64,000 nt of DNA from Kangiella sp. HZ709 (lineage in GTDB: Bacteria; Pseudomonadota; Gammaproteobacteria; Enterobacterales; Kangiellaceae): NCBI RefSeq assembly GCF_009674675.1, contig NZ_WKJC01000002.1, positions 62,001-126,000 on the forward strand, given 5' to 3'. Below, piece by piece: positions 1 to 64,000 of this stretch (its first letter is position 1; each line of letters starts with the position of its first letter). The notes under the pieces were generated by a model. That model was not told where the DNA came from. It saw only the letters and a list, made by a program, of their open reading frames with translations, and searched no databases. A program made the position numbers and the translations under genes.

Positions 1-129
1 TTATTTAAGCAATCTTATTAAAAATCAATAAGTTACAATTCTTCGAGTTGATAAGCACAAATCAATAAATTAGCGCTATCTCAATCTCGGCGCGCATTAA
101 ACCATTTTTAAGCAACCTAAACAAGCCTA

Positions 130-152
130 AAAGCCTTACTTTATGGGGCTTT
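130..152 (+). terminator. weak terminator-like hairpin
   Basis: AAAGCC at 130-135 pairs with GGCTTT at 147-152 and is followed only by TCTAG. It may end a gene lying before the window. The T-tract is poor, so this is tentative. Apart from it, bases 1-261 show no gene, only AT-rich spacer. Confidence 0.25.
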
Positions 153-261
153 CTAGATAGTAACTTGTAACAAAAGAAAGTCGCCCCCACTCATACATTT
201 ATTCCCAGTGTTGCGGTATATTAGCAACTATTCGCAAAACAGAGCATTCATTATTCTAAAC

Positions 262-2100
262 ATGAGCCCCAATATGCTAAATTTTCTTACAGAAGTGCTT
301 AAAGACCAGCCCAATGACTGGTTAAGACTTACGACTCACAGGCTAGATATTTATAACGAGGAACTGGCTAAATCAGAGTTTCTGGTAAAGCTTGATTCTT
401 TGTATGCCAATGGCTCTGTAACTGAGACTGAGCTGAGCAATTTACCAACCGCTTATGATTATATTCGTTTAGGTCATCCGCTATCTTCCGTTTTAGAATG
501 GGCTATTGGTAAGTTAAATAATCTAGCCGCTAACAATGTCATTAGTTTTGCTTCGCAGACTATGCCTATTTTGGCGATTTTACGCAAAAACCTGCTTTCC
601 AATATCAATACAATGATTTGTTATAAAGACTCATTACCTTCTCACTTTGATGCTGATATTGTTCGTAAAATTTATGGCTATCAGTTTGAACTAAAAAAAG
701 TTAATAGCGCTGAGCATATAACTGACTTTGAAGGCTCAACGATATTTATCGAGTCTAAAGAAGATGTAGGCAATTTTAATCTCGAAAACAAAGCAGATTT
801 CATTATCAATCTGCATGATGCTTTCGGCAGTATTGTTCTAGTGACTAGTCCAAAAGCATATGACTATGTTGCTGAAATCCAGCATGTGCGTCGTCGCGAA
901 TCCATTGCTATGACGCCGGCGGATTCTAATGCGGTATTGCACCAGTTAGCAGGACAGCCCTACTCTGCTACAAGCTTTGAGAAGGAACAAAATCAAAATT
1001 CTGTTATTAGCACCATTAAATCTATATCGAATGTTAATACTGATGCATTAGTAGCTTCTAGCGGCTTATCCATTCAATACGCTATTTTGATGGGCTTAAT
1101 CCATGATGCGCTCCAGGCTCATCCAAATAAAGCCATTAAAATTATTGTTCCACCAAACTGCTATGGCGGAACCAATGACCAAGCTCGTCGTGTTGCTGCT
1201 TGTTTAGATAATGTTGAAGTATTGGATTTACCTGTAGATGGGGGTAATGACATGGTGCAAGGCGTTGAGAAAATTCTAACGCAAGTTGCACAAGCTGATG
1301 CAGTGCCATTAATCATTACAGAAATCCCTACCAATCCAAGAGTTGAAGTTCCTGATTTAGAAAAGCTAAGACAAGCTTTATCACAAGAGCGCAAAACACC
1401 CAATGGTGAGATTGCCACTGCACCAGTATTTATTTTAGATCAAACATTCTGTCCTAATTACCATTTTTTGGGTGATGAAGATGTTCTGTCAAACGTTCAA
1501 ACTATTGCTTATATCAGCGGCTCGAAATTCCCAAGTGGCGGTAAATGTACTGCTGGTTATTGCGTTGCCAATAAAAAGGCTGAACATTTAATGCAAAAAA
1601 TTGGTTTGCATTTAGCACTTTGTGATAACCAAGCGACGCCATTGCAAATGGAGATACTGGCCGAACAAATGCCATCAATGAATCAACGCATTGCGGATGC
1701 TTATAAGAACACTCGCGAATTCGTATATTTTATTGAAGAAAAATTACCAGAGGCCAAAATCAATTTTGTCTCTGAAGAATTAGCCGCAAAAGGATTTACC
1801 CCTTCCGTATTTTCTTTGGACTTACCTACTAAAGGCGATACCCCAGAAGAGCGTGAATATTACAAAAGAGCTTTAAACCTCAAATTAATTAATATGATGA
1901 TTACTGAAATACCAGAAGAAAGTAAATATTGCGTTAGTTATGGTCAGTTGAAAGGCTGTTACTGGACTATTCCAGCCACATCCACGCAAGGTACGACTAA
2001 AGAGGCCGATAAAGACTATATTGCTCGGGTGGCTGTTTCAGGGAACTTAGATTTAGACCGTCATAAGCAAGTATTCCAGCAATTCGTAGATAAATTATAA
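262..2100 (+). CDS. PLP-dependent Cys/Met-metabolism-type enzyme with long N-terminal region
   Basis: The C-terminal ~370 residues resemble the cystathionine gamma-synthase/lyase family (fold type I, cytosolic). The likely PLP lysine is in SGSKFPSGG, preceded by an ILDQTF strand motif where the family has an Asp that contacts the cofactor ring, and by EIPTNPRVEVPD, equivalent to the family's SPTNP motif. Ordinary members have about 380-400 residues. This one has 612, with about 230 extra N-terminal residues that I cannot assign. The frame is open from a GTG at 208, but ATG 262 (MSPNMLNF) looks the more natural start; neither has a clear ribosome binding site. The substrate cannot be named. 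The next gene begins 8 bp downstream and may be co-transcribed. Confidence 0.7.
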   Translation: MSPNMLNFLTEVLKDQPNDWLRLTTHRLDIYNEELAKSEFLVKLDSLYANGSVTETELSNLPTAYDYIRLGHPLSSVLEWAIGKLNNLAANNVISFASQTMPILAILRKNLLSNINTMICYKDSLPSHFDADIVRKIYGYQFELKKVNSAEHITDFEGSTIFIESKEDVGNFNLENKADFIINLHDAFGSIVLVTSPKAYDYVAEIQHVRRRESIAMTPADSNAVLHQLAGQPYSATSFEKEQNQNSVISTIKSISNVNTDALVASSGLSIQYAILMGLIHDALQAHPNKAIKIIVPPNCYGGTNDQARRVAACLDNVEVLDLPVDGGNDMVQGVEKILTQVAQADAVPLIITEIPTNPRVEVPDLEKLRQALSQERKTPNGEIATAPVFILDQTFCPNYHFLGDEDVLSNVQTIAYISGSKFPSGGKCTAGYCVANKKAEHLMQKIGLHLALCDNQATPLQMEILAEQMPSMNQRIADAYKNTREFVYFIEEKLPEAKINFVSEELAAKGFTPSVFSLDLPTKGDTPEEREYYKRALNLKLINMMITEIPEESKYCVSYGQLKGCYWTIPATSTQGTTKEADKDYIARVAVSGNLDLDRHKQVFQQFVDKL

Positions 2101-2108
2101 AAGTATAC

Positions 2109-2924
2109 ATGACAAGAATTATTCCGTTTCTTTTTTTATTAGTTGTTAACAACAATGCAAGTGCTGAGTGGACACCTTTAGATAAAGGTTTAGAGCTTGG
2201 AACGTTTAAAGCAAAACAACAAAGCAAAATTGCAGACTCTACGTTTACCATTTTGAGAATAAATCTTGAGTTTTGGCAATTAGAATTAACTGGTAGCAGC
2301 TGGGATGTTAAAAATAAAAATCAGACTGTCAAGGAGTGGAGCCGCTCACTTGGCTATAAAGCGGCTATCAATGCAGGCATGTTCGCTACAGATTATAAAA
2401 CTCATATAGGCTATATGGCTAAAGAAAATACTTTCAATAATAAACATGTCAATCGCTACCAGTCTGTAGCCGCGTTTCATCCTAAAAAAGAAGGGCTACC
2501 TAAGTTCAAAATTTACGATCTTGATCATGAAGGTACAGATTTTAATACTATAAAAGCAAACTACAGCTCAATAGTGCAAAACTTGAGACTAATTAAAAGC
2601 AAAGGTGAAAACCGTTGGTCACAGCAAAATAAAAAATGGAGCGAAGCAGCGCTTGGTATTGACGCCAATGGCAATGCACTTTTTATTTTTAGTCGCACAC
2701 CTTTTAGTATGCATGATTTTAATAATGAGCTACTTTCTCTTAATATTGATTTGGTTGCTGCTCAGCACCTAGAAGGAGGTCCGGAGGCTCAATTATATTA
2801 CCGAGATAACCAGAAAGAAGTTGAACTCTATGGAAGTTTCGAAACTGGATTTGTAGAAGATGATGATAACAATTATTCTTGGCCTATACCGAATGTTATC
2901 GGAATAAAACCCCGCAGCAATTAA
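2109..2924 (+). CDS. secreted phosphodiester glycosidase-like (DUF2233/NAGPA domain) protein
   Basis: The protein has 271 residues. A hydrophobic leader (residues 1-19, ending near NASA) suggests export to the periplasm. The body carries landmarks of the NAGPA/DUF2233 domain: AAINAGMF near residue 85, AALGIDANGNALFIFSR near 180 and the closing AAQHLEGGPEAQLYY. Members of this fold hydrolyse phosphodiester-linked sugars; the substrate here is unknown. It starts 8 bp after the PLP enzyme gene without a visible Shine-Dalgarno sequence, so translation may be coupled. Family assignment is from motif memory. Confidence 0.7.
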   Translation: MTRIIPFLFLLVVNNNASAEWTPLDKGLELGTFKAKQQSKIADSTFTILRINLEFWQLELTGSSWDVKNKNQTVKEWSRSLGYKAAINAGMFATDYKTHIGYMAKENTFNNKHVNRYQSVAAFHPKKEGLPKFKIYDLDHEGTDFNTIKANYSSIVQNLRLIKSKGENRWSQQNKKWSEAALGIDANGNALFIFSRTPFSMHDFNNELLSLNIDLVAAQHLEGGPEAQLYYRDNQKEVELYGSFETGFVEDDDNNYSWPIPNVIGIKPRSN

Positions 2925-3114
2925 AAACTTGCAAGAGTTGTGACCTCTTCATGCTCGAAAGACGAAATCCTGGTTAATTAATTTTATTAGGAAATATTAA
3001 TACTGATTAAATAAAATTTTTTTTAATGATCCACATTTATTTCACTATTTTTTCATAAAAACTCTACTGGACTAATGTTTTGATGGTTTTGTTATTTTAA
3101 TAGAGGAGCAAACC

Positions 3115-3642
3115 ATGAATAACTTAACTCAATCTAGTTTTAAAAAATTATTGTCATTAGCTGTTTTAATGACGTCATTAGTATTTGCAAGTGCATCATT
3201 TGCAGGCGGTACACACAAGTATAAAGAACAGAGCAAAGATATTGTCACTACTGCGGTTGAAAATGGAAACTTTAAAACCTTAGCTGCGGCATTAGGCGCT
3301 GCAGGGTTAGTAGACACCTTACAAGGCAAAGGTCCATTTACTGTTTTCGCACCAACAGACGAGGCTTTTGCTAAGTTACCTGAAGGTACTGTAGAAGAGC
3401 TATTAAAGCCTGAGAATAAAGATAAACTCACTGCTATCTTAACTTACCATGTAGTAGCGGGGAAAGTTAAAGCAAAAGATGTTGTGAAATTATCGAGCGC
3501 AAAAACTGTTAATGGTCAGAGTGTTGATATTAAAGTTAGTAATGGTGGTGTTAAAGTCGATAATGCTAACGTCGTTGCTACTGATGTTAAAGCTAGCAAT
3601 GGTATTATCCACGTCATTGATAATGTGATTTTGCCAAAGTAA
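3115..3642 (+). CDS. secreted fasciclin-domain protein
   Basis: The 175-residue protein has a Sec signal peptide (residues 1-30, cleavage after FASASFA) and a single fasciclin (FAS1) domain. Diagnostic elements are [46 protein letters not shown] and the closing [16 protein letters not shown]1 domains mediate adhesion or protein-protein contact at the cell surface. A strong ribosome binding site (AGAGGAG) precedes the ATG by 7 bases, and a clear intrinsic terminator follows, so this is a single-gene unit. The 190-bp spacer upstream is AT-rich and presumably holds the promoter, but no good sigma-70 pair was found. Confidence 0.9.
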
Positions 3643-3654
3643 TTAAGCGACAAT

Positions 3655-3683
3655 AAAAAGCCAGCTACGCGCTGGTTTTTTTT
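3655..3683 (+). terminator. rho-independent terminator of the fasciclin gene
   Basis: CCAGC (3661-3665) pairs with GCTGG (3671-3675) around the loop TACGC. Five A and a G precede it and eight T follow it. It lies 13 bp after the fasciclin stop codon. Confidence 0.9.
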
Positions 3684-3759
3684 ATGTTTATAGTAATTAA
3701 TGTAATATTTATAAGCCTAAGTTATCTTATTTTACATTAACAATAATCTATTGATTCTT

Positions 3760-4158
3760 ATGAAGAATAAAATTCTGGTAAAACAAGTTTTATATTGGTC
3801 TGCAACTTTAGTGATGTTTTATTTCATGCTTTACGCCGCCATTAATTATCATATCAAGCACGAAGTGATGGCCTCTTTTTTTAAGCAGTTTGGATATCCT
3901 GAATACATCGTTTACCCTTTGGCTTATCTAAAAGTTACAGCGCTATTAGTCATCTTAATTAATCGATATAACAATTTAAAAGAAATGGCCTACGGTGCCT
4001 ACTTCATTAATACTCTTATGTCTACTACAGCACATCTAAAAGCAGGTCACCAGCCTACTCACGCTTACGTGCTAATTATTGCCATTATGTTTTCTTATTG
4101 GTTAAGTAATCAGGTTCGTGGAAAGCCCAAAAAGGACTTTTTAATTGTTAGCTCTTAG
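3760..4158 (+). CDS. DoxX-like small membrane protein
   Basis: A protein of 132 residues with four predicted membrane helices (about 9-27, 46-64, 72-90 and 99-117). It resembles DoxX-like proteins in length, helix pattern and the charged loop after helix 1. No catalytic role is known for most of these. The frame opens with TTG at 3751, but the ATG three codons later (MKNKILVK) is the better start. It stands alone, downstream of the fasciclin terminator. Confidence 0.65.
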   Translation: MKNKILVKQVLYWSATLVMFYFMLYAAINYHIKHEVMASFFKQFGYPEYIVYPLAYLKVTALLVILINRYNNLKEMAYGAYFINTLMSTTAHLKAGHQPTHAYVLIIAIMFSYWLSNQVRGKPKKDFLIVSS

Positions 4159-4215
4159 AGTTTCAACTTAATACTCTATATATTGAGATAAAAAAACAGA
4201 AGGCGTATATTATTT

Positions 4216-4599
4216 ATGAAGATGTTCATGAAACTAGGTGCATTTTCTATAAGCCTCGCAGTAAAAGACATATAGGCATCTAACGATTTCTATTCAAAGC
4301 TCGGTTTTGAGCAAGTTGGCGGTGAAATCTCTCGGAATTACCTGATATTGCGTAATTTTGATAATGTTATTGGATTGTTTCAAGGTATGTTCGAAGGCAA
4401 TGTGTTAACTTTTAATGCAGGATGGGATTAGCAGTGCAATACTCTTGAGTCCTTTAATGATGTTCGAGACATTCTTCAGCACTTTAAATCGCTAGGTATC
4501 GAGGTATCTCATGAAGCAATAATAGTTGATTCAGGTCCTTCCAGTTTTGCTCTAGTCGATCCCGGTGGTAATTCTATTCTTATTGATCAGCATGTCTAA
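4216..4599 (+). pseudogene. glyoxalase/VOC-family gene broken by two in-frame TAG codons
   Basis: One frame runs 127 codons from ATG 4216 to TAA 4597-4599 and reads as a complete VOC-fold (glyoxalase/bleomycin resistance) protein, beginning MKLGAFSISLAVKDI and ending FALVDPGGNSILIDQHV. It is interrupted only by TAG at codon 20 (4273-4275) and TAG at codon 72 (4429-4431). No frameshift is present and homology-like sequence continues through both stops. The next gene starts within the final TAATG, as expected of a formerly coupled pair. This is most simply a young pseudogene. Alternative start: ATG 4228. Confidence 0.75.
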
Positions 4600-5084
4600 T
4601 GATACGTAGCGCCAATAAACATGATTCGCAAGTTATTGCGAGTATTTATAATCATTACATCGCAAATACCTTTATTACTTTTGAAACTGAACAAGTCCAC
4701 TCTGATGAAATATATTCTCGCATTCAAGAGGCGCATAAATTAAAGCTGCCTTTTTTAGTCTATGTGCATGAAAACCAAGTGGTAGGTTATGCATATGCTA
4801 GTAAGTGGAAAGGCCGTTGCGCATATCGCTTTACTGCCGAAGTAACTGTTTATTTAGACCCAAAAACTATTCGTAAAAGTTATGGCCTTTCGCTTTATCA
4901 AGAACTATTCAGTCGATTAAAACAACTCGATTATCACACCGCGATCGGTGGCATTTCTTTGCCAAACCTAGCAAGTGTTGCTTTACATGAAAAAATGGGC
5001 ATGACAAAAGTTGCTCACTTCAAGGAAACTGGTAATAAATTTGACCAATGGATTGATGTTGGCTACTGGCCAAAAATTCTCTAG
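4599..5084 (+). CDS. GNAT N-acetyltransferase, phosphinothricin acetyltransferase-like
   Basis: The 161-residue protein starts MIRSANKHDSQVIASIYNHYI and has the PAT/MnaT layout: N-terminal helices, AEVTVYLDP strand, C-terminal NLASVALHEKMGM and DQWIDVGYW. Relatives acetylate amino-acid analogues using acetyl-CoA. The usual acetyl-CoA loop (R-x-x-G-x-G) is altered to IRKSYGLS, so activity is uncertain. Its ATG overlaps the stop codon of the broken VOC gene (TAATG), which suggests coupled translation before that gene decayed. Confidence 0.8.
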   Translation: MIRSANKHDSQVIASIYNHYIANTFITFETEQVHSDEIYSRIQEAHKLKLPFLVYVHENQVVGYAYASKWKGRCAYRFTAEVTVYLDPKTIRKSYGLSLYQELFSRLKQLDYHTAIGGISLPNLASVALHEKMGMTKVAHFKETGNKFDQWIDVGYWPKIL

Positions 5085-5149
5085 CAATAGATATTATTCA
5101 AAAAAAGCTATGCTACAATAATTTCAAATAACTTATTTAGTAACTAAGA

Positions 5150-6355
5150 TTGCAAATTTCTGGCAGCGATTATACTTACATAGCACTTTTCTTTATCAGT
5201 ATCATGCTGTCAATCGTCTTTGGATTAAGCTATAAAACCATTCAGCCAAAAAAGCATACCTTGATATGGTCATTGGTGTTTGCTTTAGCTGCAGTAAAAG
5301 GCGTTATAAACGCTACCAATCATATCTTCACCGACAGAGATTTCTACTGGATCTTTATTAATGCTTTTTCTTTACTGTTGCAATGGCTTACATGGGCTGG
5401 TTTTCGTCTAAGAGCTAAGCGTTCACCATTTGAGTTAAAACTAATATTTGCCCTAATTTTTATCGAACTAATTTTAGTTTATTTTACAGTATTCAATCCG
5501 CACGCTGGTTATAGAATGATGCTAATTCCTCTTTTTGGCGGCATCATGATGTTTTTATGCGGTTGGGAAATATTTAACACCCAAAACAAAGTTCGACCTG
5601 CAGAAGCTGCAGCCATAATCATATTTTCACTGTATGGCTTAACACAAATTGCTGCAGGCATTATTGCTCTTAGTCAAGGCCCTACAGTGGATAGTTATTA
5701 TTTGGACTTATATCAACAAGTTAACTTGATATTTATGCCAGCTGCATTTACCGGAATGGGAGTATTTACACTACTTATTTTAGTCGACGATATTGGAGAA
5801 AAACTCAAAGCCTTAGCGGTGACAGATAGTCTAACCCAAGTTTTTAATCGTCGAGGCTTCTACCAAAAATCTAAAGTACTAACATCAGGTTCTAATTATG
5901 GAGATGCTGCTACTGCTGCTATCATTATTACAGATATTGATAATTTTAAAACTATAAACGATAAGTATGGTCATCATGCTGGTGATAAAGCTTTAATCTG
6001 TTTTTCTAAGCTTTTAACTACAGCTTTCAATGATAGTGCTGTAGTTGGCCGAATTGGTGGTGAAGAGTTTGTCATACTTCTTCACACTACAGCAGTCAAT
6101 AAAAACTCTCTGACTACCTATGAGCTAGTAGAGCGTTGCAGAAAAGAAACTCAAGAATTAGATATTTCACATGGTAATAATACTTTTAATTTAACAGCAA
6201 GTTTCGGCATTGTGGAATTTCATATCTCTGATAGCTCGATTGAAGATCAACTTAGAAAAGCCGATCAAGCACTGTATGATGCTAAAAATCAAGGTCGTAA
6301 TTGCAGTGTAATTTATCAAGATCCAGATAAGGATATAGTCAGTGAAGCGACCTAA
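5150..6355 (+). CDS. membrane-anchored diguanylate cyclase (GGDEF)
   Basis: The 401-residue protein has about seven predicted membrane helices in residues 1-215 and a C-terminal GGDEF domain (about 225-395). The catalytic motif is GGEEF (303-307), with DSLTQVFNRRGF and DIDNFKTINDKYGHHAGD upstream, so cyclic-di-GMP synthesis from two GTP is expected. No RxxD inhibitory site is seen five residues before the motif, so product inhibition through that site is unlikely. The start is TTG at 5150; no ATG lies before the first helix. The next gene overlaps its 3' end by 14 bases. Confidence 0.85.
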   Translation: MQISGSDYTYIALFFISIMLSIVFGLSYKTIQPKKHTLIWSLVFALAAVKGVINATNHIFTDRDFYWIFINAFSLLLQWLTWAGFRLRAKRSPFELKLIFALIFIELILVYFTVFNPHAGYRMMLIPLFGGIMMFLCGWEIFNTQNKVRPAEAAAIIIFSLYGLTQIAAGIIALSQGPTVDSYYLDLYQQVNLIFMPAAFTGMGVFTLLILVDDIGEKLKALAVTDSLTQVFNRRGFYQKSKVLTSGSNYGDAATAAIIITDIDNFKTINDKYGHHAGDKALICFSKLLTTAFNDSAVVGRIGGEEFVILLHTTAVNKNSLTTYELVERCRKETQELDISHGNNTFNLTASFGIVEFHISDSSIEDQLRKADQALYDAKNQGRNCSVIYQDPDKDIVSEAT

Positions 6356-6716
6356 AAACTTCAGCGCAATAACGCCTTATTTATTCGTAGATGCTGCTAC
6401 CGATTATATTGATTTTTTAAAGCAAGCATTTAATGCCAATGAATTAGGACGTACCGTACGCGATGAGCGAGTCGTCAATTGCCTACTATCCATCAATGAC
6501 GCTATGTTGTTCGTGAGTGAAGCCACCCCAGAACACCCTGCTATGACTACTGCTATTTATTTGTATGTTGATCATGTGGAAGACAGCTTCAAGCAAGCAA
6601 TAGAGGCAGGTTGTAAAATTGAGACGCAAATTTCTGATATGCCTTTTGGCGATAGATTAGGTGGCGTTCGCGACCCCAATGGTAATATATGGTGGGTTTC
6701 TCAACATATGCTATAA
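6342..6716 (+). CDS. PhnB-like VOC-family protein
   Basis: A protein of 124 residues, beginning with GTG inside the end of the diguanylate cyclase gene. It has the PhnB/glyoxalase-like pattern: ITPYLFVDAATDYIDFLKQAF, LYVDHVEDSFKQAIEAG, FGDRLGGVRDPNGNIWWVSQH. The fold is the paired beta-alpha-beta-beta-beta VOC unit; the reaction is unknown. The 14-base overlap indicates it is transcribed with the upstream gene. Confidence 0.8.
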   Translation: MKRPKNFSAITPYLFVDAATDYIDFLKQAFNANELGRTVRDERVVNCLLSINDAMLFVSEATPEHPAMTTAIYLYVDHVEDSFKQAIEAGCKIETQISDMPFGDRLGGVRDPNGNIWWVSQHML

Positions 6717-6809
6717 CTTAAAATCACCACAAAACTTTGTTATATACTTTCTTTTGAATATTACCCACGATCTTTTTACGATGGTTAACCACCTGAACGG
6801 GAGACTAGT

Positions 6810-7691
6810 ATGAACTTTAAAACTTTATTAAGTATTTCTGCAATGTCTATAACCTTAATTGGTTGTATGCACCAAACATCTAGCAACACAAAATACCGGC
6901 TGAGCAGCGTTAACAAAGCTTCTCTGCAATCGGTTGTTGATGCTCGTAGTAGTGAAACCAAGCAACGCGATAACTGGAGGAAACCTGCTGAAACCTTAGC
7001 TTTCTTCAGAGTAGAACCTGGAATGACTGTAGCTGAAGCTTTGCCTGGCGGTGGTTGGTACACCGAGATCATTGCTAATTACTTAGGCTCTAATGGTGGC
7101 TTGATAGGTTTAAACTACAATGATGATATGTGGCCTAAGTTTGGCTTTTTTAGTGAAGAAGCTATTAAAGGGCAAATCGCAAGAACCGCTCAATTTCCCT
7201 CCATGGTAGCAAGCAAAACAACCAACGGTATAAAAGCTGCGGGTTACACTTTTAGCAATACCCCTGCTACTGCTAACGGAACCCTTGATAGAATATTAGT
7301 TATTCGTGCATTACACAATTTAAACCGTTTTGAGAATGACGGTGGTTATCGAACTAAAGCACTAAAAGCCATGCATCGCCTATTAAAACCCAATGGGATG
7401 GTTGGAGTGGTTCAACATAAGGTCGCAGAATCTACTAGCGATGAAGGTGCCAATGGTCAAAGAGGTTATTTAAAAGAGTCCGCAGTCATTGCTATGTTCG
7501 AAGCGGCGGGCTTTAAATTAATTGATTCGAGCGATATGCATGCTAATCCAAAAGACGTTCCTGGCCCCAAAGATATTGTTTGGCGCTTACCTCCTACTTT
7601 GCTCGGAGCGCAAGACAAACCCGAGTTGAAGGCAGCTATGAACGCTATTGGTGAGTCTAATCGTATGACCCTATTATTCCAAAAGCAGTAA
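6810..7691 (+). CDS. lipoprotein SAM-dependent methyltransferase-like protein
   Basis: The 293-residue protein has a lipoprotein signal (TLIGC, Cys19) and should be anchored in the envelope. The body is a class-I methyltransferase-type fold: residues near 68-80 (MTVAEALPGGGWYTEIIANYLG) match the nucleotide-binding loop, and RLLKPNGMVGVVQHK matches the beta-5 region. Export of a SAM-dependent fold is odd, since SAM is cytosolic. Such lipoproteins recur in gammaproteobacteria with unknown role. A purine-rich ribosome site (GGGAGA) precedes the ATG. Confidence 0.75.
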   Translation: MNFKTLLSISAMSITLIGCMHQTSSNTKYRLSSVNKASLQSVVDARSSETKQRDNWRKPAETLAFFRVEPGMTVAEALPGGGWYTEIIANYLGSNGGLIGLNYNDDMWPKFGFFSEEAIKGQIARTAQFPSMVASKTTNGIKAAGYTFSNTPATANGTLDRILVIRALHNLNRFENDGGYRTKALKAMHRLLKPNGMVGVVQHKVAESTSDEGANGQRGYLKESAVIAMFEAAGFKLIDSSDMHANPKDVPGPKDIVWRLPPTLLGAQDKPELKAAMNAIGESNRMTLLFQKQ

Positions 7692-7716
7692 CAGCAACCA
7701 GATAAATAATACATAA

Positions 7717-7742
7717 GAGTGGCATTCGGTCGATTGCCACTC
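7717..7742. repeat. 8-bp perfect inverted repeat
   Basis: GAGTGGCA (7717-7724) and TGCCACTC (7735-7742) enclose a 10-base loop, 26 bp after the methyltransferase stop codon. There is no T-run, so it is at best an atypical terminator or an mRNA 3'-end stabiliser. Confidence 0.5.
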
Positions 7743-7871
7743 AATCAATTATCACTCTGAAATACTAGATTATCGCTTAACACTAATCATTCGCTCAAGT
7801 TGTTATCGTTACACTTATTTTAAAGAACCCTTTAATTTTGAACCTAGATTTCAAAGATGAGTTCTATACTC

Positions 7872-7892
7872 TTCTAATCAGAAAAGTTAGAA
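7872..7892. promoter_or_regulatory. small inverted repeat upstream of map
   Basis: TTCTAA (7872-7877) and TTAGAA (7887-7892) form a perfect 6-bp dyad 45 bp before the map start. It could be an operator or part of a promoter. Nothing else in the 245-bp gap between the methyltransferase gene and map was recognised. Confidence 0.25.
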
Positions 7893-7936
7893 TAGACCGC
7901 AATTTTTAACCATCGAAACAACACCATTAAACTAAT

Positions 7937-8770
7937 ATGGGTATAAAACTTAAAACTCCCGAGCAAATTGAAGGCATGCGTGTAGCTGGTCGCTTAGCTG
8001 CTGAAGTCCTTGAAATGATCGGTGAGCATATCGTCAAAGGCGTTACTACAGAAGAGCTCGATCGAATTTGTCACGAGCATATCGTTAAAGTGCAAGGTGG
8101 TTACCCAGCCACTTTAAACTATGGAGGTCAGCCTTACCCGATGGAGTTAAGTGAGCAAGGAACTCCTACTCATTCATTTCACCCTGAGGGTTTCCCTAAA
8201 TCTATCTGTACCTCTGTTAATGATGTGGTTTGTCACGGTATTCCAAATAAGAAACCGCTAAAGAACGGCGATATTTTGAATCTTGATGTCACCGTTATTA
8301 AAAATGGCTTTCATGGCGATACGAGTAAAATGTTTGTGGTCGGCGAAGCAACCAACCAAGCCAAGAAGCTAATTCAAGTAACTCAAGAATCATTGTATCT
8401 TGCCATTGACATGGTAAAACCTGGCGCTCGCTTAGGCGATATTGGTTATGCATTGCAAAAATATGTAGAAAAGCATGGTTACTCGGTAGTGAGAGAATAT
8501 TGCGGTCATGGTATTGGCGAAGTTTTCCATGAAGAACCGCAAGTTACTCATTACGGCAGACCTGGCACAGGTGTTGAATTGCAAGCTGGCATGACCTTCA
8601 CTATCGAGCCGATGGTGAATTTCGGAAAAAGAAATGTCAAATTAAATCGTAAAGATGGCTGGACTGTGAATACCAAAGACCGTTCACTGTCAGCTCAATG
8701 GGAACATACTCTCCTTTGTACAAAAACAGGTGTAGAAGTATTAACCAAGCGCCAAGAAGAACACTTCTAA
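7937..8770 (+). CDS. map: methionine aminopeptidase type I
   Basis: This 277-residue cytosolic metallopeptidase removes the initiator Met from nascent proteins. Metal ligands are visible in the usual order: Asp in LNLDVTVIKNGFHGD, the second Asp in GDTSKMF, His in YCGHGIGEVFHEEP, Glu in TIEPMVN and Glu in QWEHTLL. Length is close to the E. coli enzyme. It is followed after 6 bp by glnD, the usual gammaproteobacterial arrangement. The start is ATG 7937, without an evident Shine-Dalgarno sequence. Confidence 0.97.
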   Translation: MGIKLKTPEQIEGMRVAGRLAAEVLEMIGEHIVKGVTTEELDRICHEHIVKVQGGYPATLNYGGQPYPMELSEQGTPTHSFHPEGFPKSICTSVNDVVCHGIPNKKPLKNGDILNLDVTVIKNGFHGDTSKMFVVGEATNQAKKLIQVTQESLYLAIDMVKPGARLGDIGYALQKYVEKHGYSVVREYCGHGIGEVFHEEPQVTHYGRPGTGVELQAGMTFTIEPMVNFGKRNVKLNRKDGWTVNTKDRSLSAQWEHTLLCTKTGVEVLTKRQEEHF

Positions 8771-8776
8771 GACCCA

Positions 8777-11419
8777 GTGGCAGCATCAGACAAATACAAT
8801 TACCTCCCAAAAAGCTCTGAAGTCAATAAACCCTTTTATGATTCTTCAGAGCAGCTAGTCATATATAAAAAACACTTAAAAGTAGGTCTGCAAGCCCTTA
8901 TAGAGCAATTTCAAAAAGGCATTAGCGTCAACCAATTACTCAAAGCAAGAAGCGCTCTAATTGATAATATTTTAATTCAGAGTTGGCAACAGTATAGCGT
9001 CAGCGAAGGTTGCAGCTTAATTGCTGTTGGCGGTTATGGCCGACAGGAACTTCAACCCTACTCTGATATTGATATTTTAATATTAGTCAATGAAGATTCT
9101 TGTACCAAGAAACTAGAAGCTTGGATTGCCTTTCTATGGGACATTGGCCTTGAAGTTGGCCATAGCGTTAGAGGAATATCAGATTGCAATCAGTTAGCAG
9201 AGGATGACCTAACAATTGCCACAAGTCTAATGGAATCACGCTATCTTTGTGGTCAAAAAGATGCTTTTGACGAACTACAGCTGCTTTTACAAGATATAGA
9301 TTTCTGGCCCTCAAAAGTTTTTTATAAAGCAAAAGTAAAAGAACATCGACTGCGTCATAAAAAATTTGAAGACAGCTCTTACAATCTAGAGCCAAACATC
9401 AAATCCAATCCAGGTGGTTTGCGTGATATTCAGGTGATTCAATGGATAGCACTCAGACAATTTAATTCTAAAAGCTTGCATGACTTAATCTCCCAGCAAA
9501 TCTTTACCCGCCGAGAATATAAAACCCTTATTAGCCATCAGCAGTTTTTGCGCAAAGTACGCTTTGCCTTACATGCGATAGCCGGTAAACGAGAAGATAG
9601 ACTTTCTTTTGAACATCAAAAACAAGTTGCACTTTGGCTTGGATATGAAGATGACAAAAAAAAGTTAGCTGTTGAATACTTAATGCAGCGCTATTATCGC
9701 TCGGTCATGGCGATAAGAAATTTAGCTGAGCTTTTTATCCAAATATTCGAACAGGATTATTTATTAGAACAAAGGCTAGAAGCTCAGCATTACTTAGATG
9801 AAGATTTTTATATTGAAAACAATCGTATTGGCACTAAAAACGAAGAGCTTTTTAAGGAAAAACCTGAAGCGCTAATTACCATTTTCAACTATTTGGCCGA
9901 AGCGCCTAAAATAAAACAAATTCAAGCTAAAACTTTGCGACTAATTCGCTCAAGCCAACAAATTATCAATAAGGATTATTTATTATCTCAAAAAAATAAG
10001 GATGCTTGGCTTAAGTTTTTGTCTACCAAACAAGTCACCAGTCGTGGCTTTGCTCTTATGAAACGGACCAACATTCTAGGGGCTCTAATTAGAGAGTTTG
10101 CGCAGATAGAGGGCCAAATGCAGTTTGATTTGTTTCATGCCTATACAGTAGATGAGCATACCTTATTTTTATTAAGGCATATCATTCGTTACAACAAACC
10201 TGATTGCCAAGAGGAATTCCCGATTTGCAGCCAAATTATGCAGGAGTTAAATGATCCAAGCCCCATTTACTTAGCTGCAATATTTCACGACATTGGTAAA
10301 GGTCGAGGTGGCGACCATTCAGAGTTAGGTGCTGTCGATGCTTATGAATATTGCATCAAATTAGGGTTAACAACTCAGCAGGCAGAGCTAGTTTCTTGGC
10401 TTGTTAAAAACCATTTGGTCATGTCGTTAATTGCTCAGCGCAAAGATATTAGTGACCCAGATGTAATTGAAACTTTTGCAAAACGGCTGCCCAGCCACCA
10501 GCATCTGGAATTACTTTATGTGCTCACTGTTTCAGATATTCGCGCTACCAACCCTACTTTGTGGAATTCGTGGAAAGCATCATTATTAAAAGAATTATTC
10601 TTAGCGACCTCTTACTATTTAAGGCAATCATCACCACGAGCTAATCAGCAAGAAATGCTGCAAGATGCCCGCCAACAAGTCATTGCTCAGTCTCTCCACA
10701 AAGGTGCAAGTGAACAAGCGCTGCAAAAATTATTAAATGCGTTAGGCGATGAATATTTGTTGCGCTATCACCCAGAACAAATTATCTGGCAATTAGAGCA
10801 ATTATTAAACCGGCTAGCTTATTCTAGCGAGCAACCTTATGTAGCCATTAAAAATCATCGCTCGAAAGCTGGTACTGAAGTTTTTATTGCTATTAATGAT
10901 CAGCCGAACCTTTTTGCGACAATCGTTTCGGTACTCAGTCAAAATCAAATGAACATTCAAGCAGCAACCCTTTTCACTTCACCTAAAGGATACTGTTTAG
11001 ACACCTTTATCGTGCTAGATAGTGCAGGTCAGCCGCTATCCAATAATAGCCGTCTAAAAGAAATTGAGTCCAAGCTAGTTACAGCTCTAGAACAGCCCAA
11101 TAAAGCGTTTGCCAAAGTAGCTCGTTCTATTCCTAGTCGTTATAAGCACTTCAATGTCCCGACTAAAGTTGAGTTCGGTTTTGATAAAGCTAACAAATTG
11201 ACTATTTTAGAGCTCACCGCACTAGATAGACCTGCTTTATTAGTTAATATTGCTCAAGCATTTAAAGATTGTAATCTTAAGATCCATTCGGCTAAAATTG
11301 TGACACTTGGTGAAAAAGTAGAAGATACTTTTATTATTAGTAATCTGGACCTATCACCACTAAATCCAGAACAAGAACAAAAGCTAGAACAACTTATTAT
11401 TCGCTATATAGAATCCTAA
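8777..11419 (+). CDS. glnD: bifunctional uridylyltransferase/uridylyl-removing enzyme (PII modification)
   Basis: The 880-residue protein senses glutamine and uridylylates or de-uridylylates PII (GlnB/GlnK), so setting nitrogen status. Domains in order are a nucleotidyltransferase with [19 protein letters not shown] near residues 85-103, a linker with the NPGGLRDIQ motif, an HD domain with [13 protein letters not shown] near residue 502 for the removing activity, and two ACT domains (about 705-780 and 810-880) for glutamine sensing. It starts with GTG at 8777, 6 bp after map. dapD follows after 10 bp. Confidence 0.97.
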
Positions 11420-11429
11420 AGGTCGTATT

Positions 11430-12242
11430 ATGACAACTCAATTAGAACAAATTATAAATGCCACATTTGATGATAGAAATTTATTAAAAACACCTGATAG
11501 CATTGACGCAGTAGCTTCGGTATTAAAGTTATTGGATTCAGGAAAGGCTAGAGTAGCTGAAAAAATTGATGGCGGTTGGACTGTTCATCAATGGCTAAAA
11601 AAAGCAGTGCTATTATCATTTAGCATCAACGAAAACAAAGTGATTAACACCCAACTGGCTCAATTCTACGACAAGGTTCCAATGAAGTATCAAAACATGA
11701 CCGAAGAAGAATTTCGTCAAGGAGGTACTCGCGTAGTACCTCATGCAATAGCACGTCACGGTTCTTATATCGCTAAAAACGTAGTATTAATGCCCAGCTA
11801 CACTAATATCGGTGCTTATATTGACGAAGGCACTATGGTCGATACTTGGGCAACCGTAGGTTCTTGCGCCCAAATTGGTAAAAACGTTCACTTGTCCGGT
11901 GGCGCCGGTATTGGCGGCGTATTAGAGCCATTACAAGCTGGCCCTACGATTATTGAAGATAACTGCTTTATAGGCGCTCGCTCGGAAGTCGTTGAAGGCG
12001 TTATCGTAGAAGAAGGCGCAGTTTTATCCATGGGTGTGTTTATCGGACAAAGTACTAAAATCTATAATCGTTTAACCGATGAAGTGACTTATGGCCGAGT
12101 ACCTGCAGGTTCTGTAGTAGTGCCTGGCTCATTACCGTCGGATAATGGAAAATATAATTTGAATTGCGCTGTTATTGTTAAACAAGTGGATGCAAAAACC
12201 CGCTCAAAAACTTCTATTAATGACTTGTTGAGAATGGACTAG
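11430..12242 (+). CDS. dapD: 2,3,4,5-tetrahydropyridine-2,6-dicarboxylate N-succinyltransferase
   Basis: The 270-residue enzyme transfers succinyl from succinyl-CoA to tetrahydrodipicolinate in the succinylase branch of lysine/diaminopimelate synthesis. The left-handed beta-helix is visible as hexapeptide-like repeats through [20 protein letters not shown], and the active-site region includes [11 protein letters not shown]. dapE lies two genes downstream in the same unit. An AAAGGT ribosome site precedes the ATG. Confidence 0.97.
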
Positions 12243-12251
12243 GATAATCTG

Positions 12252-12596
12252 ATGATAAAAATTTACGGCATACCCAATTGCGATACCGTTAGAAAAGCGG
12301 TGAAATGGCTAGAAGCGCAAGACATTAAGCATGAATTCATCGATTATCGCAAAAACCCTTTAGCTAAAGCAGAAATAGAGTCTTGGGATAAAGCGATCGG
12401 TTGGGAGGCATTCCTCAACAAGCGCTCCACTGCTTGGAAGCCACTGGAGCAAAGCGTTAAAGACACTATTGACCGCGAGACAGCCTTATCATTAATGCTT
12501 GATAAAGTTACCCTTATAAAACGACCGGTATTAGTTAAAGGCAAAGAAGTATTTCTAGGTTTTAAACCCGAGCAATATCAAGAGATATTTGCCTAA
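12252..12596 (+). CDS. yffB: ArsC/Spx-family thioredoxin-fold protein (YffB-like)
   Basis: The 114-residue protein has the ArsC-family N-terminus [17 protein letters not shown] with a single redox Cys10, and the motifs FIDYRKNPL and [10 protein letters not shown]. YffB-type proteins sit beside dapE in many gammaproteobacteria and their function is not settled; true arsenate reduction should not be assumed. The stop codon overlaps the dapE start (TAATG). An AGGATAA ribosome site precedes ATG 12252. Confidence 0.9.
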
Positions 12597-13741
12597 TGTC
12601 AGAATCTGAAGTTCTAAGCATTACTAAAGACCTTATCAACCGTCAGTCGGTAACGCCGGAAGACGCAGGTTGCCAAGAGTTTATGATGAATTATCTTACG
12701 GATCTTGGTTTCAAACATCAGCTGATGAACTTCGAAGATACCAAAAACTTTTGGAGCCTAAAGTCAGCTACTAGCAGCGAGCCAGTTGTAGTATTTGCCG
12801 GACATACCGATGTGGTACCTGCTGGTCCTTTAGAGCAATGGGATACCGATCCGTTTCACGCCGCGGAAAAAGATGGCTATCTTTATGGTCGCGGCGCTGC
12901 CGATATGAAATCAAGCCTAGCCGCCATGCTAGTTGCCAGCAAAAACTTTGTGCAAGATTATCCTCAACATAAAGGCTCTATAGGTTTTTTAATTACCAGT
13001 GATGAAGAAGGCCCTTTTATCAATGGCACTGTAAAAGTGGTTGAAGAGTTGCAAAAGCAAAAACAGCCGATTGATTACTGTATCGTTGGCGAGCCATCAA
13101 GCTCTGAGCAATTAGGCGATGTCATTAAAAATGGACGACGCGGTTCTTTTACTGGTTTTTTAACGATTAAAGGACAACAAGGTCATGTTGCATATCCACA
13201 CTTAGCCGATAACGCCATTCATAAATCATTTAAGGCACTGGATGCTTTAGCGAATACTGAATGGGATAATGGCAATGAGTTTTTCCCTGCCACCAGTTTT
13301 CAGATAGCGATCATTCAAGCTGGCACCGCTACTAACGTGATACCAGGCGAACTCTATTGCGAGTTTAATTTTAGATACTCAACAGAAACTGATCATCATA
13401 AACTCAAAGCCGAAGTTGAAACTATTTTAAATCAACAGCAACTTGATTATGAACTGAGTTGGAAGCTTAATGGTGAGCCTTTTTTAACAGCAAAGGGGTT
13501 ATTGCTACAAGCATCCAAGAAAGCCATTAAGCAAGTTTGCCAAATAGAAACACAAGCATTAACTACTGGTGGCACATCTGATGGTCGCTTTATCGCTAAA
13601 ACTGGCGCTGAAATAGTTGAAATTGGCCCCATCAATAAAACCATTCATCAAGTGAATGAAAGCGTCAAAATAACCGACCTCGATAAACTTGCTGAAATTT
13701 ACTATTTAGTTTTAAAGCAGTTACTCAGTGATACAGACTAG
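12596..13741 (+). CDS. dapE: succinyl-diaminopimelate desuccinylase
   Basis: This 381-residue M20-family dizinc hydrolase converts N-succinyl-LL-DAP to LL-DAP plus succinate. Visible metal and catalytic elements are [12 protein letters not shown] (His and the catalytic Asp), [10 protein letters not shown] (bridging Asp), [11 protein letters not shown] (general base Glu and Glu ligand), CIVGEPSS, and the C-terminal His in NKTIHQVNE. It begins in the stop codon of yffB and overlaps or abuts the next gene. Confidence 0.97.
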
Positions 13742-13745
13742 TTTA

Positions 13746-14453
13746 ATGACACCGCAGCAGCTCTTAGGACTCGATCAATCTCATTTACTGACGATTGAAG
13801 ACAATATCGAACTGTTGGGGCAAAAATTCCAATGCCATCATGAAGCCTTAGTTCCTTTGGCAAAACTTATTCGTCAATCTGAAAATGACGGAATCCCTTT
13901 AAGAGTGGTCAGCAGTTATCGCTCTTTTGATCAACAAGTTGCAATTTGGAATAATAAATTTTATCAGGATGCGGTGTTAAACCTACGCGATGGTAGAACG
14001 GTCAACTCTCAAGAGCTCGCAATAAAAGATCGTGTCAATGCTATATTGAATTATTCAGCAATTCCGGGTACTAGTCGCCATCATTGGGGCACGGATTTCG
14101 ACGTGTTTGATGCCAGCGCTATTGATAAGGGTTATGAACCTGAATTATTGGAAACTGAGTTTGAAGCGCAAGGGCCTTGTGGCAATCTGCATAATTGGCT
14201 AGAGGAAAACTTAGTACAGTATGAGTTTTTCAAGCCTTATGTTGAAGATCTAGGCGGTATTGCCTGTGAGCCTTGGCATATCAGTTATGCTCCGATTGCT
14301 ACGCCAGCTCTAGAAGAGTTTCCAGTAGATTTGCTCCAAGAGCTTATTGAAAACTCAGAGATTGGTGGTAAAGAGATCATTTTAGGCAAACTTAATGCTT
14401 TAGTTGAAAAATACGTTAGACGTATTACTCACTCAAGTATCATTAAAGGTTAA
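13746..14453 (+). CDS. M15-family D-alanyl-D-alanine carboxypeptidase-like protein
   Basis: This is a 235-residue VanY/DacB-type metallopeptidase. The zinc ligands are in SRHHWGTDFDVFD (His and Asp) and GIACEPWHISY (catalytic Glu and His), with the substrate motif SSYRSFDQQ upstream. No signal peptide is seen, which is unusual for a peptidoglycan enzyme but recurs in its close relatives. The frame is open from GTG 13728 inside dapE; ATG 13746 (MTPQQLLGLD) is preferred. Its position directly behind dapE is conserved in related genera, from memory. Confidence 0.85.
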   Translation: MTPQQLLGLDQSHLLTIEDNIELLGQKFQCHHEALVPLAKLIRQSENDGIPLRVVSSYRSFDQQVAIWNNKFYQDAVLNLRDGRTVNSQELAIKDRVNAILNYSAIPGTSRHHWGTDFDVFDASAIDKGYEPELLETEFEAQGPCGNLHNWLEENLVQYEFFKPYVEDLGGIACEPWHISYAPIATPALEEFPVDLLQELIENSEIGGKEIILGKLNALVEKYVRRITHSSIIKG

Positions 14454-14469
14454 TTTCTAAGGAGACTTT

Positions 14470-14604
14470 ATGTGGCAAGCCATCGGTGTGACGTTTATTA
14501 TTTTTGCGATTTTATTTTCAGGTATTTGGGCACTAAAGAAATCAGCCAATAAATTTAAAGTGCCTAAAGGCGTCAAGCCTCAACCTTATGATAACGATGA
14601 CTAA
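14470..14604 (+). CDS. 44-residue DUF2897-like small membrane protein
   Basis: A short gene with a strong ribosome site (AAGGAG, 6 bases before the ATG). It encodes one membrane helix (about residues 4-22, IGVTFIIFAILFSGIWAL), then a basic segment (KKSANKFKVPKG) and an acidic tail (YDNDD). Length, topology and location behind dapE and the M15 peptidase gene resemble the DUF2897 family. Function is unknown. Confidence 0.75.
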   Translation: MWQAIGVTFIIFAILFSGIWALKKSANKFKVPKGVKPQPYDNDD

Positions 14605-14631
14605 AAAAACTAAAACAAACAAAGCTAATTT

Positions 14632-16074
14632 ATGAGTTCATCATTACAAAAACTCTCGTTACCACTAGGGCCTTTAATTGCATTAAGCATTGCCGTCATC
14701 ATGTACTATTATAGCTTCGACTGGGCAATGATTGCTACTGCTTCCGTGACTAGTCTTTGCGCAGTTTGGTGGATTTTTGAGCCGATTCCTATTCCCGCCA
14801 CTTCTTTAATCCCAATGGCTGCTTTTCCAACTTTTGGTGTCCTTAATAGCCAGCAAGTGGCATCTGCATATGGCCATTGGTTGATATTATTGTTACTGGG
14901 CGGATTTATTTTATCGGTAACTCTTGAGAAAAGTGGAACCCATAAACGTTTAGCACTAGGAATGATTCGACTTGTGAGTGGTGGCAGCAACTCAAGTGTC
15001 AAACCAATTTCTCAACGACGAGTGGTGCTTGGTTTTATGCTTGCAAGCGCGGGTTTAAGTATGTGGATATCCAATACAGCCACGACTTTAATGTTAGTTC
15101 CGGTAGCTATCGCTATTATTCAGAGTGTCCATATTAATAATTCAGCCAGCTCGGAAAATTTTTCTGTAGCACTAATTCTGGGCCTAGGTTATGCGGCCAG
15201 TGTTGGTGGTATGGGAACCCCAATCGGTACACCTCCTAACACGCTTTTTATGAGTGTTTATAGTGATGCTACTGGTAAGCACCTTTCTTTTTTCGACTGG
15301 ATGAGCTGGGCTTTACCTGTTGTGGTTTTAATGATCCCAGTTATGTGGCTTTGGTTAACTCGAAAGCTTGAACAAGACTGTAATTTTCAATTACCTAATT
15401 TAGGCTCATGGCGCGCTGAAGAAAAAAGAACATTAATCGTTTTCATCATTACCGCAATGCTTTGGATCTTTCGTAAAGCCCCTTTTGGCGGCTGGAGCGG
15501 TTTACTAGAAATGGACAAGGTTAATGATGCTTCTGTCGCCTTATTTGCTGTAGTCGCCATGTTCTTAATCCCAAATGGCAAAGTTGATCAGCAAGGTAAA
15601 AAAGAAAGACTACTCGATTGGCACAGTGCCAACAAAATTCCATGGGGAGTTTTATTGCTATTTGCTGGTGGTTTAACTATCGCTGCGGCATTTAAACAGT
15701 CAGGGCTCAGTAGTTCAATAGGCTCATCTTTATCTTTTGTTAAAGAAATGCCCATTTTCTTAACCTTGATTTTAATCTGTTTGCTAGTCACTTTCTTAAC
15801 CGAATTAACCAGTAACACCGCTACCACCGCACTACTGATGCCAATACTTGCATCCGTTGGTGATCACACCGGTATAGACCCCGCGATATTCATGGTACCT
15901 GCCGCTATAAGTGCCAGCTGTGCCTTTATGCTACCAGTGGCTACAGGACCTAATGCCGTTATATTCTCTACCGAAAGGATTAATGTTGAGCAGATGGTTC
16001 GAAATGGTTTTATATTGAACTTAGCTGGAGTTTTGATTGTTTCTACAATCATTTACTGGCTACTAGCTAGCTAG
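14632..16074 (+). CDS. SLC13/DASS-family sodium-coupled anion symporter
   Basis: The 480-residue inner-membrane protein has about 12 predicted helices. The two family Ser-Asn-Thr signatures are present (SNTATTLMLVPVAIAI near residue 145 and SNTATTALLMPILASV near 398), together with GTPIGTPPNT between them. Members import dicarboxylates, citrate or sulfate with Na+; the substrate cannot be read from the sequence. It starts at ATG 14632, 27 bp after the small gene, without a clear ribosome site, and converges on the crotonase gene. Confidence 0.9.
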   Translation: MSSSLQKLSLPLGPLIALSIAVIMYYYSFDWAMIATASVTSLCAVWWIFEPIPIPATSLIPMAAFPTFGVLNSQQVASAYGHWLILLLLGGFILSVTLEKSGTHKRLALGMIRLVSGGSNSSVKPISQRRVVLGFMLASAGLSMWISNTATTLMLVPVAIAIIQSVHINNSASSENFSVALILGLGYAASVGGMGTPIGTPPNTLFMSVYSDATGKHLSFFDWMSWALPVVVLMIPVMWLWLTRKLEQDCNFQLPNLGSWRAEEKRTLIVFIITAMLWIFRKAPFGGWSGLLEMDKVNDASVALFAVVAMFLIPNGKVDQQGKKERLLDWHSANKIPWGVLLLFAGGLTIAAAFKQSGLSSSIGSSLSFVKEMPIFLTLILICLLVTFLTELTSNTATTALLMPILASVGDHTGIDPAIFMVPAAISASCAFMLPVATGPNAVIFSTERINVEQMVRNGFILNLAGVLIVSTIIYWLLAS

Positions 16075-16127
16075 TAGCCAAATTTATTGAAACACCATTA
16101 CTATTTAGTGGTTTAACTGATGAATGA

Positions 16128-16868
16128 TTAACGCTTAAGAAACTTACTGAAAATAGTTTTTGCTTCTTCTGTTTTTAATAACCTAGAGAACTCTGCAATT
16201 TCCTGGTCAATAACCGCGTGTAATGTTGCACGCTCAGTTTTCATTAAAGCCTTAGTGGTTAGCAAAGAATCATAAGGTTTAGAAGCTAATTTTTCCGCTT
16301 TCTCAATAGCCAGATCCCAATAATCGTTTTCTCCAATAACTTGATTAATCAAGCCATAGTCTTTTGCTGTCTTAGCATCGAAATTTTCACCAAACATTAA
16401 TAACTCTGATGCTCTAACATGGCCAATTTGTTGTGCTAACAAGTAGCTAGAACCAGCTTCAGCACAGACGCCTAGATTGACAAAGGGTAAGCTAAAAATA
16501 GCCTTATCAGTTGCGTAAACCAAATCACAATGCAGCAATAAAGTGGTACCAATTCCAATCGCTGGGCCTGAAACAGCGGCAATCATTGGTTTTTCAATAT
16601 CCACTAAAAGATGTAAAAAAGTCGCAATAGGACTACCTGGCGCTATGACTTCTTCATCCAAAAAGTCCTGAATATCATTACCTGCACAAAAACAACCAAA
16701 GCCACCTTTGAATAAAATAACCCTAACATCTGAGTCATTTTCTGCGGCAATTATCGACTCGGTCATTGCCTGATACATTTCAGAGTTTAATGAATTTTTT
16801 TTATCCATTCGATTAAGCTCTAAGTGCATAACCCCATTATTGATAAAAGAGTGAACCAATCCAGTCAT
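16128..16868 (-). CDS. enoyl-CoA hydratase/isomerase family protein
   Basis: This is a 246-residue crotonase-fold protein. The oxyanion-hole segments are visible: CAGNDIQDF near residue 61 and AAVSGPAIGIGTTLLLHCD near residue 95. The later motif FVNLGVCAEAGSSYLL carries one Glu in the position used by delta3,delta2-enoyl-CoA isomerases, while the first hydratase Glu is replaced, so isomerase-type chemistry is more likely than hydration. It follows serC by 8 bp. Confidence 0.85.
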   Translation of the reverse strand: MTGLVHSFINNGVMHLELNRMDKKNSLNSEMYQAMTESIIAAENDSDVRVILFKGGFGCFCAGNDIQDFLDEEVIAPGSPIATFLHLLVDIEKPMIAAVSGPAIGIGTTLLLHCDLVYATDKAIFSLPFVNLGVCAEAGSSYLLAQQIGHVRASELLMFGENFDAKTAKDYGLINQVIGENDYWDLAIEKAEKLASKPYDSLLTTKALMKTERATLHAVIDQEIAEFSRLLKTEEAKTIFSKFLKR

Positions 16869-16876
16869 AATAACCT

Positions 16877-17974
16877 TTAGCTTTTTTGCTCAAATTTTTT
16901 CATGAAATCTATCAAAGCTTTAATACCTTCGATAGACATTGCGTTGTAAATGCTAGCGCGCATTCCGCCGAAATCACGGTGTCCCTTTAGTGCTAATAAA
17001 CCTTGTTGCTGCGCTTGCGATAAGAACAATTGATCAAGCTTTGGATCTGCCAAAGTAAAAGCCACATTCATGACTGAACGACTATTAACTGCCACAGGTG
17101 AATGGTAAAAATCAGATTGATCAATATAACTATACAATAACTTAGATTTTTCTATATTGAGTTTTTCTACCGCTGCAATGCCACCAAGATCCTTTAACCA
17201 TTCAAATACTAAACTGGCTAAATAGATCCCATAACTTGGAGGAGTATTATATAAAGAGCCATGCTCAGCCATTAAAGGATATTGGAATAAGGTAGGTACC
17301 CTTTCAGTTTGCATTTGTTCAAATAGATCTTCACGCACAATAACCATAGTCATGCCTGAGGGACCAATATTTTTCTGAGCGCCAGCATAGATAAGTGCGT
17401 ATTTTTCAATATCAACTGGACGGGATAATATGTCAGAACACATATCACAAACTAAGTGTCCGTTAAACGCTGCTGGCTCTTGCTGGAATTGAACCCCTAC
17501 AATGGTTTCATTAGAGGTAAAGTGCAAATATTTAGCCTTTTCATCCAGCCTCCATTGAGACTCAGGGACAATAGATAAGCCAGCATCGGTTTCTTCAAAA
17601 GCCTGCTGCACATGAATTTTAGCAAAACGCTTAGCTTCTTTTATCGCTTTTTTCGACCAATGTGCTTGCTCTAAATAATTAGCTGAATCATTAGGTGCCA
17701 GAAAGTTCATTGGTACCATAGAAAATTGATGAGAAGCACTTCCATGCATAAAGAGCACTTTGTATTGCTCAGGGATCTTGAGTAACTCTCTAAAGTCGTT
17801 TTCCGTTTTATCAATCAACTCTTGAAATTCAGGTGTTCGATGACCAAACTCCATTACTGAACAGCCTTGTGAATTCCAATTCAGAAACTCTGTTTGAGCT
17901 TTTTCTAAAACTGCGGTTGGTATTGCAGCAGGACCCGCAGAAAAATTATAAGCTCGATCGCCTTTGTCCATCAT
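16877..17974 (-). CDS. serC: phosphoserine aminotransferase
   Basis: The 365-residue PLP enzyme converts 3-phosphohydroxypyruvate to phosphoserine (serine synthesis) and serves vitamin B6 synthesis. Features are the family N-terminus YNFSAGPAAIP, the PLP lysine in YAGAQKNIGPSG, and the C-terminal KGHRDFGGMRASIYNAM. Its ATG follows the gyrA stop codon immediately (TAA ATG), so expression is tied to gyrA. The gyrA-serC order is standard for gammaproteobacteria. Confidence 0.97.
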   Translation of the reverse strand: MMDKGDRAYNFSAGPAAIPTAVLEKAQTEFLNWNSQGCSVMEFGHRTPEFQELIDKTENDFRELLKIPEQYKVLFMHGSASHQFSMVPMNFLAPNDSANYLEQAHWSKKAIKEAKRFAKIHVQQAFEETDAGLSIVPESQWRLDEKAKYLHFTSNETIVGVQFQQEPAAFNGHLVCDMCSDILSRPVDIEKYALIYAGAQKNIGPSGMTMVIVREDLFEQMQTERVPTLFQYPLMAEHGSLYNTPPSYGIYLASLVFEWLKDLGGIAAVEKLNIEKSKLLYSYIDQSDFYHSPVAVNSRSVMNVAFTLADPKLDQLFLSQAQQQGLLALKGHRDFGGMRASIYNAMSIEGIKALIDFMKKFEQKS

Positions 17975-20587
17975 TTATTCTTCTGATTCGTTAGACTCAT
18001 TATTATCAACAGCTTCGCTAGCAGTTTCAGACGATTCACCATCTAACTCTTCATCATCTTCTAATTCAACGATACGCTGCAGTCCTACTAGAGTTTCTTT
18101 ATCATCTAACTTAATTAATCGAACGCCTTGAGTATTTCGGCCCATAACCCGAATATCATCAACACCCGTTCGAATTAAGGTTCCGCCTTTACTAATTAGC
18201 ATCACCTCATCACCATCGATTACAGGCACAGCACTGACTACACCACCATTACGTTCGCTCATTTGAATCGAAATCACGCCCTGACCACCGCGCCCACGTA
18301 AAGGATGATCTTCCATAGCAGTACGTTTACCGTAACCATTTTCAGTGGCTGTTAAAATAGAGCCATTTTCTTCTGCTACTACCATCGCAATCACTTTAGC
18401 ACCTTCTGGCAAGCGAATACCGCGAACGCCTTTTGCGGTACGCCCCATTGCTCTAACATTGGCCTCATCGAAGCGGATAACTTTACCAGCATCGCTAAAC
18501 ATCATGACATGATTTGAACCATCGGTTTTAGCAACACCAATCAATTCATCATCATCCATAATGGTTAAAGCAATAATACCGTTCGCTCTAGGACGTGAGA
18601 ATTGCTCTAAAGAGGTTTTCTTCACAGTTCCGTTAGCCGTTGCCATAAAGACATATTCGTCTTCTTTGTACTCTCGAATGGGTAAAATAGCGCTAATTTT
18701 TTCACCCTCTTCCAATGGTAAAACATTAACCACTGGCTTACCGCGCGATCCGCGACCAGCGTTCGGTAGTTCAAAGACTTTTAGCCAATAAACTTTACCG
18801 CGCGAAGAGAAGCATAAAATGGTGTCATGGGTCGATGCAACTAGTAACTTTTCAATAAAGTCTTCTTCTTTCATCTTTGTCGCCGACTTACCGCGACCAC
18901 CACGACGTTGTGCTTTATATTCAGATAAAGCCTGATACTTAACGTAACCTTCGTGAGATAAAGTAACCACTACATCTTCTTCGGTAATTAAATCGGCAAT
19001 GGTTAAATCTAATTTACTTTCTAAAATTTCAGAGCGACGTTCATCACCAAACTCTTCTTTTACTTGGTTCAACTCTTCGCGAATAACTTCTAACAAACGA
19101 TCCGTGTTTAATAGGATATGAAGTAATTCTTCGATCAAACCTAATAAATCTTTGTATTCGCCTAAAATTTTATCATGCTCTAGGCCTGTTAACTTGTGTA
19201 AACGCAACTCTAGAATTGCCTGTGCTTGCGCTTCCGATAGATTATAAACATCATCATGGAAGCCAAATTCAGCGCCTAAATCTTCTGGACGGCAAGCTTC
19301 GGTGCCAGCTCTTGCTAACATTTCAGAAACCTGACCAGGTTTCCAACTACGAGCAATTAATTCAGCTTTTGCTTCTTTTGGTGTTGGCGATTGCTTGATC
19401 AGCTCAATTATTTCATCAATATTGGCTAAGGCAATCGCAAGGCCTTCGAGTACGTGAGCTTTTTCGCGTGCTTTACGTAATTCAAAGATAGTACGACGCG
19501 TAACCACTTCGCGGCGATGAGTCACAAAAGCATCTAATGCTTCTTTCAAATTAAATAAACGTGGCTGACCATTATCCAGCGCAACCATATTGATACCGAA
19601 CACATTTTGCATTTGCGATTGAGCATAAAGATTATTGAGAATCACCTCAGGTACTTCGCCTTTGCGCAATTCAATCACCATGCGCATACCGTCTTTATCA
19701 GACTCATCTCGTAAACCCGTAATACCTTCGAGTTTTTTATCCTTAACCAGCTCAGCAATTTTTTCTAATAAGCGAGCTTTATTAACTTGATAAGGAAGTT
19801 CGGTAACGACAATCGAGTCTTTACCATTTTTAGGATCAGTTTCAATATGATTACGGGCGCGCAAATAAATCTTACCGCGGCCAGTGTGATAAGCATCAAC
19901 AATTCCAGCACGGCCGTTAATAATTGCAGCGGTTGGGAAATCTGGGCCCTTAATAAACTCCATTAATTCAGGGATAGTAATATCAGGATTATCAATAATA
20001 GCCAGACAGCCTTCGATCACTTCGTTGATATTATGTGGCGGAATATTGGTCGCCATACCTACAGCGATACCTGATGAGCCATTTACTAATAAATTAGGGA
20101 TACGGGTTGGTAAAACCGTTGGTTCAGACTCAGAGCCATCATAGTTTTCTTCAAAGTCGACCGTTTCTTTATCCAAATCAGCTAGCAATTGATGTGCCAT
20201 TTTATCCATACGGACTTCCGTATAACGCATCGCTGCAGGTGAATCGCCATCAACCGAACCAAAGTTACCTTGACCATCCACTAACATATAACGTAATGAG
20301 AATGGCTGAGCCATACGAACGATAGTATCGTAAACCGCGGTATCGCCATGCGGGTGGTATTTACCGATAACATCACCAACTACACGGGCTGATTTCTTGT
20401 AAGCTTTGTTGTAATCATTACCCAATACTTCCATGGCATACAATACCCTTCTATGCACGGGTTTTAGGCCATCGCGAACGTCAGGTAAAGCACGCCCAAC
20501 GATAACGCTCATAGCATAATCTAAGTAGGAATTTTTGAGCTCATCTTCGATATTAATTGGAAGTATTTCTTTGGCGACTTCACCCAT
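17975..20587 (-). CDS. gyrA: DNA gyrase subunit A
   Basis: The 870-residue subunit forms the A2B2 topoisomerase that introduces negative supercoils. The catalytic tyrosine is Tyr122 (AMRYTEVRM). The quinolone-determining region reads [10 protein letters not shown] and numbers exactly as in E. coli, with Thr at 83 and Asp at 87. The GyrA box QRRGGRG begins the C-terminal DNA-wrapping pinwheel, which has the usual repeated blades, and the protein ends in an acidic tail. A weak AAAAGG site precedes the ATG. Confidence 0.98.
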
Positions 20588-20684
20588 AGTAAAAACCTTT
20601 TATTTTCAATAAGTTATAGTGTTTTATTTTTGTCTATATTTGATTGTTTTTTGAGCGACTGTCAGCACTCAAAATAAGCATAAA

Positions 20685-20693
20685 ATTCTAGCA
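20685..20693 (-). promoter_or_regulatory. candidate gyrA promoter (extended -10)
   Basis: On the minus strand TGC TAGAAT reads as a TGn-extended -10 box about 100 bp before gyrA. The -35 region is poor. A hairpin of seven pairs (one wobble, 20651-20672) would lie near the 5' end of the mRNA. Confidence 0.45.
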
Positions 20694-20820
20694 TATTTGG
20701 GCTTTTTGGGCGACCTTTAATCACTATTTTTGCTGTTTAGTAAGTCATTGTTTTACTGAGGATTGAGCTAGCCTCAGAAGGCAGTTTGGTGTATAAATAT
20801 TGGCCACAGATCACTCTTAA

Positions 20821-22137
20821 TTGCAATACATTTTGAATGCTATAGATAGCCAACAGCAAATCGTAGACTTACAGATAAATGCTAAGACAGTTATGCCTTT
20901 TGATCCAAATCAAAAGGAGCTTCTATTCAATCATTCTGTTTTGATTAATGATGGAACTATTGTCGATATCTTGTCGTCCGATCAAGTGGCGTCAAAATAC
21001 CAAGCGAAAACAGTAGTTGAACTTGGCCAGCATACTTTGTTGCCGAGTTTTAATAACCATTATTGCTCTATAGGCTTTAAAGCGTTTCATCATATTGGCA
21101 GCGACTTGCCCTTAAATTTACGAATTCAAAATAAAATCCAGCCATTAGAAACTAAGCACCTTAGTCCAGAGCTCGCTAGCATCAGTTCAGAATTAGGACT
21201 TGCCGATTTGTTTCGCGCGGGTTGTGCTCAATTTAGTAGCCAATATTCATACCCTAAACAAGCAATGGAGGTAGCGAATAAACACTCTGTAGAAGCTCTA
21301 ATTTATTATTCCATTGACGTTAGCGATGACCGTCAAACCTTCCAACATCAGCTAACCGAGTTTTTAAAACTACGGGATGAAACCAAGCATCGTCAAAATA
21401 TTGAATTAGGTTTATCGTTATCCAACCCAGAACTATTAACTAAAGACCAGTTGAATAGTTTTAGCGGTTTATACAATGAGTTAATGATAAAACTTTTAAT
21501 CTCATTAAACCCTTCGTTCCATCGCTCACATAAAAGTTTTAAAAGCAGTAAGGCCCGCTTTAAACTGCTAAAAGAACACCATTTATTGTCACCCGATTTA
21601 CATCTAATTGATGTATTTGGCTTGTCCAGACAGGAAGTATCTTTCTTATCAAAAAATAAAGTTAAATCTATTGTTTGCCCTTGCGCGCAGTTAATTCATG
21701 CCAATGCATTATCGCCTGTCGACTTCTTGCATAGCACTAATGCCAACCTATATATCGGCACAAACAATTATCTATCATCAAATTTAAACCCATTAAAAGA
21801 ATTACAGCTGTTGGCATGGCTAACCAAGCTAGAGTCACAAAACGCTCAGCTTTTCGATGCTAAGGCACTTTTGGGCTTTGCTGTACACAGCAACAATCTT
21901 GATACACCATTAACATCAGGTGCTATGAGCATAGGTGCTAAAGCTAATATCACAGCATTTGAACATGCCAATCAATACACTAATGATTATGATCCTTTTA
22001 CTCAAATAGTTTATACTGCCGAACAATCTAGAATCAGTCATTTGTGGGTTAACGGTATTGCTAAAGTGAAGGCATATCAGCTAACCGATATTGATGAGCA
22101 GTATTTAACTAAAACCCTAAGCAAATGGCTTAATTAA
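20821..22137 (+). CDS. amidohydrolase-family (TRZ/ATZ, MtaD-like) protein with lost metal ligands
   Basis: The 438-residue protein aligns throughout with the TRZ/ATZ amidohydrolases (5-methylthioadenosine/S-adenosylhomocysteine deaminase type) that normally stand beside ubiG. The metal site is gone. The expected NAHTHA reads NNHYCS; the beta-5 His reads LLISLN; the beta-6 His region reads LIDVFGL; HCP reads VCP; and GTDG reads GTNN. The frame is intact and the rest of the scaffold is kept, which suggests a pseudoenzyme. It starts with TTG at 20821; ubiG follows after 15 bp. Confidence 0.75.
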   Translation: MQYILNAIDSQQQIVDLQINAKTVMPFDPNQKELLFNHSVLINDGTIVDILSSDQVASKYQAKTVVELGQHTLLPSFNNHYCSIGFKAFHHIGSDLPLNLRIQNKIQPLETKHLSPELASISSELGLADLFRAGCAQFSSQYSYPKQAMEVANKHSVEALIYYSIDVSDDRQTFQHQLTEFLKLRDETKHRQNIELGLSLSNPELLTKDQLNSFSGLYNELMIKLLISLNPSFHRSHKSFKSSKARFKLLKEHHLLSPDLHLIDVFGLSRQEVSFLSKNKVKSIVCPCAQLIHANALSPVDFLHSTNANLYIGTNNYLSSNLNPLKELQLLAWLTKLESQNAQLFDAKALLGFAVHSNNLDTPLTSGAMSIGAKANITAFEHANQYTNDYDPFTQIVYTAEQSRISHLWVNGIAKVKAYQLTDIDEQYLTKTLSKWLN

Positions 22138-22152
22138 ATTTATGGCAACCTC

Positions 22153-22854
22153 ATGAGTCAAAACGTCGACCAACACGAAATCTCAAAATTTGAACAAATG
22201 GCTTCTCGCTGGTGGGATAAAGAAGGTGATTTCAAACCATTGCATGATATCAACCCTTTACGTCTTAACTTCATTCTTGACCATGCCAATGGTTTAGCCG
22301 GGAAGAAAGTTTTAGATATTGGTTGTGGTGGCGGAATCTTGACAGAATCAATGGCTAAGGAAGACGCTGAGGTCATAGGTATCGATATGGGAGAGATGCC
22401 TCTAGAAGTTGCTAAATTGCATCTACTAGAATCAAAATTGTCGGTAGATTATCAAAAGTCTACCGCTGAAGAGTTTGCAGAAAAACATGCCGGGCAATTT
22501 GATGTAGTCACTTGTTTAGAAATGCTTGAACATGTGCCAGATCCTGAGTCTATTATCAAAGCTTGTCATAAATTGGTTAAACCTGATGGCCATGTCTTCT
22601 TTTCAACCATTAATCGCAACCCAAAAAGTTTTTTATTTGCGATTGTCGGTGCGGAATATATTTTAAATATGCTGCCCAAAGGCACTCATGATTTCAAAAA
22701 GTTTATCCGCCCTTCAGAGCTAGAGTCTTGGGCAAGACCTAATGGTTTAAGCTTTAAGAATATGATTGGAATGCACTATAACCCTATCACCAAAAAATAT
22801 TGGTTGGGCGATAATGTGGATGTTAATTATATCGTCCATTGTCTGCCTGAATAG
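22153..22854 (+). CDS. ubiG: ubiquinone biosynthesis O-methyltransferase
   Basis: The 233-residue class-I SAM methyltransferase carries out both O-methylations in ubiquinone synthesis. The SAM loop is [16 protein letters not shown] near residue 56, with [13 protein letters not shown] and [14 protein letters not shown] downstream. The N-terminus [29 protein letters not shown] is diagnostic when split into its motifs ([10 protein letters not shown] and LHDINPLR). It lies 15 bp after the amidohydrolase gene and 10 bp before mupP. Confidence 0.97.
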
Positions 22855-22864
22855 TCCCAAGTAT

Positions 22865-23530
22865 ATGTTTAAGCATCAAGTTAAAGGGGTCTTTTTTGAT
22901 CTCGACGGAACGCTAGTTGATACCGCTCCTGATATGGCGTTGGCACTCAATTTGCAATTAGAACGCCATAATAAAAACCCATTGGATTACTCAGTTATTA
23001 GACCTTGGGTTTCTCATGGCGCTGCTGCACTTATTAAGTTAGGCTTTGGCGTTACTCCTGAACATCAAGAGTTTGAAGAATACCGTCTGGAATATCTAAA
23101 TGTTTACTCTGATAATTTAGCCATCAAAAGCCAACTCTTTCCGCATTTAAACGATCTACTTAACCAGTTCGATGCTAACGGTATTAAATGGGGTGTTGTA
23201 ACTAACAAGCCTGAATTTTTAGCCTTACCTTTATTAGAGCATTTAGGCTTATTGAAAAGAGCCGCCGCAGTAGTCTGTGGCGATACTGTGAAGCCGAGTA
23301 AACCAAGCCCTACACCACTCTTTTTAGCTTGCAAGCTTGCCAAACTTAGCTCAAATGAATGTATCTATGTTGGTGACGCTCAAAGAGATATCCAAGCAGC
23401 CAATTCAGCTGGCCAATACTCTGTTGCGGTTGAATATGGTTATATTACTGCTGATGATAAAGTTGCTGATTGGAATGCAGATTTAGTGCTCAATTCTAGT
23501 AAAGAATTATTAGACCTGTTTAAGTCGTAA
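22865..23530 (+). CDS. mupP: HAD phosphatase, MupP/Gph type
   Basis: The 221-residue HAD subfamily IA phosphatase has nucleophile motif FFDLDGTLVDTAPDM, motif II VVTNKP, and motif IV YVGDAQRDIQAA. Position between ubiG and yciK is that of MupP (N-acetylmuramate-6-phosphate phosphatase of cell-wall recycling) in Pseudomonas. Phosphoglycolate phosphatase is the alternative. The frame is open from 22766 inside ubiG, but ATG 22865 (MFKHQVKGVFFDLDG) gives the normal length. Confidence 0.85.
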   Translation: MFKHQVKGVFFDLDGTLVDTAPDMALALNLQLERHNKNPLDYSVIRPWVSHGAAALIKLGFGVTPEHQEFEEYRLEYLNVYSDNLAIKSQLFPHLNDLLNQFDANGIKWGVVTNKPEFLALPLLEHLGLLKRAAAVVCGDTVKPSKPSPTPLFLACKLAKLSSNECIYVGDAQRDIQAANSAGQYSVAVEYGYITADDKVADWNADLVLNSSKELLDLFKS

Positions 23531-23542
23531 TTCGTTTTTCTG

Positions 23543-25549
23543 TTATTGTAAGCGAAAATTTTTCTTAGCCCATAGCAAATTAAAACTTACACCATCGTTA
23601 TTTTCTGAATTCGTAGCAAATATTTTTGCCTTATGTCGACGAGCGATGAGTCTTGCCAAGTAAAGTCCAAGGCCTAAATTACTGGTTTTCCCGCTGGATG
23701 GAATTGCGTTATCTTTTTTCCGGTGAGACTCCATTAAGTTGAAGACCGTTTGTAATTTATCTTGTTCTATCATAGGACCATAATTAAATACCGATAACTG
23801 CAAACTGCTTTTATTCAGCTCCAAAGAAATAATAATGGTTTTTCTGTCATCACAAAAATCTACCGCATTAGAGATGATTTTATCTAGCATTTGAGCAAAC
23901 AAATCTTCCGTACCCCGTACTTTCACATCAACATCATCAAGATTAAGATTAAAGCTAATATCTGGCCAAGCATGACCATAAGAGGTAACTAGAGACTCTA
24001 ACAACTGACCCAGCACAAACCATTCAAGCTCTACCTTATCAATCGAGTCTTCTAATCGGTTGGCCTCACTTAAACGACTAAAACTTAAACTTAAACGCTC
24101 TAAACCAGTTCTAGCGTTATCAATTAGTTGCTGATCTCCTTCATCAAGGTCAGACAGAGCCAAATTATCAATCGAAGAACCTATGATGGCCAAAGGCGTT
24201 CTCAACTCATGGTTAAGGCGAGCTAGGAGTTTTTGTTGGTGCCCGCGACGTTGCTCGAGCCTTTGATTATAGTAAGCCATGTTTTCATACAGTTGACTTA
24301 TTTCATCATGACCATCTATTTCAATATTAGAAAAATCCACCGCATCTGCATCCGCTTCATTAGCTTGTTCTGTCAGATCATTGAGAACAGCAATTCTTTT
24401 TCTATATTTGGAAATTTGACTGATCACCATGCTTAAAATCAATAACCAAATAAGTACAGAAAAAGCCCACAGCCACCATTTGATAGTTCCAAGTAGCCGC
24501 TTTTCTTCTAACAAGGATGACTCAAGTATCACCAAGCCTGATTGCTCGCCATTGATTTGAAAAAACTTACCCGCCCGAGCATAAAAATCGATGCTTCCTT
24601 GATTAAAATCCTCTGAATGAGAACCGTTTTGATAAATAGATCGAGTGAAAGCATCATCAATCTTTTTAACTGAACGATAGCGATCATTTGTTGGCATAGT
24701 TGCTGCATTGATTGGAAACAAGTCGCCTACTTGATAAATAACCTGACCAGTTTGATTGGTAATGGTTAGTCGCTTTTGATTTAGTTCGTTAGCTAATAAC
24801 CAAGCATTATTTTTTTCACGTGCCAAAGGTAAATAAGAGAAATTAGTAAAGGTAAAAACTCCTTGGTATTTATCGTTATAATTTGAAAGCTCTTGGTTAT
24901 CGACATCGTATAAAACAGCATTAAGTTTATCCCCAACCAATAGCTTAGGTGCTCTAAATTCAACCACATAACCATTTTTAGTTTCTTGCCAGACAGCAAC
25001 AATAGAGTTAATGGGTTTTAAGCCGCTGCCAAACTCTCTTTGTACATTCATTCTTCCTGGAGCGACAGCCTGTAATAACCAATAGCCATACCCCAAGTCG
25101 AGTCTCAACGTATCCGAAGACTGCCCCTGGTTTTGATTATTGAGATAAATCACATGATTATCTTGAACTTCAATCAAGCCATACACAAACTGCTGATCTT
25201 CTATCAAGCGCATTTGTGAAGGATTAGTATCATTACGTGTCTGCAATAAATTATCTTGATAAGGAAACCATTCATCAGCAAAACCATCGACTAATATTGG
25301 CCCTTCTCTTTTAGCCACGACTACTTGCTTGGCATTTTTTTGCAGTGACATTTGTTCTGCAAAGTTACTATCTTCCTGAATTAGCTTTAACAATAATCCA
25401 TGATAACTATTGAGCAACTGTTTGTTTGTTTCGGTGTTGCTTATCTCAATTTGTTGTTGATAAATGTTAAGCGCATACCAGTTAGCAACAGGTATTAACA
25501 ATAACAGCAACAGTAAGAAGAAAACTTTCCAGCTGATCGCTAATTTCAT
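23543..25549 (-). CDS. membrane sensor histidine kinase of the PdsS (dedicated sortase system) type
   Basis: The 668-residue kinase has a first membrane helix at about 7-25, a large periplasmic region (about 26-350) with VDGFADEW resembling a CBM9-like sugar-binding domain, and a second helix near 362-385. A HAMP-like linker follows, then HisKA with the phospho-accepting His447 in NHELRTPLAIIG, and an ATPase domain with an N box (DKIISNAVDFCDD) and G box (GLGLYLARLIARRH). Architecture and motifs recall TIGR03785 kinases. Its ATG overlaps the regulator stop codon by 4 bases. Confidence 0.8.
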   Translation of the reverse strand: MKLAISWKVFFLLLLLLLIPVANWYALNIYQQQIEISNTETNKQLLNSYHGLLLKLIQEDSNFAEQMSLQKNAKQVVVAKREGPILVDGFADEWFPYQDNLLQTRNDTNPSQMRLIEDQQFVYGLIEVQDNHVIYLNNQNQGQSSDTLRLDLGYGYWLLQAVAPGRMNVQREFGSGLKPINSIVAVWQETKNGYVVEFRAPKLLVGDKLNAVLYDVDNQELSNYNDKYQGVFTFTNFSYLPLAREKNNAWLLANELNQKRLTITNQTGQVIYQVGDLFPINAATMPTNDRYRSVKKIDDAFTRSIYQNGSHSEDFNQGSIDFYARAGKFFQINGEQSGLVILESSLLEEKRLLGTIKWWLWAFSVLIWLLILSMVISQISKYRKRIAVLNDLTEQANEADADAVDFSNIEIDGHDEISQLYENMAYYNQRLEQRRGHQQKLLARLNHELRTPLAIIGSSIDNLALSDLDEGDQQLIDNARTGLERLSLSFSRLSEANRLEDSIDKVELEWFVLGQLLESLVTSYGHAWPDISFNLNLDDVDVKVRGTEDLFAQMLDKIISNAVDFCDDRKTIIISLELNKSSLQLSVFNYGPMIEQDKLQTVFNLMESHRKKDNAIPSSGKTSNLGLGLYLARLIARRHKAKIFATNSENNDGVSFNLLWAKKNFRLQ

Positions 25550-26241
25550 GCACGCAAATTCCAGCGATACCCCATACCATAGACAGTATCGATATGATCA
25601 AATTCTGCATCAATAGTTTGGAATTTTTGCCGGATCCGCTTTATATGGGAAGTAATGGTACTGTCATCAACTACCGCTTTGACTGCTTGCATCAATTGTT
25701 CGCGACTTTTAACATGACCAGGTTTTTGTGCTAAAGCACAAACAATCCAAAACTCAGTGACAGTTAAATCAACCAGTTGTTGCTGCCACTTAACAGCTAA
25801 GCGCTCGTTATCAATAGTTAAATCACCCGCTTTAATTGTCTCTTCAACCTGCTCTGTTTGTGTAAGAAGTTCCATACGGCGAAATAGCGCAGAAATTCTG
25901 GCAAGCAAATGCGGAATACTGATATCTTTCGTTAAGTAATCATCAGCACCCAAACGTAATCCTGAGATGATGTCAAAATCACTATCCAGTGCTGTTAAAA
26001 ATATAATAGGCAATTGAGTTGATTGGGTTCTTAACTTACGACAAACTTCAAATCCAGCTTCTGGCTCATCACCTAAACCAATGTCTAACAAGACCAGATC
26101 TGGTAATCGATTTTTAAAGCTGGTTAAGGCCGACGCTTTATCACCATAAACCATGACCTCATAGCCGGATTTTTTTAAAGCCAAACTGTAGTTTTGTTGT
26201 AATAATGGTTCGTCTTCCACCAGTGCTATGCGCTTTGCCAT
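25546..26241 (-). CDS. OmpR-type response regulator of the PdsR type
   Basis: The 231-residue regulator has a receiver domain with phosphorylation site Asp53 (LVLLDIGLGD), switch Thr in IIFLTALDSD, Lys in DDYLTKDIS, and a C-terminal winged-helix DNA-binding domain (DLTVTEFWIVCAL, DDSTITSHIKRIRQKF, DTVYGMGYRW). These segments closely resemble TIGR03787, the regulators of proteobacterial dedicated sortase systems. No sortase gene is present in this window. It forms an operon with the kinase and is divergent from yciK. Confidence 0.85.
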   Translation of the reverse strand: MAKRIALVEDEPLLQQNYSLALKKSGYEVMVYGDKASALTSFKNRLPDLVLLDIGLGDEPEAGFEVCRKLRTQSTQLPIIFLTALDSDFDIISGLRLGADDYLTKDISIPHLLARISALFRRMELLTQTEQVEETIKAGDLTIDNERLAVKWQQQLVDLTVTEFWIVCALAQKPGHVKSREQLMQAVKAVVDDSTITSHIKRIRQKFQTIDAEFDHIDTVYGMGYRWNLRA

Positions 26242-26342
26242 TGCTGTACCTTTTGTATTTTATGCTTGGGCGGGCTCTTATCTTGTTACTGAGCTACCAT
26301 TTAAGTAAAATACCTCTTTACTAAATTCCACTCAAGGATTCT

Positions 26343-27089
26343 ATGAAGAATTATACGGCAGAAGACCAGTTTCTTGCGAATAAAGTTATTTTAGTGACTG
26401 GCGCCACTGATGGTATTGGCAAACAGGCTGCATTAACCTATGCAGAATATGGTGCAACGGTTATTCTTTCAGGCAGAAACACTAAAAAGCTCGAAGCTGT
26501 TTATGATGAAATAGAATCGCTTGGCTATCCGCAACCGGCATTAGTACCGCTTAACCTTCAAAACTCTTCACCAGAACAATATTCGCAAGTTGCTGACGTG
26601 ATAGCGGCAGAATTTGGCCAGTTAGATGGTTTGTTACTTAATGCTAGTGATTTAGGCTTGCTAAGCCCTATTGAGCACTTTGATGAGGAAACTTGGTATC
26701 GAGTGATGCAAGTGAATGTGAATGCGACTTTTTTATTAACTAAGTATTGCTTGCCTCTTATACGAAAAGCTAACAAAGGCGCTATTGCAATGACTTCGTC
26801 TGGGGTTGGTCGTCAAGGAAGAGCTTATTGGGGTGCTTATGCAGTTTCAAAATTTGCAACAGAAGGCTTGATGCAAACCTTAGCTGACGAGTTAGAAAAA
26901 TCTGATATTATTGTAAACAGTATTAATCCTGGGGGCACTAGAACAAAAATGCGTGCGAATGCTTTTCCAGGAGAAGATCCAAACACATTGCCAACACCAA
27001 AAGATTTGATGCCAGCCTATTTATGGTTAATGGATATAGAAAATAATCGCCAAACTGGCCAAAGTATTGATGCTAGAGATTTCCTCTAA
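26343..27089 (+). CDS. yciK: YciK-like short-chain dehydrogenase/reductase
   Basis: The 248-residue SDR has the cofactor loop TGATDGIGKQAA, the structural LLLNASD in place of NNAG, catalytic Ser in AMTSSGVGRQGRAYWGAYAVSKFA with the YxxxK pair, and NPGGTRTKM. YciK belongs to the ubiG-mupP-yciK neighbourhood; its substrate is unknown. An AAGGA site precedes the ATG by 5 bases. The two-component genes separate it from mupP. Confidence 0.88.
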   Translation: MKNYTAEDQFLANKVILVTGATDGIGKQAALTYAEYGATVILSGRNTKKLEAVYDEIESLGYPQPALVPLNLQNSSPEQYSQVADVIAAEFGQLDGLLLNASDLGLLSPIEHFDEETWYRVMQVNVNATFLLTKYCLPLIRKANKGAIAMTSSGVGRQGRAYWGAYAVSKFATEGLMQTLADELEKSDIIVNSINPGGTRTKMRANAFPGEDPNTLPTPKDLMPAYLWLMDIENNRQTGQSIDARDFL

Positions 27090-27140
27090 ATAATTATTGT
27101 ATATAAATAAAACTCCAACTATATAACTTGGGATAAGCTA

Positions 27141-28667
27141 TTGACTAAAATTGAAAACGACGCTATTGAAACTAATAATGAAGTTCGGAATCACTATGCA
27201 GCTGTTGATTTAGGATCTAATAGTTTTCACATGGCCATCGCTAAACATGATGGCCAGTCTTTTCAAATCATTGGAAAAATCAAGGAAAAAGTTCAACTTG
27301 CTAGCGGTTTAGATGAAAATGATTATCTATCAGAAGAAGCAATCAAGCGTGGACTAGATTGCCTAGAACTATTTGCAGAAAGACTCAAAGGAATCCCTAA
27401 TCAACAAATCAAAATTGTTGCTACTTATACTTTAAGAAAAGCAAAAAATGCGCAAGACTTCATTAAAAAGGCTGAATCCATACTCTCTTCTCCCATTGAA
27501 ATTTTACCAGGAACAGAAGAAGCACGCCTAATTTATAATGGCGTATCTCATAACCATCCTGATATTAATCGGGCTTTAGTTATTGATATAGGTGGCGGTA
27601 GTACGGAAATAATTTTAGGCCAAAAATTTGAACATCAACAACTCGATAGCTTGTCCTTAGGTTGCGTAACTTACAAACGCTACTTTGCTGATCAACTGCT
27701 TAATGAAGAGAATTTTCAGCAAGCAATCTTAAATGCTTCTTTAGAAATATCCCCAACTGAACACCGATACAAGGCTATTCATTGGCAGCATTGCATTGGC
27801 TCATCTGGCAGTATCGAAGCTGTATATAAAGTAGTACAAGGATTTGGCTTCCAAGACACCCACTTAAAAAAGAAGCATTTATATTTCTTAAAAAGCAAGC
27901 TTATCGAAATCGGGCATATCGATAACATTAAGCTAGAGGGCTTAAGCTCTAGCCGTGTTAATACATTTGCTATGGGCCTAGCGATTTTGATTGCCTTGTT
28001 TGAAGAACTCAATATCGAAGAAATGTACATTTCTAATGCTTCATTAAGAGAAGGTATTTTACTTGAATTAGCCGATGAGCTTAAAGGGTTTGATAATCGT
28101 GACCTAACTGTTGCTAGTTTAATAAACCGCTTTAACATCGATGACAAATTTGGCATAGAAGTAAAAAGCACTGCACAGACTATATTTGACCAAGTTTCAG
28201 ACTTATGGGGTATCTATGATCCTCATTATAAGAACTTACTGGATTGGTCTTGCTTACTACACGAAGTTGGTTTATCTATCAGTTATAATAAGCTTCGTTA
28301 CCACAGTTCTCACATTATTCAATATGCCGATATGCCAGGCTTTAGTTTACAAACTCAAGAAACTTTAGCAGCAATCGTCCTAGCACAGCATAAAAAAATC
28401 TATCTAGAGAATTTTAAGAATAAGTATGAGCCTTACATGGATATATTGGCAATTACACAAATTTTGCGCATGTCGATACTATTTAATATTAAAAGAGACA
28501 ATATCAATATTTCTGATTTGGTATTTGTTGCAGAAAAAAATAATGAGCTTTTTATTAAGATACCTAAAGCTTGGAGCGACAGTCATCAACTAATTATTTT
28601 TGAATTAGAGAAAGAGCAAAAATATTGGGCATATCATAATTTAAAACTAAGCTGGCTAATCACATAA
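27141..28667 (+). CDS. ppx: Ppx/GppA exopolyphosphatase
   Basis: The 508-residue enzyme hydrolyses terminal phosphates of polyphosphate (or pppGpp). The ASKHA-fold N-terminus AAVDLGSNSFHMAIA, catalytic region EILPGTEEARLIYNGV and phosphate loop VIDIGGGSTEI are clear; a C-terminal HD-like region contains LLHEVG and YHSSHIIQYADMPGF. It starts with TTG 27141. It converges on ppk with 16 bp between the stop codons, so the synthetic and degradative enzymes of polyphosphate are paired head-on. Confidence 0.93.
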   Translation: MTKIENDAIETNNEVRNHYAAVDLGSNSFHMAIAKHDGQSFQIIGKIKEKVQLASGLDENDYLSEEAIKRGLDCLELFAERLKGIPNQQIKIVATYTLRKAKNAQDFIKKAESILSSPIEILPGTEEARLIYNGVSHNHPDINRALVIDIGGGSTEIILGQKFEHQQLDSLSLGCVTYKRYFADQLLNEENFQQAILNASLEISPTEHRYKAIHWQHCIGSSGSIEAVYKVVQGFGFQDTHLKKKHLYFLKSKLIEIGHIDNIKLEGLSSSRVNTFAMGLAILIALFEELNIEEMYISNASLREGILLELADELKGFDNRDLTVASLINRFNIDDKFGIEVKSTAQTIFDQVSDLWGIYDPHYKNLLDWSCLLHEVGLSISYNKLRYHSSHIIQYADMPGFSLQTQETLAAIVLAQHKKIYLENFKNKYEPYMDILAITQILRMSILFNIKRDNINISDLVFVAEKNNELFIKIPKAWSDSHQLIIFELEKEQKYWAYHNLKLSWLIT

Positions 28668-28683
28668 CTTATTGGCTAGCTAA

Positions 28684-30798
28684 CTATAAAGATAATTCAT
28701 ATAGCAATTGTTCTTGAACTTTACTATCACCTTCTTTGCTGGTTGAAAGCTCATAACTCCCATCACTCTGTAAGTTCCAGTTTTGTTTATTTGGTCTTAA
28801 CATAGCTTTAATATTATTAATAAGTTTACGCTTAGCCACGGGTTCTAAAATTGGGAATGCTACCTCTACTCTTCTATATAAATTTCGCTCCATAATATCT
28901 GCAGAGGAAGCAAAAACTAACTCATCACCATCATTGTAAAAAATATAAACCCTAGAGTGTTCTAAAAACCTACCAATTACCGACGACACGCTAATATTAT
29001 CAGAAACGCCCTTTATCCCTGGCTTCAAACAGCAAATACCCCTTACTAGCATTTTGATTTTAACGCCAGCCATAGAAGCTTTGTATAATTTTTTAATTAG
29101 CTCTTGATCCGTAACGGAATTTACTTTTATAAAAATTTCTGCCTTTTTTCCCTGCTCTGCATTTTCAATTTCGACATCAATTTGTTTAATTAACTTTTTA
29201 TGTAAACTAAATGGCGCATTCCATAATTTATTGAGTTTATATACTTTACCCATTCCGGTAAGTTGCTGAAAAACTTTATGCACATCTTCTCCAATTTCCT
29301 TATCAGATGTTAGCAAACTATAATCCGTATAGACTAAAGCATTCCTATGATGATAATTGCCAGTTCCTAAATGTACAAAGCGCATCAGTTTTTTCTTATC
29401 ACGTCGTATAACCAAGCTCATTTTGGCATGAGTTTTAAAACCTACCACACCATAAACTACTAATACTCCAGCTTCTTGTAACTTTTGAGCTAGTTCAATA
29501 TTATCCGCTTCATCAAACCTTGCCCTTAATTCCACAACGGCTGTTACTTCTTTACCCAAATGCGCTGCTTCAATCAGTGCTTCCACAATGTGAGAATCGC
29601 TGCCCGTTCGATAAAGTGTTTGTTTAATGGCTAATACATCAGGATCTAAAGCTGCTTGTTTTACAAACTCTATAACTGGCTTGAAGCTTTCGTAGGGATG
29701 GTTTAGCAATAAATCTTTTTCTTGTAAAACCTCTAATATTGGCCTACGCATTATCAATTCTTCTGGCACTTTAGGTGTAAAGCCTACGTACTTTAAATCA
29801 TCTCGCTCTATTAAATCAGGTAACGAAAACAAGCGGTTGAGATTAACTGGGCCATCTACCAGATAAAGTTCATCAGGCGTTAAATTGCATTTTTGAAGTA
29901 AAAAATTCCTTAGCTTGTTCGGACAAGCCTTTTCTATTTCCAGCCTCACGGCTGCACCAAAGTTTCTAGATTGGAGCTCACTTTTCAAGGCGATTGCTAA
30001 ATCTTCAACTTCTTGTTCATTAACCCACAAATCACTATCACGTGTTAAACGGAATTGATAACAACCATTGATGTCCATTCCTGGAAATAAATTATCTGCA
30101 AACTCTGAAACAATATTAGATAAATAGATAAATTCCGTTTGACCATTTTCCGATAATTCTTCAGGTAAAAGAATTAACCGGGGCAAGGAACGCGGCATGT
30201 GTAAAATCGCAAACTCTAAGTCTCTGCCAAAAGCGTCATTGCCATGAAGGTGCACTAAAAAGTGCAGTGACTTATTGACTAACCTTGGAAACGGATGTGC
30301 TAGATCTAAACTAATCGGCGTGATAACCGGGGTTATTTGTTGTTTAAAGTACTTATTAAGCCAAGCATATTGTTTCTTAGATAGTTCTGAAGGCTTCCGA
30401 ATATGTATGTTTTCGCTTTCTAACTGAGGAATTAAAATATTATTAAGAATTCGGTACTGCTCATCAACTAAACCATGCGCATAGTCTCTAATATTATTTA
30501 ACACTTGCTCTGGAGACTCACCGCTAAAACTAGGTTTGGTATCACCTCTTGCAATACGGTGACGCAAGCCAGCAACACGCACTTCAAAAAACTCATCCAA
30601 ATTATTACTGCAAATACAAAGAAATTTAACACGCTCTAAGAGCGGGATGGTTTCGTCTAATGACTGTTGTAACACTCGCCAGTTAAAAGAAAGCAAACTA
30701 ATTTCACGCTCAAAATAATTCTCTTGATGATCTAAATCAATCATTTGTTCTTGATTGGTATGCAAATCTTCAATATCCATGTCAGTGTTTCTTTTCAT
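28684..30798 (-). CDS. ppk1: polyphosphate kinase 1
   Basis: The 704-residue enzyme polymerises ATP gamma-phosphate into polyphosphate reversibly. The N-terminus YFEREISLLSFNWRVLQQ is diagnostic. The catalytic autophosphorylated His lies in VVGFKTHAKMSLVIRRD, and the second active-site segment is FVHLGTGNYHHRNALVYTDY. The C-terminal domain includes SVIGRFLEHSRVYIF. Length is normal. It lies convergent to ppx. Confidence 0.97.
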   Translation of the reverse strand: MKRNTDMDIEDLHTNQEQMIDLDHQENYFEREISLLSFNWRVLQQSLDETIPLLERVKFLCICSNNLDEFFEVRVAGLRHRIARGDTKPSFSGESPEQVLNNIRDYAHGLVDEQYRILNNILIPQLESENIHIRKPSELSKKQYAWLNKYFKQQITPVITPISLDLAHPFPRLVNKSLHFLVHLHGNDAFGRDLEFAILHMPRSLPRLILLPEELSENGQTEFIYLSNIVSEFADNLFPGMDINGCYQFRLTRDSDLWVNEQEVEDLAIALKSELQSRNFGAAVRLEIEKACPNKLRNFLLQKCNLTPDELYLVDGPVNLNRLFSLPDLIERDDLKYVGFTPKVPEELIMRRPILEVLQEKDLLLNHPYESFKPVIEFVKQAALDPDVLAIKQTLYRTGSDSHIVEALIEAAHLGKEVTAVVELRARFDEADNIELAQKLQEAGVLVVYGVVGFKTHAKMSLVIRRDKKKLMRFVHLGTGNYHHRNALVYTDYSLLTSDKEIGEDVHKVFQQLTGMGKVYKLNKLWNAPFSLHKKLIKQIDVEIENAEQGKKAEIFIKVNSVTDQELIKKLYKASMAGVKIKMLVRGICCLKPGIKGVSDNISVSSVIGRFLEHSRVYIFYNDGDELVFASSADIMERNLYRRVEVAFPILEPVAKRKLINNIKAMLRPNKQNWNLQSDGSYELSTSKEGDSKVQEQLLYELSL

Positions 30799-30849
30799 AA
30801 ATTTTTTGCGTAGATTGTTCTTACAATAAGCTAACTTTTGTATTGAGTA

Positions 30850-31677
30850 TTAGCGTGAAGGTTTGCTTGATTTTTTCTTGCTCCAAGCAAATTTACCTTT
30901 TTCTTTTCTTTTTTGATCCGGTTTCTCTTTTCTAGCGGTAACTTTTAATTCGACTACTTTTGCTAATTCATCTATTGCCTTAGCATCTAAATCAATCCAG
31001 CGGCCACGACTTAAATTGGTAGGTAGTTCTACTGGGCCATACTTAACTCGAATCAAGCGTGATACTTCTACTCCTTGAGATTGCCACAGTTTTCTGACTT
31101 CCCGGTTTTTACCTTCGGATAGACTAACTTCATACCAGTGGTTAGCACCTTCACCACCCTTATCAATGATTTTATCAAATTGACATAGATCACCATCAAC
31201 CAATACGCCTTTTTTTAGATTATTGAGCATATCATTTGTAACTTCGCCAAATACACGAACCGCATAACGTCGTTCAACAGAATAGGAAGGGTGCATCAAC
31301 TTATGGGCTAATTCGCCATTATTAGTGAATAATAACAAGCCTGTTGTATTGATATCCAAACGGCCAACACCAATCCATCGCCCGAATTTTGTGCGAGGCA
31401 AGCTATCAAAAACAGTCGCTCGACCTTGAGGATCTTTTGCGGTAGAAACCTCATTTAAAGGTTTATGATAAGCAATAACTCGAGTATAAGTTTCATCTTT
31501 GGCTTTTAGCATCACAGGATTCCCATCTACCCTAATCGTATCTTTCTCGGTTGCACGATCTCCTAGGGTAGCAATTGAACCATTTACACTTATTCTGCCA
31601 GCTGCGATCCACTTTTCAATTTCACGTCTAGAGGCTAGCCCTGCATTAGCTAATATTTTTTGAATCTTTTCTGACAT
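30850..31677 (-). CDS. rluB: 23S rRNA pseudouridine(2605) synthase RluB
   Basis: The 275-residue protein has an N-terminal S4 RNA-binding domain (KIQKILANAGLASRREIEKWI) and an RsuA-type catalytic domain with the catalytic Asp in GRLDINTTGLLLFTNNG, then EGKNREVRKLW. It isomerises a uridine of 23S rRNA helix 89. The tail (about residues 250-275) is very basic. Location in the trpS-scpA-scpB-rluB neighbourhood favours RluB over the paralogues. Confidence 0.93.
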   Translation of the reverse strand: MSEKIQKILANAGLASRREIEKWIAAGRISVNGSIATLGDRATEKDTIRVDGNPVMLKAKDETYTRVIAYHKPLNEVSTAKDPQGRATVFDSLPRTKFGRWIGVGRLDINTTGLLLFTNNGELAHKLMHPSYSVERRYAVRVFGEVTNDMLNNLKKGVLVDGDLCQFDKIIDKGGEGANHWYEVSLSEGKNREVRKLWQSQGVEVSRLIRVKYGPVELPTNLSRGRWIDLDAKAIDELAKVVELKVTARKEKPDQKRKEKGKFAWSKKKSSKPSR

Positions 31678-31735
31678 AAACTTCAGTCAATAATTTAAGT
31701 TAACTTTATTGTAACCCATTTGTTTCTTATAAGAT

Positions 31736-31760
31736 AAAAAAAAGGAGCCTAAAGCTCCTT
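31736..31760 (-). terminator. rho-independent terminator upstream of rluB
   Basis: Read on the minus strand, AAGGAGC (from 31760) pairs with GCTCCTT (to 31742) around a 5-base loop and is followed by a run of eight T. It ends the coiled-coil protein transcript, so rluB needs its own promoter in the 60-bp gap that remains. Confidence 0.9.
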
Positions 31761-31811
31761 GATCTAGTTTTCGATCACATACCCCAACACCATATAGCCC
31801 TATTTTTAGAG

Positions 31812-32384
31812 CTATGCAGATTTAATATGTTTTATTCTATCGTCACCGCCAACTACAGCGCTTCCTTGTCTTAACCTAGTAAATTCATCGCGATAGAAGT
31901 CTCTTTCTTGTCGAAGGTTATCATTACTTTTTTGTAATATTTCAAAACTGTGATTAACCTTTGCATAAGAAGTTTCAATACGATTAACTTCTTGTTCTTT
32001 AATATCTACCGCCTTTTCAAGCTGCAATTCTAATGATTTAACTTTTAGCTCTAAATTACGTTTGTTTTCAGCAAAGGACTGGATATCCTTAAGGAGCTTT
32101 TTATGTTCTAGGTAGGTCTTAGAAAGTTTATCCGTATGTTTAGTGTTAACCGTAGTCATTTCGGTGATTTGCTTACTTTGATTAGCAATAGTCGCTTCTA
32201 GATTTTTAGTGATGGTTTTGGCGGCCGCTAATTGATTAATCAATTTTCCTTGCTGCTGCTCTTGAGTATTAATCTTATCGTATAGCGATTTAATAAAACT
32301 GCTGCGTAATTTAAAGAGCAAAAGGCCAAAACTTAGTATTCCAACTGCTGCTAACGAATAAATTAAAATGCTGCTCTCTTGCAT
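31812..32384 (-). CDS. single-pass membrane coiled-coil protein of unknown function
   Basis: The protein has 190 residues: one membrane helix (about 6-26, ILIYSLAAVGILSFGLLLFKL), then a long heptad-rich coiled coil (about 38-170, rich in K, E, Q and L) and a short basic tail. I recognise no family. The frame extends upstream to 32426, but ATG 32384 (MQESSILIY) has an AAGGATT ribosome site 6 bases before it. It lies between scpB and rluB, with its own terminator. A structural or tethering role is only a guess. Confidence 0.7.
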   Translation of the reverse strand: MQESSILIYSLAAVGILSFGLLLFKLRSSFIKSLYDKINTQEQQQGKLINQLAAAKTITKNLEATIANQSKQITEMTTVNTKHTDKLSKTYLEHKKLLKDIQSFAENKRNLELKVKSLELQLEKAVDIKEQEVNRIETSYAKVNHSFEILQKSNDNLRQERDFYRDEFTRLRQGSAVVGGDDRIKHIKSA

Positions 32385-32503
32385 GTCGAATCCTTTAACC
32401 AATTTGCGATTGGTCCAAAGTAGCAAAAAATGTGACGCAGTTCAAATTATAAAGTTCAAACATTGTAAAATCAATGAGTTACAATATTTTCAATATGTTT
32501 AAC

Positions 32504-32523
32504 TTTGCGGCTTATACCGCAAA
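32504..32523. repeat. 7-bp perfect inverted repeat between scpB and the coiled-coil gene
   Basis: TTTGCGG (32504-32510) and CCGCAAA (32517-32523) enclose a 6-base loop. No T-run follows on either strand, so terminator function for scpB is doubtful. The 220-bp gap is otherwise AT-rich and unassigned. Confidence 0.35.
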
Positions 32524-32605
32524 AATGACGTTTATTGTCTTTTTTTATCCAGCCAACTACAATAGAATTCCTAATCTTATCAGTGGTTTTAGCACCAATT
32601 CGATC

Positions 32606-33358
32606 TTAATCATCGCTTCTTAGAGCAATCTCTTCTTCCAAATCCTTTTGTTCTTCAGTCAACTCTTCCGAATCATCTAAATCCGACTTTTCAAAAGCAA
32701 TCTCAGTTTCCACTTCTCCTTGAGCGGTCTCACTTTCTGTATCCTGCTCTAGAACTGTTGTTGATTGAGATTCATCCAAATGCTCAGTTTGCTTATCATC
32801 TTGATCAAACTTTAATTCTGGGTTCAAATTATCTAAATCTTGAATTTCAGCTAACGATGGTAATTCATCCAGACTTTTTAAGCCGAAATAATCCAGAAAT
32901 TGTTTAGTGGTGGCATATAAAGCTGGCTTGCCAGGAACATCTCTATGCCCAACTACCCTTACCCACTCACGTTCCAAAAGAGTCTTTATAATGTTAGAGC
33001 TAACACTCACACCTCGAACTTGCTCTACATCACCACGTGTGGCGGGTTGGCGGTAGGCAATTAAAGACAGTGTTTCGAGCAGTGCGCGAGAATACCTTGC
33101 GGGCCTTTCTTCCCATAAGCGGGCAATCCATTCGGCATAATCCTGCCTTGCTTGATAGCGATAACCTGTAGATACTTCTATGAGTTCAATCCCTCGACCT
33201 TCAGCTTCCTGCTGCAAACTTTGGATAGCTTTTTTAATGTCAGCAGGCTTCACTTTTTCGTCTTCAGTGAAAAGCTCTAACATTCTATCTTTATTTAAAG
33301 TCGAACCCGCTGCTAATAAAGCAGCTTCGATAATTCTAATAATCTTTTCTTGTTGCAT
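32606..33358 (-). CDS. scpB: segregation and condensation protein B
   Basis: The 250-residue kleisin-associated protein of the SMC-ScpAB complex acts in chromosome segregation. Two winged-helix domains cover residues 1-~165, with ARYSRALLETLSLIAYRQPATRGDVEQVRGV as the hallmark in the second (quoted here in part: LLETLSLIAYRQP). The C-terminal ~85 residues are acidic and low-complexity. It starts 11 bp after scpA. Confidence 0.95.
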   Translation of the reverse strand: MQQEKIIRIIEAALLAAGSTLNKDRMLELFTEDEKVKPADIKKAIQSLQQEAEGRGIELIEVSTGYRYQARQDYAEWIARLWEERPARYSRALLETLSLIAYRQPATRGDVEQVRGVSVSSNIIKTLLEREWVRVVGHRDVPGKPALYATTKQFLDYFGLKSLDELPSLAEIQDLDNLNPELKFDQDDKQTEHLDESQSTTVLEQDTESETAQGEVETEIAFEKSDLDDSEELTEEQKDLEEEIALRSDD

Positions 33359-33369
33359 AGTTTTAAGTT

Positions 33370-34332
33370 CTATTCTTCATCATGACTGGAGCTCACTTGA
33401 GGTAATTCATCAACATCGACTACGCTTGATTCATCAACTTTAGCTCTAACATGAATGGGGCCATATGTTTCAGTTTGAATCAGCTCTAGTAACGACTCTT
33501 TTGCTAATTCCATAATTGCTAAAAAGGTTACTACCACTCCCATACGGCCTTCTTCTGGTGAAAATAGTTGACTAAAATCACAAAAGCTTTGCGCTGAAAG
33601 TTGCTCTAAAACTTTACCCATTTTTTCACGTACGGATAAGGCTTCAAATGAAATTTGGTGACTAGAAAACATCTCCGCACGCTTTAGTACATCGCGTAAA
33701 GCCAACAAAATTTCTTTCATATCCAGTTCAGGATCCGGCTTATTAATTCGTAACTCTGGTTTTTTCGCACTAACAGTGAAGAAATCTCTACCCATACGAG
33801 GTAATTCATCAAGCTCTTCCGCAGCTTTTTTGAACTGCTCATATTCTTGGAGGCGACGAATTAAGTCTGCTCTTGGATCTTCTTCATCTTCTTCATCTTG
33901 TTTAGGCCGTGGTAATAAAACTCTACTTTTGATTTCAGCCAGCATAGCAGCCATCACCAAATATTCCGCGGCCAATTCCAAGTGCAAAGTCTTCATCAAC
34001 TCCACATATTCCATATACTGCTCAGTAATGTGAGCTAGTGGAATATCTAAAATATCGACATTTTGTCTTTTGATCAGATAAAGCAGTAAATCTAATGGGC
34101 CCTCAAAAGCTTCCAAGAATACCTCTAAGGCTTCAGGTGGAATATATAAATCATCGGGAAACTTTTCTAACTGCTCTCCACCTACTAAGTGAAAAGGCAT
34201 TTCCTCCTGAACTATCTGTCCTTCATGCTCAGCTTTATCAGCAACCGCTGCCGCGTCAGCCACTACCGCAGCGCCCGCAGCTTCAGCATCAGCCGGGTTG
34301 ATAGTTTGATTGTCAGGAATTTCGTTATTCAT
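33370..34332 (-). CDS. scpA: segregation and condensation protein A (kleisin)
   Basis: The 320-residue kleisin bridges SMC heads. The hallmark is FEGPLDLLLYLIKRQNVDI near residue 75, followed by AAEYLVMAAMLAEIKSRVLLPR, with a C-terminal winged helix ending near FLAIMELAKESLLEL. The first ~65 residues are an Ala/Glu-rich extension longer than usual. Its ATG follows the trpS stop codon directly (TAA ATG), so translation is coupled. Confidence 0.95.
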   Translation of the reverse strand: MNNEIPDNQTINPADAEAAGAAVVADAAAVADKAEHEGQIVQEEMPFHLVGGEQLEKFPDDLYIPPEALEVFLEAFEGPLDLLLYLIKRQNVDILDIPLAHITEQYMEYVELMKTLHLELAAEYLVMAAMLAEIKSRVLLPRPKQDEEDEEDPRADLIRRLQEYEQFKKAAEELDELPRMGRDFFTVSAKKPELRINKPDPELDMKEILLALRDVLKRAEMFSSHQISFEALSVREKMGKVLEQLSAQSFCDFSQLFSPEEGRMGVVVTFLAIMELAKESLLELIQTETYGPIHVRAKVDESSVVDVDELPQVSSSHDEE

Positions 34333-35550
34333 TTATTTATACGCTAAGCCCATGGCTTGTCGGACATCATCCATAGTCTCTCTGGCAACGTCTCGCGCTC
34401 GCTCAGAACCTTCAGAGACTATATTGCGCACTATTTCAGGTGACTCTTTATACTCTTGCGCTCTTTCCATAAAAGTTAGCTGTTCGGCACAAACTGCATC
34501 AATCACAGGGCCTTTACATTCTAAACAACCAATCCCAGCACTTGTACAGCCCTTCTGTACCCAATCTTTTACTTCTTCAGAAGAGTAAATTTTGTGGAAC
34601 TCCCAAACAGGGCAATCTTCGGGATTACCCGGATCAGATAAGCGGACTCGCTTGGTATCGGTAGGCATGGTGCGAATTTTCTTTTCTACCACTTCTTTTG
34701 GTTCGCGCATGTTGATGGTGTTGCCGTAAGACTTAGACATTTTCTGACCATCTAAGCCTGGCATTTTCGACACCGGTGTTAACAACGCCTGTGGTTCGGG
34801 TAAGATGATTTTACCGCCACCATCCAAATAACCGTACAAACGTTCTTGATCATTCAACGAAACACTCGCCAAAGTCTCTACTAAAGCTCGTGCTTGCTCT
34901 AGAGCTTCTTGATCGCCCGTTTCTTGGAATTTTTTTCGTAAGCTTTTGTATAACTTGGCATTCTTTTTGCCCATCTTCTTAATGGCAGCTTCAACCTTTT
35001 CCTCAAAACCAGGCTCTTTGCCATAAAAGTGATTAAAGCGGCGTGCAATTTCACGAGTCATTTCGATATGCGGCACTTGATCGGCACCTACTGGTACATT
35101 GCCAGCTTTATAAATCAAGATATCCGCAGATTGCATCACTGGATAACCTAGGAAACCGTAGGTAGCTAAATCTTTGGTATTCAGTTTTTCCTGCTGCTCT
35201 TTATAGGTTGGAACTCGCTCTAACCAACCTAACGGCGTGGTCATGGACAGTAGCAAGTGCAGTTCCGCATGCTCAGGTACTTTTGATTGAACAAAGATAT
35301 TCGCAGCACTAGGATTAATACCAGCAGCTAACCAATCAATAACCGTATCCCAGACATACTCTTCGACACGGGAAGTATCGTCATAATTGGTGGTTAAAGC
35401 ATGCCAATCAGCAACAAAGAAGAAACACTCGTATTCATGTTGCAACTTAACCCAATTCTTTAAAACCCCGTGATAATGACCTAAATGCAAAGGCCCGGTC
35501 GGACGCATACCTGATAATACACGCTGCTGACCAAGAGAAACTGAACTCAA
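34333..35550 (-). CDS. trpS: tryptophanyl-tRNA synthetase
   Basis: The 405-residue class Ic synthetase charges tRNA-Trp. The HIGH motif is HLGH in TGPLHLGHYHG, and the KMSKS motif lies in DGQKMSKSYGN. It is about 70 residues longer than E. coli TrpS. The extra sequence includes a helical insertion before LVETLASVSLND and a Cys-containing segment near CTSAGIGCLECK, both seen in the longer TrpS type of several gammaproteobacteria. It heads the trpS-scpA-scpB unit. Confidence 0.95.
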   Translation of the reverse strand: MSSVSLGQQRVLSGMRPTGPLHLGHYHGVLKNWVKLQHEYECFFFVADWHALTTNYDDTSRVEEYVWDTVIDWLAAGINPSAANIFVQSKVPEHAELHLLLSMTTPLGWLERVPTYKEQQEKLNTKDLATYGFLGYPVMQSADILIYKAGNVPVGADQVPHIEMTREIARRFNHFYGKEPGFEEKVEAAIKKMGKKNAKLYKSLRKKFQETGDQEALEQARALVETLASVSLNDQERLYGYLDGGGKIILPEPQALLTPVSKMPGLDGQKMSKSYGNTINMREPKEVVEKKIRTMPTDTKRVRLSDPGNPEDCPVWEFHKIYSSEEVKDWVQKGCTSAGIGCLECKGPVIDAVCAEQLTFMERAQEYKESPEIVRNIVSEGSERARDVARETMDDVRQAMGLAYK

Positions 35551-35725
35551 TGGAATACCCTTATGGATGGTTATTTTAATATTTAATAGCAGACTATTAT
35601 AGCCAGATTACCCCCAAAGAGAAAAGGGAAAAGGCTATGGGTTTACACTTTGAATTTTCGCTGTTCCATTAAGGATTTATTCATCTAAAGGTCTAAGGTT
35701 TTGGCAAGGCGAACTTAAATAGTGG

Positions 35726-36052
35726 CTAGAGCCACCATACTCCATTAGTCAGTTGACAATCGATTGAATCCAAAATGATATGAATCGTTAAACCAATCCC
35801 TAATATTCGAGTTTTCTTAAAAAAACACATAAGGAAATAGACACTAATAGGAGTCATTGTATGCAGAGGATGAAAACCAATACTGCATCGGCCTGGATTA
35901 TAAATAGGACTTGCCAATAAATGATCGACATCAATTAACATTCCTCCCATCATTATCAAATAAACTTTCAGCCAAGCTTTATTATCAGAAGCACTTCTAA
36001 AGAATATTAATGAAATAATAAGCGGCACAAAAAAGTGCAAAACTAAATGCAT
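35726..36052 (-). CDS. DUF6122-like small membrane protein
   Basis: The 108-residue protein has three or four short hydrophobic segments. Conserved His and Asp residues sit at membrane edges: HLVLHFFVP at the start, LIDVDHLLASPIYNPGRCSIGFHPLH in the middle (HPLH) and IHIILDSID near the end. The pattern resembles DUF6122 and the wider YbcI-type membrane metal-hydrolase group. Function is unproven. It starts 11 bp after yciO and is probably co-transcribed. Confidence 0.7.
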   Translation of the reverse strand: MHLVLHFFVPLIISLIFFRSASDNKAWLKVYLIMMGGMLIDVDHLLASPIYNPGRCSIGFHPLHTMTPISVYFLMCFFKKTRILGIGLTIHIILDSIDCQLTNGVWWL

Positions 36053-36063
36053 ATAGCTATGAG

Positions 36064-36687
36064 TTATTCGAAAAGGCTTGGATCACCAGCAGCATAGCGA
36101 ATGATCTCTGGATAGCCTGAAGTTAAGTCAATCACAGAGGTTTCTTCATGACCACAATAGCCACCATCAATCACTGCATCCACTCGCCCATCCAGCAAAT
36201 CCAATATTTCATGCGGTTCTAACACCTCATTGTCTTCTTGTTGTGGCAATTTTAACGAAGTACTCATCATTGGCTCACCAAGGTCTTCTAACATAGCTTG
36301 CGCGATCGCATTATCAGGAACTCGTATACCGATGGTTTTCTTTTTAGGATGCTTGAGACGATTTGGGACTTCTTGAGTTGCTTTCAAAACAAAAGTGTAT
36401 GGTCCCGGGGTATTGTTCTTTATCAAGCGAAAAGCCAAATTATCCACTCTGGCATATACCGCCAATTCAGACAAATCACGACAAACCAAAGTAAAATTGT
36501 GCTTTTTATCTAAATCTCTAATGCGACGTATTTTATCCAATACACGCTTATCACCAATATGACACCCTAAGGCATAACCCGAATCAGTTGGATACACGAC
36601 TAAACTGCCGTTGCGAATCATGGCCACCACTTGGCTAATAAGCCGAGACTGGGGGTTTTCCGGATGAATTTCTATAAGCTGCGTCAT
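36064..36687 (-). CDS. yciO: YciO/Sua5/YrdC-family protein
   Basis: The 207-residue protein belongs to the YrdC-like fold that, in TsaC/Sua5, makes threonylcarbamoyl-AMP for tRNA t6A. Features are LVVYPTDSGYALGC, KHNFTLVCRDLSELA and GPYTFVLKA. YciO itself is a paralogue of weaker activity in E. coli, so the modification role is not certain. Synteny is with the PHP phosphoesterase upstream (30 bp), as in E. coli yciO-rnm. Confidence 0.9.
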   Translation of the reverse strand: MTQLIEIHPENPQSRLISQVVAMIRNGSLVVYPTDSGYALGCHIGDKRVLDKIRRIRDLDKKHNFTLVCRDLSELAVYARVDNLAFRLIKNNTPGPYTFVLKATQEVPNRLKHPKKKTIGIRVPDNAIAQAMLEDLGEPMMSTSLKLPQQEDNEVLEPHEILDLLDGRVDAVIDGGYCGHEETSVIDLTSGYPEIIRYAAGDPSLFE

Positions 36688-36717
36688 ATTATAAATTCTT
36701 TTTGACTATCGATAGAG

Positions 36718-37536
36718 TTACCAACGCGTCCATACTGGCTCCACGTCATCAGGTAAAGGCGCAAACTTACCGAGTTTGACCCAGCTTTTGTCGGGATTAT
36801 GAAAGTCTGAACCTTGTGAACCACACAATTTAAAAGTTTTAGCCCAAGTTGCCAATAAATTTTTATGCCCAGGATGAATATTAGGATAGCAAATTTCTAT
36901 GCCGTCACCGCCTAGTGCCTTAAAATCTTCAATCAAACTTTTTAACTTATTAGCTCCCATACCATAACGCATTGGGTGGGCAATAACTGCCTGTCCGCCA
37001 GCACTTTTGATAATCGAAATCACATCCTCTATAGCAAACCAGTCATCTTTAATATGAGCCTTGCCTCCCTTAGCCAAATACTTTTTAAAAGCATCTGAAA
37101 ATTTCTTAACATAACCTTGTTCAAGCAACAGTTGTGCTATATGAGTTCTACAAACCATGGGTTGAGAGTCTACAAGAAAGCTCACATCATCAAGTGCATG
37201 CTCGACACCAGCATCGACTAATTTATTGGCTATTTGTAAAGCCCTTTGCTTTCTGTTTTTTTGCTGCTGTTTCAAAAAGGATTGCAACGCTTGATTGTTT
37301 GTATCAATATTTAATCCCAAAATATGCAAGCCTTGCTTACCATAGTTGGTAGATATTTCAACACTAGGAATAACTCTCAGTTTTTCAGGCAATAACTCCA
37401 AACTTAAAAGCCCATCAATTGAATCATGATCAGAAATAGCCAGCTGCTTTATTCCTGCTTGCTCAGCCATATCAATTAATTCAACAGGCGATAAACTGCC
37501 GTCTGAATAATAGGTATGGGTATGTAAATCGATCAT
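36718..37536 (-). CDS. rnm: PHP-domain phosphoesterase (RNase AM/TrpH/YciV type)
   Basis: The 272-residue PHP-fold metal-dependent phosphoesterase begins IDLHTHTYYSDGSLSP (first metal ligands). AISDHDSIDGL, VIPSVEIS, AHPMRYGMG and GSDFHNP supply the remaining ligands. E. coli YciV acts as a 5'-3' exonuclease maturing 5S/23S rRNA ends and hydrolysing 3',5'-bisphosphates. It should not be taken for the histidinol phosphatase (HisJ/HisK), which is also PHP, because its motifs and neighbours are those of YciV. Confidence 0.9.
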   Translation of the reverse strand: MIDLHTHTYYSDGSLSPVELIDMAEQAGIKQLAISDHDSIDGLLSLELLPEKLRVIPSVEISTNYGKQGLHILGLNIDTNNQALQSFLKQQQKNRKQRALQIANKLVDAGVEHALDDVSFLVDSQPMVCRTHIAQLLLEQGYVKKFSDAFKKYLAKGGKAHIKDDWFAIEDVISIIKSAGGQAVIAHPMRYGMGANKLKSLIEDFKALGGDGIEICYPNIHPGHKNLLATWAKTFKLCGSQGSDFHNPDKSWVKLGKFAPLPDDVEPVWTRW

Positions 37537-37646
37537 GTTTCAGATAGTCTTTTAATAATCAGCTAGTCATAAGTCCATTGTGCCTTGCTTTGCAGTCAGG
37601 GTAAACAATGGTTACACTGTTTACCAATTTATCCGATTTGTTACCT

Positions 37647-38219
37647 ATGAAATTTCTCAAAGAAAATTACCCTATTGTTGGCTTCTTAGTTGCTTATATT
37701 ATTACTAAAAATTTAATCTTGGCAGCAGCCATTTGGAGCTTGGGCTCATTAATTCAAATCCTTTCTAGCGTCATATTTAAAGAACCCATTAAAAAGTCGC
37801 ACATTGCTTACTTTATTTTAGGCCTATTATTGTTAGCGATGGCTTATTGGTTCAATGATGAAAGTTTTATTAAGTGGAAAACTACTATTATGGTTTGGGC
37901 TGGAGCACTCGTTATTTTAATTAGGCAAATGGTAAGCAAAAAATATGTTTTTATTGATTTAATGGATACTTCTGTAGAATTCAAAACTGAACCACCAAAG
38001 TCCAAACTCAACAAGATTAATGCCGTATGGATCGGTGTTTTAACAGTCTTTGGCGGCTTAAATTTATATGTCGCGTACAACTACAGTACTGACTTTTGGT
38101 TTTATTTCAAAATGATTGGACTATTTGTGACACTGATGGGGTTAATGATTCTAAGCTTTATTCTAGTGGCCGAACACTTGAATTTTGATGATGAAGAAAC
38201 CACATCTAAAGATAACTAA
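37647..38219 (+). CDS. yciB: inner membrane-spanning protein YciB (septation protein A)
   Basis: The 190-residue protein has five or six predicted membrane helices. The first helix and LGSLIQILSSVIFKEPIKK match YciB, and FIKWKTTIMVWAGALVIL is the conserved IKWKPT region. YciB interacts with the elongation and division machinery. The frame is open from GTG 37608, but ATG 37647 (MKFLKENYPIVGF) gives the family start. It is divergent from the PHP gene and followed by yciI after 15 bp. Confidence 0.85.
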   Translation: MKFLKENYPIVGFLVAYIITKNLILAAAIWSLGSLIQILSSVIFKEPIKKSHIAYFILGLLLLAMAYWFNDESFIKWKTTIMVWAGALVILIRQMVSKKYVFIDLMDTSVEFKTEPPKSKLNKINAVWIGVLTVFGGLNLYVAYNYSTDFWFYFKMIGLFVTLMGLMILSFILVAEHLNFDDEETTSKDN

Positions 38220-38234
38220 TTTTAGGGAATAATC

Positions 38235-38534
38235 ATGCTTTATCTTATTTACGCTGAAGATGTAAAGAACTCATTACCACTTCGCAAGCAGTCAAGACCA
38301 GCTCATGTGGAACGCCTACAAGCCCTCAAAAGCCAAGGACGCTTGATCATTGCCGGCCCAACGCCGGCGATTGATGCCACCGACCCCGGCGAAGCCGGCT
38401 TTACTGGATCAATGATTGTTGCGGAATTTGATTCATTAGAGTCAGCAAAACAATGGGCCGACTCAGATCCATATATCGAAGCTGGCGTTTATAACAAAGT
38501 AACCGTAAAACCTTATAACAAAGTGTTGCCTTAA
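38235..38534 (+). CDS. yciI: YciI family protein
   Basis: The 99-residue protein is a ferredoxin-like-fold YciI. Conserved features are [23 protein letters not shown] with the active-site His-Asp type pair, LIIAGPTPA and the C-terminal [15 protein letters not shown]. Biochemical role is unsettled. It stands between yciB and bolA in one unit, with a TAGGGA site before the ATG. Confidence 0.95.
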
Positions 38535-38545
38535 AGGAATATTAG

Positions 38546-38809
38546 ATGATTGATAACAGTTCACGCATTGAAAAAATGACTAAGCGGTTAACCGAAAACC
38601 TTAGCCCAAGTCATTTAGAAATCATCGATGATAGCCATAAACACATTGGCCATGCTGGCGCTAAGGATGGTAAGGGTCACTTTACTCTTATCATCAGTAG
38701 TGAAACACTCCTAGGAAAACGTATGCTCCAACAACATCGCTTAATCTATAACGCACTAGGCGACTTGATGGAAACCGATATTCATGCACTCAGTATTAAA
38801 ATACATTAA
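38546..38809 (+). CDS. bolA: BolA-family protein
   Basis: The 87-residue protein has the BolA class-II KH-like fold: LTENLSPSHLEIIDDSHKHIGHAG, HFTLIISSETLLGKRMLQQHRLIY and the closing DIHALSIKI. The His and Cys/His positions used to bind Fe-S clusters with monothiol glutaredoxin are present as His. An AAAGGA site precedes the ATG. The last base of its stop codon is the first of the next ATG. Confidence 0.95.
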   Translation: MIDNSSRIEKMTKRLTENLSPSHLEIIDDSHKHIGHAGAKDGKGHFTLIISSETLLGKRMLQQHRLIYNALGDLMETDIHALSIKIH

Positions 38810-39258
38810 TGGCTCTTACTAAGCTTGAAAGTTTTGAGTTTGTCTGGGAAGCCGAACTTGCAAAAAGTTTATTAGAATCAGAGGGAATTCAAGCTTTTGT
38901 ATTTGATGGAGAACATATCAGGATCAATTGGGCGCTAAGTCATGCTCTCGGCGGTGTAAGAGTAATGGTCAATCTAGTTGATTTTCCTGAAGCCCAAAAG
39001 ACTTTACAGAATTGGCGAAATGGATATTATAAAAACCAGCCGGAATATCATGTTCAAGAAAGTGAGAAACGCGATGAAGGCTTTCTAAACGAAAATTATA
39101 AAGATATTACTCTGTGTCAAGCTTGCGGTTCTAGTAATTTAAAGCCAATCTACAATAGCATTAAAACTCTTCTATTCTTTCTTATTGTCGGTCCTGCGCC
39201 AGGAAAAACTGTTGGCAAAAAATGTCTAGAATGTTCACATAAGGAATATTTTAAATAA
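38809..39258 (+). CDS. DUF2007 protein with C-terminal zinc-ribbon
   Basis: The 149-residue protein has an N-terminal DUF2007 signal-transducing-like domain (residues 1-68: SFEFVWEAELAKSLLESEGI, LSHALGGVRVMV). After a charged linker, the C-terminus has CQACGSS and KKCLECSH, four cysteines that look like a zinc ribbon split by a hydrophobic stretch (LLFFLIVGPAPG). Function is unknown. It overlaps the bolA stop by one base and ends in a shared bidirectional terminator. Confidence 0.75.
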   Translation: MALTKLESFEFVWEAELAKSLLESEGIQAFVFDGEHIRINWALSHALGGVRVMVNLVDFPEAQKTLQNWRNGYYKNQPEYHVQESEKRDEGFLNENYKDITLCQACGSSNLKPIYNSIKTLLFFLIVGPAPGKTVGKKCLECSHKEYFK

Positions 39259-39261
39259 TAA

Positions 39262-39285
39262 AAAAGGAGGCTTATGCCTCCTTTT
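39262..39285. terminator. bidirectional rho-independent terminator
   Basis: AAAAGGAGGC (39262-39271) pairs perfectly with GCCTCCTTTT (39276-39285) around TTAT. It is flanked by A-rich sequence on the left and T-rich on the right, so it can end both the DUF2007 gene (+) and the M36 protease gene (-). Confidence 0.92.
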
Positions 39286-39290
39286 ACTCT

Positions 39291-42200
39291 TTATCGGTTA
39301 CGTCGACGTCTTAAACCTAATAGCGATAATGCTAATAAGGTTAATAACCCTGCGTTACCACCACCTCCGCCACCAGGAGCTGGAGCCGGGTTATTCACAG
39401 AAACAGTCACTGTAGCTTTACTTTCAAACTCACCGTCATTAACAGTTACTTCAAACCCGAAAGTAGTCGTCGCTGCAACTTCTGGCGCTGTAAAGCTTGC
39501 TAAGGCAGAATCAGCATTTGATAAGGTTACGGTAGGACCCGAGGTTTGCACCCAACTGAAGCTTAAGCTATCGCTGTTTGGATCAGTAGAAGATCCTGCA
39601 TCTAAATTCACAGAGGCACCTTCGGTTACCGTAATCGAAGCCTGAGCTACGCGAGCAATTGGAGCAGCGTTTGCTTCCACATTCACTGTAACACGACCCG
39701 ATGAAGAGTTAGCTCCATCGGACACAGTAACTTCAAATACCAATACTTCATCCGCTAGTATATCAGGCGTCGTTACCGAAGCTAAAGCTTGATTAGAGTT
39801 GCTGATTGAAACACTTGTTCCAGAGACTTGAGTCCAAGCATAAGACAAACTGTCACCCTGCGGATCTGAAGAATTACTAGCGTCCAAACTAACACTGACG
39901 TTCTCTCGAGCGTTAATAGAAGAAGCCGTTAAGTTAACAACTGGAGCTTCGCTATTACAAGCAATGACATTGTCAATTACACCTGATAAGAATGCGTTAG
40001 TTACGCCATTAAACTGAATGTTATCAATCACCCAGCCAAAACCACCCGTATTAGCATCTGTACCTTGGCGGAACCTTAAGCGAACTGTTTTGCCTGCATG
40101 AGCCGTACCAAAGGTTAATGTTTCGTTAATATAACTAGTTGAAGTATTAACAAAAGCGTTTCTTTGACTAATAGGGCTATCAGGATTATTTTGAATTATC
40201 CCATTATAGCCAGTACCCAATGAGCCACTCGCAGCAGTGACATCTTGCCAAACGCCTCCATCAATACTTATTTCAATTACTCCGCCATCCCATTCTCCAT
40301 CTTCAAAATCATAGAAATGTTCAAAACCTATAGAAAATGGTGCCGTACCAATTTCTAAAGCCGGAGAAACGAAACTTATATCAGAGCGGAAGCCATTATC
40401 AATAAAGCGTAGTGCATTACCTAAGTCAGCACGACCATCAACAGTAGTTAAAATAGCTGTTTCTAACGCAACTTGAGCACCATCGCCAACCGTTTGACTT
40501 CCCGACTCACGGCTCCAGTCACCTTCAGCGGTATTCAAATCTGAGAACGGCTCAAGGCTCCTAGAGGCATCTGGACCAAGATCAAAGTTAACTTTATAGG
40601 TTAAGCTTTCAGTCGATGGTTCTACAATAGAGTCTCCCGCTGCTGCTTCTGGAAAGGCAACATCGAATACAACATCTTCAGCCGTCTGCGCAGAGTTTAA
40701 AGTCACTAAGAAGGTCACATCAGTACTAGTAAAGCGATCCAGGTTTGGAATAACAACCCGACCATTATCGCTGAAAGCAACGTCTGCAGCAGATGACAGT
40801 TCTACAGCAACATTTGTTAAGGGTTCACTACCAGTATTTTCAATCGTAACAGTCAATTGGGATGTTTCACCCGCATCTAATATGCCGTCATCTGTACAGA
40901 ATCCGACAGTACCATTATCGAAAGAGTTATTTAAAGTAGCACCATTAAAATCATAACGAGATTGACGCGCAACAAAGCTTTCGACTACTCCTGCATGATC
41001 GGTGGAATCTTTAGCTGGAGAAATAGCACCAAGACCTAAACCTCTTTTTGCAAAAGCAGTTAACATCAAATCATAGTCATTCGCATTAGAAGCTAAAGCC
41101 ACTGATAATAAGGCATCTCTTGCTTCAGTAATGGTTGGTGCGACTGGCGTCATTTTCAAAGATGCAACCAAGTAATCTTTCATCTTATCTTGAGCAATAT
41201 TGAAATCATAAGTATTCAATAAAGACGCATAAATCTCCCACAGCACCGTTCCCCAGAAGTTACCTGTATTATGGACTTGTGAGTTGTTAGAACCATCTGC
41301 ACCAAACTGAACTGGGTGCGAAGTTGGCAACGGATTTCCGTTTGCAATGTGTTTAAAGGTTAATGCATTTTGCGACATGGTAGTTGTATAAGGCACTCGG
41401 CGGATCCCGAAATAGGCGTTATCGTCAGCCCATCCATACATCGGGTAAAGCGCTTGATATTGGTCATTGCCAACAACATTCTTATCATTCTCACCGACAT
41501 AAGACAGAAGCGCCATGAAGTCGCCCCACCCTTCACCCATACCTCGACCTTGGTTATTTGATAAACCAAAGGCATTGCCGACTAAACGGTTAGTAATGTA
41601 ATGGCCCCACTCATGAGCAACAATAGCGTTATCTAGAGTACCATCGACATCGGTATTATTTCTAAATAAAGTGGCTGTAACGGTACCGCTATTCATGGCA
41701 GTACGAATAGTAGCGCCGTCATTTTGGGTTACCATCATGCTAGGAATAGTGACAGTGTTATCATCACCACCCATGTTAATAACTTCTGTGCCACCTTGGT
41801 TATTCGCCACAAGAACAGCTATCGCACCCGCATCTTGAGAGTTTTTAACTTTTAATGTGAAGTTACACTCCCCCCTATCAACTAAAGCAATTTTACCGGA
41901 TAAAGCCGCACCATTAGTAGGCGCAGTACAAGCATCAAATTCAGGTGCTGTTGCATCTGTAAATGCCACCAACTCTCCTGAAGTTGTAGGATATTCTAGT
42001 GGGCCAAAAGATGCTAAGCCAGTTGTTGGATTAGCCAAGCCAGCAACGCCAGTTAAAGTTAACTGGAAATCAACCCCTTGAGTCGCAGCGCCATCATATA
42101 AATACATTTGCATACGAGGTGAGAATCCATCCGCTGGTGTAGACATATTAGCGTTATTGCGGCCAGATGAATCTTGACCTTCAGCATTGATTGCGTCATT

Positions 42201-43505
42201 ACCTGAGCCACCACGCCCATAGTTATCATTTTGAGCATTCAAGGAAGCTTCATCAAAACCCGAGTCATACATCCAATCGTGTAACCAGTTATTCATGTAG
42301 AAAAGGTTCACTATTGCTGCATTTCTTGAGGAGCTTGCTAAAGCATCATTAACATCATAACTATAGTCGAATGTATTAGCCGAAGTGATGGTCGCTCTAA
42401 AGTCAGAACCATCTAACCCTTGCCCGCCAGAAATATCTAAATAAGCATTAACATTATTACCATCCGTTGTAGTCGCGCCAGCTGCTAACCAAGGATCATT
42501 TTGAGAAAATGGAGCTGACTCAAGCGTAACCAACTGGTGCGCCGCAGCTTGATAAACTCGTGGGTTATTATTATTGACTGTAGTAGGATTAGTTCCAACG
42601 ATTGGGTATTCATGACCTTGCGGACCTTCAAATAACGGTGCTTGACTGGCATCAGGAGTAAATACTCTATAGGTAAAGCTTTCTGACTCAACCAGGTTCT
42701 TCCTAGCTAAAACTTTACCATTGTTGGCATCGATCACATACGAGTAAGCAAACTGTTGATTGTCTTTATCTTTACCAAAAAACTCTAAGTAAAAAGCCGG
42801 GTGAAGTTGACCGAATGAGTCAAACCAAACTTCTTTAGAGCGAGCTTGCTTATCTAAACTAAATTCTGCACTGGTTTGAGTCATGGCAAAATGTTGATAA
42901 TCTCCAGTTTTTTTTGTCGCTTCAGCAACAGCAAAAACACTTCCATTAAACAAATCTTTTAATGCAAACTGGAAAGCATCACTAGCATCAATATTAGCTC
43001 CAAGAGTTTTCGCTACAGCTACTAAACTAGGGTTAGCAAAATGGCCAGATGAAGCAATTAATTCATGATTTTCATTCATCAAGATATTAAGTTCGCGACC
43101 AATCACTTCTTTTCCCGCAACTCTTTGCTGGTACTTAACAATAATAGGACCGTTAACCGACTGGTGCTGCACTTTGATTTGAGCAGAATTAAGCGATTTT
43201 TTCGATTTAGCTATGTTATTGGTTGCCACTTGCGGCATTAATTTAACGAGGTAATGGTCCGCATAAACGGTATTTAAATCTAGACCTGACTTCAAATTAG
43301 TCAATCTAGGTTTAGCAATCTTAGCTGAATTCAGCTTTATATAATGCTCAATTTGGCCAATTTCACCTGCAGTATTGACGTTACTGTTAAAGCTAGAATA
43401 ATAGAAATTATCCTTTAAATTCAGACTGTTATCTGCAACTAAGGAGAGTGACATCAAACTGGTTGCGACCGCAAGCGCTACTAACGGCTTCTTATAATAC
43501 TGCAT
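39291..43505 (-). CDS. secreted M36 (fungalysin-like) metallopeptidase with GlyGly-CTERM anchor
   Basis: The 1404-residue precursor has a signal peptide (about 1-24), a propeptide with FTP-type sequence (about 90-290) and an M36 catalytic domain whose zinc site is HEWGH (631-635) with the later Glu in GEGWGDFMALLSY. A PA domain (about 480-610, VDRGECNFTLKVKNSQDAGA) is inserted before the zinc motif. After CARDB-like and carbohydrate-binding-like regions come two Ig/PKD-like repeats of about 95 residues. The C-terminus is a GlyGly-CTERM signal (Gly run, one helix, LRRRRNR), the target of rhombosortase. Confidence 0.92.
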   Translation of the reverse strand: MQYYKKPLVALAVATSLMSLSLVADNSLNLKDNFYYSSFNSNVNTAGEIGQIEHYIKLNSAKIAKPRLTNLKSGLDLNTVYADHYLVKLMPQVATNNIAKSKKSLNSAQIKVQHQSVNGPIIVKYQQRVAGKEVIGRELNILMNENHELIASSGHFANPSLVAVAKTLGANIDASDAFQFALKDLFNGSVFAVAEATKKTGDYQHFAMTQTSAEFSLDKQARSKEVWFDSFGQLHPAFYLEFFGKDKDNQQFAYSYVIDANNGKVLARKNLVESESFTYRVFTPDASQAPLFEGPQGHEYPIVGTNPTTVNNNNPRVYQAAAHQLVTLESAPFSQNDPWLAAGATTTDGNNVNAYLDISGGQGLDGSDFRATITSANTFDYSYDVNDALASSSRNAAIVNLFYMNNWLHDWMYDSGFDEASLNAQNDNYGRGGSGNDAINAEGQDSSGRNNANMSTPADGFSPRMQMYLYDGAATQGVDFQLTLTGVAGLANPTTGLASFGPLEYPTTSGELVAFTDATAPEFDACTAPTNGAALSGKIALVDRGECNFTLKVKNSQDAGAIAVLVANNQGGTEVINMGGDDNTVTIPSMMVTQNDGATIRTAMNSGTVTATLFRNNTDVDGTLDNAIVAHEWGHYITNRLVGNAFGLSNNQGRGMGEGWGDFMALLSYVGENDKNVVGNDQYQALYPMYGWADDNAYFGIRRVPYTTTMSQNALTFKHIANGNPLPTSHPVQFGADGSNNSQVHNTGNFWGTVLWEIYASLLNTYDFNIAQDKMKDYLVASLKMTPVAPTITEARDALLSVALASNANDYDLMLTAFAKRGLGLGAISPAKDSTDHAGVVESFVARQSRYDFNGATLNNSFDNGTVGFCTDDGILDAGETSQLTVTIENTGSEPLTNVAVELSSAADVAFSDNGRVVIPNLDRFTSTDVTFLVTLNSAQTAEDVVFDVAFPEAAAGDSIVEPSTESLTYKVNFDLGPDASRSLEPFSDLNTAEGDWSRESGSQTVGDGAQVALETAILTTVDGRADLGNALRFIDNGFRSDISFVSPALEIGTAPFSIGFEHFYDFEDGEWDGGVIEISIDGGVWQDVTAASGSLGTGYNGIIQNNPDSPISQRNAFVNTSTSYINETLTFGTAHAGKTVRLRFRQGTDANTGGFGWVIDNIQFNGVTNAFLSGVIDNVIACNSEAPVVNLTASSINARENVSVSLDASNSSDPQGDSLSYAWTQVSGTSVSISNSNQALASVTTPDILADEVLVFEVTVSDGANSSSGRVTVNVEANAAPIARVAQASITVTEGASVNLDAGSSTDPNSDSLSFSWVQTSGPTVTLSNADSALASFTAPEVAATTTFGFEVTVNDGEFESKATVTVSVNNPAPAPGGGGGGNAGLLTLLALSLLGLRRRRNR

Positions 43506-43661
43506 GGAATTACCCCGACATAAATAAACTAATTAATTGCTAGCAAAATCGTCAATTAATTTAACACAAATTGTTTATCCGTAATTGTAATTTTTTGTAG
43601 CGCTGGCTGGAAATGAGAATTTGCTCATGCTAGATAATTTAGGAGCGTTTAATAACAGGCA

Positions 43662-44630
43662 TTAACGTTTTGGCAAATACTTCAAGGGATCTGTTGGTTT
43701 GCCCTTGTAGCGTATTTCAAAGTGTAGTCTAGGTGAGTCGGTATCTGAGCTGCCGAGTTCGGCAATTTTTTGGCCAGCTTTTATGATTTCATTTTCTTTT
43801 ACATCAATACTTTTGTTGTGCGCATAAGCACTAATAAAGCTGTTGTTGTGTTTTATGATCACTAAATTTCCATAGCCTCTTAAGCCGCGTCCCGCGTAAA
43901 CAACTCTACCTGCGGCAGATGCCCTTACTGGGTCACCCACATTCCCAACTATATCAATACCCTTTTTACCGGTTCCAACGAAACTGCGTTCCACTTTTCC
44001 CATGTACGGCCATATCCAAAATTTTACCGGGTTATTAGAATCAACCAGTTTTGCTGACTGGCTATTGGATGGTTTGGCTTCTGTTTGCGTTTTTGGCTTT
44101 GATGACACTTTAGGTGTTTTAGGCAATTTTGGGTTTGGTTTAGTATTTTGAGAAACTGTTACGGGTTTATGTTTAGGTTGCTTATTAGTTGATTGAACTG
44201 TTCTCCGAACGGCTTGAGAGCTAGTTTTAGGTTTTACCACTGTGACAACTTGCCTTACAGTTGGCTCTTGATAATTTCGAGCAGACGCTATATCTAAGTT
44301 TTGTCCTATATTAATAAGATAAGCTGAACTTATTCCATTAGATTTTGCTAAAGTTTGATAATCCAATCCAAAGCGGAAAGCGATCGAATAAAGCGTATCG
44401 CCTGGCTGTACTTGATAAACTTTAGTGTTTTCATTTACTGCGGAATAGTCATCATTATCGTTAACTTGCACTTTAGAATTATGAGTATATCTTTCTTCAA
44501 CGGCAGCTAAACGTTTGTTGCCACAGCCTTGCAACAAATAAACAATAAACACAATAACCACCAACCACAAAGCCCGAATAGCCGACTCTTTCAAAATTTG
44601 TGATAGTGGTTTAGGTTCTTTTTTATTCAT
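43662..44630 (-). CDS. nlpD: NlpD-type LysM/LytM lipoprotein, murein hydrolase activator
   Basis: The 322-residue lipoprotein (LQGC, Cys36) has a LysM domain (about 70-115, YQVQPGDTLYSIAFRFGLDY), a Lys/Pro/Ser-rich linker, and a C-terminal LytM (M23) domain. The zinc-binding His is absent (GIDIVGNVGDPV), so it should activate an amidase (AmiC) rather than cut murein. The last genes of the surE-pcm-nlpD cluster are conserved, but the usual downstream rpoS is not here; the M36 protease gene follows after 156 bp. Confidence 0.9.
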   Translation of the reverse strand: MNKKEPKPLSQILKESAIRALWLVVIVFIVYLLQGCGNKRLAAVEERYTHNSKVQVNDNDDYSAVNENTKVYQVQPGDTLYSIAFRFGLDYQTLAKSNGISSAYLINIGQNLDIASARNYQEPTVRQVVTVVKPKTSSQAVRRTVQSTNKQPKHKPVTVSQNTKPNPKLPKTPKVSSKPKTQTEAKPSNSQSAKLVDSNNPVKFWIWPYMGKVERSFVGTGKKGIDIVGNVGDPVRASAAGRVVYAGRGLRGYGNLVIIKHNNSFISAYAHNKSIDVKENEIIKAGQKIAELGSSDTDSPRLHFEIRYKGKPTDPLKYLPKR

Positions 44631-44665
44631 ACAAATAGCCTAATCATATAACTTTCGACAATAGA

Positions 44666-45253
44666 TTAGTTAAAAAGTTGATATGCCACATAGGCTACAA
44701 TCGCAAGCATCAAAACTGACCAACCTATAACTTCCATATACTTTCTTAAGTTTTGCTCCATGCTTTCACCGCCCCATTTAGCAAAACCAGCAATAAGGAA
44801 AAACTGAGCGGCGCGACCGACAATCGAAGCAATCACAAATGGAACAAAGGCCATCTGCATCGCCCCTGCAGTTAAAGTTAAAATCTTATAGGGTATTGGT
44901 GAAAAACCTGCTATTACGACAATCCAAATACCATAGGTCTCAAACCAACCTTCGGCTTTAACAATTTTGTCTTGCCAGCTAAATTGCTCAATTAAAGGTG
45001 TTACTAGAGAATCGAAAGCATAAAACCCTAAGAAATACGCAGCTATCCCACCTAATACTGAAAAGATAGTGGTTATCAATGCAAGCTTTAACGCATTATT
45101 AGGCTTGGCCAGAGCCATAGGCGCAAACATAATGGCAGTCGGAATGGGAAAGAATATCGACTCAATAAAGCTCACAAACCCTAGAATATAAACTGCATAT
45201 TTATGTCGAGCCCACTTTAAGCACTTGTCGTATAAGCTAGTGAAAAGTTTCAA
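44666..45253 (-). CDS. yqaA: YqaA/DedA-superfamily membrane protein
   Basis: The 195-residue membrane protein has four to five helices and a VTT/SNARE-associated domain: FVSFIESIFFPIPTAIMFAPMALA early and VVIAGFSPIPYKILTLTAGAM in the re-entrant loop. DedA relatives act in lipid translocation or proton-coupled flux. Its start overlaps the pcm stop by 4 bases, so the two are co-translated. Confidence 0.85.
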   Translation of the reverse strand: MKLFTSLYDKCLKWARHKYAVYILGFVSFIESIFFPIPTAIMFAPMALAKPNNALKLALITTIFSVLGGIAAYFLGFYAFDSLVTPLIEQFSWQDKIVKAEGWFETYGIWIVVIAGFSPIPYKILTLTAGAMQMAFVPFVIASIVGRAAQFFLIAGFAKWGGESMEQNLRKYMEVIGWSVLMLAIVAYVAYQLFN

Positions 45254-45918
45254 CGAGCGACTCCACCAACTAGCGGCACAAACTTCACCTTTTCTACAAA
45301 GGTCTTGCGGAATTTATCGCCTTGTCTTTCTACTAAATACAATTCTTGCTCTGCTTCTTGAGTTCCTACAGGAATGATCATGCGACCACCATCCGCCATT
45401 TGTAGTAATAGCTTCTCTGGAATTTGGGCTGGTGCGGCAGTAACAATAATTGCGTCAAATGGGGCATTTTGTTGCCAGCCATTAAAACCATCCGCAAACA
45501 ATAATTGGATATTATGTAAATTTAAATTTGCTAGCGTTTTACGAGCTTTGATATGTAAGTTACGAATTCTTTCCACCGAAAAAACCGTTTTACACGTTTT
45601 TGCCAAAACTGCGGTTTGATATCCGCAACCGGTACCAATCTCAAGCACTTTATCGCATGAACCTGTCTCCAACAGGATTTCGGTCATTCGAGCTACAGTA
45701 TAGGGCTGAGAGATGGTTTGCCCATCACCAATCGGTAACGCAGTATTTTCATAGGCGCGATGCGATAAACCTTCATCAATAAATAAATGGCGTGGCGTTT
45801 CTTCCATGATTTTTAGCACATTTTGGTTTTGGACCCCTTCATCCATCAACCATTGCACTAGTCGACTTCTAGTTCTTTGTGAAGTCATGCCAATGCCTGA
45901 AACTTGTGATGCATTCAT
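45250..45918 (-). CDS. pcm: protein-L-isoaspartate O-methyltransferase
   Basis: The 222-residue SAM methyltransferase repairs isoaspartyl residues. The N-terminal substrate segment GIGMTSQRTRSRLVQWL, the IGDGQTISQPYTVARMTE motif and the SAM loop VLEIGTGCGYQTAVLA are all clear. It sits between surE and yqaA, 12 bp after surE, in the standard surE-pcm-nlpD cluster. Confidence 0.96.
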   Translation of the reverse strand: MNASQVSGIGMTSQRTRSRLVQWLMDEGVQNQNVLKIMEETPRHLFIDEGLSHRAYENTALPIGDGQTISQPYTVARMTEILLETGSCDKVLEIGTGCGYQTAVLAKTCKTVFSVERIRNLHIKARKTLANLNLHNIQLLFADGFNGWQQNAPFDAIIVTAAPAQIPEKLLLQMADGGRMIIPVGTQEAEQELYLVERQGDKFRKTFVEKVKFVPLVGGVAR

Positions 45919-45930
45919 ATTCGTGTCTTA

Positions 45931-46677
45931 TTAAAATTGTTTTAAGAAATCTTCAACTTCATCGAAGCTGTTATATGCCGTTAAATCCACATTGATCGGC
46001 GTAATTGATACATAACCATTTTCCACTGCGTGAAAGTCTGTGCCCTCTCCAACATCTTGACCTTCTGGCTGCGGACCAATCCAGTATATATCTCGACCTT
46101 TAGGATCTTTAGCTGGAATTATAGTATCAGCCCTATGACGATTTCCCAAGCGTGTCAGCTTAAATCCTTTAATTTTTTCGTAGGGCAAATCCGGTACATT
46201 AATATTTATCACCCGATTTTTTGCCAGCGGCTTCTCAATGAGCTTTTGAATGATGTTAATGGATACTCTTGCCGCGGTTTCATAATGACTACAGTGATGA
46301 CCATTTAATGAAATCGCTACTGCAGTATAACCCAGTGCTCTTCCTTCCATCGCTGCAGCAATAGTCCCTGAATACAAAGCATCATCGCCTAGATTAGCCC
46401 CAGTGTTAATCCCTGCAACAACCATGTCTGGGGCTTGTTGCATCAAATGATGAGTACCAAGATGTACACAGTCCGTGGGAGTACCTGTAACAGAAAAAAA
46501 ACCACGTTCTGTCTTTTGCGCTCTAATTGGCTGATCTAAAGTCAACGAATTCGATGCTCCGCTACGGTTACGATCAGGCGCAACTACTGTCACCTCGGCG
46601 ATTTTGGATAAATGGTCATAAAGCTCATTTATTCCTGGGGCGAAGAAGCCGTCATCATTGCTTAGTAATATGTTCAT
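45931..46677 (-). CDS. surE: 5'/3'-nucleotidase SurE
   Basis: The 248-residue metal-dependent nucleotidase starts MNILLSNDDGFFAPGI, with the metal Asp pair at positions 8-9 and the third ligand region in GASNSLTLDQPIR; GTPTDCVHLG and NTGANLGDDALYSGT follow. Its start lies 23 bases inside the truD 3' end. It is part of the ispF-truD-surE-pcm run. Confidence 0.96.
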   Translation of the reverse strand: MNILLSNDDGFFAPGINELYDHLSKIAEVTVVAPDRNRSGASNSLTLDQPIRAQKTERGFFSVTGTPTDCVHLGTHHLMQQAPDMVVAGINTGANLGDDALYSGTIAAAMEGRALGYTAVAISLNGHHCSHYETAARVSINIIQKLIEKPLAKNRVININVPDLPYEKIKGFKLTRLGNRHRADTIIPAKDPKGRDIYWIGPQPEGQDVGEGTDFHAVENGYVSITPINVDLTAYNSFDEVEDFLKQF

Positions 46678-47779
46678 TGATTATGATATCCACATCATTT
46701 TCTGTTTTGACTTTATTATCCACAATATTTAATTTAAGACTATTTTTCTCGATTTTTAAATTCACCAATTCACGTAAAAAACTAGTAGCAAAACTACCTT
46801 TTGGTAATTCAAAGCTGAGAACCAATGTATTTGAACTTTCCCAGTTAAGCTTCATATTCTGAGGAAATGCTCGTATAGCACGACTGGCCATTGACAAACC
46901 TTTAGCTGCTAAACTATCGATAACATCTTGATAATCACTGAGCGATTGTTGTTCAAATTGATAAGCATCATCAGCATTAATCTCGCGCCCTCTACCGACT
47001 AAAGTAGCGCATGGATGGATATCATTAGCATTATAACGAGGGAGCTCTTGCTCTAGGTCTTCTACAATAAAGCCTGACTCAGAGCCATCTAATTGAACAT
47101 AATCGCCTTGCAATAAGTTGCCAAACTGTCCTGTAGTAATTCTTTGTGACAAAAGGTGGTTAAAAATTGCTGAGCGAACTGATGAAAAAAGTATGCCCTG
47201 TAAATTTCGATTCTTTAACCGCTTTTTACTGTTCAGTAAATCCAAACCACGGGTTAAATTATCTCCATTGTGGCCAAAGCGTTGCTCGCCAAAATAGTTA
47301 GGAAAGCCCGTTTGTGCTATCTCCGACAGTTTACGCTCAAGTTGTTTTTTATCGCCTTCAAAGTTTCTTAAAGTGATCACAAATTGATTAGACTTTACAG
47401 CGCCAACTCTAAGTTTTTTTCCATGACGAATCGACTCTAGAACAGTCACTTCATCATCATTAAAGCTTGCCCAGTCGATTTCTTGTAAGATTGGAAGTTG
47501 CACACTAAACCACTGCTTAGCCACGGCAAACCGATCTTTTTTCCCAGCATAACCAATGTCTAAAGGTTTCACCTGGGCAAAGCGCCTTAATTTTTGGCAA
47601 ACAATATCCGTATTGACGTTTCTTTTCTCAATGAATAATAAATGATGAGCACCCTCGCCAGAAGGTTCAAACCTTAGGTTTTCAGTAACCTGAAAATCCT
47701 CTAGTTTGCAGCGAAATTGAGCAACACCTGCCACTTCACCAGTGACTCGAGCCCAATTATAAATCTTTGGGGCAGCCAT
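46655..47779 (-). CDS. truD: tRNA pseudouridine(13) synthase
   Basis: The 374-residue enzyme modifies U13 of tRNA-Glu. The catalytic Asp is in YAGKKDRFAVAKQW, followed by PNYFGEQRFGHNGDN, the TruD-specific motif. The TruD insertion domain lies about residues 155-300. The frame is open from TTG 47800 inside ispF; ATG 47779 overlaps the ispF stop codon (TAATG) and is the natural start. The 3' end overlaps surE by 23 bases. Confidence 0.95.
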   Translation of the reverse strand: MAAPKIYNWARVTGEVAGVAQFRCKLEDFQVTENLRFEPSGEGAHHLLFIEKRNVNTDIVCQKLRRFAQVKPLDIGYAGKKDRFAVAKQWFSVQLPILQEIDWASFNDDEVTVLESIRHGKKLRVGAVKSNQFVITLRNFEGDKKQLERKLSEIAQTGFPNYFGEQRFGHNGDNLTRGLDLLNSKKRLKNRNLQGILFSSVRSAIFNHLLSQRITTGQFGNLLQGDYVQLDGSESGFIVEDLEQELPRYNANDIHPCATLVGRGREINADDAYQFEQQSLSDYQDVIDSLAAKGLSMASRAIRAFPQNMKLNWESSNTLVLSFELPKGSFATSFLRELVNLKIEKNSLKLNIVDNKVKTENDVDIIINEHITKQ

Positions 47780-48255
47780 TAGTTTTGTAGCAACAAACAA
47801 ACAGCATGCACAGCTATCCCTTCCTTGCGTCCTATATAACCAAGCTTTTCAGTGGTAGTTGCTTTCACATTAACCTGATCAAAGTCAGCGTCACAGATTG
47901 CCGATATAACGCCTCGCATTCCTTCAATTTTAGAGGCCATCTTTGGGGTTTGCGCGACAATCGTAACATCCAAATTACCTAAGCGATAACCGTGCTCCGT
48001 CACTTGCTCCATAACCTTTGCTAATAAATCTTTACTATCAGCATTTTCATAGGCTTTATCCGTATCTGGAAAGTGATGCCCTATATCGCCTTTTGCAATA
48101 GCGCCTAACAAGGCATCGCAAGCTGCATGTAAAACCACATCGCCATCAGAGTGAGCCAGTAAACCTTGCTCGTTTACAAACTCAACGCCACCTAATATCA
48201 GCGGCTTATCACCACCAAATTTGTGCACATCATAACCATGACCAATTCGAAACAT
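47779..48255 (-). CDS. ispF: 2-C-methyl-D-erythritol 2,4-cyclodiphosphate synthase
   Basis: The 158-residue MEP-pathway enzyme has metal ligands in GHGYDVHKF and [22 protein letters not shown], then the family [14 protein letters not shown]. It normally follows ispD directly; here the whole histidine operon and a lipoprotein gene lie between them. It begins 20 bp after hisD with an AGGAAG site and no room for a terminator, so read-through from the his operon is expected. Confidence 0.96.
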
Positions 48256-48275
48256 AGAACTTCCTAATCATTCAA

Positions 48276-49493
48276 TTAGCAAGATCTTACCTCTATACTC
48301 CTTTTATGCCAAACTAATTGCTCAGCCTCTGCTAGAGCATCAGCGATGGGCGCTAATATCTGCCGACCTTTATCCGTAACTTGTTGTATGGTTTGAACTT
48401 TTAAAAAGCTCGCAACGTTTAAACCGCTTGAGTATTTAGCGGTGCCCATAGTGGGTAAAGTGTGATTGGGGCCTGAGCAATAATCGCCAAAGGCCACAGC
48501 GCTGTTATCGCCAATAAAAATGGCGCCGTAACTCGTAAGCTGTTTCGATTCAATGCGAGTATCAGCCAATAATAAGTGCTCAGGGGCAAACTCATCTGAA
48601 AATTGAATCATATCTTGAGGATCGTTTGCAGACACTAAACAAATTTGGTCTCTTACAAATAAACTCCATAAATATTCGTCAGCTTTTAACGAGCGATACA
48701 CCTCACCCAGTAAAGCCTGATTATCGGTCACAAACACACTATGCGCTTGCGGATCATGTTCGGCTTGCGCTGCCATATCTTTAACAATCCACTCAAGATT
48801 TGCCTCTTCTCCAGCTAAAATCAGCAATTCACTCGGGCCCGCCGGCACATCAATCGCTAATTGACTCTGAAAATACTGCTTAGCGGCATTCACATATTGA
48901 TTACCCGGTCCTACGATCATTTGCACTGGAGAAATTGATTGAAAGCCTAGTGCCATAGCCGATACAGCTTGAACACCGCCAATTTTTATAAAACTAGTAG
49001 CTCCCGCTAATGAGGCCGCGGCTAAAATTGCCGGGTGATCCGATGGTGAGCAAGCTACCCGCTCTTCACACCCTGCCACCTTTGCTGGAATTAAGGTCAT
49101 CAAAGCAGTGGATATCAAAGGAAAACGACCACCAGGAATATAAGCGCCAATTCGTTTAATTGCTTGATAGCAATAACCGTAGCTACCAGTATCATCACTA
49201 AAACTTCTATCTGCTAACGATTCTTTTTGGAACTTACAGAAAGTTTCAATTCGCTTCGCTGCCGCTTGAATCGCCTCTGCCAACTTATCTTCAAGTCCAT
49301 AAGATTCGAATGGCATTAACTCTATATGCTCAGGCACAAAGCCATCGTAGCGCTTACTGAACTTAATGATAGATTCATCACCGCCAAGCTCTATCTCTTT
49401 AATTAATTCATGAACCGCATGCAACCTTAGATTACTTTCGTTAGTGTTGGGTCTGCGCCAATTGTTAGTGGTATAAACGCCATTATCCAGCAT
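48276..49493 (-). CDS. hisD: histidinol dehydrogenase
   Basis: The 405-residue NAD- and zinc-dependent enzyme catalyses the last two steps, histidinol to histidine. Landmarks are GRFPLISTALMTLIPAKVAGC, VGPGNQYVNAAKQY, the DMAAQAEHDPQAHS segment with catalytic Glu and His, the zinc site in FAPEHLLL and GDYCSGPNHTLPT. It is about 25-30 residues shorter than E. coli HisD, mostly at the N-terminus. It starts 11 bases inside the hisA-IE gene and is the last his gene. Confidence 0.95.
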   Translation of the reverse strand: MLDNGVYTTNNWRRPNTNESNLRLHAVHELIKEIELGGDESIIKFSKRYDGFVPEHIELMPFESYGLEDKLAEAIQAAAKRIETFCKFQKESLADRSFSDDTGSYGYCYQAIKRIGAYIPGGRFPLISTALMTLIPAKVAGCEERVACSPSDHPAILAAASLAGATSFIKIGGVQAVSAMALGFQSISPVQMIVGPGNQYVNAAKQYFQSQLAIDVPAGPSELLILAGEEANLEWIVKDMAAQAEHDPQAHSVFVTDNQALLGEVYRSLKADEYLWSLFVRDQICLVSANDPQDMIQFSDEFAPEHLLLADTRIESKQLTSYGAIFIGDNSAVAFGDYCSGPNHTLPTMGTAKYSSGLNVASFLKVQTIQQVTDKGRQILAPIADALAEAEQLVWHKRSIEVRSC

Positions 49494-50721
49494 TACGGGC
49501 TCCTAGTTCATCAATAATATTTTGCGCAGATACGCCTTTAGCCTTAGCATTAACCAATGCAAAAAATAACAAATCTGCGGCTTCCCAGCGCACATCTTCC
49601 TGCGACTGAGCTTCGATTAATTCCGCACACTCTTCATTCAATTTTTCAGCTTGCAATTGCGCATCATTAAAAAGTTTAACGGTATAGGATTTCTGTTCAG
49701 GTTGCTCAAGACGGGTTTGCAAAACCTGATCTAGAGTATTTAAATTGAACTTGGCTGCTTGTGAGGCAAAGCAGCTGTATCGCTCAAAATGGCAAGCATT
49801 ACCAGTTTGCTTAACCTTAAATATTAAAGTATCGCCGTCACAGTCATAATCTACATTGATTAGATTCTGTGAACTGCCGCTAGTTAAACCTTTTTGCCAT
49901 AACTCTTTTCTCGAACGACTATAATAAACACCCTTCTTTTTTACTAAAGCTGCCCTTAAAGATTCACGAGATGAATATGCCAACATTAAAATACTAGCAG
50001 TCTCGTAATCTTGAACAATAGTTGGAATCAACTCACTTTTATTAAAGTCTAAGCATGCTTCTAAAGATTCCGCCAAGGTAATTTTATTAGTATATAAAGA
50101 CATACCAATCTGGCTATTAGCGCCCAGTGAGTTAATAAACTGTATATCCGAATAATCTGTAATGCCGCCTGCAATAGTCACTGAGACATTAGAGCTTTCG
50201 ATTATTTTTGATACTCTAGGCTTATCAATACCCTTTAATAAACCTTCTTTGTTAACTTGGGTGTATAAAAATTCAGAGCAATTTTTTTCTAATTCAGGAA
50301 TTAAGTCCAAAACTTTTTGTTTAGACTTTTCTTTCCAGCCTTTAATTGCCCAATAATCATCAAAGGCATCAATCGCAAATATCAACTGTTGCTTAGGAAG
50401 TTTTTTAACAAAACTGTCTCGGCAATTAGTGCCAATGATGATTTTGCTAGCGCCGCTTGATAAGTATTCTCGAGCAGTTTCATAGTCTCGAATACCACCG
50501 CCGACACGGCAGGGACGTTTTGCTAACAATTGCTTAATGAGTGCTTTGTTATCGCCATTACCTAAAGCCGCATTTAAATCAATAATCGCCACTTCACCAT
50601 ATAAGGAGAACTCTTCCAATAGTTCGAAAACATTATCCTTTTCTACGACTTTTTTATCAGGATTACCCTGTTGTAGTTGAACGGCTTTGCCATCCAATAA
50701 ATCTATCGATGGGATCAACAT
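49483..50721 (-). CDS. hisA-hisIE: trifunctional HisA-HisI-HisE fusion
   Basis: One 412-residue chain carries three histidine enzymes in order. HisA (1 to about 230) is the TIM-barrel ProFAR isomerase, starting MLIPSIDLLDGKAVQLQQG with the catalytic Asp7 and phosphate loops VGGGIRDY and IAGGITDY. HisI (about 231-320) is PR-AMP cyclohydrolase, with zinc motif DYDCDGD, ACH and SCF. HisE (about 325-412) is PR-ATP pyrophosphohydrolase, with the MazG-like EECAELIEA and EAADLLFF. It overlaps hisF by 7 bases and hisD by 11. A HisA-HisIE fusion is unusual. Confidence 0.92.
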   Translation of the reverse strand: MLIPSIDLLDGKAVQLQQGNPDKKVVEKDNVFELLEEFSLYGEVAIIDLNAALGNGDNKALIKQLLAKRPCRVGGGIRDYETAREYLSSGASKIIIGTNCRDSFVKKLPKQQLIFAIDAFDDYWAIKGWKEKSKQKVLDLIPELEKNCSEFLYTQVNKEGLLKGIDKPRVSKIIESSNVSVTIAGGITDYSDIQFINSLGANSQIGMSLYTNKITLAESLEACLDFNKSELIPTIVQDYETASILMLAYSSRESLRAALVKKKGVYYSRSRKELWQKGLTSGSSQNLINVDYDCDGDTLIFKVKQTGNACHFERYSCFASQAAKFNLNTLDQVLQTRLEQPEQKSYTVKLFNDAQLQAEKLNEECAELIEAQSQEDVRWEAADLLFFALVNAKAKGVSAQNIIDELGARNAG

Positions 50722-51512
50722 ATCCTTACCTCAATGTTATTTCTCATAAGTTCATTTTTCACTTGCGACACAGTAATCTCTACTCTATGGAACATTCCTG
50801 CCGCTAAAGCCGCATCACTACCAGCTTTAAAAGTCTCTACAAAATGTTGAGCATTGGATGCTCCGCCAGATGCGATAATTTGAATAGATGCATTAGCCGT
50901 TGCTTGCGCCATTAATTCATTATCAAAACCCGTACCGGTTCCATCCTTGTGCATAGCAGTTAATAAAATTTCACCAGCCCCTCTCGTCTCTATTTCATTA
51001 AACCAGTCAAAAGCTTTCAAATTGGTTTTAGAGTGACCGCCATTGATGTAGACCTGATACTCTTCTCCAACTTTATTGACATCAACCGCAACTACTAAGC
51101 ATTGAGAACCAAATCCCTTGCTGATTTGATTAATCAACTCAGGGTTATTAACAGCAGCGGAATTTAGTGCAACTTTATCCGCACCTGCATCTAAAAACAT
51201 TTTCACATCTTCGTATGAATTTAAGCCACCACCAACAGTAAAGGGTATCGATAAGTTTTTAGCCACCTGTGTTACGGTATCTAAAGCATTTTTTCGATTC
51301 TCTAATGTTGCCTTGATATCCAGAAAAACGATCTCATCCGCACCTTGCTCTTGATAATTCAATGCTAATTCAACCGGATCGCCCATATCGGTTAAGCCTT
51401 TAAAATTTACGCCTTTAACTACCCTACCGTTAGCTACATCTAAACACACAATAACTCGTGATTTTAATCGGTCATTCAACCTATTCTTTGACTTTTTCTT
51501 TAACCTAAGCAT
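50715..51512 (-). CDS. hisF: imidazole glycerol phosphate synthase cyclase subunit
   Basis: The 265-residue TIM-barrel partner of HisH forms imidazole glycerol phosphate and AICAR from PRFAR and ammonia. The catalytic Asp pair is in VIVCLDVANGRVVKGVNF and VVAVDVNKVG. The sequence is of the general bacterial HisF type rather than the enterobacterial subtype. An N-terminal extension of about 12 basic residues (LRLKKKSKNRLND) overlaps the end of hisH by 13 bases. Confidence 0.95.
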   Translation of the reverse strand: MLRLKKKSKNRLNDRLKSRVIVCLDVANGRVVKGVNFKGLTDMGDPVELALNYQEQGADEIVFLDIKATLENRKNALDTVTQVAKNLSIPFTVGGGLNSYEDVKMFLDAGADKVALNSAAVNNPELINQISKGFGSQCLVVAVDVNKVGEEYQVYINGGHSKTNLKAFDWFNEIETRGAGEILLTAMHKDGTGTGFDNELMAQATANASIQIIASGGASNAQHFVETFKAGSDAALAAGMFHRVEITVSQVKNELMRNNIEVRIC

Positions 51513-52090
51513 CGTCTTAGAATCTCCTCGCCTTGTTTGCCTGATTTTTCTGGATGAAATTGAAATGCTGTCAAACCATTACTAGCAATAGAAGCCACAA
51601 AATCTTCGCCATAACTTACTTTAGAAGTGACATTAACCGAGTTTTTAACTGCATAACTATTCACAAAATAAACGGATTTACCATTCAAGCTTGAAGATGA
51701 TGATTGTAAAGAGCACCATCCAACCATCGGCTGCTTAGGACTATTTAGCTTGGAAACCTGACCTTTGAGTAAACTAAGCCCAGCAATCCCTTCATCTTCT
51801 TCTGAAGATTCAAAGAAAATTTGCAAACCCACACAAATACCGATAATGTTTTTACCCTTTAGATACCAAGCCTTGATAGCTTCTGATAAGCCAGATTGAT
51901 TAAGGTTTTCCATCACGTTTCCAAAGCGGCCTTGCCCTGGAATCAGTAACGTCTGATAAATAGTGTCATCTAGTTGCTCTGCACTAGTCACTAACTCTGC
52001 TTCAACCTCGATCCTTTCAAGACAAGCAAATAAGCTAAATAAATTACCTGCGCCGGTATCAATCACCGCAACCTTTTTCAAAGGACTCAT
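51500..52090 (-). CDS. hisH: imidazole glycerol phosphate synthase glutaminase subunit
   Basis: The 196-residue class-I glutamine amidotransferase feeds ammonia to HisF. Catalytic Cys86 lies in GICVGLQIFFE and the His/Glu pair in FQFHPEKSG. The oxyanion-type motif PGQGRFG is present near residue 51. It starts inside the hisB stop codon and overlaps hisF by 13 bases. Confidence 0.95.
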   Translation of the reverse strand: MSPLKKVAVIDTGAGNLFSLFACLERIEVEAELVTSAEQLDDTIYQTLLIPGQGRFGNVMENLNQSGLSEAIKAWYLKGKNIIGICVGLQIFFESSEEDEGIAGLSLLKGQVSKLNSPKQPMVGWCSLQSSSSSLNGKSVYFVNSYAVKNSVNVTSKVSYGEDFVASIASNGLTAFQFHPEKSGKQGEEILRRCLG

Positions 52091-52665
52091 AAGATCCCCT
52101 TAGAGCTATTGTCCAGCGGATTCTCTTGTAACGCTTCCTTTAAAGCGAAGGCTACTGCTTTGAACGCTGCTTCTATCAAATGATGATTATTGTCAAAATA
52201 CTCTGCTTTGATGTGTAAGCTGATTTGTGCATTGATCGCAAAGCTATAAAAGAAATGCTTCCACATTTCCGTAGCGATATTTCCAACTTGCTCTCGAGTG
52301 AAAGGTAAATCACAAACGCTATAAGAACGACCACAAACATCTACTGCAACCATTATCAATGTTGCATCCATAGGTAAAAGTCTTTGTCCATAACGCTTGA
52401 TTGATTTTTCAGCACGCCATGCTTGACTAAATGCCTGACCTAAACAAATGGCCACATCCTCAATTAAATGATGGTCATCAACCTCTATATCTCCACTAGC
52501 AATTAACTTTAAATCCCAACCTGAATGCATCGCCAGCTGAGTTAGCATATGGTCAAAAAACGCAAGCCCTGTATCAATTTCCAACAGTTGTTTCCCTTTG
52601 ATATTAAGGCTTAGTTGAATATCAGTTTCTTTAGTTTTTCTTTCAACATTAATTATTGAACTCAT
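52087..52665 (-). CDS. hisB: imidazoleglycerol-phosphate dehydratase
   Basis: The 192-residue single-function dehydratase has the two manganese motifs DDHHLIEDV and NNHHLIEAAFKA. Unlike enterobacterial HisB it has no N-terminal histidinol phosphatase domain; that activity is probably supplied by the HAD domain on HisC. It overlaps hisC-HAD and hisH by 4 bases each. Confidence 0.96.
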   Translation of the reverse strand: MSSIINVERKTKETDIQLSLNIKGKQLLEIDTGLAFFDHMLTQLAMHSGWDLKLIASGDIEVDDHHLIEDVAICLGQAFSQAWRAEKSIKRYGQRLLPMDATLIMVAVDVCGRSYSVCDLPFTREQVGNIATEMWKHFFYSFAINAQISLHIKAEYFDNNHHLIEAAFKAVAFALKEALQENPLDNSSKGIL

Positions 52666-54350
52666 AATAGATACTCCAGCTCATTCACATTATTCAAAAC
52701 CAAATCAGCACCGTATTGATAGAGATTATCATCACCAATGCCTATCGCTATTGCACCTGCTGATTTAGCCGCCTGCATATCATCTGGCGCATCGCCCAAC
52801 ATCCAGACTAAATTTTTTTGATAGTAGCTTTTTGCTTTTTGGATACCTTCAGGGTTTGGTTTTGATTGCGCCACATCATCATCACTGATGAGCAAGGTAT
52901 TTCGGATTTCTAATTGACTTAACCCCTGCTCAGCTTCTGATTTAGGTCGGCCAGTAACCACTGCAGTATTTAAAGATTTGGCTTTTGAAATAAAAACTTT
53001 CTTTGATAACTTTTGTGATAAAAAGGCTGTCTCTTTTAGGTATAAACCTTTATTACTGGTATCACCTAAATAAAACCTCTGAAACACTTGCGTCACCTGC
53101 TCAATGGAAGCTGATTTGCCTTGTAAGCGGATTAGCTCTTGAGCCAATAACCAATCATTATTAAATCCACCCTGCCCTCTAACTTTGAGCACAGCTTCTC
53201 TAGTAAGCTTTTTACCAGTGAACTCCTGTACCGCTTTAATGATGCACTGGTCATAGCTGCTGGAAGTATCAATCAAGACTCCATCCATATCGAAACATAC
53301 CAATTCAGGCTCTAAAGCTAATCTCAATGCTAGCAATAATCGGTCCATGTAAATAGGTATGCCAATTCGTATTGCAGAAAATTCTTTCTTAGTAGACAGG
53401 CCCGTTAAATCGCTTTTAATTTGGATATTAAATTGATTACAAGCACTACTAATTAACTGAAGTTGCCTAGGATCGGCTTGAATTAATATAAAGTTCGCTT
53501 GGCTATCATTAATAACCAATTCAAAATTAGCCAAGTAATTCACCAGCTGTTGACGGTTTTCTGAGATCTGTTTGCAGTAGTTTCTCACTTCTAATCTTGC
53601 TGCATCGCTAAATGCTAATTGTGCTAACTGCTCGTTTGGTCGTGAAATATTAAAAGGTAATGCTAAAGCTTTAAAAGTACTGATGATTAACTCTTGACCC
53701 ATTAAGTATCCCACTCGTATACCGGCTAAACCGTAAGCTTTAGATAAAGTTCTAAGCATTAAAATATTCTCAAACTCATTCAATAGATCAATGCATTGTT
53801 GTTCTTGCTCAGTGAACTCTATGTATGCAAAATCGATAAAAACATACGCCCGTTTTTCTTTAGCTTGCTGGCATACGGCTTTTATTTGTTCATAAGTAAA
53901 AGTTTCACCACTAGGATTGTTTGGACTGGTCAGAATTAATACTGAGCTTTCTTCTATAGCCTGAATTGCTTGCTCTAAATTAATGCTCAAATCTTCATTT
54001 GGCTCTATAAGAACGCTATCTAGCTGCCAACTATCTTTGCCTATCCAATATTGACTGAATGCTGGTAAAGGTATAATAATTTGATAATTATTAAGCTTTA
54101 CCCACTTAAACATCAGCTCAATGGCTTCATCGCCTCCATTGGTTAGTAAAAGCTGCTGCTCATTAATACCCAAATTTTTTGCAGCCCTTTGCTGTAAATT
54201 GTTTTTAGAGGGATATTTCCATAAACTCTCCAACTCCACATCAATGCCGGACAACCATAATGGCAAACTGTCGGAGCGTTCATTAAAATCAAGTTTCAAC
54301 GCCTTCTTTGATTGATAGTCTAGGCATTTATCTATATTAAGTTGCGTCAT
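52662..54350 (-). CDS. hisC: histidinol-phosphate aminotransferase fused to a HAD phosphatase
   Basis: The 562-residue chain has HisC at about 1-345: ALKLDFNERSD, ILTSPNNPSGETF, PLP lysine Lys204 in TLSKAYGLAGIR, and the Arg-containing C-terminal FSAIRIGIP. A HAD IA phosphatase occupies about 350-562: nucleophile Asp354 in CFDMDGVLIDTSSSY, the signature GQGGFNNDW, motif II VVTGRP, motif III Lys in SKPNPEG and motif IV LGDAPDDMQAA. The HAD part resembles TIGR01548. It is the best candidate for histidinol-phosphate phosphatase, absent elsewhere in the operon. hisB overlaps by 4 bases. Confidence 0.93.
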   Translation of the reverse strand: MTQLNIDKCLDYQSKKALKLDFNERSDSLPLWLSGIDVELESLWKYPSKNNLQQRAAKNLGINEQQLLLTNGGDEAIELMFKWVKLNNYQIIIPLPAFSQYWIGKDSWQLDSVLIEPNEDLSINLEQAIQAIEESSVLILTSPNNPSGETFTYEQIKAVCQQAKEKRAYVFIDFAYIEFTEQEQQCIDLLNEFENILMLRTLSKAYGLAGIRVGYLMGQELIISTFKALALPFNISRPNEQLAQLAFSDAARLEVRNYCKQISENRQQLVNYLANFELVINDSQANFILIQADPRQLQLISSACNQFNIQIKSDLTGLSTKKEFSAIRIGIPIYMDRLLLALRLALEPELVCFDMDGVLIDTSSSYDQCIIKAVQEFTGKKLTREAVLKVRGQGGFNNDWLLAQELIRLQGKSASIEQVTQVFQRFYLGDTSNKGLYLKETAFLSQKLSKKVFISKAKSLNTAVVTGRPKSEAEQGLSQLEIRNTLLISDDDVAQSKPNPEGIQKAKSYYQKNLVWMLGDAPDDMQAAKSAGAIAIGIGDDNLYQYGADLVLNNVNELEYLL

Positions 54351-54360
54351 AAACTTCTCC

Positions 54361-55209
54361 CTACAGCACCTTTCTGATTGGGGTTTCTAAAATATCCGTT
54401 GCACCTACTGATATAAGCTTAGGTAATAAGTCCTTGGTCGCTTTTCTTTCTATTGCGGCTTTAATAGCAAAACCATCTCCTTTATAAAGCTCACTAACCG
54501 TTGGAGAGCGCATAGCCGGTAACAACGACACAATAGCTTCAACATTGTCTTGAGTGCAGTTCATTTCAAGTAACACTCGTTTACGGCCGTTCATGACCCC
54601 ACGCATCAGCAACAATAAGTCATCAATTTGCTTTTTCTTTACGGGATCATTCATCACAGCTTTGTTGGCGATAAATTGGGTAGAGCTTTCCATAGCTGTT
54701 CCTACTATTTTCAAACGATTTGCCCGAATGGTTGAGCCGGTACTGGTATTATCTATCACCATATCGGCATCTTCAGGCGGAAATACTTCGGTAGCTCCAT
54801 AGGCTCTGAAGAGTTTGTAGTTTGCGCCAATAGAATCCAAATATTTAGCAGCTATCTTCTTATATTCCGATGCGACTATAATTTCTCGCTGCTTGATTTC
54901 TTGCCAATCCCAATCTTCTGGAATACAAGAAACAATTTTCACCGGGTTAAAGCCTAAATCTTCTAATACTTCAACATCGGCATCTTGCTCTATGATCCAG
55001 TCCATACCAGCAAAGCCAATGTCGTGTTGACCTAAAGCCACCATCTCTGGAATATTCTGGCTTTTTAATAATTTAACCTCGATATCGCAACCATAGAGGC
55101 TCGGTCGATAATTTCGGCTATCACCAATTAAGGTTAAACCAATATCCGATAATAGCTCTTCAACCTTGTTGTAAAGTTTTCCTTTTGGGATAACCATTTT
55201 CAATGTCAT
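54361..55209 (-). CDS. hisG: ATP phosphoribosyltransferase, long form
   Basis: The ~282-residue enzyme catalyses the committed step, joining ATP and PRPP. The catalytic part starts MTLKMVIPKGKLYNKV, with GQHDIGFAGMDWI and the PRPP loop ADMVIDNTSTGST. A C-terminal ACT-like regulatory domain (about 210-282, ending GATDILETPIRKVL) is present, so it is the long form, feedback-inhibited by histidine. The frame is open to 55281, but that start would lie inside the attenuator. ATG 55209 has GGAGAG 8 bases before it and is the real start. Confidence 0.95.
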   Translation of the reverse strand: MTLKMVIPKGKLYNKVEELLSDIGLTLIGDSRNYRPSLYGCDIEVKLLKSQNIPEMVALGQHDIGFAGMDWIIEQDADVEVLEDLGFNPVKIVSCIPEDWDWQEIKQREIIVASEYKKIAAKYLDSIGANYKLFRAYGATEVFPPEDADMVIDNTSTGSTIRANRLKIVGTAMESSTQFIANKAVMNDPVKKKQIDDLLLLMRGVMNGRKRVLLEMNCTQDNVEAIVSLLPAMRSPTVSELYKGDGFAIKAAIERKATKDLLPKLISVGATDILETPIRKVL

Positions 55210-55241
55210 GTCTTTCTCTCCAGTGTGTTTAATTTGCAAAG

Positions 55242-55278
55242 AAAAACCCCGTTGACCTTTCGGCGCAACGGGGTTTTT
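55242..55278 (-). terminator. his attenuator terminator 1 (proximal to hisG)
   Basis: On the minus strand AAAAACCCCGTTG pairs with CAACGGGGTTTTT: 13 perfect pairs (55278-55266 with 55254-55242) and a U-run. Its first arm (CCGUUGC) can instead pair with GCAACGG in leader peptide 1, codons 17-19 region. It ends 32 bp before hisG. Confidence 0.93.
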
Positions 55279-55302
55279 CAAAATTCGTAATCTAGTTAAA
55301 TA

Positions 55303-55371
55303 CTACCAATCCCACCGTTGCTTTAGCAAAGTGTGATGATGGTGATGAATAGTATTTAGTTGATAGTTCAT
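55303..55371 (-). CDS. hisL: his leader peptide 1
   Basis: A 22-codon ORF: starts MNYQLNTI, has five consecutive His (CAT CAC CAT CAT CAC), then TLLKQRWDW and stop TAG. A weak GAGA site lies a few bases before the ATG. Ribosomes stalled at the His codons would leave the following GCAACGG free to form the antiterminator; reaching the stop codon would cover it. Confidence 0.9.
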   Translation of the reverse strand: MNYQLNTIHHHHHTLLKQRWDW

Positions 55372-55395
55372 ATTTTCTCAATTTTCTTTAAACAT

Positions 55396-55424
55396 AAAAA
55401 AAGCCCCGCTATTTGCGGGGCTTT
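55396..55424 (-). terminator. his attenuator terminator 2 (distal)
   Basis: On the minus strand AAAGCCCCGC (55424-55415) pairs with GCGGGGCTTT (55409-55400) around a 5-base loop, followed by a run of T that extends to 55396. The first arm CCCCGC is complementary to GCGGGG in the last codons of leader peptide 2. Confidence 0.93.
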
Positions 55425-55455
55425 AAAATTCTTAATTAGATTATTTTAAGCAATA

Positions 55456-55515
55456 TCACCCCGCCATCATGTTAGTATGATGGTGATGATGGTTTTGTGC
55501 TTTCAAAATAATCAT
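55456..55515 (-). CDS. hisL: his leader peptide 2
   Basis: A 19-codon ORF, MIILKAQNHHHHHTNMMAG, with five consecutive His codons (CAT CAT CAC CAT CAT). The codons for Ala-Gly (GCG GGG) contain the antiterminator half GCGGGG. No Shine-Dalgarno is seen. If the proposed promoter is right, the transcript starts at or near the ATG, so it could be leaderless. Confidence 0.85.
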   Translation of the reverse strand: MIILKAQNHHHHHTNMMAG

Positions 55516-55521
55516 GTTGCT

Positions 55522-55550
55522 AATGTAATAAAGCAAGATGACGATGTCAA
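55522..55550 (-). promoter_or_regulatory. candidate his operon promoter
   Basis: On the minus strand a perfect -35 box TTGACA (55550-55545), a 17-bp spacer and TACATT (55527-55522, four of six matches to TATAAT). The start point would be about 55515. Inferred from consensus only. Confidence 0.55.
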
Positions 55551-55597
55551 CGCTTATTTAAAATAAACCCTAATATAGTTAAAAAATTAAGCTTTCG

Positions 55598-55969
55598 CTA
55601 AGTCAGTTCTGAACAATAATAGACGTTACCACTTAAAGTCACATTCGTTTGTGCACTTGAACCGCCATACTCAGGATCAAAACTTGATGATTGACCTGCA
55701 CGATCCGTTAATAAGTAAACTAGATTACCACCCAGTGCATAGGCTTTATTTTTTAAATCATGGCGCGCGCCAGTTTCTAAGTCTTCATTAGAAGTAAACT
55801 CACCGGTAAAAAAGTCACCTTGACTACCGGTAACATCGCCTAAGTAGCGACATTCTTTACCCGGCTCAATTTTAGTAACTCGAACAGTTTGTGCGTCGGG
55901 GTTTAATTCAATTGCTGAGCAAGCACTCAACAAAATAAGAGATAAAGCTAAAGTAATCATTGATTTCAT
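55598..55969 (-). CDS. DUF4156-family lipoprotein
   Basis: The 123-residue protein has a lipoprotein signal (LLSAC, Cys17) and the DUF4156 pattern: DAQTVRVTKIEPGKECRYLGDV, ARHDLKNKAYALGGNLVYLL and the closing Cys in VYYCSEL. Function is unknown. It lies between ispD and the his leader, in the block that separates ispD from ispF; an unassigned 168-bp gap lies on the ispD side. Confidence 0.85.
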   Translation of the reverse strand: MKSMITLALSLILLSACSAIELNPDAQTVRVTKIEPGKECRYLGDVTGSQGDFFTGEFTSNEDLETGARHDLKNKAYALGGNLVYLLTDRAGQSSSFDPEYGGSSAQTNVTLSGNVYYCSELT

Positions 55970-56137
55970 AAAGATACCCTTTAATTCTTACTAAGAAATG
56001 TATAAACGGATTTTAGATAAACTTTAATGAATCAAATCTGAACAACTCGTGCTCAGGTATTAATTACTAATATATGGTGATGATAATTAGAATTTTAACT
56101 TTGAAAACTGGCTTATAACCAAAAATATAAACTCAGA

Positions 56138-56830
56138 CTAACTAGCGAGAATAACTGAGGCTAATAATAAATCTTCTTGCTCGGTAACTTTAATGTTACG
56201 GCGAGAACCCGTAACTAGAGCTGGACGGTAACCTTGAGATTCCATGGCCGAAGATTCATCAGTAACCTCAAAGTTATCAGCTAGAGCATGATTGATAGAC
56301 TTTTGTAATTTCTCACAAGGAAAGAACTGAGGTGTTTGGGCTAACCATATTGCCTCGCGCTTGATGGTTCTATCAATCGTTTGTGTCTTATCGACAAACT
56401 TGACGGTATCATAGGAAGGAACAGCTAGTATGACGCCATCTGGTGACGTTGCTTTTGCCTGGAGAAGGTTATCAATGTGTAAGGTATATAAACAAGGTCT
56501 AGCTGCATCATGAACCATCACCCAATCATCAGCACCGCCATTTTGCTGAATATACTCTAGCCCAGCCAGAACAGAGTCAGCCCTTTCTTCTCCCCCTATT
56601 ACGGTAACTATTTTAGGGTCTTTTGCAACTGATAACTTATGCCAGCGATTATCTTGAGGATGTAAGACTATGATGACTTTATAGATCTGGGAATGCTTAA
56701 GAAAATTACTGGCACTATGCTCAAGAATAGTTTTACTACCAATTTCAAGATACTGCTTAGGTATATCAGAACCCATTCGACTACCAATACCAGCTGCTGG
56801 AATAATCGCCCAGATATTGTTCTCAACCAT
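56138..56830 (-). CDS. ispD: 2-C-methyl-D-erythritol 4-phosphate cytidylyltransferase
   Basis: The 230-residue MEP-pathway enzyme has IIPAAGIGSRMGSDIPKQYL with the CTP-binding Arg and Lys, VMVHDAARPCL, and AQTPQFFPCEKL near the end. It follows ftsB by 3 bp, the usual arrangement. Its normal neighbour ispF lies 8 kb away behind the his operon. Confidence 0.96.
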   Translation of the reverse strand: MVENNIWAIIPAAGIGSRMGSDIPKQYLEIGSKTILEHSASNFLKHSQIYKVIIVLHPQDNRWHKLSVAKDPKIVTVIGGEERADSVLAGLEYIQQNGGADDWVMVHDAARPCLYTLHIDNLLQAKATSPDGVILAVPSYDTVKFVDKTQTIDRTIKREAIWLAQTPQFFPCEKLQKSINHALADNFEVTDESSAMESQGYRPALVTGSRRNIKVTEQEDLLLASVILAS

Positions 56831-56833
56831 CGA

Positions 56834-57121
56834 TTATTGCTCTTTGTTTTGGGTAGTTAAGATGCGAAAGAAAACTTCGCCTTCTTTTATCATACCAAGC
56901 TGGTATCGAGCACGTTCCTCGACAGAGTCGGTGCCTTTACGTAACCCTTTTATCTCAGCCAACAACTTTTGATTGCGCTGTGTGAACTCAGCGTTTTTTA
57001 TTTTTACTTCTTTAATTTTATTGTGCTGCAACTCAATTTTTTGAAAAGAAGACTGGCCGAACCAAAGTCGGTATTGTAGTGATATAAAAATCACCAATAA
57101 TATTGCAGCCATCCACTTCAT
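56834..57121 (-). CDS. ftsB: cell division protein FtsB
   Basis: The 95-residue protein has one membrane helix (about 3-20), then a coiled coil (about 25-62, with QKIELQHNKIKEVKIKNAEF split over heptads) and the conserved GTDSVEERARYQLGMIKEGEVFF. FtsB joins FtsL and FtsQ in the divisome. It lies 65 bp after eno, behind a terminator hairpin. Confidence 0.93.
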   Translation of the reverse strand: MKWMAAILLVIFISLQYRLWFGQSSFQKIELQHNKIKEVKIKNAEFTQRNQKLLAEIKGLRKGTDSVEERARYQLGMIKEGEVFFRILTTQNKEQ

Positions 57122-57158
57122 AGTGCTTACTCTATCAAAAAAAATTCACTTACAAAAT

Positions 57159-57183
57159 AAATAAGGGCTCAAAATGAGCCCTT
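57159..57183 (-). terminator. rho-independent terminator of eno
   Basis: On the minus strand AAGGGCTC (57183-57176) pairs with GAGCCCTT (57070 side, 57170-57163) around a 5-base loop, followed by ATTTATTTT. It begins 4 bp past the eno stop. The T-run is imperfect, so termination may be partial and let ftsB be read. Confidence 0.75.
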
Positions 57184-57186
57184 TAA

Positions 57187-58473
<1,287 letters not shown>

Positions 58474-58507
58474 TCAAGGATTAAACAACAAACTAAGTAC
58501 CAATATT

Positions 58508-59368
58508 TTAAATTAAATCGCCATCACCGAATTCAGTAATAGTGTCTTCAACGAAACCGACTTTCTTAACCACTGCGTCTAACTCTTTCATCACCGTTAG
58601 CATTTCTTCAATGCGGTACATTGGGAAAGAATTGGGGCCATCACATTTGGCAATGGCTGGATCCGGGTGTGATTCCATAAAGACGCCCGATACACCTGCA
58701 GCAATTGCAGCACGAGTTAATACAGGAATCACCTCTCGTAAGCCGCCAGAAGAGGCACCTTGGCCGCCTGGCAATTGAGCCGAGTGGGTAGCATCATAAA
58801 CAATAGGAACGCCTGACTCACGCATGATTGACAAAGCGCGCATATCAGAGACCAGATTGTTATAACCAAATGAAACACCACGTTCGCAGATCATGATATT
58901 TTCATTACCAGTTTCTTTCGCCTTGTCTATGACATTTTTCATATCCCAGGGCGATAAGAATTGGCCTTTTTTGATATTAACAGGAATGCCTGGCTCGCAA
59001 ACTTTACGAATAAAATTGGTTTGGCGACATAAAAATGCAGGTGTTTGCATCACATCAACTACATCCGCCACTTCGTGCATTGGAGTATCTTCATGCACGT
59101 CAGTTAAGACCGCAACCCCCACTTGATCTTTTACTTTTTGTAAAATTTTCAAGCCATTTTCTAAACCTGGCCCGCGAAAACTTTTACTTGAAGAACGATT
59201 GGCCTTATCAAATGAAGATTTATATATATAAGGAATTTCTAGCTTATCGGTTATTTCTTTCATGTAGCCCGCTGTATCGATTGCTAACTGCTCGCTCTCG
59301 ATAACACAAGGACCACAGATCAAGAAAAACGGCTTATTTAGTCCAACTTCCCAATCCAATAACTTCAT
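58508..59368 (-). CDS. kdsA: 3-deoxy-D-manno-octulosonate-8-phosphate synthase
   Basis: The 286-residue enzyme condenses PEP with arabinose-5-phosphate for lipopolysaccharide core synthesis, showing the organism is Gram-negative. Motifs are [36 protein letters not shown] and [13 protein letters not shown]. It lies 27 bp after pyrG and before eno. Confidence 0.97.
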
Positions 59369-59395
59369 ATTACAACCTTGCCGTTAAGCACTATT

Positions 59396-61036
<1,641 letters not shown>

Positions 61037-61072
61037 TCAACCGATTATCGCTAAATTTATAAATACCAATAG

Positions 61073-61204
61073 CAAAACCGCCAAATAGTTCCAATAGCTT
61101 GGAAATCCTTGTTATTAGCGGTTTTGACGAATTCTATTATTGCAATTTGGCTTATATTGAGTCTATTAATCAAGCCAAATGTCATTGAGAAGAAAGGGTT
61201 CTCA
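61073..61204 (-). promoter_or_regulatory. structured 5' leader of pyrG, three inverted repeats
   Basis: Read on the minus strand: TGAGAA/TTCTCA (61204-61199 with 61191-61186), ATTTGGCTT/AAGCCAAAT (9 perfect pairs, 61180-61172 with 61153-61145), and CAAAACCGC/GCGGTTTTG (9 perfect pairs, 61126-61118 with 61081-61073) enclosing a smaller CCAA/TTGG hairpin. None has a T-run, so they are not simple terminators. A regulatory role on pyrG is inferred. Confidence 0.55.
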
Positions 61205-61216
61205 GGACGGGAAAAT

Positions 61217-61225
61217 ATTATAGCA
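61217..61225 (-). promoter_or_regulatory. candidate pyrG promoter (extended -10)
   Basis: On the minus strand TGC TATAAT is a perfect TGn-extended -10 box; the -35 is weak. Transcription would start about 61210 in a pyrimidine-rich run (TTTTCCCG), giving a 5' UTR of about 180 nt. Confidence 0.6.
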
Positions 61226-61300
61226 AAAAGGTCTGATGATTGGCGAGGAGTTTTTAACCCCTTTCTATAATTCTAACCATCAAAATTGAGGAATGTTAAT

Positions 61301-61780
61301 TTATAAAAATAAAGGTAACGCTGAAAAATAAGCAATTGAAGCTGAGACTGACCAAAAGACAGCCAAAAACATTACTGGTTTTACAGTTTTTCTCTTAAAC
61401 CCCAATACACTTTGATAATGAGAGTCTAACTCCTTACGTTCTTGACCGATCCGCTTAAAAATATAAGCCTTATCTTTAGGCCGATTACTTGAGCCTACGA
61501 CTCTTTTAAACTCTTGGTTTAGTACTTCACTTTGCGTGAAATACTTTTTTTGAAGTAAGTAAAGCCAGAGTGACCAATAACTAAAACCTAAAAAACTAAG
61601 CACAGCAGCTATTAAAAATGCCATCACTAAAGGTTGGACTCCTAAATCAGGAAGCAAGCCACCTTGAGTAAGCATATAACTTGCAATGGATATCAAAGAA
61701 ACCATCAAAAGAAATAAAAATAAAGTCTTAAAACTGCTCTCTAGAATAGTCTTAGCTGAATTTAATTGAGTGATAGGCAT
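61301..61780 (-). CDS. small membrane protein of unknown function
   Basis: The 159-residue protein has three predicted membrane helices (about 17-38, 48-75 and 135-157) with a basic cytoplasmic-looking loop between the second and third (residues 78-130, rich in Lys, Arg and Glu). I recognise no family or motif. It stands alone between pyrG and the msrA fusion gene; a 138-bp gap precedes it and holds only a short GGCG/CGCC hairpin. Function not inferred. Confidence 0.6.
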   Translation of the reverse strand: MPITQLNSAKTILESSFKTLFLFLLMVSLISIASYMLTQGGLLPDLGVQPLVMAFLIAAVLSFLGFSYWSLWLYLLQKKYFTQSEVLNQEFKRVVGSSNRPKDKAYIFKRIGQERKELDSHYQSVLGFKRKTVKPVMFLAVFWSVSASIAYFSALPLFL

Positions 61781-61918
61781 TTAACGGATACTGAGTTAAA
61801 ACGTTAGGCGTATTTTTCGCCAATCACTATCACACAAGAAAAACCTTGGATCAATAACCTATAAATAGTTCCTTAAAATCTGCAAAGCAGTTCCATTAAA
61901 AGTGTCCATTACTTCATA

Positions 61919-62746
61919 CTAAAGTAACAGATGATGCCATTCATGATGACGTTGTAGGTAACTAAGCGTATAAGAACAAATAGGTTTAACTTTTAGTCCC
62001 ATTTTTTCAATTTCTGCTAATGTCATTTTCATCAGGACCGAACCATAACCCTTTCCTCTTAACTCTACTGGGACTTGAGTGTAATCCAAAGATAGGTAAT
62101 CGCCATGATGACTATAACGCAGTAAAGCGAATTGCTTAGGCTCTAACTCTACCAAAAACTGCTCTTTGTCGGCTTGATGAATCACTCTTGGTAACTCAAT
62201 GGTTTCATCTTGTATAAGCTTATCAGCATGCTTTTGACGAAGCTTTGCTAGCTTAGGTTCAATGACTATAGAACAGTATCGATTCTCGGTATTACGAAGG
62301 TAGTAATCCTGATGATAATCTTCCGCAGAGTAAAAGGTTTCGAGTTCAACAACTTCGGTAACGATTGGTTTTTCAAATAATGGCGATAATTCTTCTATAA
62401 GTTGGGAAGCTATTTCTTGTTGAACTTCAGAATGGTACAAAATGATTGAACGATATTGAGTTCCAATATCGGCGCCTTGCCCATCGCATTGAGTCGGATT
62501 ATGGCTAGTCATAAAAACTTCCAGTAAGTCTTTATAACTTAAAATAGCTGAATCAAAGCTCACTTGAATAACTTCAGCATGCCCCGTCACACCAGAGCAT
62601 ACACTATTATAGTTAGGCTTAGGATCATCCCCTCCTGCATAACCAGAGATGACCCTGGAAACACCTTTTAGTTTTTGAATGACGGCTTCAACACACCAAA
62701 AGCAGCCACCACCGAAAGTTGCCAGTTGCAATGTATTTGTATTCAT
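61919..62746 (-). CDS. msrA: peptide methionine sulfoxide reductase MsrA fused to a GNAT-like domain
   Basis: The 275-residue protein has MsrA at about 1-165: catalytic Cys15 in GGGCFWCVEA, then VISGYAGG, SGVTGHAEVIQV, HNPTQCDGQGADIGTQYRS and EDYHQDYYLRN. From about residue 185 comes an unrelated domain resembling small GNAT acetyltransferases (YjdJ/PF14542 type): ALLRYSHHGDYLSLDYTQVP, RGKGYGSVLM, PICSYTLSYLQRHHEW. The normal second and third MsrA cysteines are not seen, so a one-Cys form is possible. It overlaps mazG by 4 bases. Confidence 0.85.
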   Translation of the reverse strand: MNTNTLQLATFGGGCFWCVEAVIQKLKGVSRVISGYAGGDDPKPNYNSVCSGVTGHAEVIQVSFDSAILSYKDLLEVFMTSHNPTQCDGQGADIGTQYRSIILYHSEVQQEIASQLIEELSPLFEKPIVTEVVELETFYSAEDYHQDYYLRNTENRYCSIVIEPKLAKLRQKHADKLIQDETIELPRVIHQADKEQFLVELEPKQFALLRYSHHGDYLSLDYTQVPVELRGKGYGSVLMKMTLAEIEKMGLKVKPICSYTLSYLQRHHEWHHLLL

Positions 62747-63540
62747 TTCAGACGTCCTTTAGCTTCAAGCCATGCTGCTTCTAATGTATCAAGAGACGCC
62801 TTGTCCACCGATAAGTTACGTTTAGATAGAATTAACTCAAGTTCTCTAAAGCGCAGTTCAAATTTTTTATTCGACTTCCTTAATGCCGTCTCAGCATCAA
62901 ATTGTAAATGACGGGATAAGTTCACTACCGCAAACAATAAGTCACCAACTTCCTCTTCTGTATTGGCAAGATCTTTATTTGCAATGGCTTCTTTTAATTC
63001 AGTAATTTCTTCTTGGACCTTATCAAAAACACCGTCAATATTTTGCCAATCAAAACCATGGCGGCCAACTCGCTTTTGAATTTTTTGGGCTATAGAAAGG
63101 GACGGAAAGCCTTTTGGCAAGTCATCCAACAAGCTTTGATTACCTGCGTCTTTTTGTTGGCGTTCTAATTGTTTTTGTTGTTCCCAGTTTCGCTTTAACT
63201 CTTCGTCAGAAATATATTCTTGCTCAGCAAAAACATGTGGGTGTCGGCGCTCTAATTTCTCCGCCATTGTTCCTGCAATCGATTCAAAATCAAATCGCCC
63301 TTCTTCTTGCCCTATTTGAGCGTAAAATACCACTTGGAACAGTAGATCACCCAGCTCACCATGTAACTCATCAAAATCGCCTTGTTCTATAGCATCTGCA
63401 ACTTCATAAGCTTCTTCCAAAGTATAAGGCACGATTGTTTTATAGGTCTGTTTACGATCCCATGGGCAACCTGTTTCAGGATCACGTAATGCTTGCATGA
63501 TTTGCAATAGCCGTTGAGTATTTGGGAGCTTGTTATCCAT
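62743..63540 (-). CDS. mazG: nucleoside triphosphate pyrophosphohydrolase MazG
   Basis: The 265-residue enzyme hydrolyses NTPs and dNTPs to NMPs and, in E. coli, lowers (p)ppGpp. Two MazG domains are visible: CPWDRKQTYKTIVPYTLEEAYEV with GELGDLLFQVVFYA, and a second copy with EEITELKEAI and EEEVGDLLFAVVNLSRHL. It lies 2 bp after relA, the conserved pairing. Confidence 0.96.
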   Translation of the reverse strand: MDNKLPNTQRLLQIMQALRDPETGCPWDRKQTYKTIVPYTLEEAYEVADAIEQGDFDELHGELGDLLFQVVFYAQIGQEEGRFDFESIAGTMAEKLERRHPHVFAEQEYISDEELKRNWEQQKQLERQQKDAGNQSLLDDLPKGFPSLSIAQKIQKRVGRHGFDWQNIDGVFDKVQEEITELKEAIANKDLANTEEEVGDLLFAVVNLSRHLQFDAETALRKSNKKFELRFRELELILSKRNLSVDKASLDTLEAAWLEAKGRLK

Positions 63541-63542
63541 AA

Positions 63543-64000
63543 CTAACCACGAAAACGCTTTACTTCAAAAATATTTGGTAATTGCTTTAACAAACTCAAT
63601 ATCCGCTGTAAGTCATCAGAGGCAGCTAATTCCACTTCTAAATTGATATGCACTTGCTCTTTATTTTTGTGAGTAGTCATATCAGTAATAGCCGCACCTT
63701 CATTTGATAAAACGGTAGTAATGTCTTTTAATAAACCACGACGGTCAAAGGCATTAATTCTTAGATCCACCGCATAACTATTGGCAGAGTCACCCTCCCA
63801 ATTAACTTCAATAATCCGCTCTGGTTTTTGTTGCAGTGCTTTTTTTGCATGTACACACTCTTTGCGATGAATAACAATTCCGCGGCCTTGTGTAATGTAA
63901 CCAATAATTGATTCACCAGGCACAGGTTTACAGCATTTGGCAATATTAGTTAACAGATCATCGACACCAGAAACCGATATATCAGACATCGACTTACGCT
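63543..64000 (-). CDS. relA: RelA (GTP pyrophosphokinase), C-terminal part, cut by window edge
   Basis: The frame is open from the stop at 63543 to the window end, so the gene begins beyond it. Visible are the zinc-finger-like segment AKCCKPVPGESIIGYITQGRG with HRKEC, and the C-terminal ACT domain (AFDRRGLLKDITTVLSNEGA). These belong to RelA/SpoT enzymes; the position before mazG favours RelA. The catalytic domains are not in view. Confidence 0.93.
   Translation of the reverse strand, partial: RKSMSDISVSGVDDLLTNIAKCCKPVPGESIIGYITQGRGIVIHRKECVHAKKALQQKPERIIEVNWEGDSANSYAVDLRINAFDRRGLLKDITTVLSNEGAAITDMTTHKNKEQVHINLEVELAASDDLQRILSLLKQLPNIFEVKRFRG

Follow-up and report, generated by a model that had tools for sequence, protein, structure and literature searches.

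Attenuation of the his and trp operons is the textbook example of feedback at the RNA level, and the his operons of enteric bacteria are controlled by a single his leader with one such unit. The described his leader family, hisL (RF00514), places a His-run leader ORF, a protector, an antiterminator and a terminator before hisG. In silico, each of the two units that we describe here upstream of the hisG gene of Kangiella sp. HZ709 is built in the same way. One unit is the rule among the loci examined, as seen in 68 of 70 regions from the order (presumably the Enterobacterales), whereas Kangiella has two, of which the first has a probably leaderless leader and both score below the Rfam cut-off. 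Tandem T-box elements also consist of two units in tandem reading His-tRNA. However, the T-box RNA itself binds the tRNA, and these elements belong to the Firmicutes and control another operon.

Several other systems share part of this anatomy. The tandem TPP riboswitches described as pseudo-cooperative carry two complete sensor and terminator units in series that respond to one signal, and the effect described for them is a steeper, more digital response (PMC9481103). The sensor there is an aptamer with its ligand, whereas in Kangiella it would be a translating ribosome and the charging of tRNA. The Salmonella mgtCBR operon has two translated leader ORFs in series, and its authors present tandem attenuators for different signals in one leader as a singular example; as described there, the signals are two (ATP and proline) and one step is possibly Rho-dependent, whereas Kangiella has two intrinsic terminators (PMC3641672). 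In several Gammaproteobacteria the rimP leader is reported to have tandem terminators, the upstream one with a potential antiterminator, but the gene is a different one and the account given of that leader does not mention a control-codon leader ORF (PMC2965389). The trpL attenuator RNA of Sinorhizobium is described as beginning at the ATG of its leader ORF, and is leaderless, but it is a single Trp unit in an alphaproteobacterium (PMC7298713). A published model of attenuation is formulated for one leader, with basal read-through and sensitivity treated as design problems (PMC1183508).

Our search of the open-licence literature (subscription literature being outside its scope) found no report of two ribosome-read attenuators for the same amino acid in series. 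What appears to be new in Kangiella is a doubled, apparently insulated his attenuator that is old and conserved, whilst the attenuator class itself is known. Consistent with the preliminary description of this locus, we consider it probable that the his leader RNA ahead of hisG comprises a series of two complete His attenuators, each read by a ribosome. This reading is based on sequence and conservation, namely two ORFs, two terminators, matched spacing, preferred pairings and a single conserved promoter.

Layout of the his leader region

The window, which is the whole 64 000 nt stretch of DNA analysed, carries the his operon on its minus strand. The order upstream of hisG, from 55550 to 55209, is promoter-like site, ORF 1, terminator 1, ORF 2 and terminator 2, and the individual features are as follows.

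55522-55550, minus strand: predicted promoter; -35 box TTGACA at 55550-55545, 17-nt spacer, -10 box TACATT at 55527-55522
55456-55515, minus strand: leader ORF 1, MIILKAQNHHHHHTNMMAG; His codons at 55491-55477; probably leaderless
55459-55464, minus strand: antiterminator arm 1 (GCGGGG), which pairs with CCCCGC at 55420-55415
55483-55477 with 55470-55464, minus strand: protector hairpin, the alternative for arm 1, formed by CCATCAT (end of the His run) and ATGATGG
55400-55424, minus strand: terminator 1 hairpin, 10 pairs, then a U-run
55303-55371, minus strand: leader ORF 2, MNYQLNTIHHHHHTLLKQRWDW; His codons at 55347-55333; weak Shine-Dalgarno (-2.7 kcal/mol)
55315-55321, minus strand: antiterminator arm 2 (GCAACGG), which pairs with CCGTTGC at 55271-55265
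55242-55278, minus strand: terminator 2 hairpin, 13 pairs counting the A-U flank, then a U-run
54361-55209, minus strand: hisG, which opens the controlled operon; 282 aa, with HisG and HisG_C domains
48276-54350, minus strand: remaining his operon, with a hisC-type aminotransferase/HAD-type phosphatase fusion, hisB (IGPD), hisH, hisF, a hisA-hisIE fusion and hisD

The preliminary description had reported both ORFs, both terminators, their U-runs and both arm complementarities; all are present, and every coordinate that it gives was confirmed when rechecked on the sequence. In each leader ORF the five His codons are codons 9-13, and the next codon is Thr. For terminator 2, the terminator finder gives 11 pairs, which become 13 once the A-U flank is read from the sequence; a consensus terminator scan misses this hairpin because its loop exceeds the 8 nt allowed. 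Folding, proposed earlier as a check, gave -94.5 kcal/mol for the leader RNA against a shuffle mean of -53.0 kcal/mol (z -9.2), a stability that none of 200 shuffles equalled.

Runs of five CAY codons, in any frame, are found at six separate places in the 2.41-Mb genome (eight overlapping matches), and two of the six are the two his leaders, 144 nt apart. A run of six His codons was observed at G000:C3 ~1600730-1601160 (L086), in a small gene with a signal-like start that is interrupted by an in-frame TAG. The frame is open for roughly 113 codons past the TAG, and the gene may be a pseudogene or a case of recoding.

At the HisG protein level, the window matches an uncultured Kangiella sp. with 97% identity, and K. 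aquimarina, K. spongicola and K. taiwanensis with 83-84%, which places it in Kangiella. Two of the his genes are fused, one encoding a HisC-type aminotransferase with a C-terminal HAD phosphatase (52662-54350) and the other HisA with HisIE (49483-50721). The HAD domain of the HisC fusion may be the source of the histidinol-phosphatase step. The possibility that hisD is absent from the operon was rejected, as hisD occupies 48276-49493.

Conservation and pairing within Kangiella

The Kangiella sample consisted of 20 genomes, 19 of them with hisG; the twentieth is 55% complete and gave no hisG match. Retention of both His-run ORFs and both hairpins in close relatives had been named as a check in the preliminary description, and all four elements are kept in each of the 19 genomes with hisG. 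Both leaders were identified by script in 18 genomes and by alignment in L026, where the His run of unit 1 reads HHSNHH. Classification of L026 as a single-leader locus was rejected, because the alignment shows this run, which fell outside the first regular expression. The antiterminator arm starts at one alignment column in both units, 11 nt past the His block across a gap-free stretch; the exception is unit 2 of L023, with a shorter His run that ends 14 nt before the arm. A chance origin of the two units was rejected, since the elements and their order recur in all 19 genomes.

The features that define an attenuator can be followed across these loci. A run of end-product codons in a short ORF is present in both ORFs, for which translation is predicted. 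An intrinsic terminator precedes the first gene, and one follows each leader in 19/19 Kangiella loci (L014 has one further weak match) and in 14/14 tandem loci of Marinicella's family (the family of L072, which we take to be the Marinicellaceae). A mutually exclusive antiterminator is indicated in silico only, by pairing, energies and the 11-nt spacing, without covariation inside Kangiella.

In the Kangiella alignment, 99.4% of the terminator 1 cells are paired and two pairs are changed on both sides, which 4 of 500 shuffles equal. For terminator 2, 97.7% of cells are paired and one pair is changed on both sides, in 7 cells; none of 500 shuffles matches it in cells or in covariation score, yet 491 of the 500 also give one such pair. 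Antiterminator cells are paired at 93.7% in unit 1 and 100% in unit 2, and sliding the register by 1-3 columns reduces these values to 27-61% and 38-71%, respectively. The antiterminator helices have no both-side changes inside Kangiella, where shuffled controls equal them, and covariation gives them no support because their pairs hardly vary within the genus. The pairing does vary at L026, where unit 1 uses another register (GGGGCT with AGCCCC) and arm 2 reads GCGACGG opposite CCGTCGC, in place of the GCAACGG opposite CCGTTGC of the window.

The antiterminator hairpins of unit 1 have predicted energies of -13.2 to -20.1 kcal/mol across 19 loci, and those of unit 2, computed for 15 of the 19, have -15.2 to -25.6 kcal/mol; these values are comparable to those of terminator 1 (-10.3 to -17.8 kcal/mol) and terminator 2 (-15.3 to -19.5 kcal/mol). 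In each of the 19 Kangiella loci, both arms pair more strongly with the terminator of their own unit than with the other one, the smallest margin for arm 1 being that of L006-L008 (-15.5 vs -12.1). As each arm favours its own terminator, the two gates look insulated from one another. When the leader is folded by itself, 5 of the 6 nt of arm 1 are paired in 18/19 loci (L026 has 2 of 6), as are 3-6 of the 7 nt of arm 2 in 19/19, so that an untranslated leader should default to termination.

Arm/terminator pairing was also compared with dinucleotide shuffles of the sequence that follows the His run, for those units whose terminator was caught by the strict finder. Values of p<=0.05 were obtained for 16/18 unit 1 and 15/18 unit 2 copies in Kangiella, for 9/14 unit 1 copies, 4/8 unit 2 copies and 7/10 single leaders in Marinicella's family, and for 6/16 other single leaders.

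Against the Rfam His_leader model (RF00514), unit 1 scores 27.9 bits and unit 2 scores 27.1 bits across all 126 model positions (1-126), below the cut-off of 49 bits. The leader models for Phe (33.7 bits), Trp (29.2 bits) and Leu (28.0 bits) give unit 1 slightly higher scores, and no Rfam family matched at its gathering threshold in the whole window. Two complete same-signal units, each with an expression platform as in a pseudo-cooperative tandem riboswitch, are present by anatomy only, and the apparent sensor is a leader ORF, not a ligand-binding aptamer. The tandem his leader may work like such a riboswitch, but does not belong to that class.

Distribution and history of the tandem leader

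Outside Kangiella, the tandem pair was found in none of the 17 other Kangiella-family genomes with hisG; 15 of these have one leader and two (L037 and L129) have only scattered His codons. Three loci of other families with the same HisG type (L035, L040 and L041) have one leader each. Marinicella's family yielded a HisG match in 30 of 33 genomes, from which four distant HisG without a leader and L122, cut inside the gene, were left out. Among the remaining 25 loci, 14 have two leaders, 10 have one and L116 is cut at a contig end that falls just after an apparent terminator. Unit 2 of the tandem loci in this family has 3-5 His codons.

A survey of the order covered 70 hisG upstream regions (30 + 40 loci) out of 114 genomes with HisG, and found two leaders in none of them, one in 68 and none in two. 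Three matches were discarded by hand: in L265 a second match on the wrong strand, in L266 a second match ~1.3 kb upstream, and in L262 the sole match, which was on the wrong strand and concerned a second hisG of that genome. L315 was scored as one leader though it has only three His codons. A separate set of 14 control loci of the order, whose HisG is of the distant type, has one leader at each locus. The survey overlaps with these 14 controls in G044, G050, G053 and G060, and G058 is in both with different hisG copies.

Across the class, none of 132 upstream regions had two leaders and one had a clear His leader. These regions, one of them cut to 390 nt, came from 128 of 130 genomes with HisG, the window genome and G169 lying outside; scattered His codons account for the matches in L145 and L220, which were not scored as leaders. 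A search for close HisG relatives at E<=1e-60 across 369 class genomes returned only the window's own genome. No tandem leader was found on another amino-acid operon in the same genome, where the search covered the presumed trpE and LeuA. The presumed trpE (L333) has no upstream ORF with at least two Trp codons within 400 nt, and a LeuA dimer domain was not found in genome G000, which hints at leucine auxotrophy.

The phylogeny of HisG does not follow the taxonomy. In a tree of 64 HisG proteins, Kangiella (19 loci, all tandem) groups with Marinicella's family (14 tandem, 10 single and 1 unknown) with support of 96/88, and the other genera of the Kangiella family stand apart from Kangiella. A constraint keeping the whole Kangiella family together was rejected (AU p 0.008), a value to be read with caution given the long branches of L041, L026 and L040 and a test named after the first tree had been inspected. 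This conflict between HisG grouping and taxonomy suggests that the his operon moved laterally together with its leader. The tandem or single state requires six changes on the HisG tree, a count that cannot separate gain from loss. The pattern fits one old origin followed by several losses of unit 2, which is the simplest account, and is also compatible with repeated gains.

One statement in the preliminary description needs correction and another can be made more precise. It held that the units share little sequence; in all 33 tandem loci, however, the likeness of unit 1 to unit 2 of the same genome exceeds that of shuffles (p 0.003-0.03), with part of it contributed by a shared terminator motif. 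It also regarded the units as either an old duplication or convergent. The pair is old and is also present in Marinicella's family. The two units likely arose by duplication, which stays short of proof because the shared terminator motif contributes to their likeness.

Predicted mechanism and alternative explanations

From this architecture we infer stalling, the switch itself, the independence of the gates, a lower leak and a steeper response. Transcription is predicted to start from one promoter, at or beside the ATG of ORF 1. With charged His-tRNA available, the ribosome would traverse ORF 1 and cover the antiterminator arm, terminator 1 would form and most transcripts would stop. With charged His-tRNA scarce, the ribosome would stall on the His codons and leave the arm, ~11 nt beyond, free to take the 5' half of terminator 1, and RNA polymerase would continue. 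A second ribosome would repeat the test at ORF 2 and terminator 2 before RNA polymerase gets to hisG. If neither leader were translated, the arms would fold into hairpins with the leader ORFs and the terminators would form by default.

If the gates are independent, their read-through fractions should multiply and their logarithmic sensitivities add. The earlier expectation that output is the product of two His-tRNA responses follows arithmetically only under this independence. In an illustrative race model with assumed rates and a 3% leak per gate, the second gate lowers the leak from ~3% to 0.1% and raises the maximal log sensitivity from 2.7-2.9 to 5.5. The histidine switch of these marine bacteria would then be tighter and sharper than the single checkpoint of most relatives examined, and ribosome-read attenuators could build up like modules, with preferred arm/terminator pairs keeping the gates apart.

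A fuller model can be proposed, in which the leader is a ribosome-read pseudo-cooperative switch made of two insulated His attenuators, the first leaderless and the second entered internally. In this model the arrangement is old and common to Kangiella and Marinicella's family, can contract by recombination between the terminators, and gives a near-digital response beyond that of a single his leader. We regard the chances for and against this complete model as evenly balanced.

It is possible, though unlikely, that unit 2 is redundant, a second copy that has persisted by chance or as insurance against leak, so that one gate in effect regulates and the response is no sharper. The absence of unit 2 from 10 of the 25 Marinicella-family loci, which indicates that it is dispensable there, is in keeping with redundancy. 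So is the comparison of the tandem locus L103 with its sister L105, which has a single leader. The two sequences agree as far as the U-run of terminator 1 and then once more past terminator 2, and L105 has apparently lost unit 2 by a deletion between the terminators, as if by recombination, whilst L103 keeps it. Against redundancy, unit 2 is present in 19/19 Kangiella loci despite diverged surroundings, the pairs of terminator 2 are restored by double changes and the pairing of arm with terminator is preferred. This natural pair of tandem and single-unit loci offers a direct test of whether serial attenuation by two His attenuators gives a lower leak and a steeper response.

A rather improbable alternative is that the two leaders perform different tests, leader 1 being leaderless and leader 2 entered internally. 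The pair would then act as an AND gate for His shortage and the state of translation initiation, or would respond to a shortage long enough to stall two ribosomes in turn. The evidence on this point, part of which also underlies the main reading, comes from the predicted start of the transcript. In 31 of 33 tandem loci, the highest-scoring sigma-70 match ahead of ORF 1 has its end 6-8 nt from the ATG; L008 and L108 (contig end) are the exceptions. In controls from other families of the order, the distance from the best match to the ATG is 13-78 nt (14/14). In the window, the -10 box is 6 nt from the ATG of ORF 1, and the predicted transcription start is at or beside this ATG. Promoter-like matches in the window alone are at chance level (2 found, 1.9 expected), so that the case for the promoter is made by the 31 of 33 tandem loci and not by the window alone. 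The same 6-8 nt spacing was found in 8/10 single loci of Marinicella's family and 10/15 other single loci (18/25, all of the same HisG type). ORF starts of the tandem loci were set by hand; most Marinicella-family loci have two in-frame ATGs, and the inner one was used, as the -10 box overlaps the outer one.

Leader 1 is probably leaderless because the -10 box ends 6-8 nt from its ATG, and if the predicted start is right there is no room for a ribosome-binding site. These loci suggest a clade in which the his leader peptides are probably leaderless, in contrast to the 14/14 controls of other families. ORF 2 in Kangiella has anti-Shine-Dalgarno energies of -0.7 to -5.4 kcal/mol, which also fits a difference between the leaders. 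However, both leaders carry codons for the same amino acid and are almost alike in geometry, a second signal was not found, the start sites are predicted, and ORF 2 in the tandem loci of Marinicella's family also has no Shine-Dalgarno sequence. These points speak against different tests at the two leaders.

We hold it very improbable that terminator 1 serves mainly to release a stable small RNA or leader peptide acting elsewhere, with unit 2 as the real attenuator. Leaderless attenuator RNA with functions in trans is described for rnTrpL/peTrpL of Sinorhizobium (PMC7298713). Unit 1, however, keeps a full attenuator architecture, the leader peptides are variable outside the His run, and in L097, L100, L105 and L107 the single leader is similar to unit 1 of the related tandem loci.

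Finally, a promoter between the units, which the preliminary description recognized would make them alternative leaders and not serial gates, is scarcely credible: the promoter-like matches found there are weak (6-9 of 12), scattered over differing positions and not conserved, the score before ORF 1 is higher than the best inter-unit score in 31/33 tandem loci (L008 ties and L108 is lost to a contig end), and L006, L008, L020 and L026 have only ~15-21 nt between the end of the unit 1 block and ORF 2.
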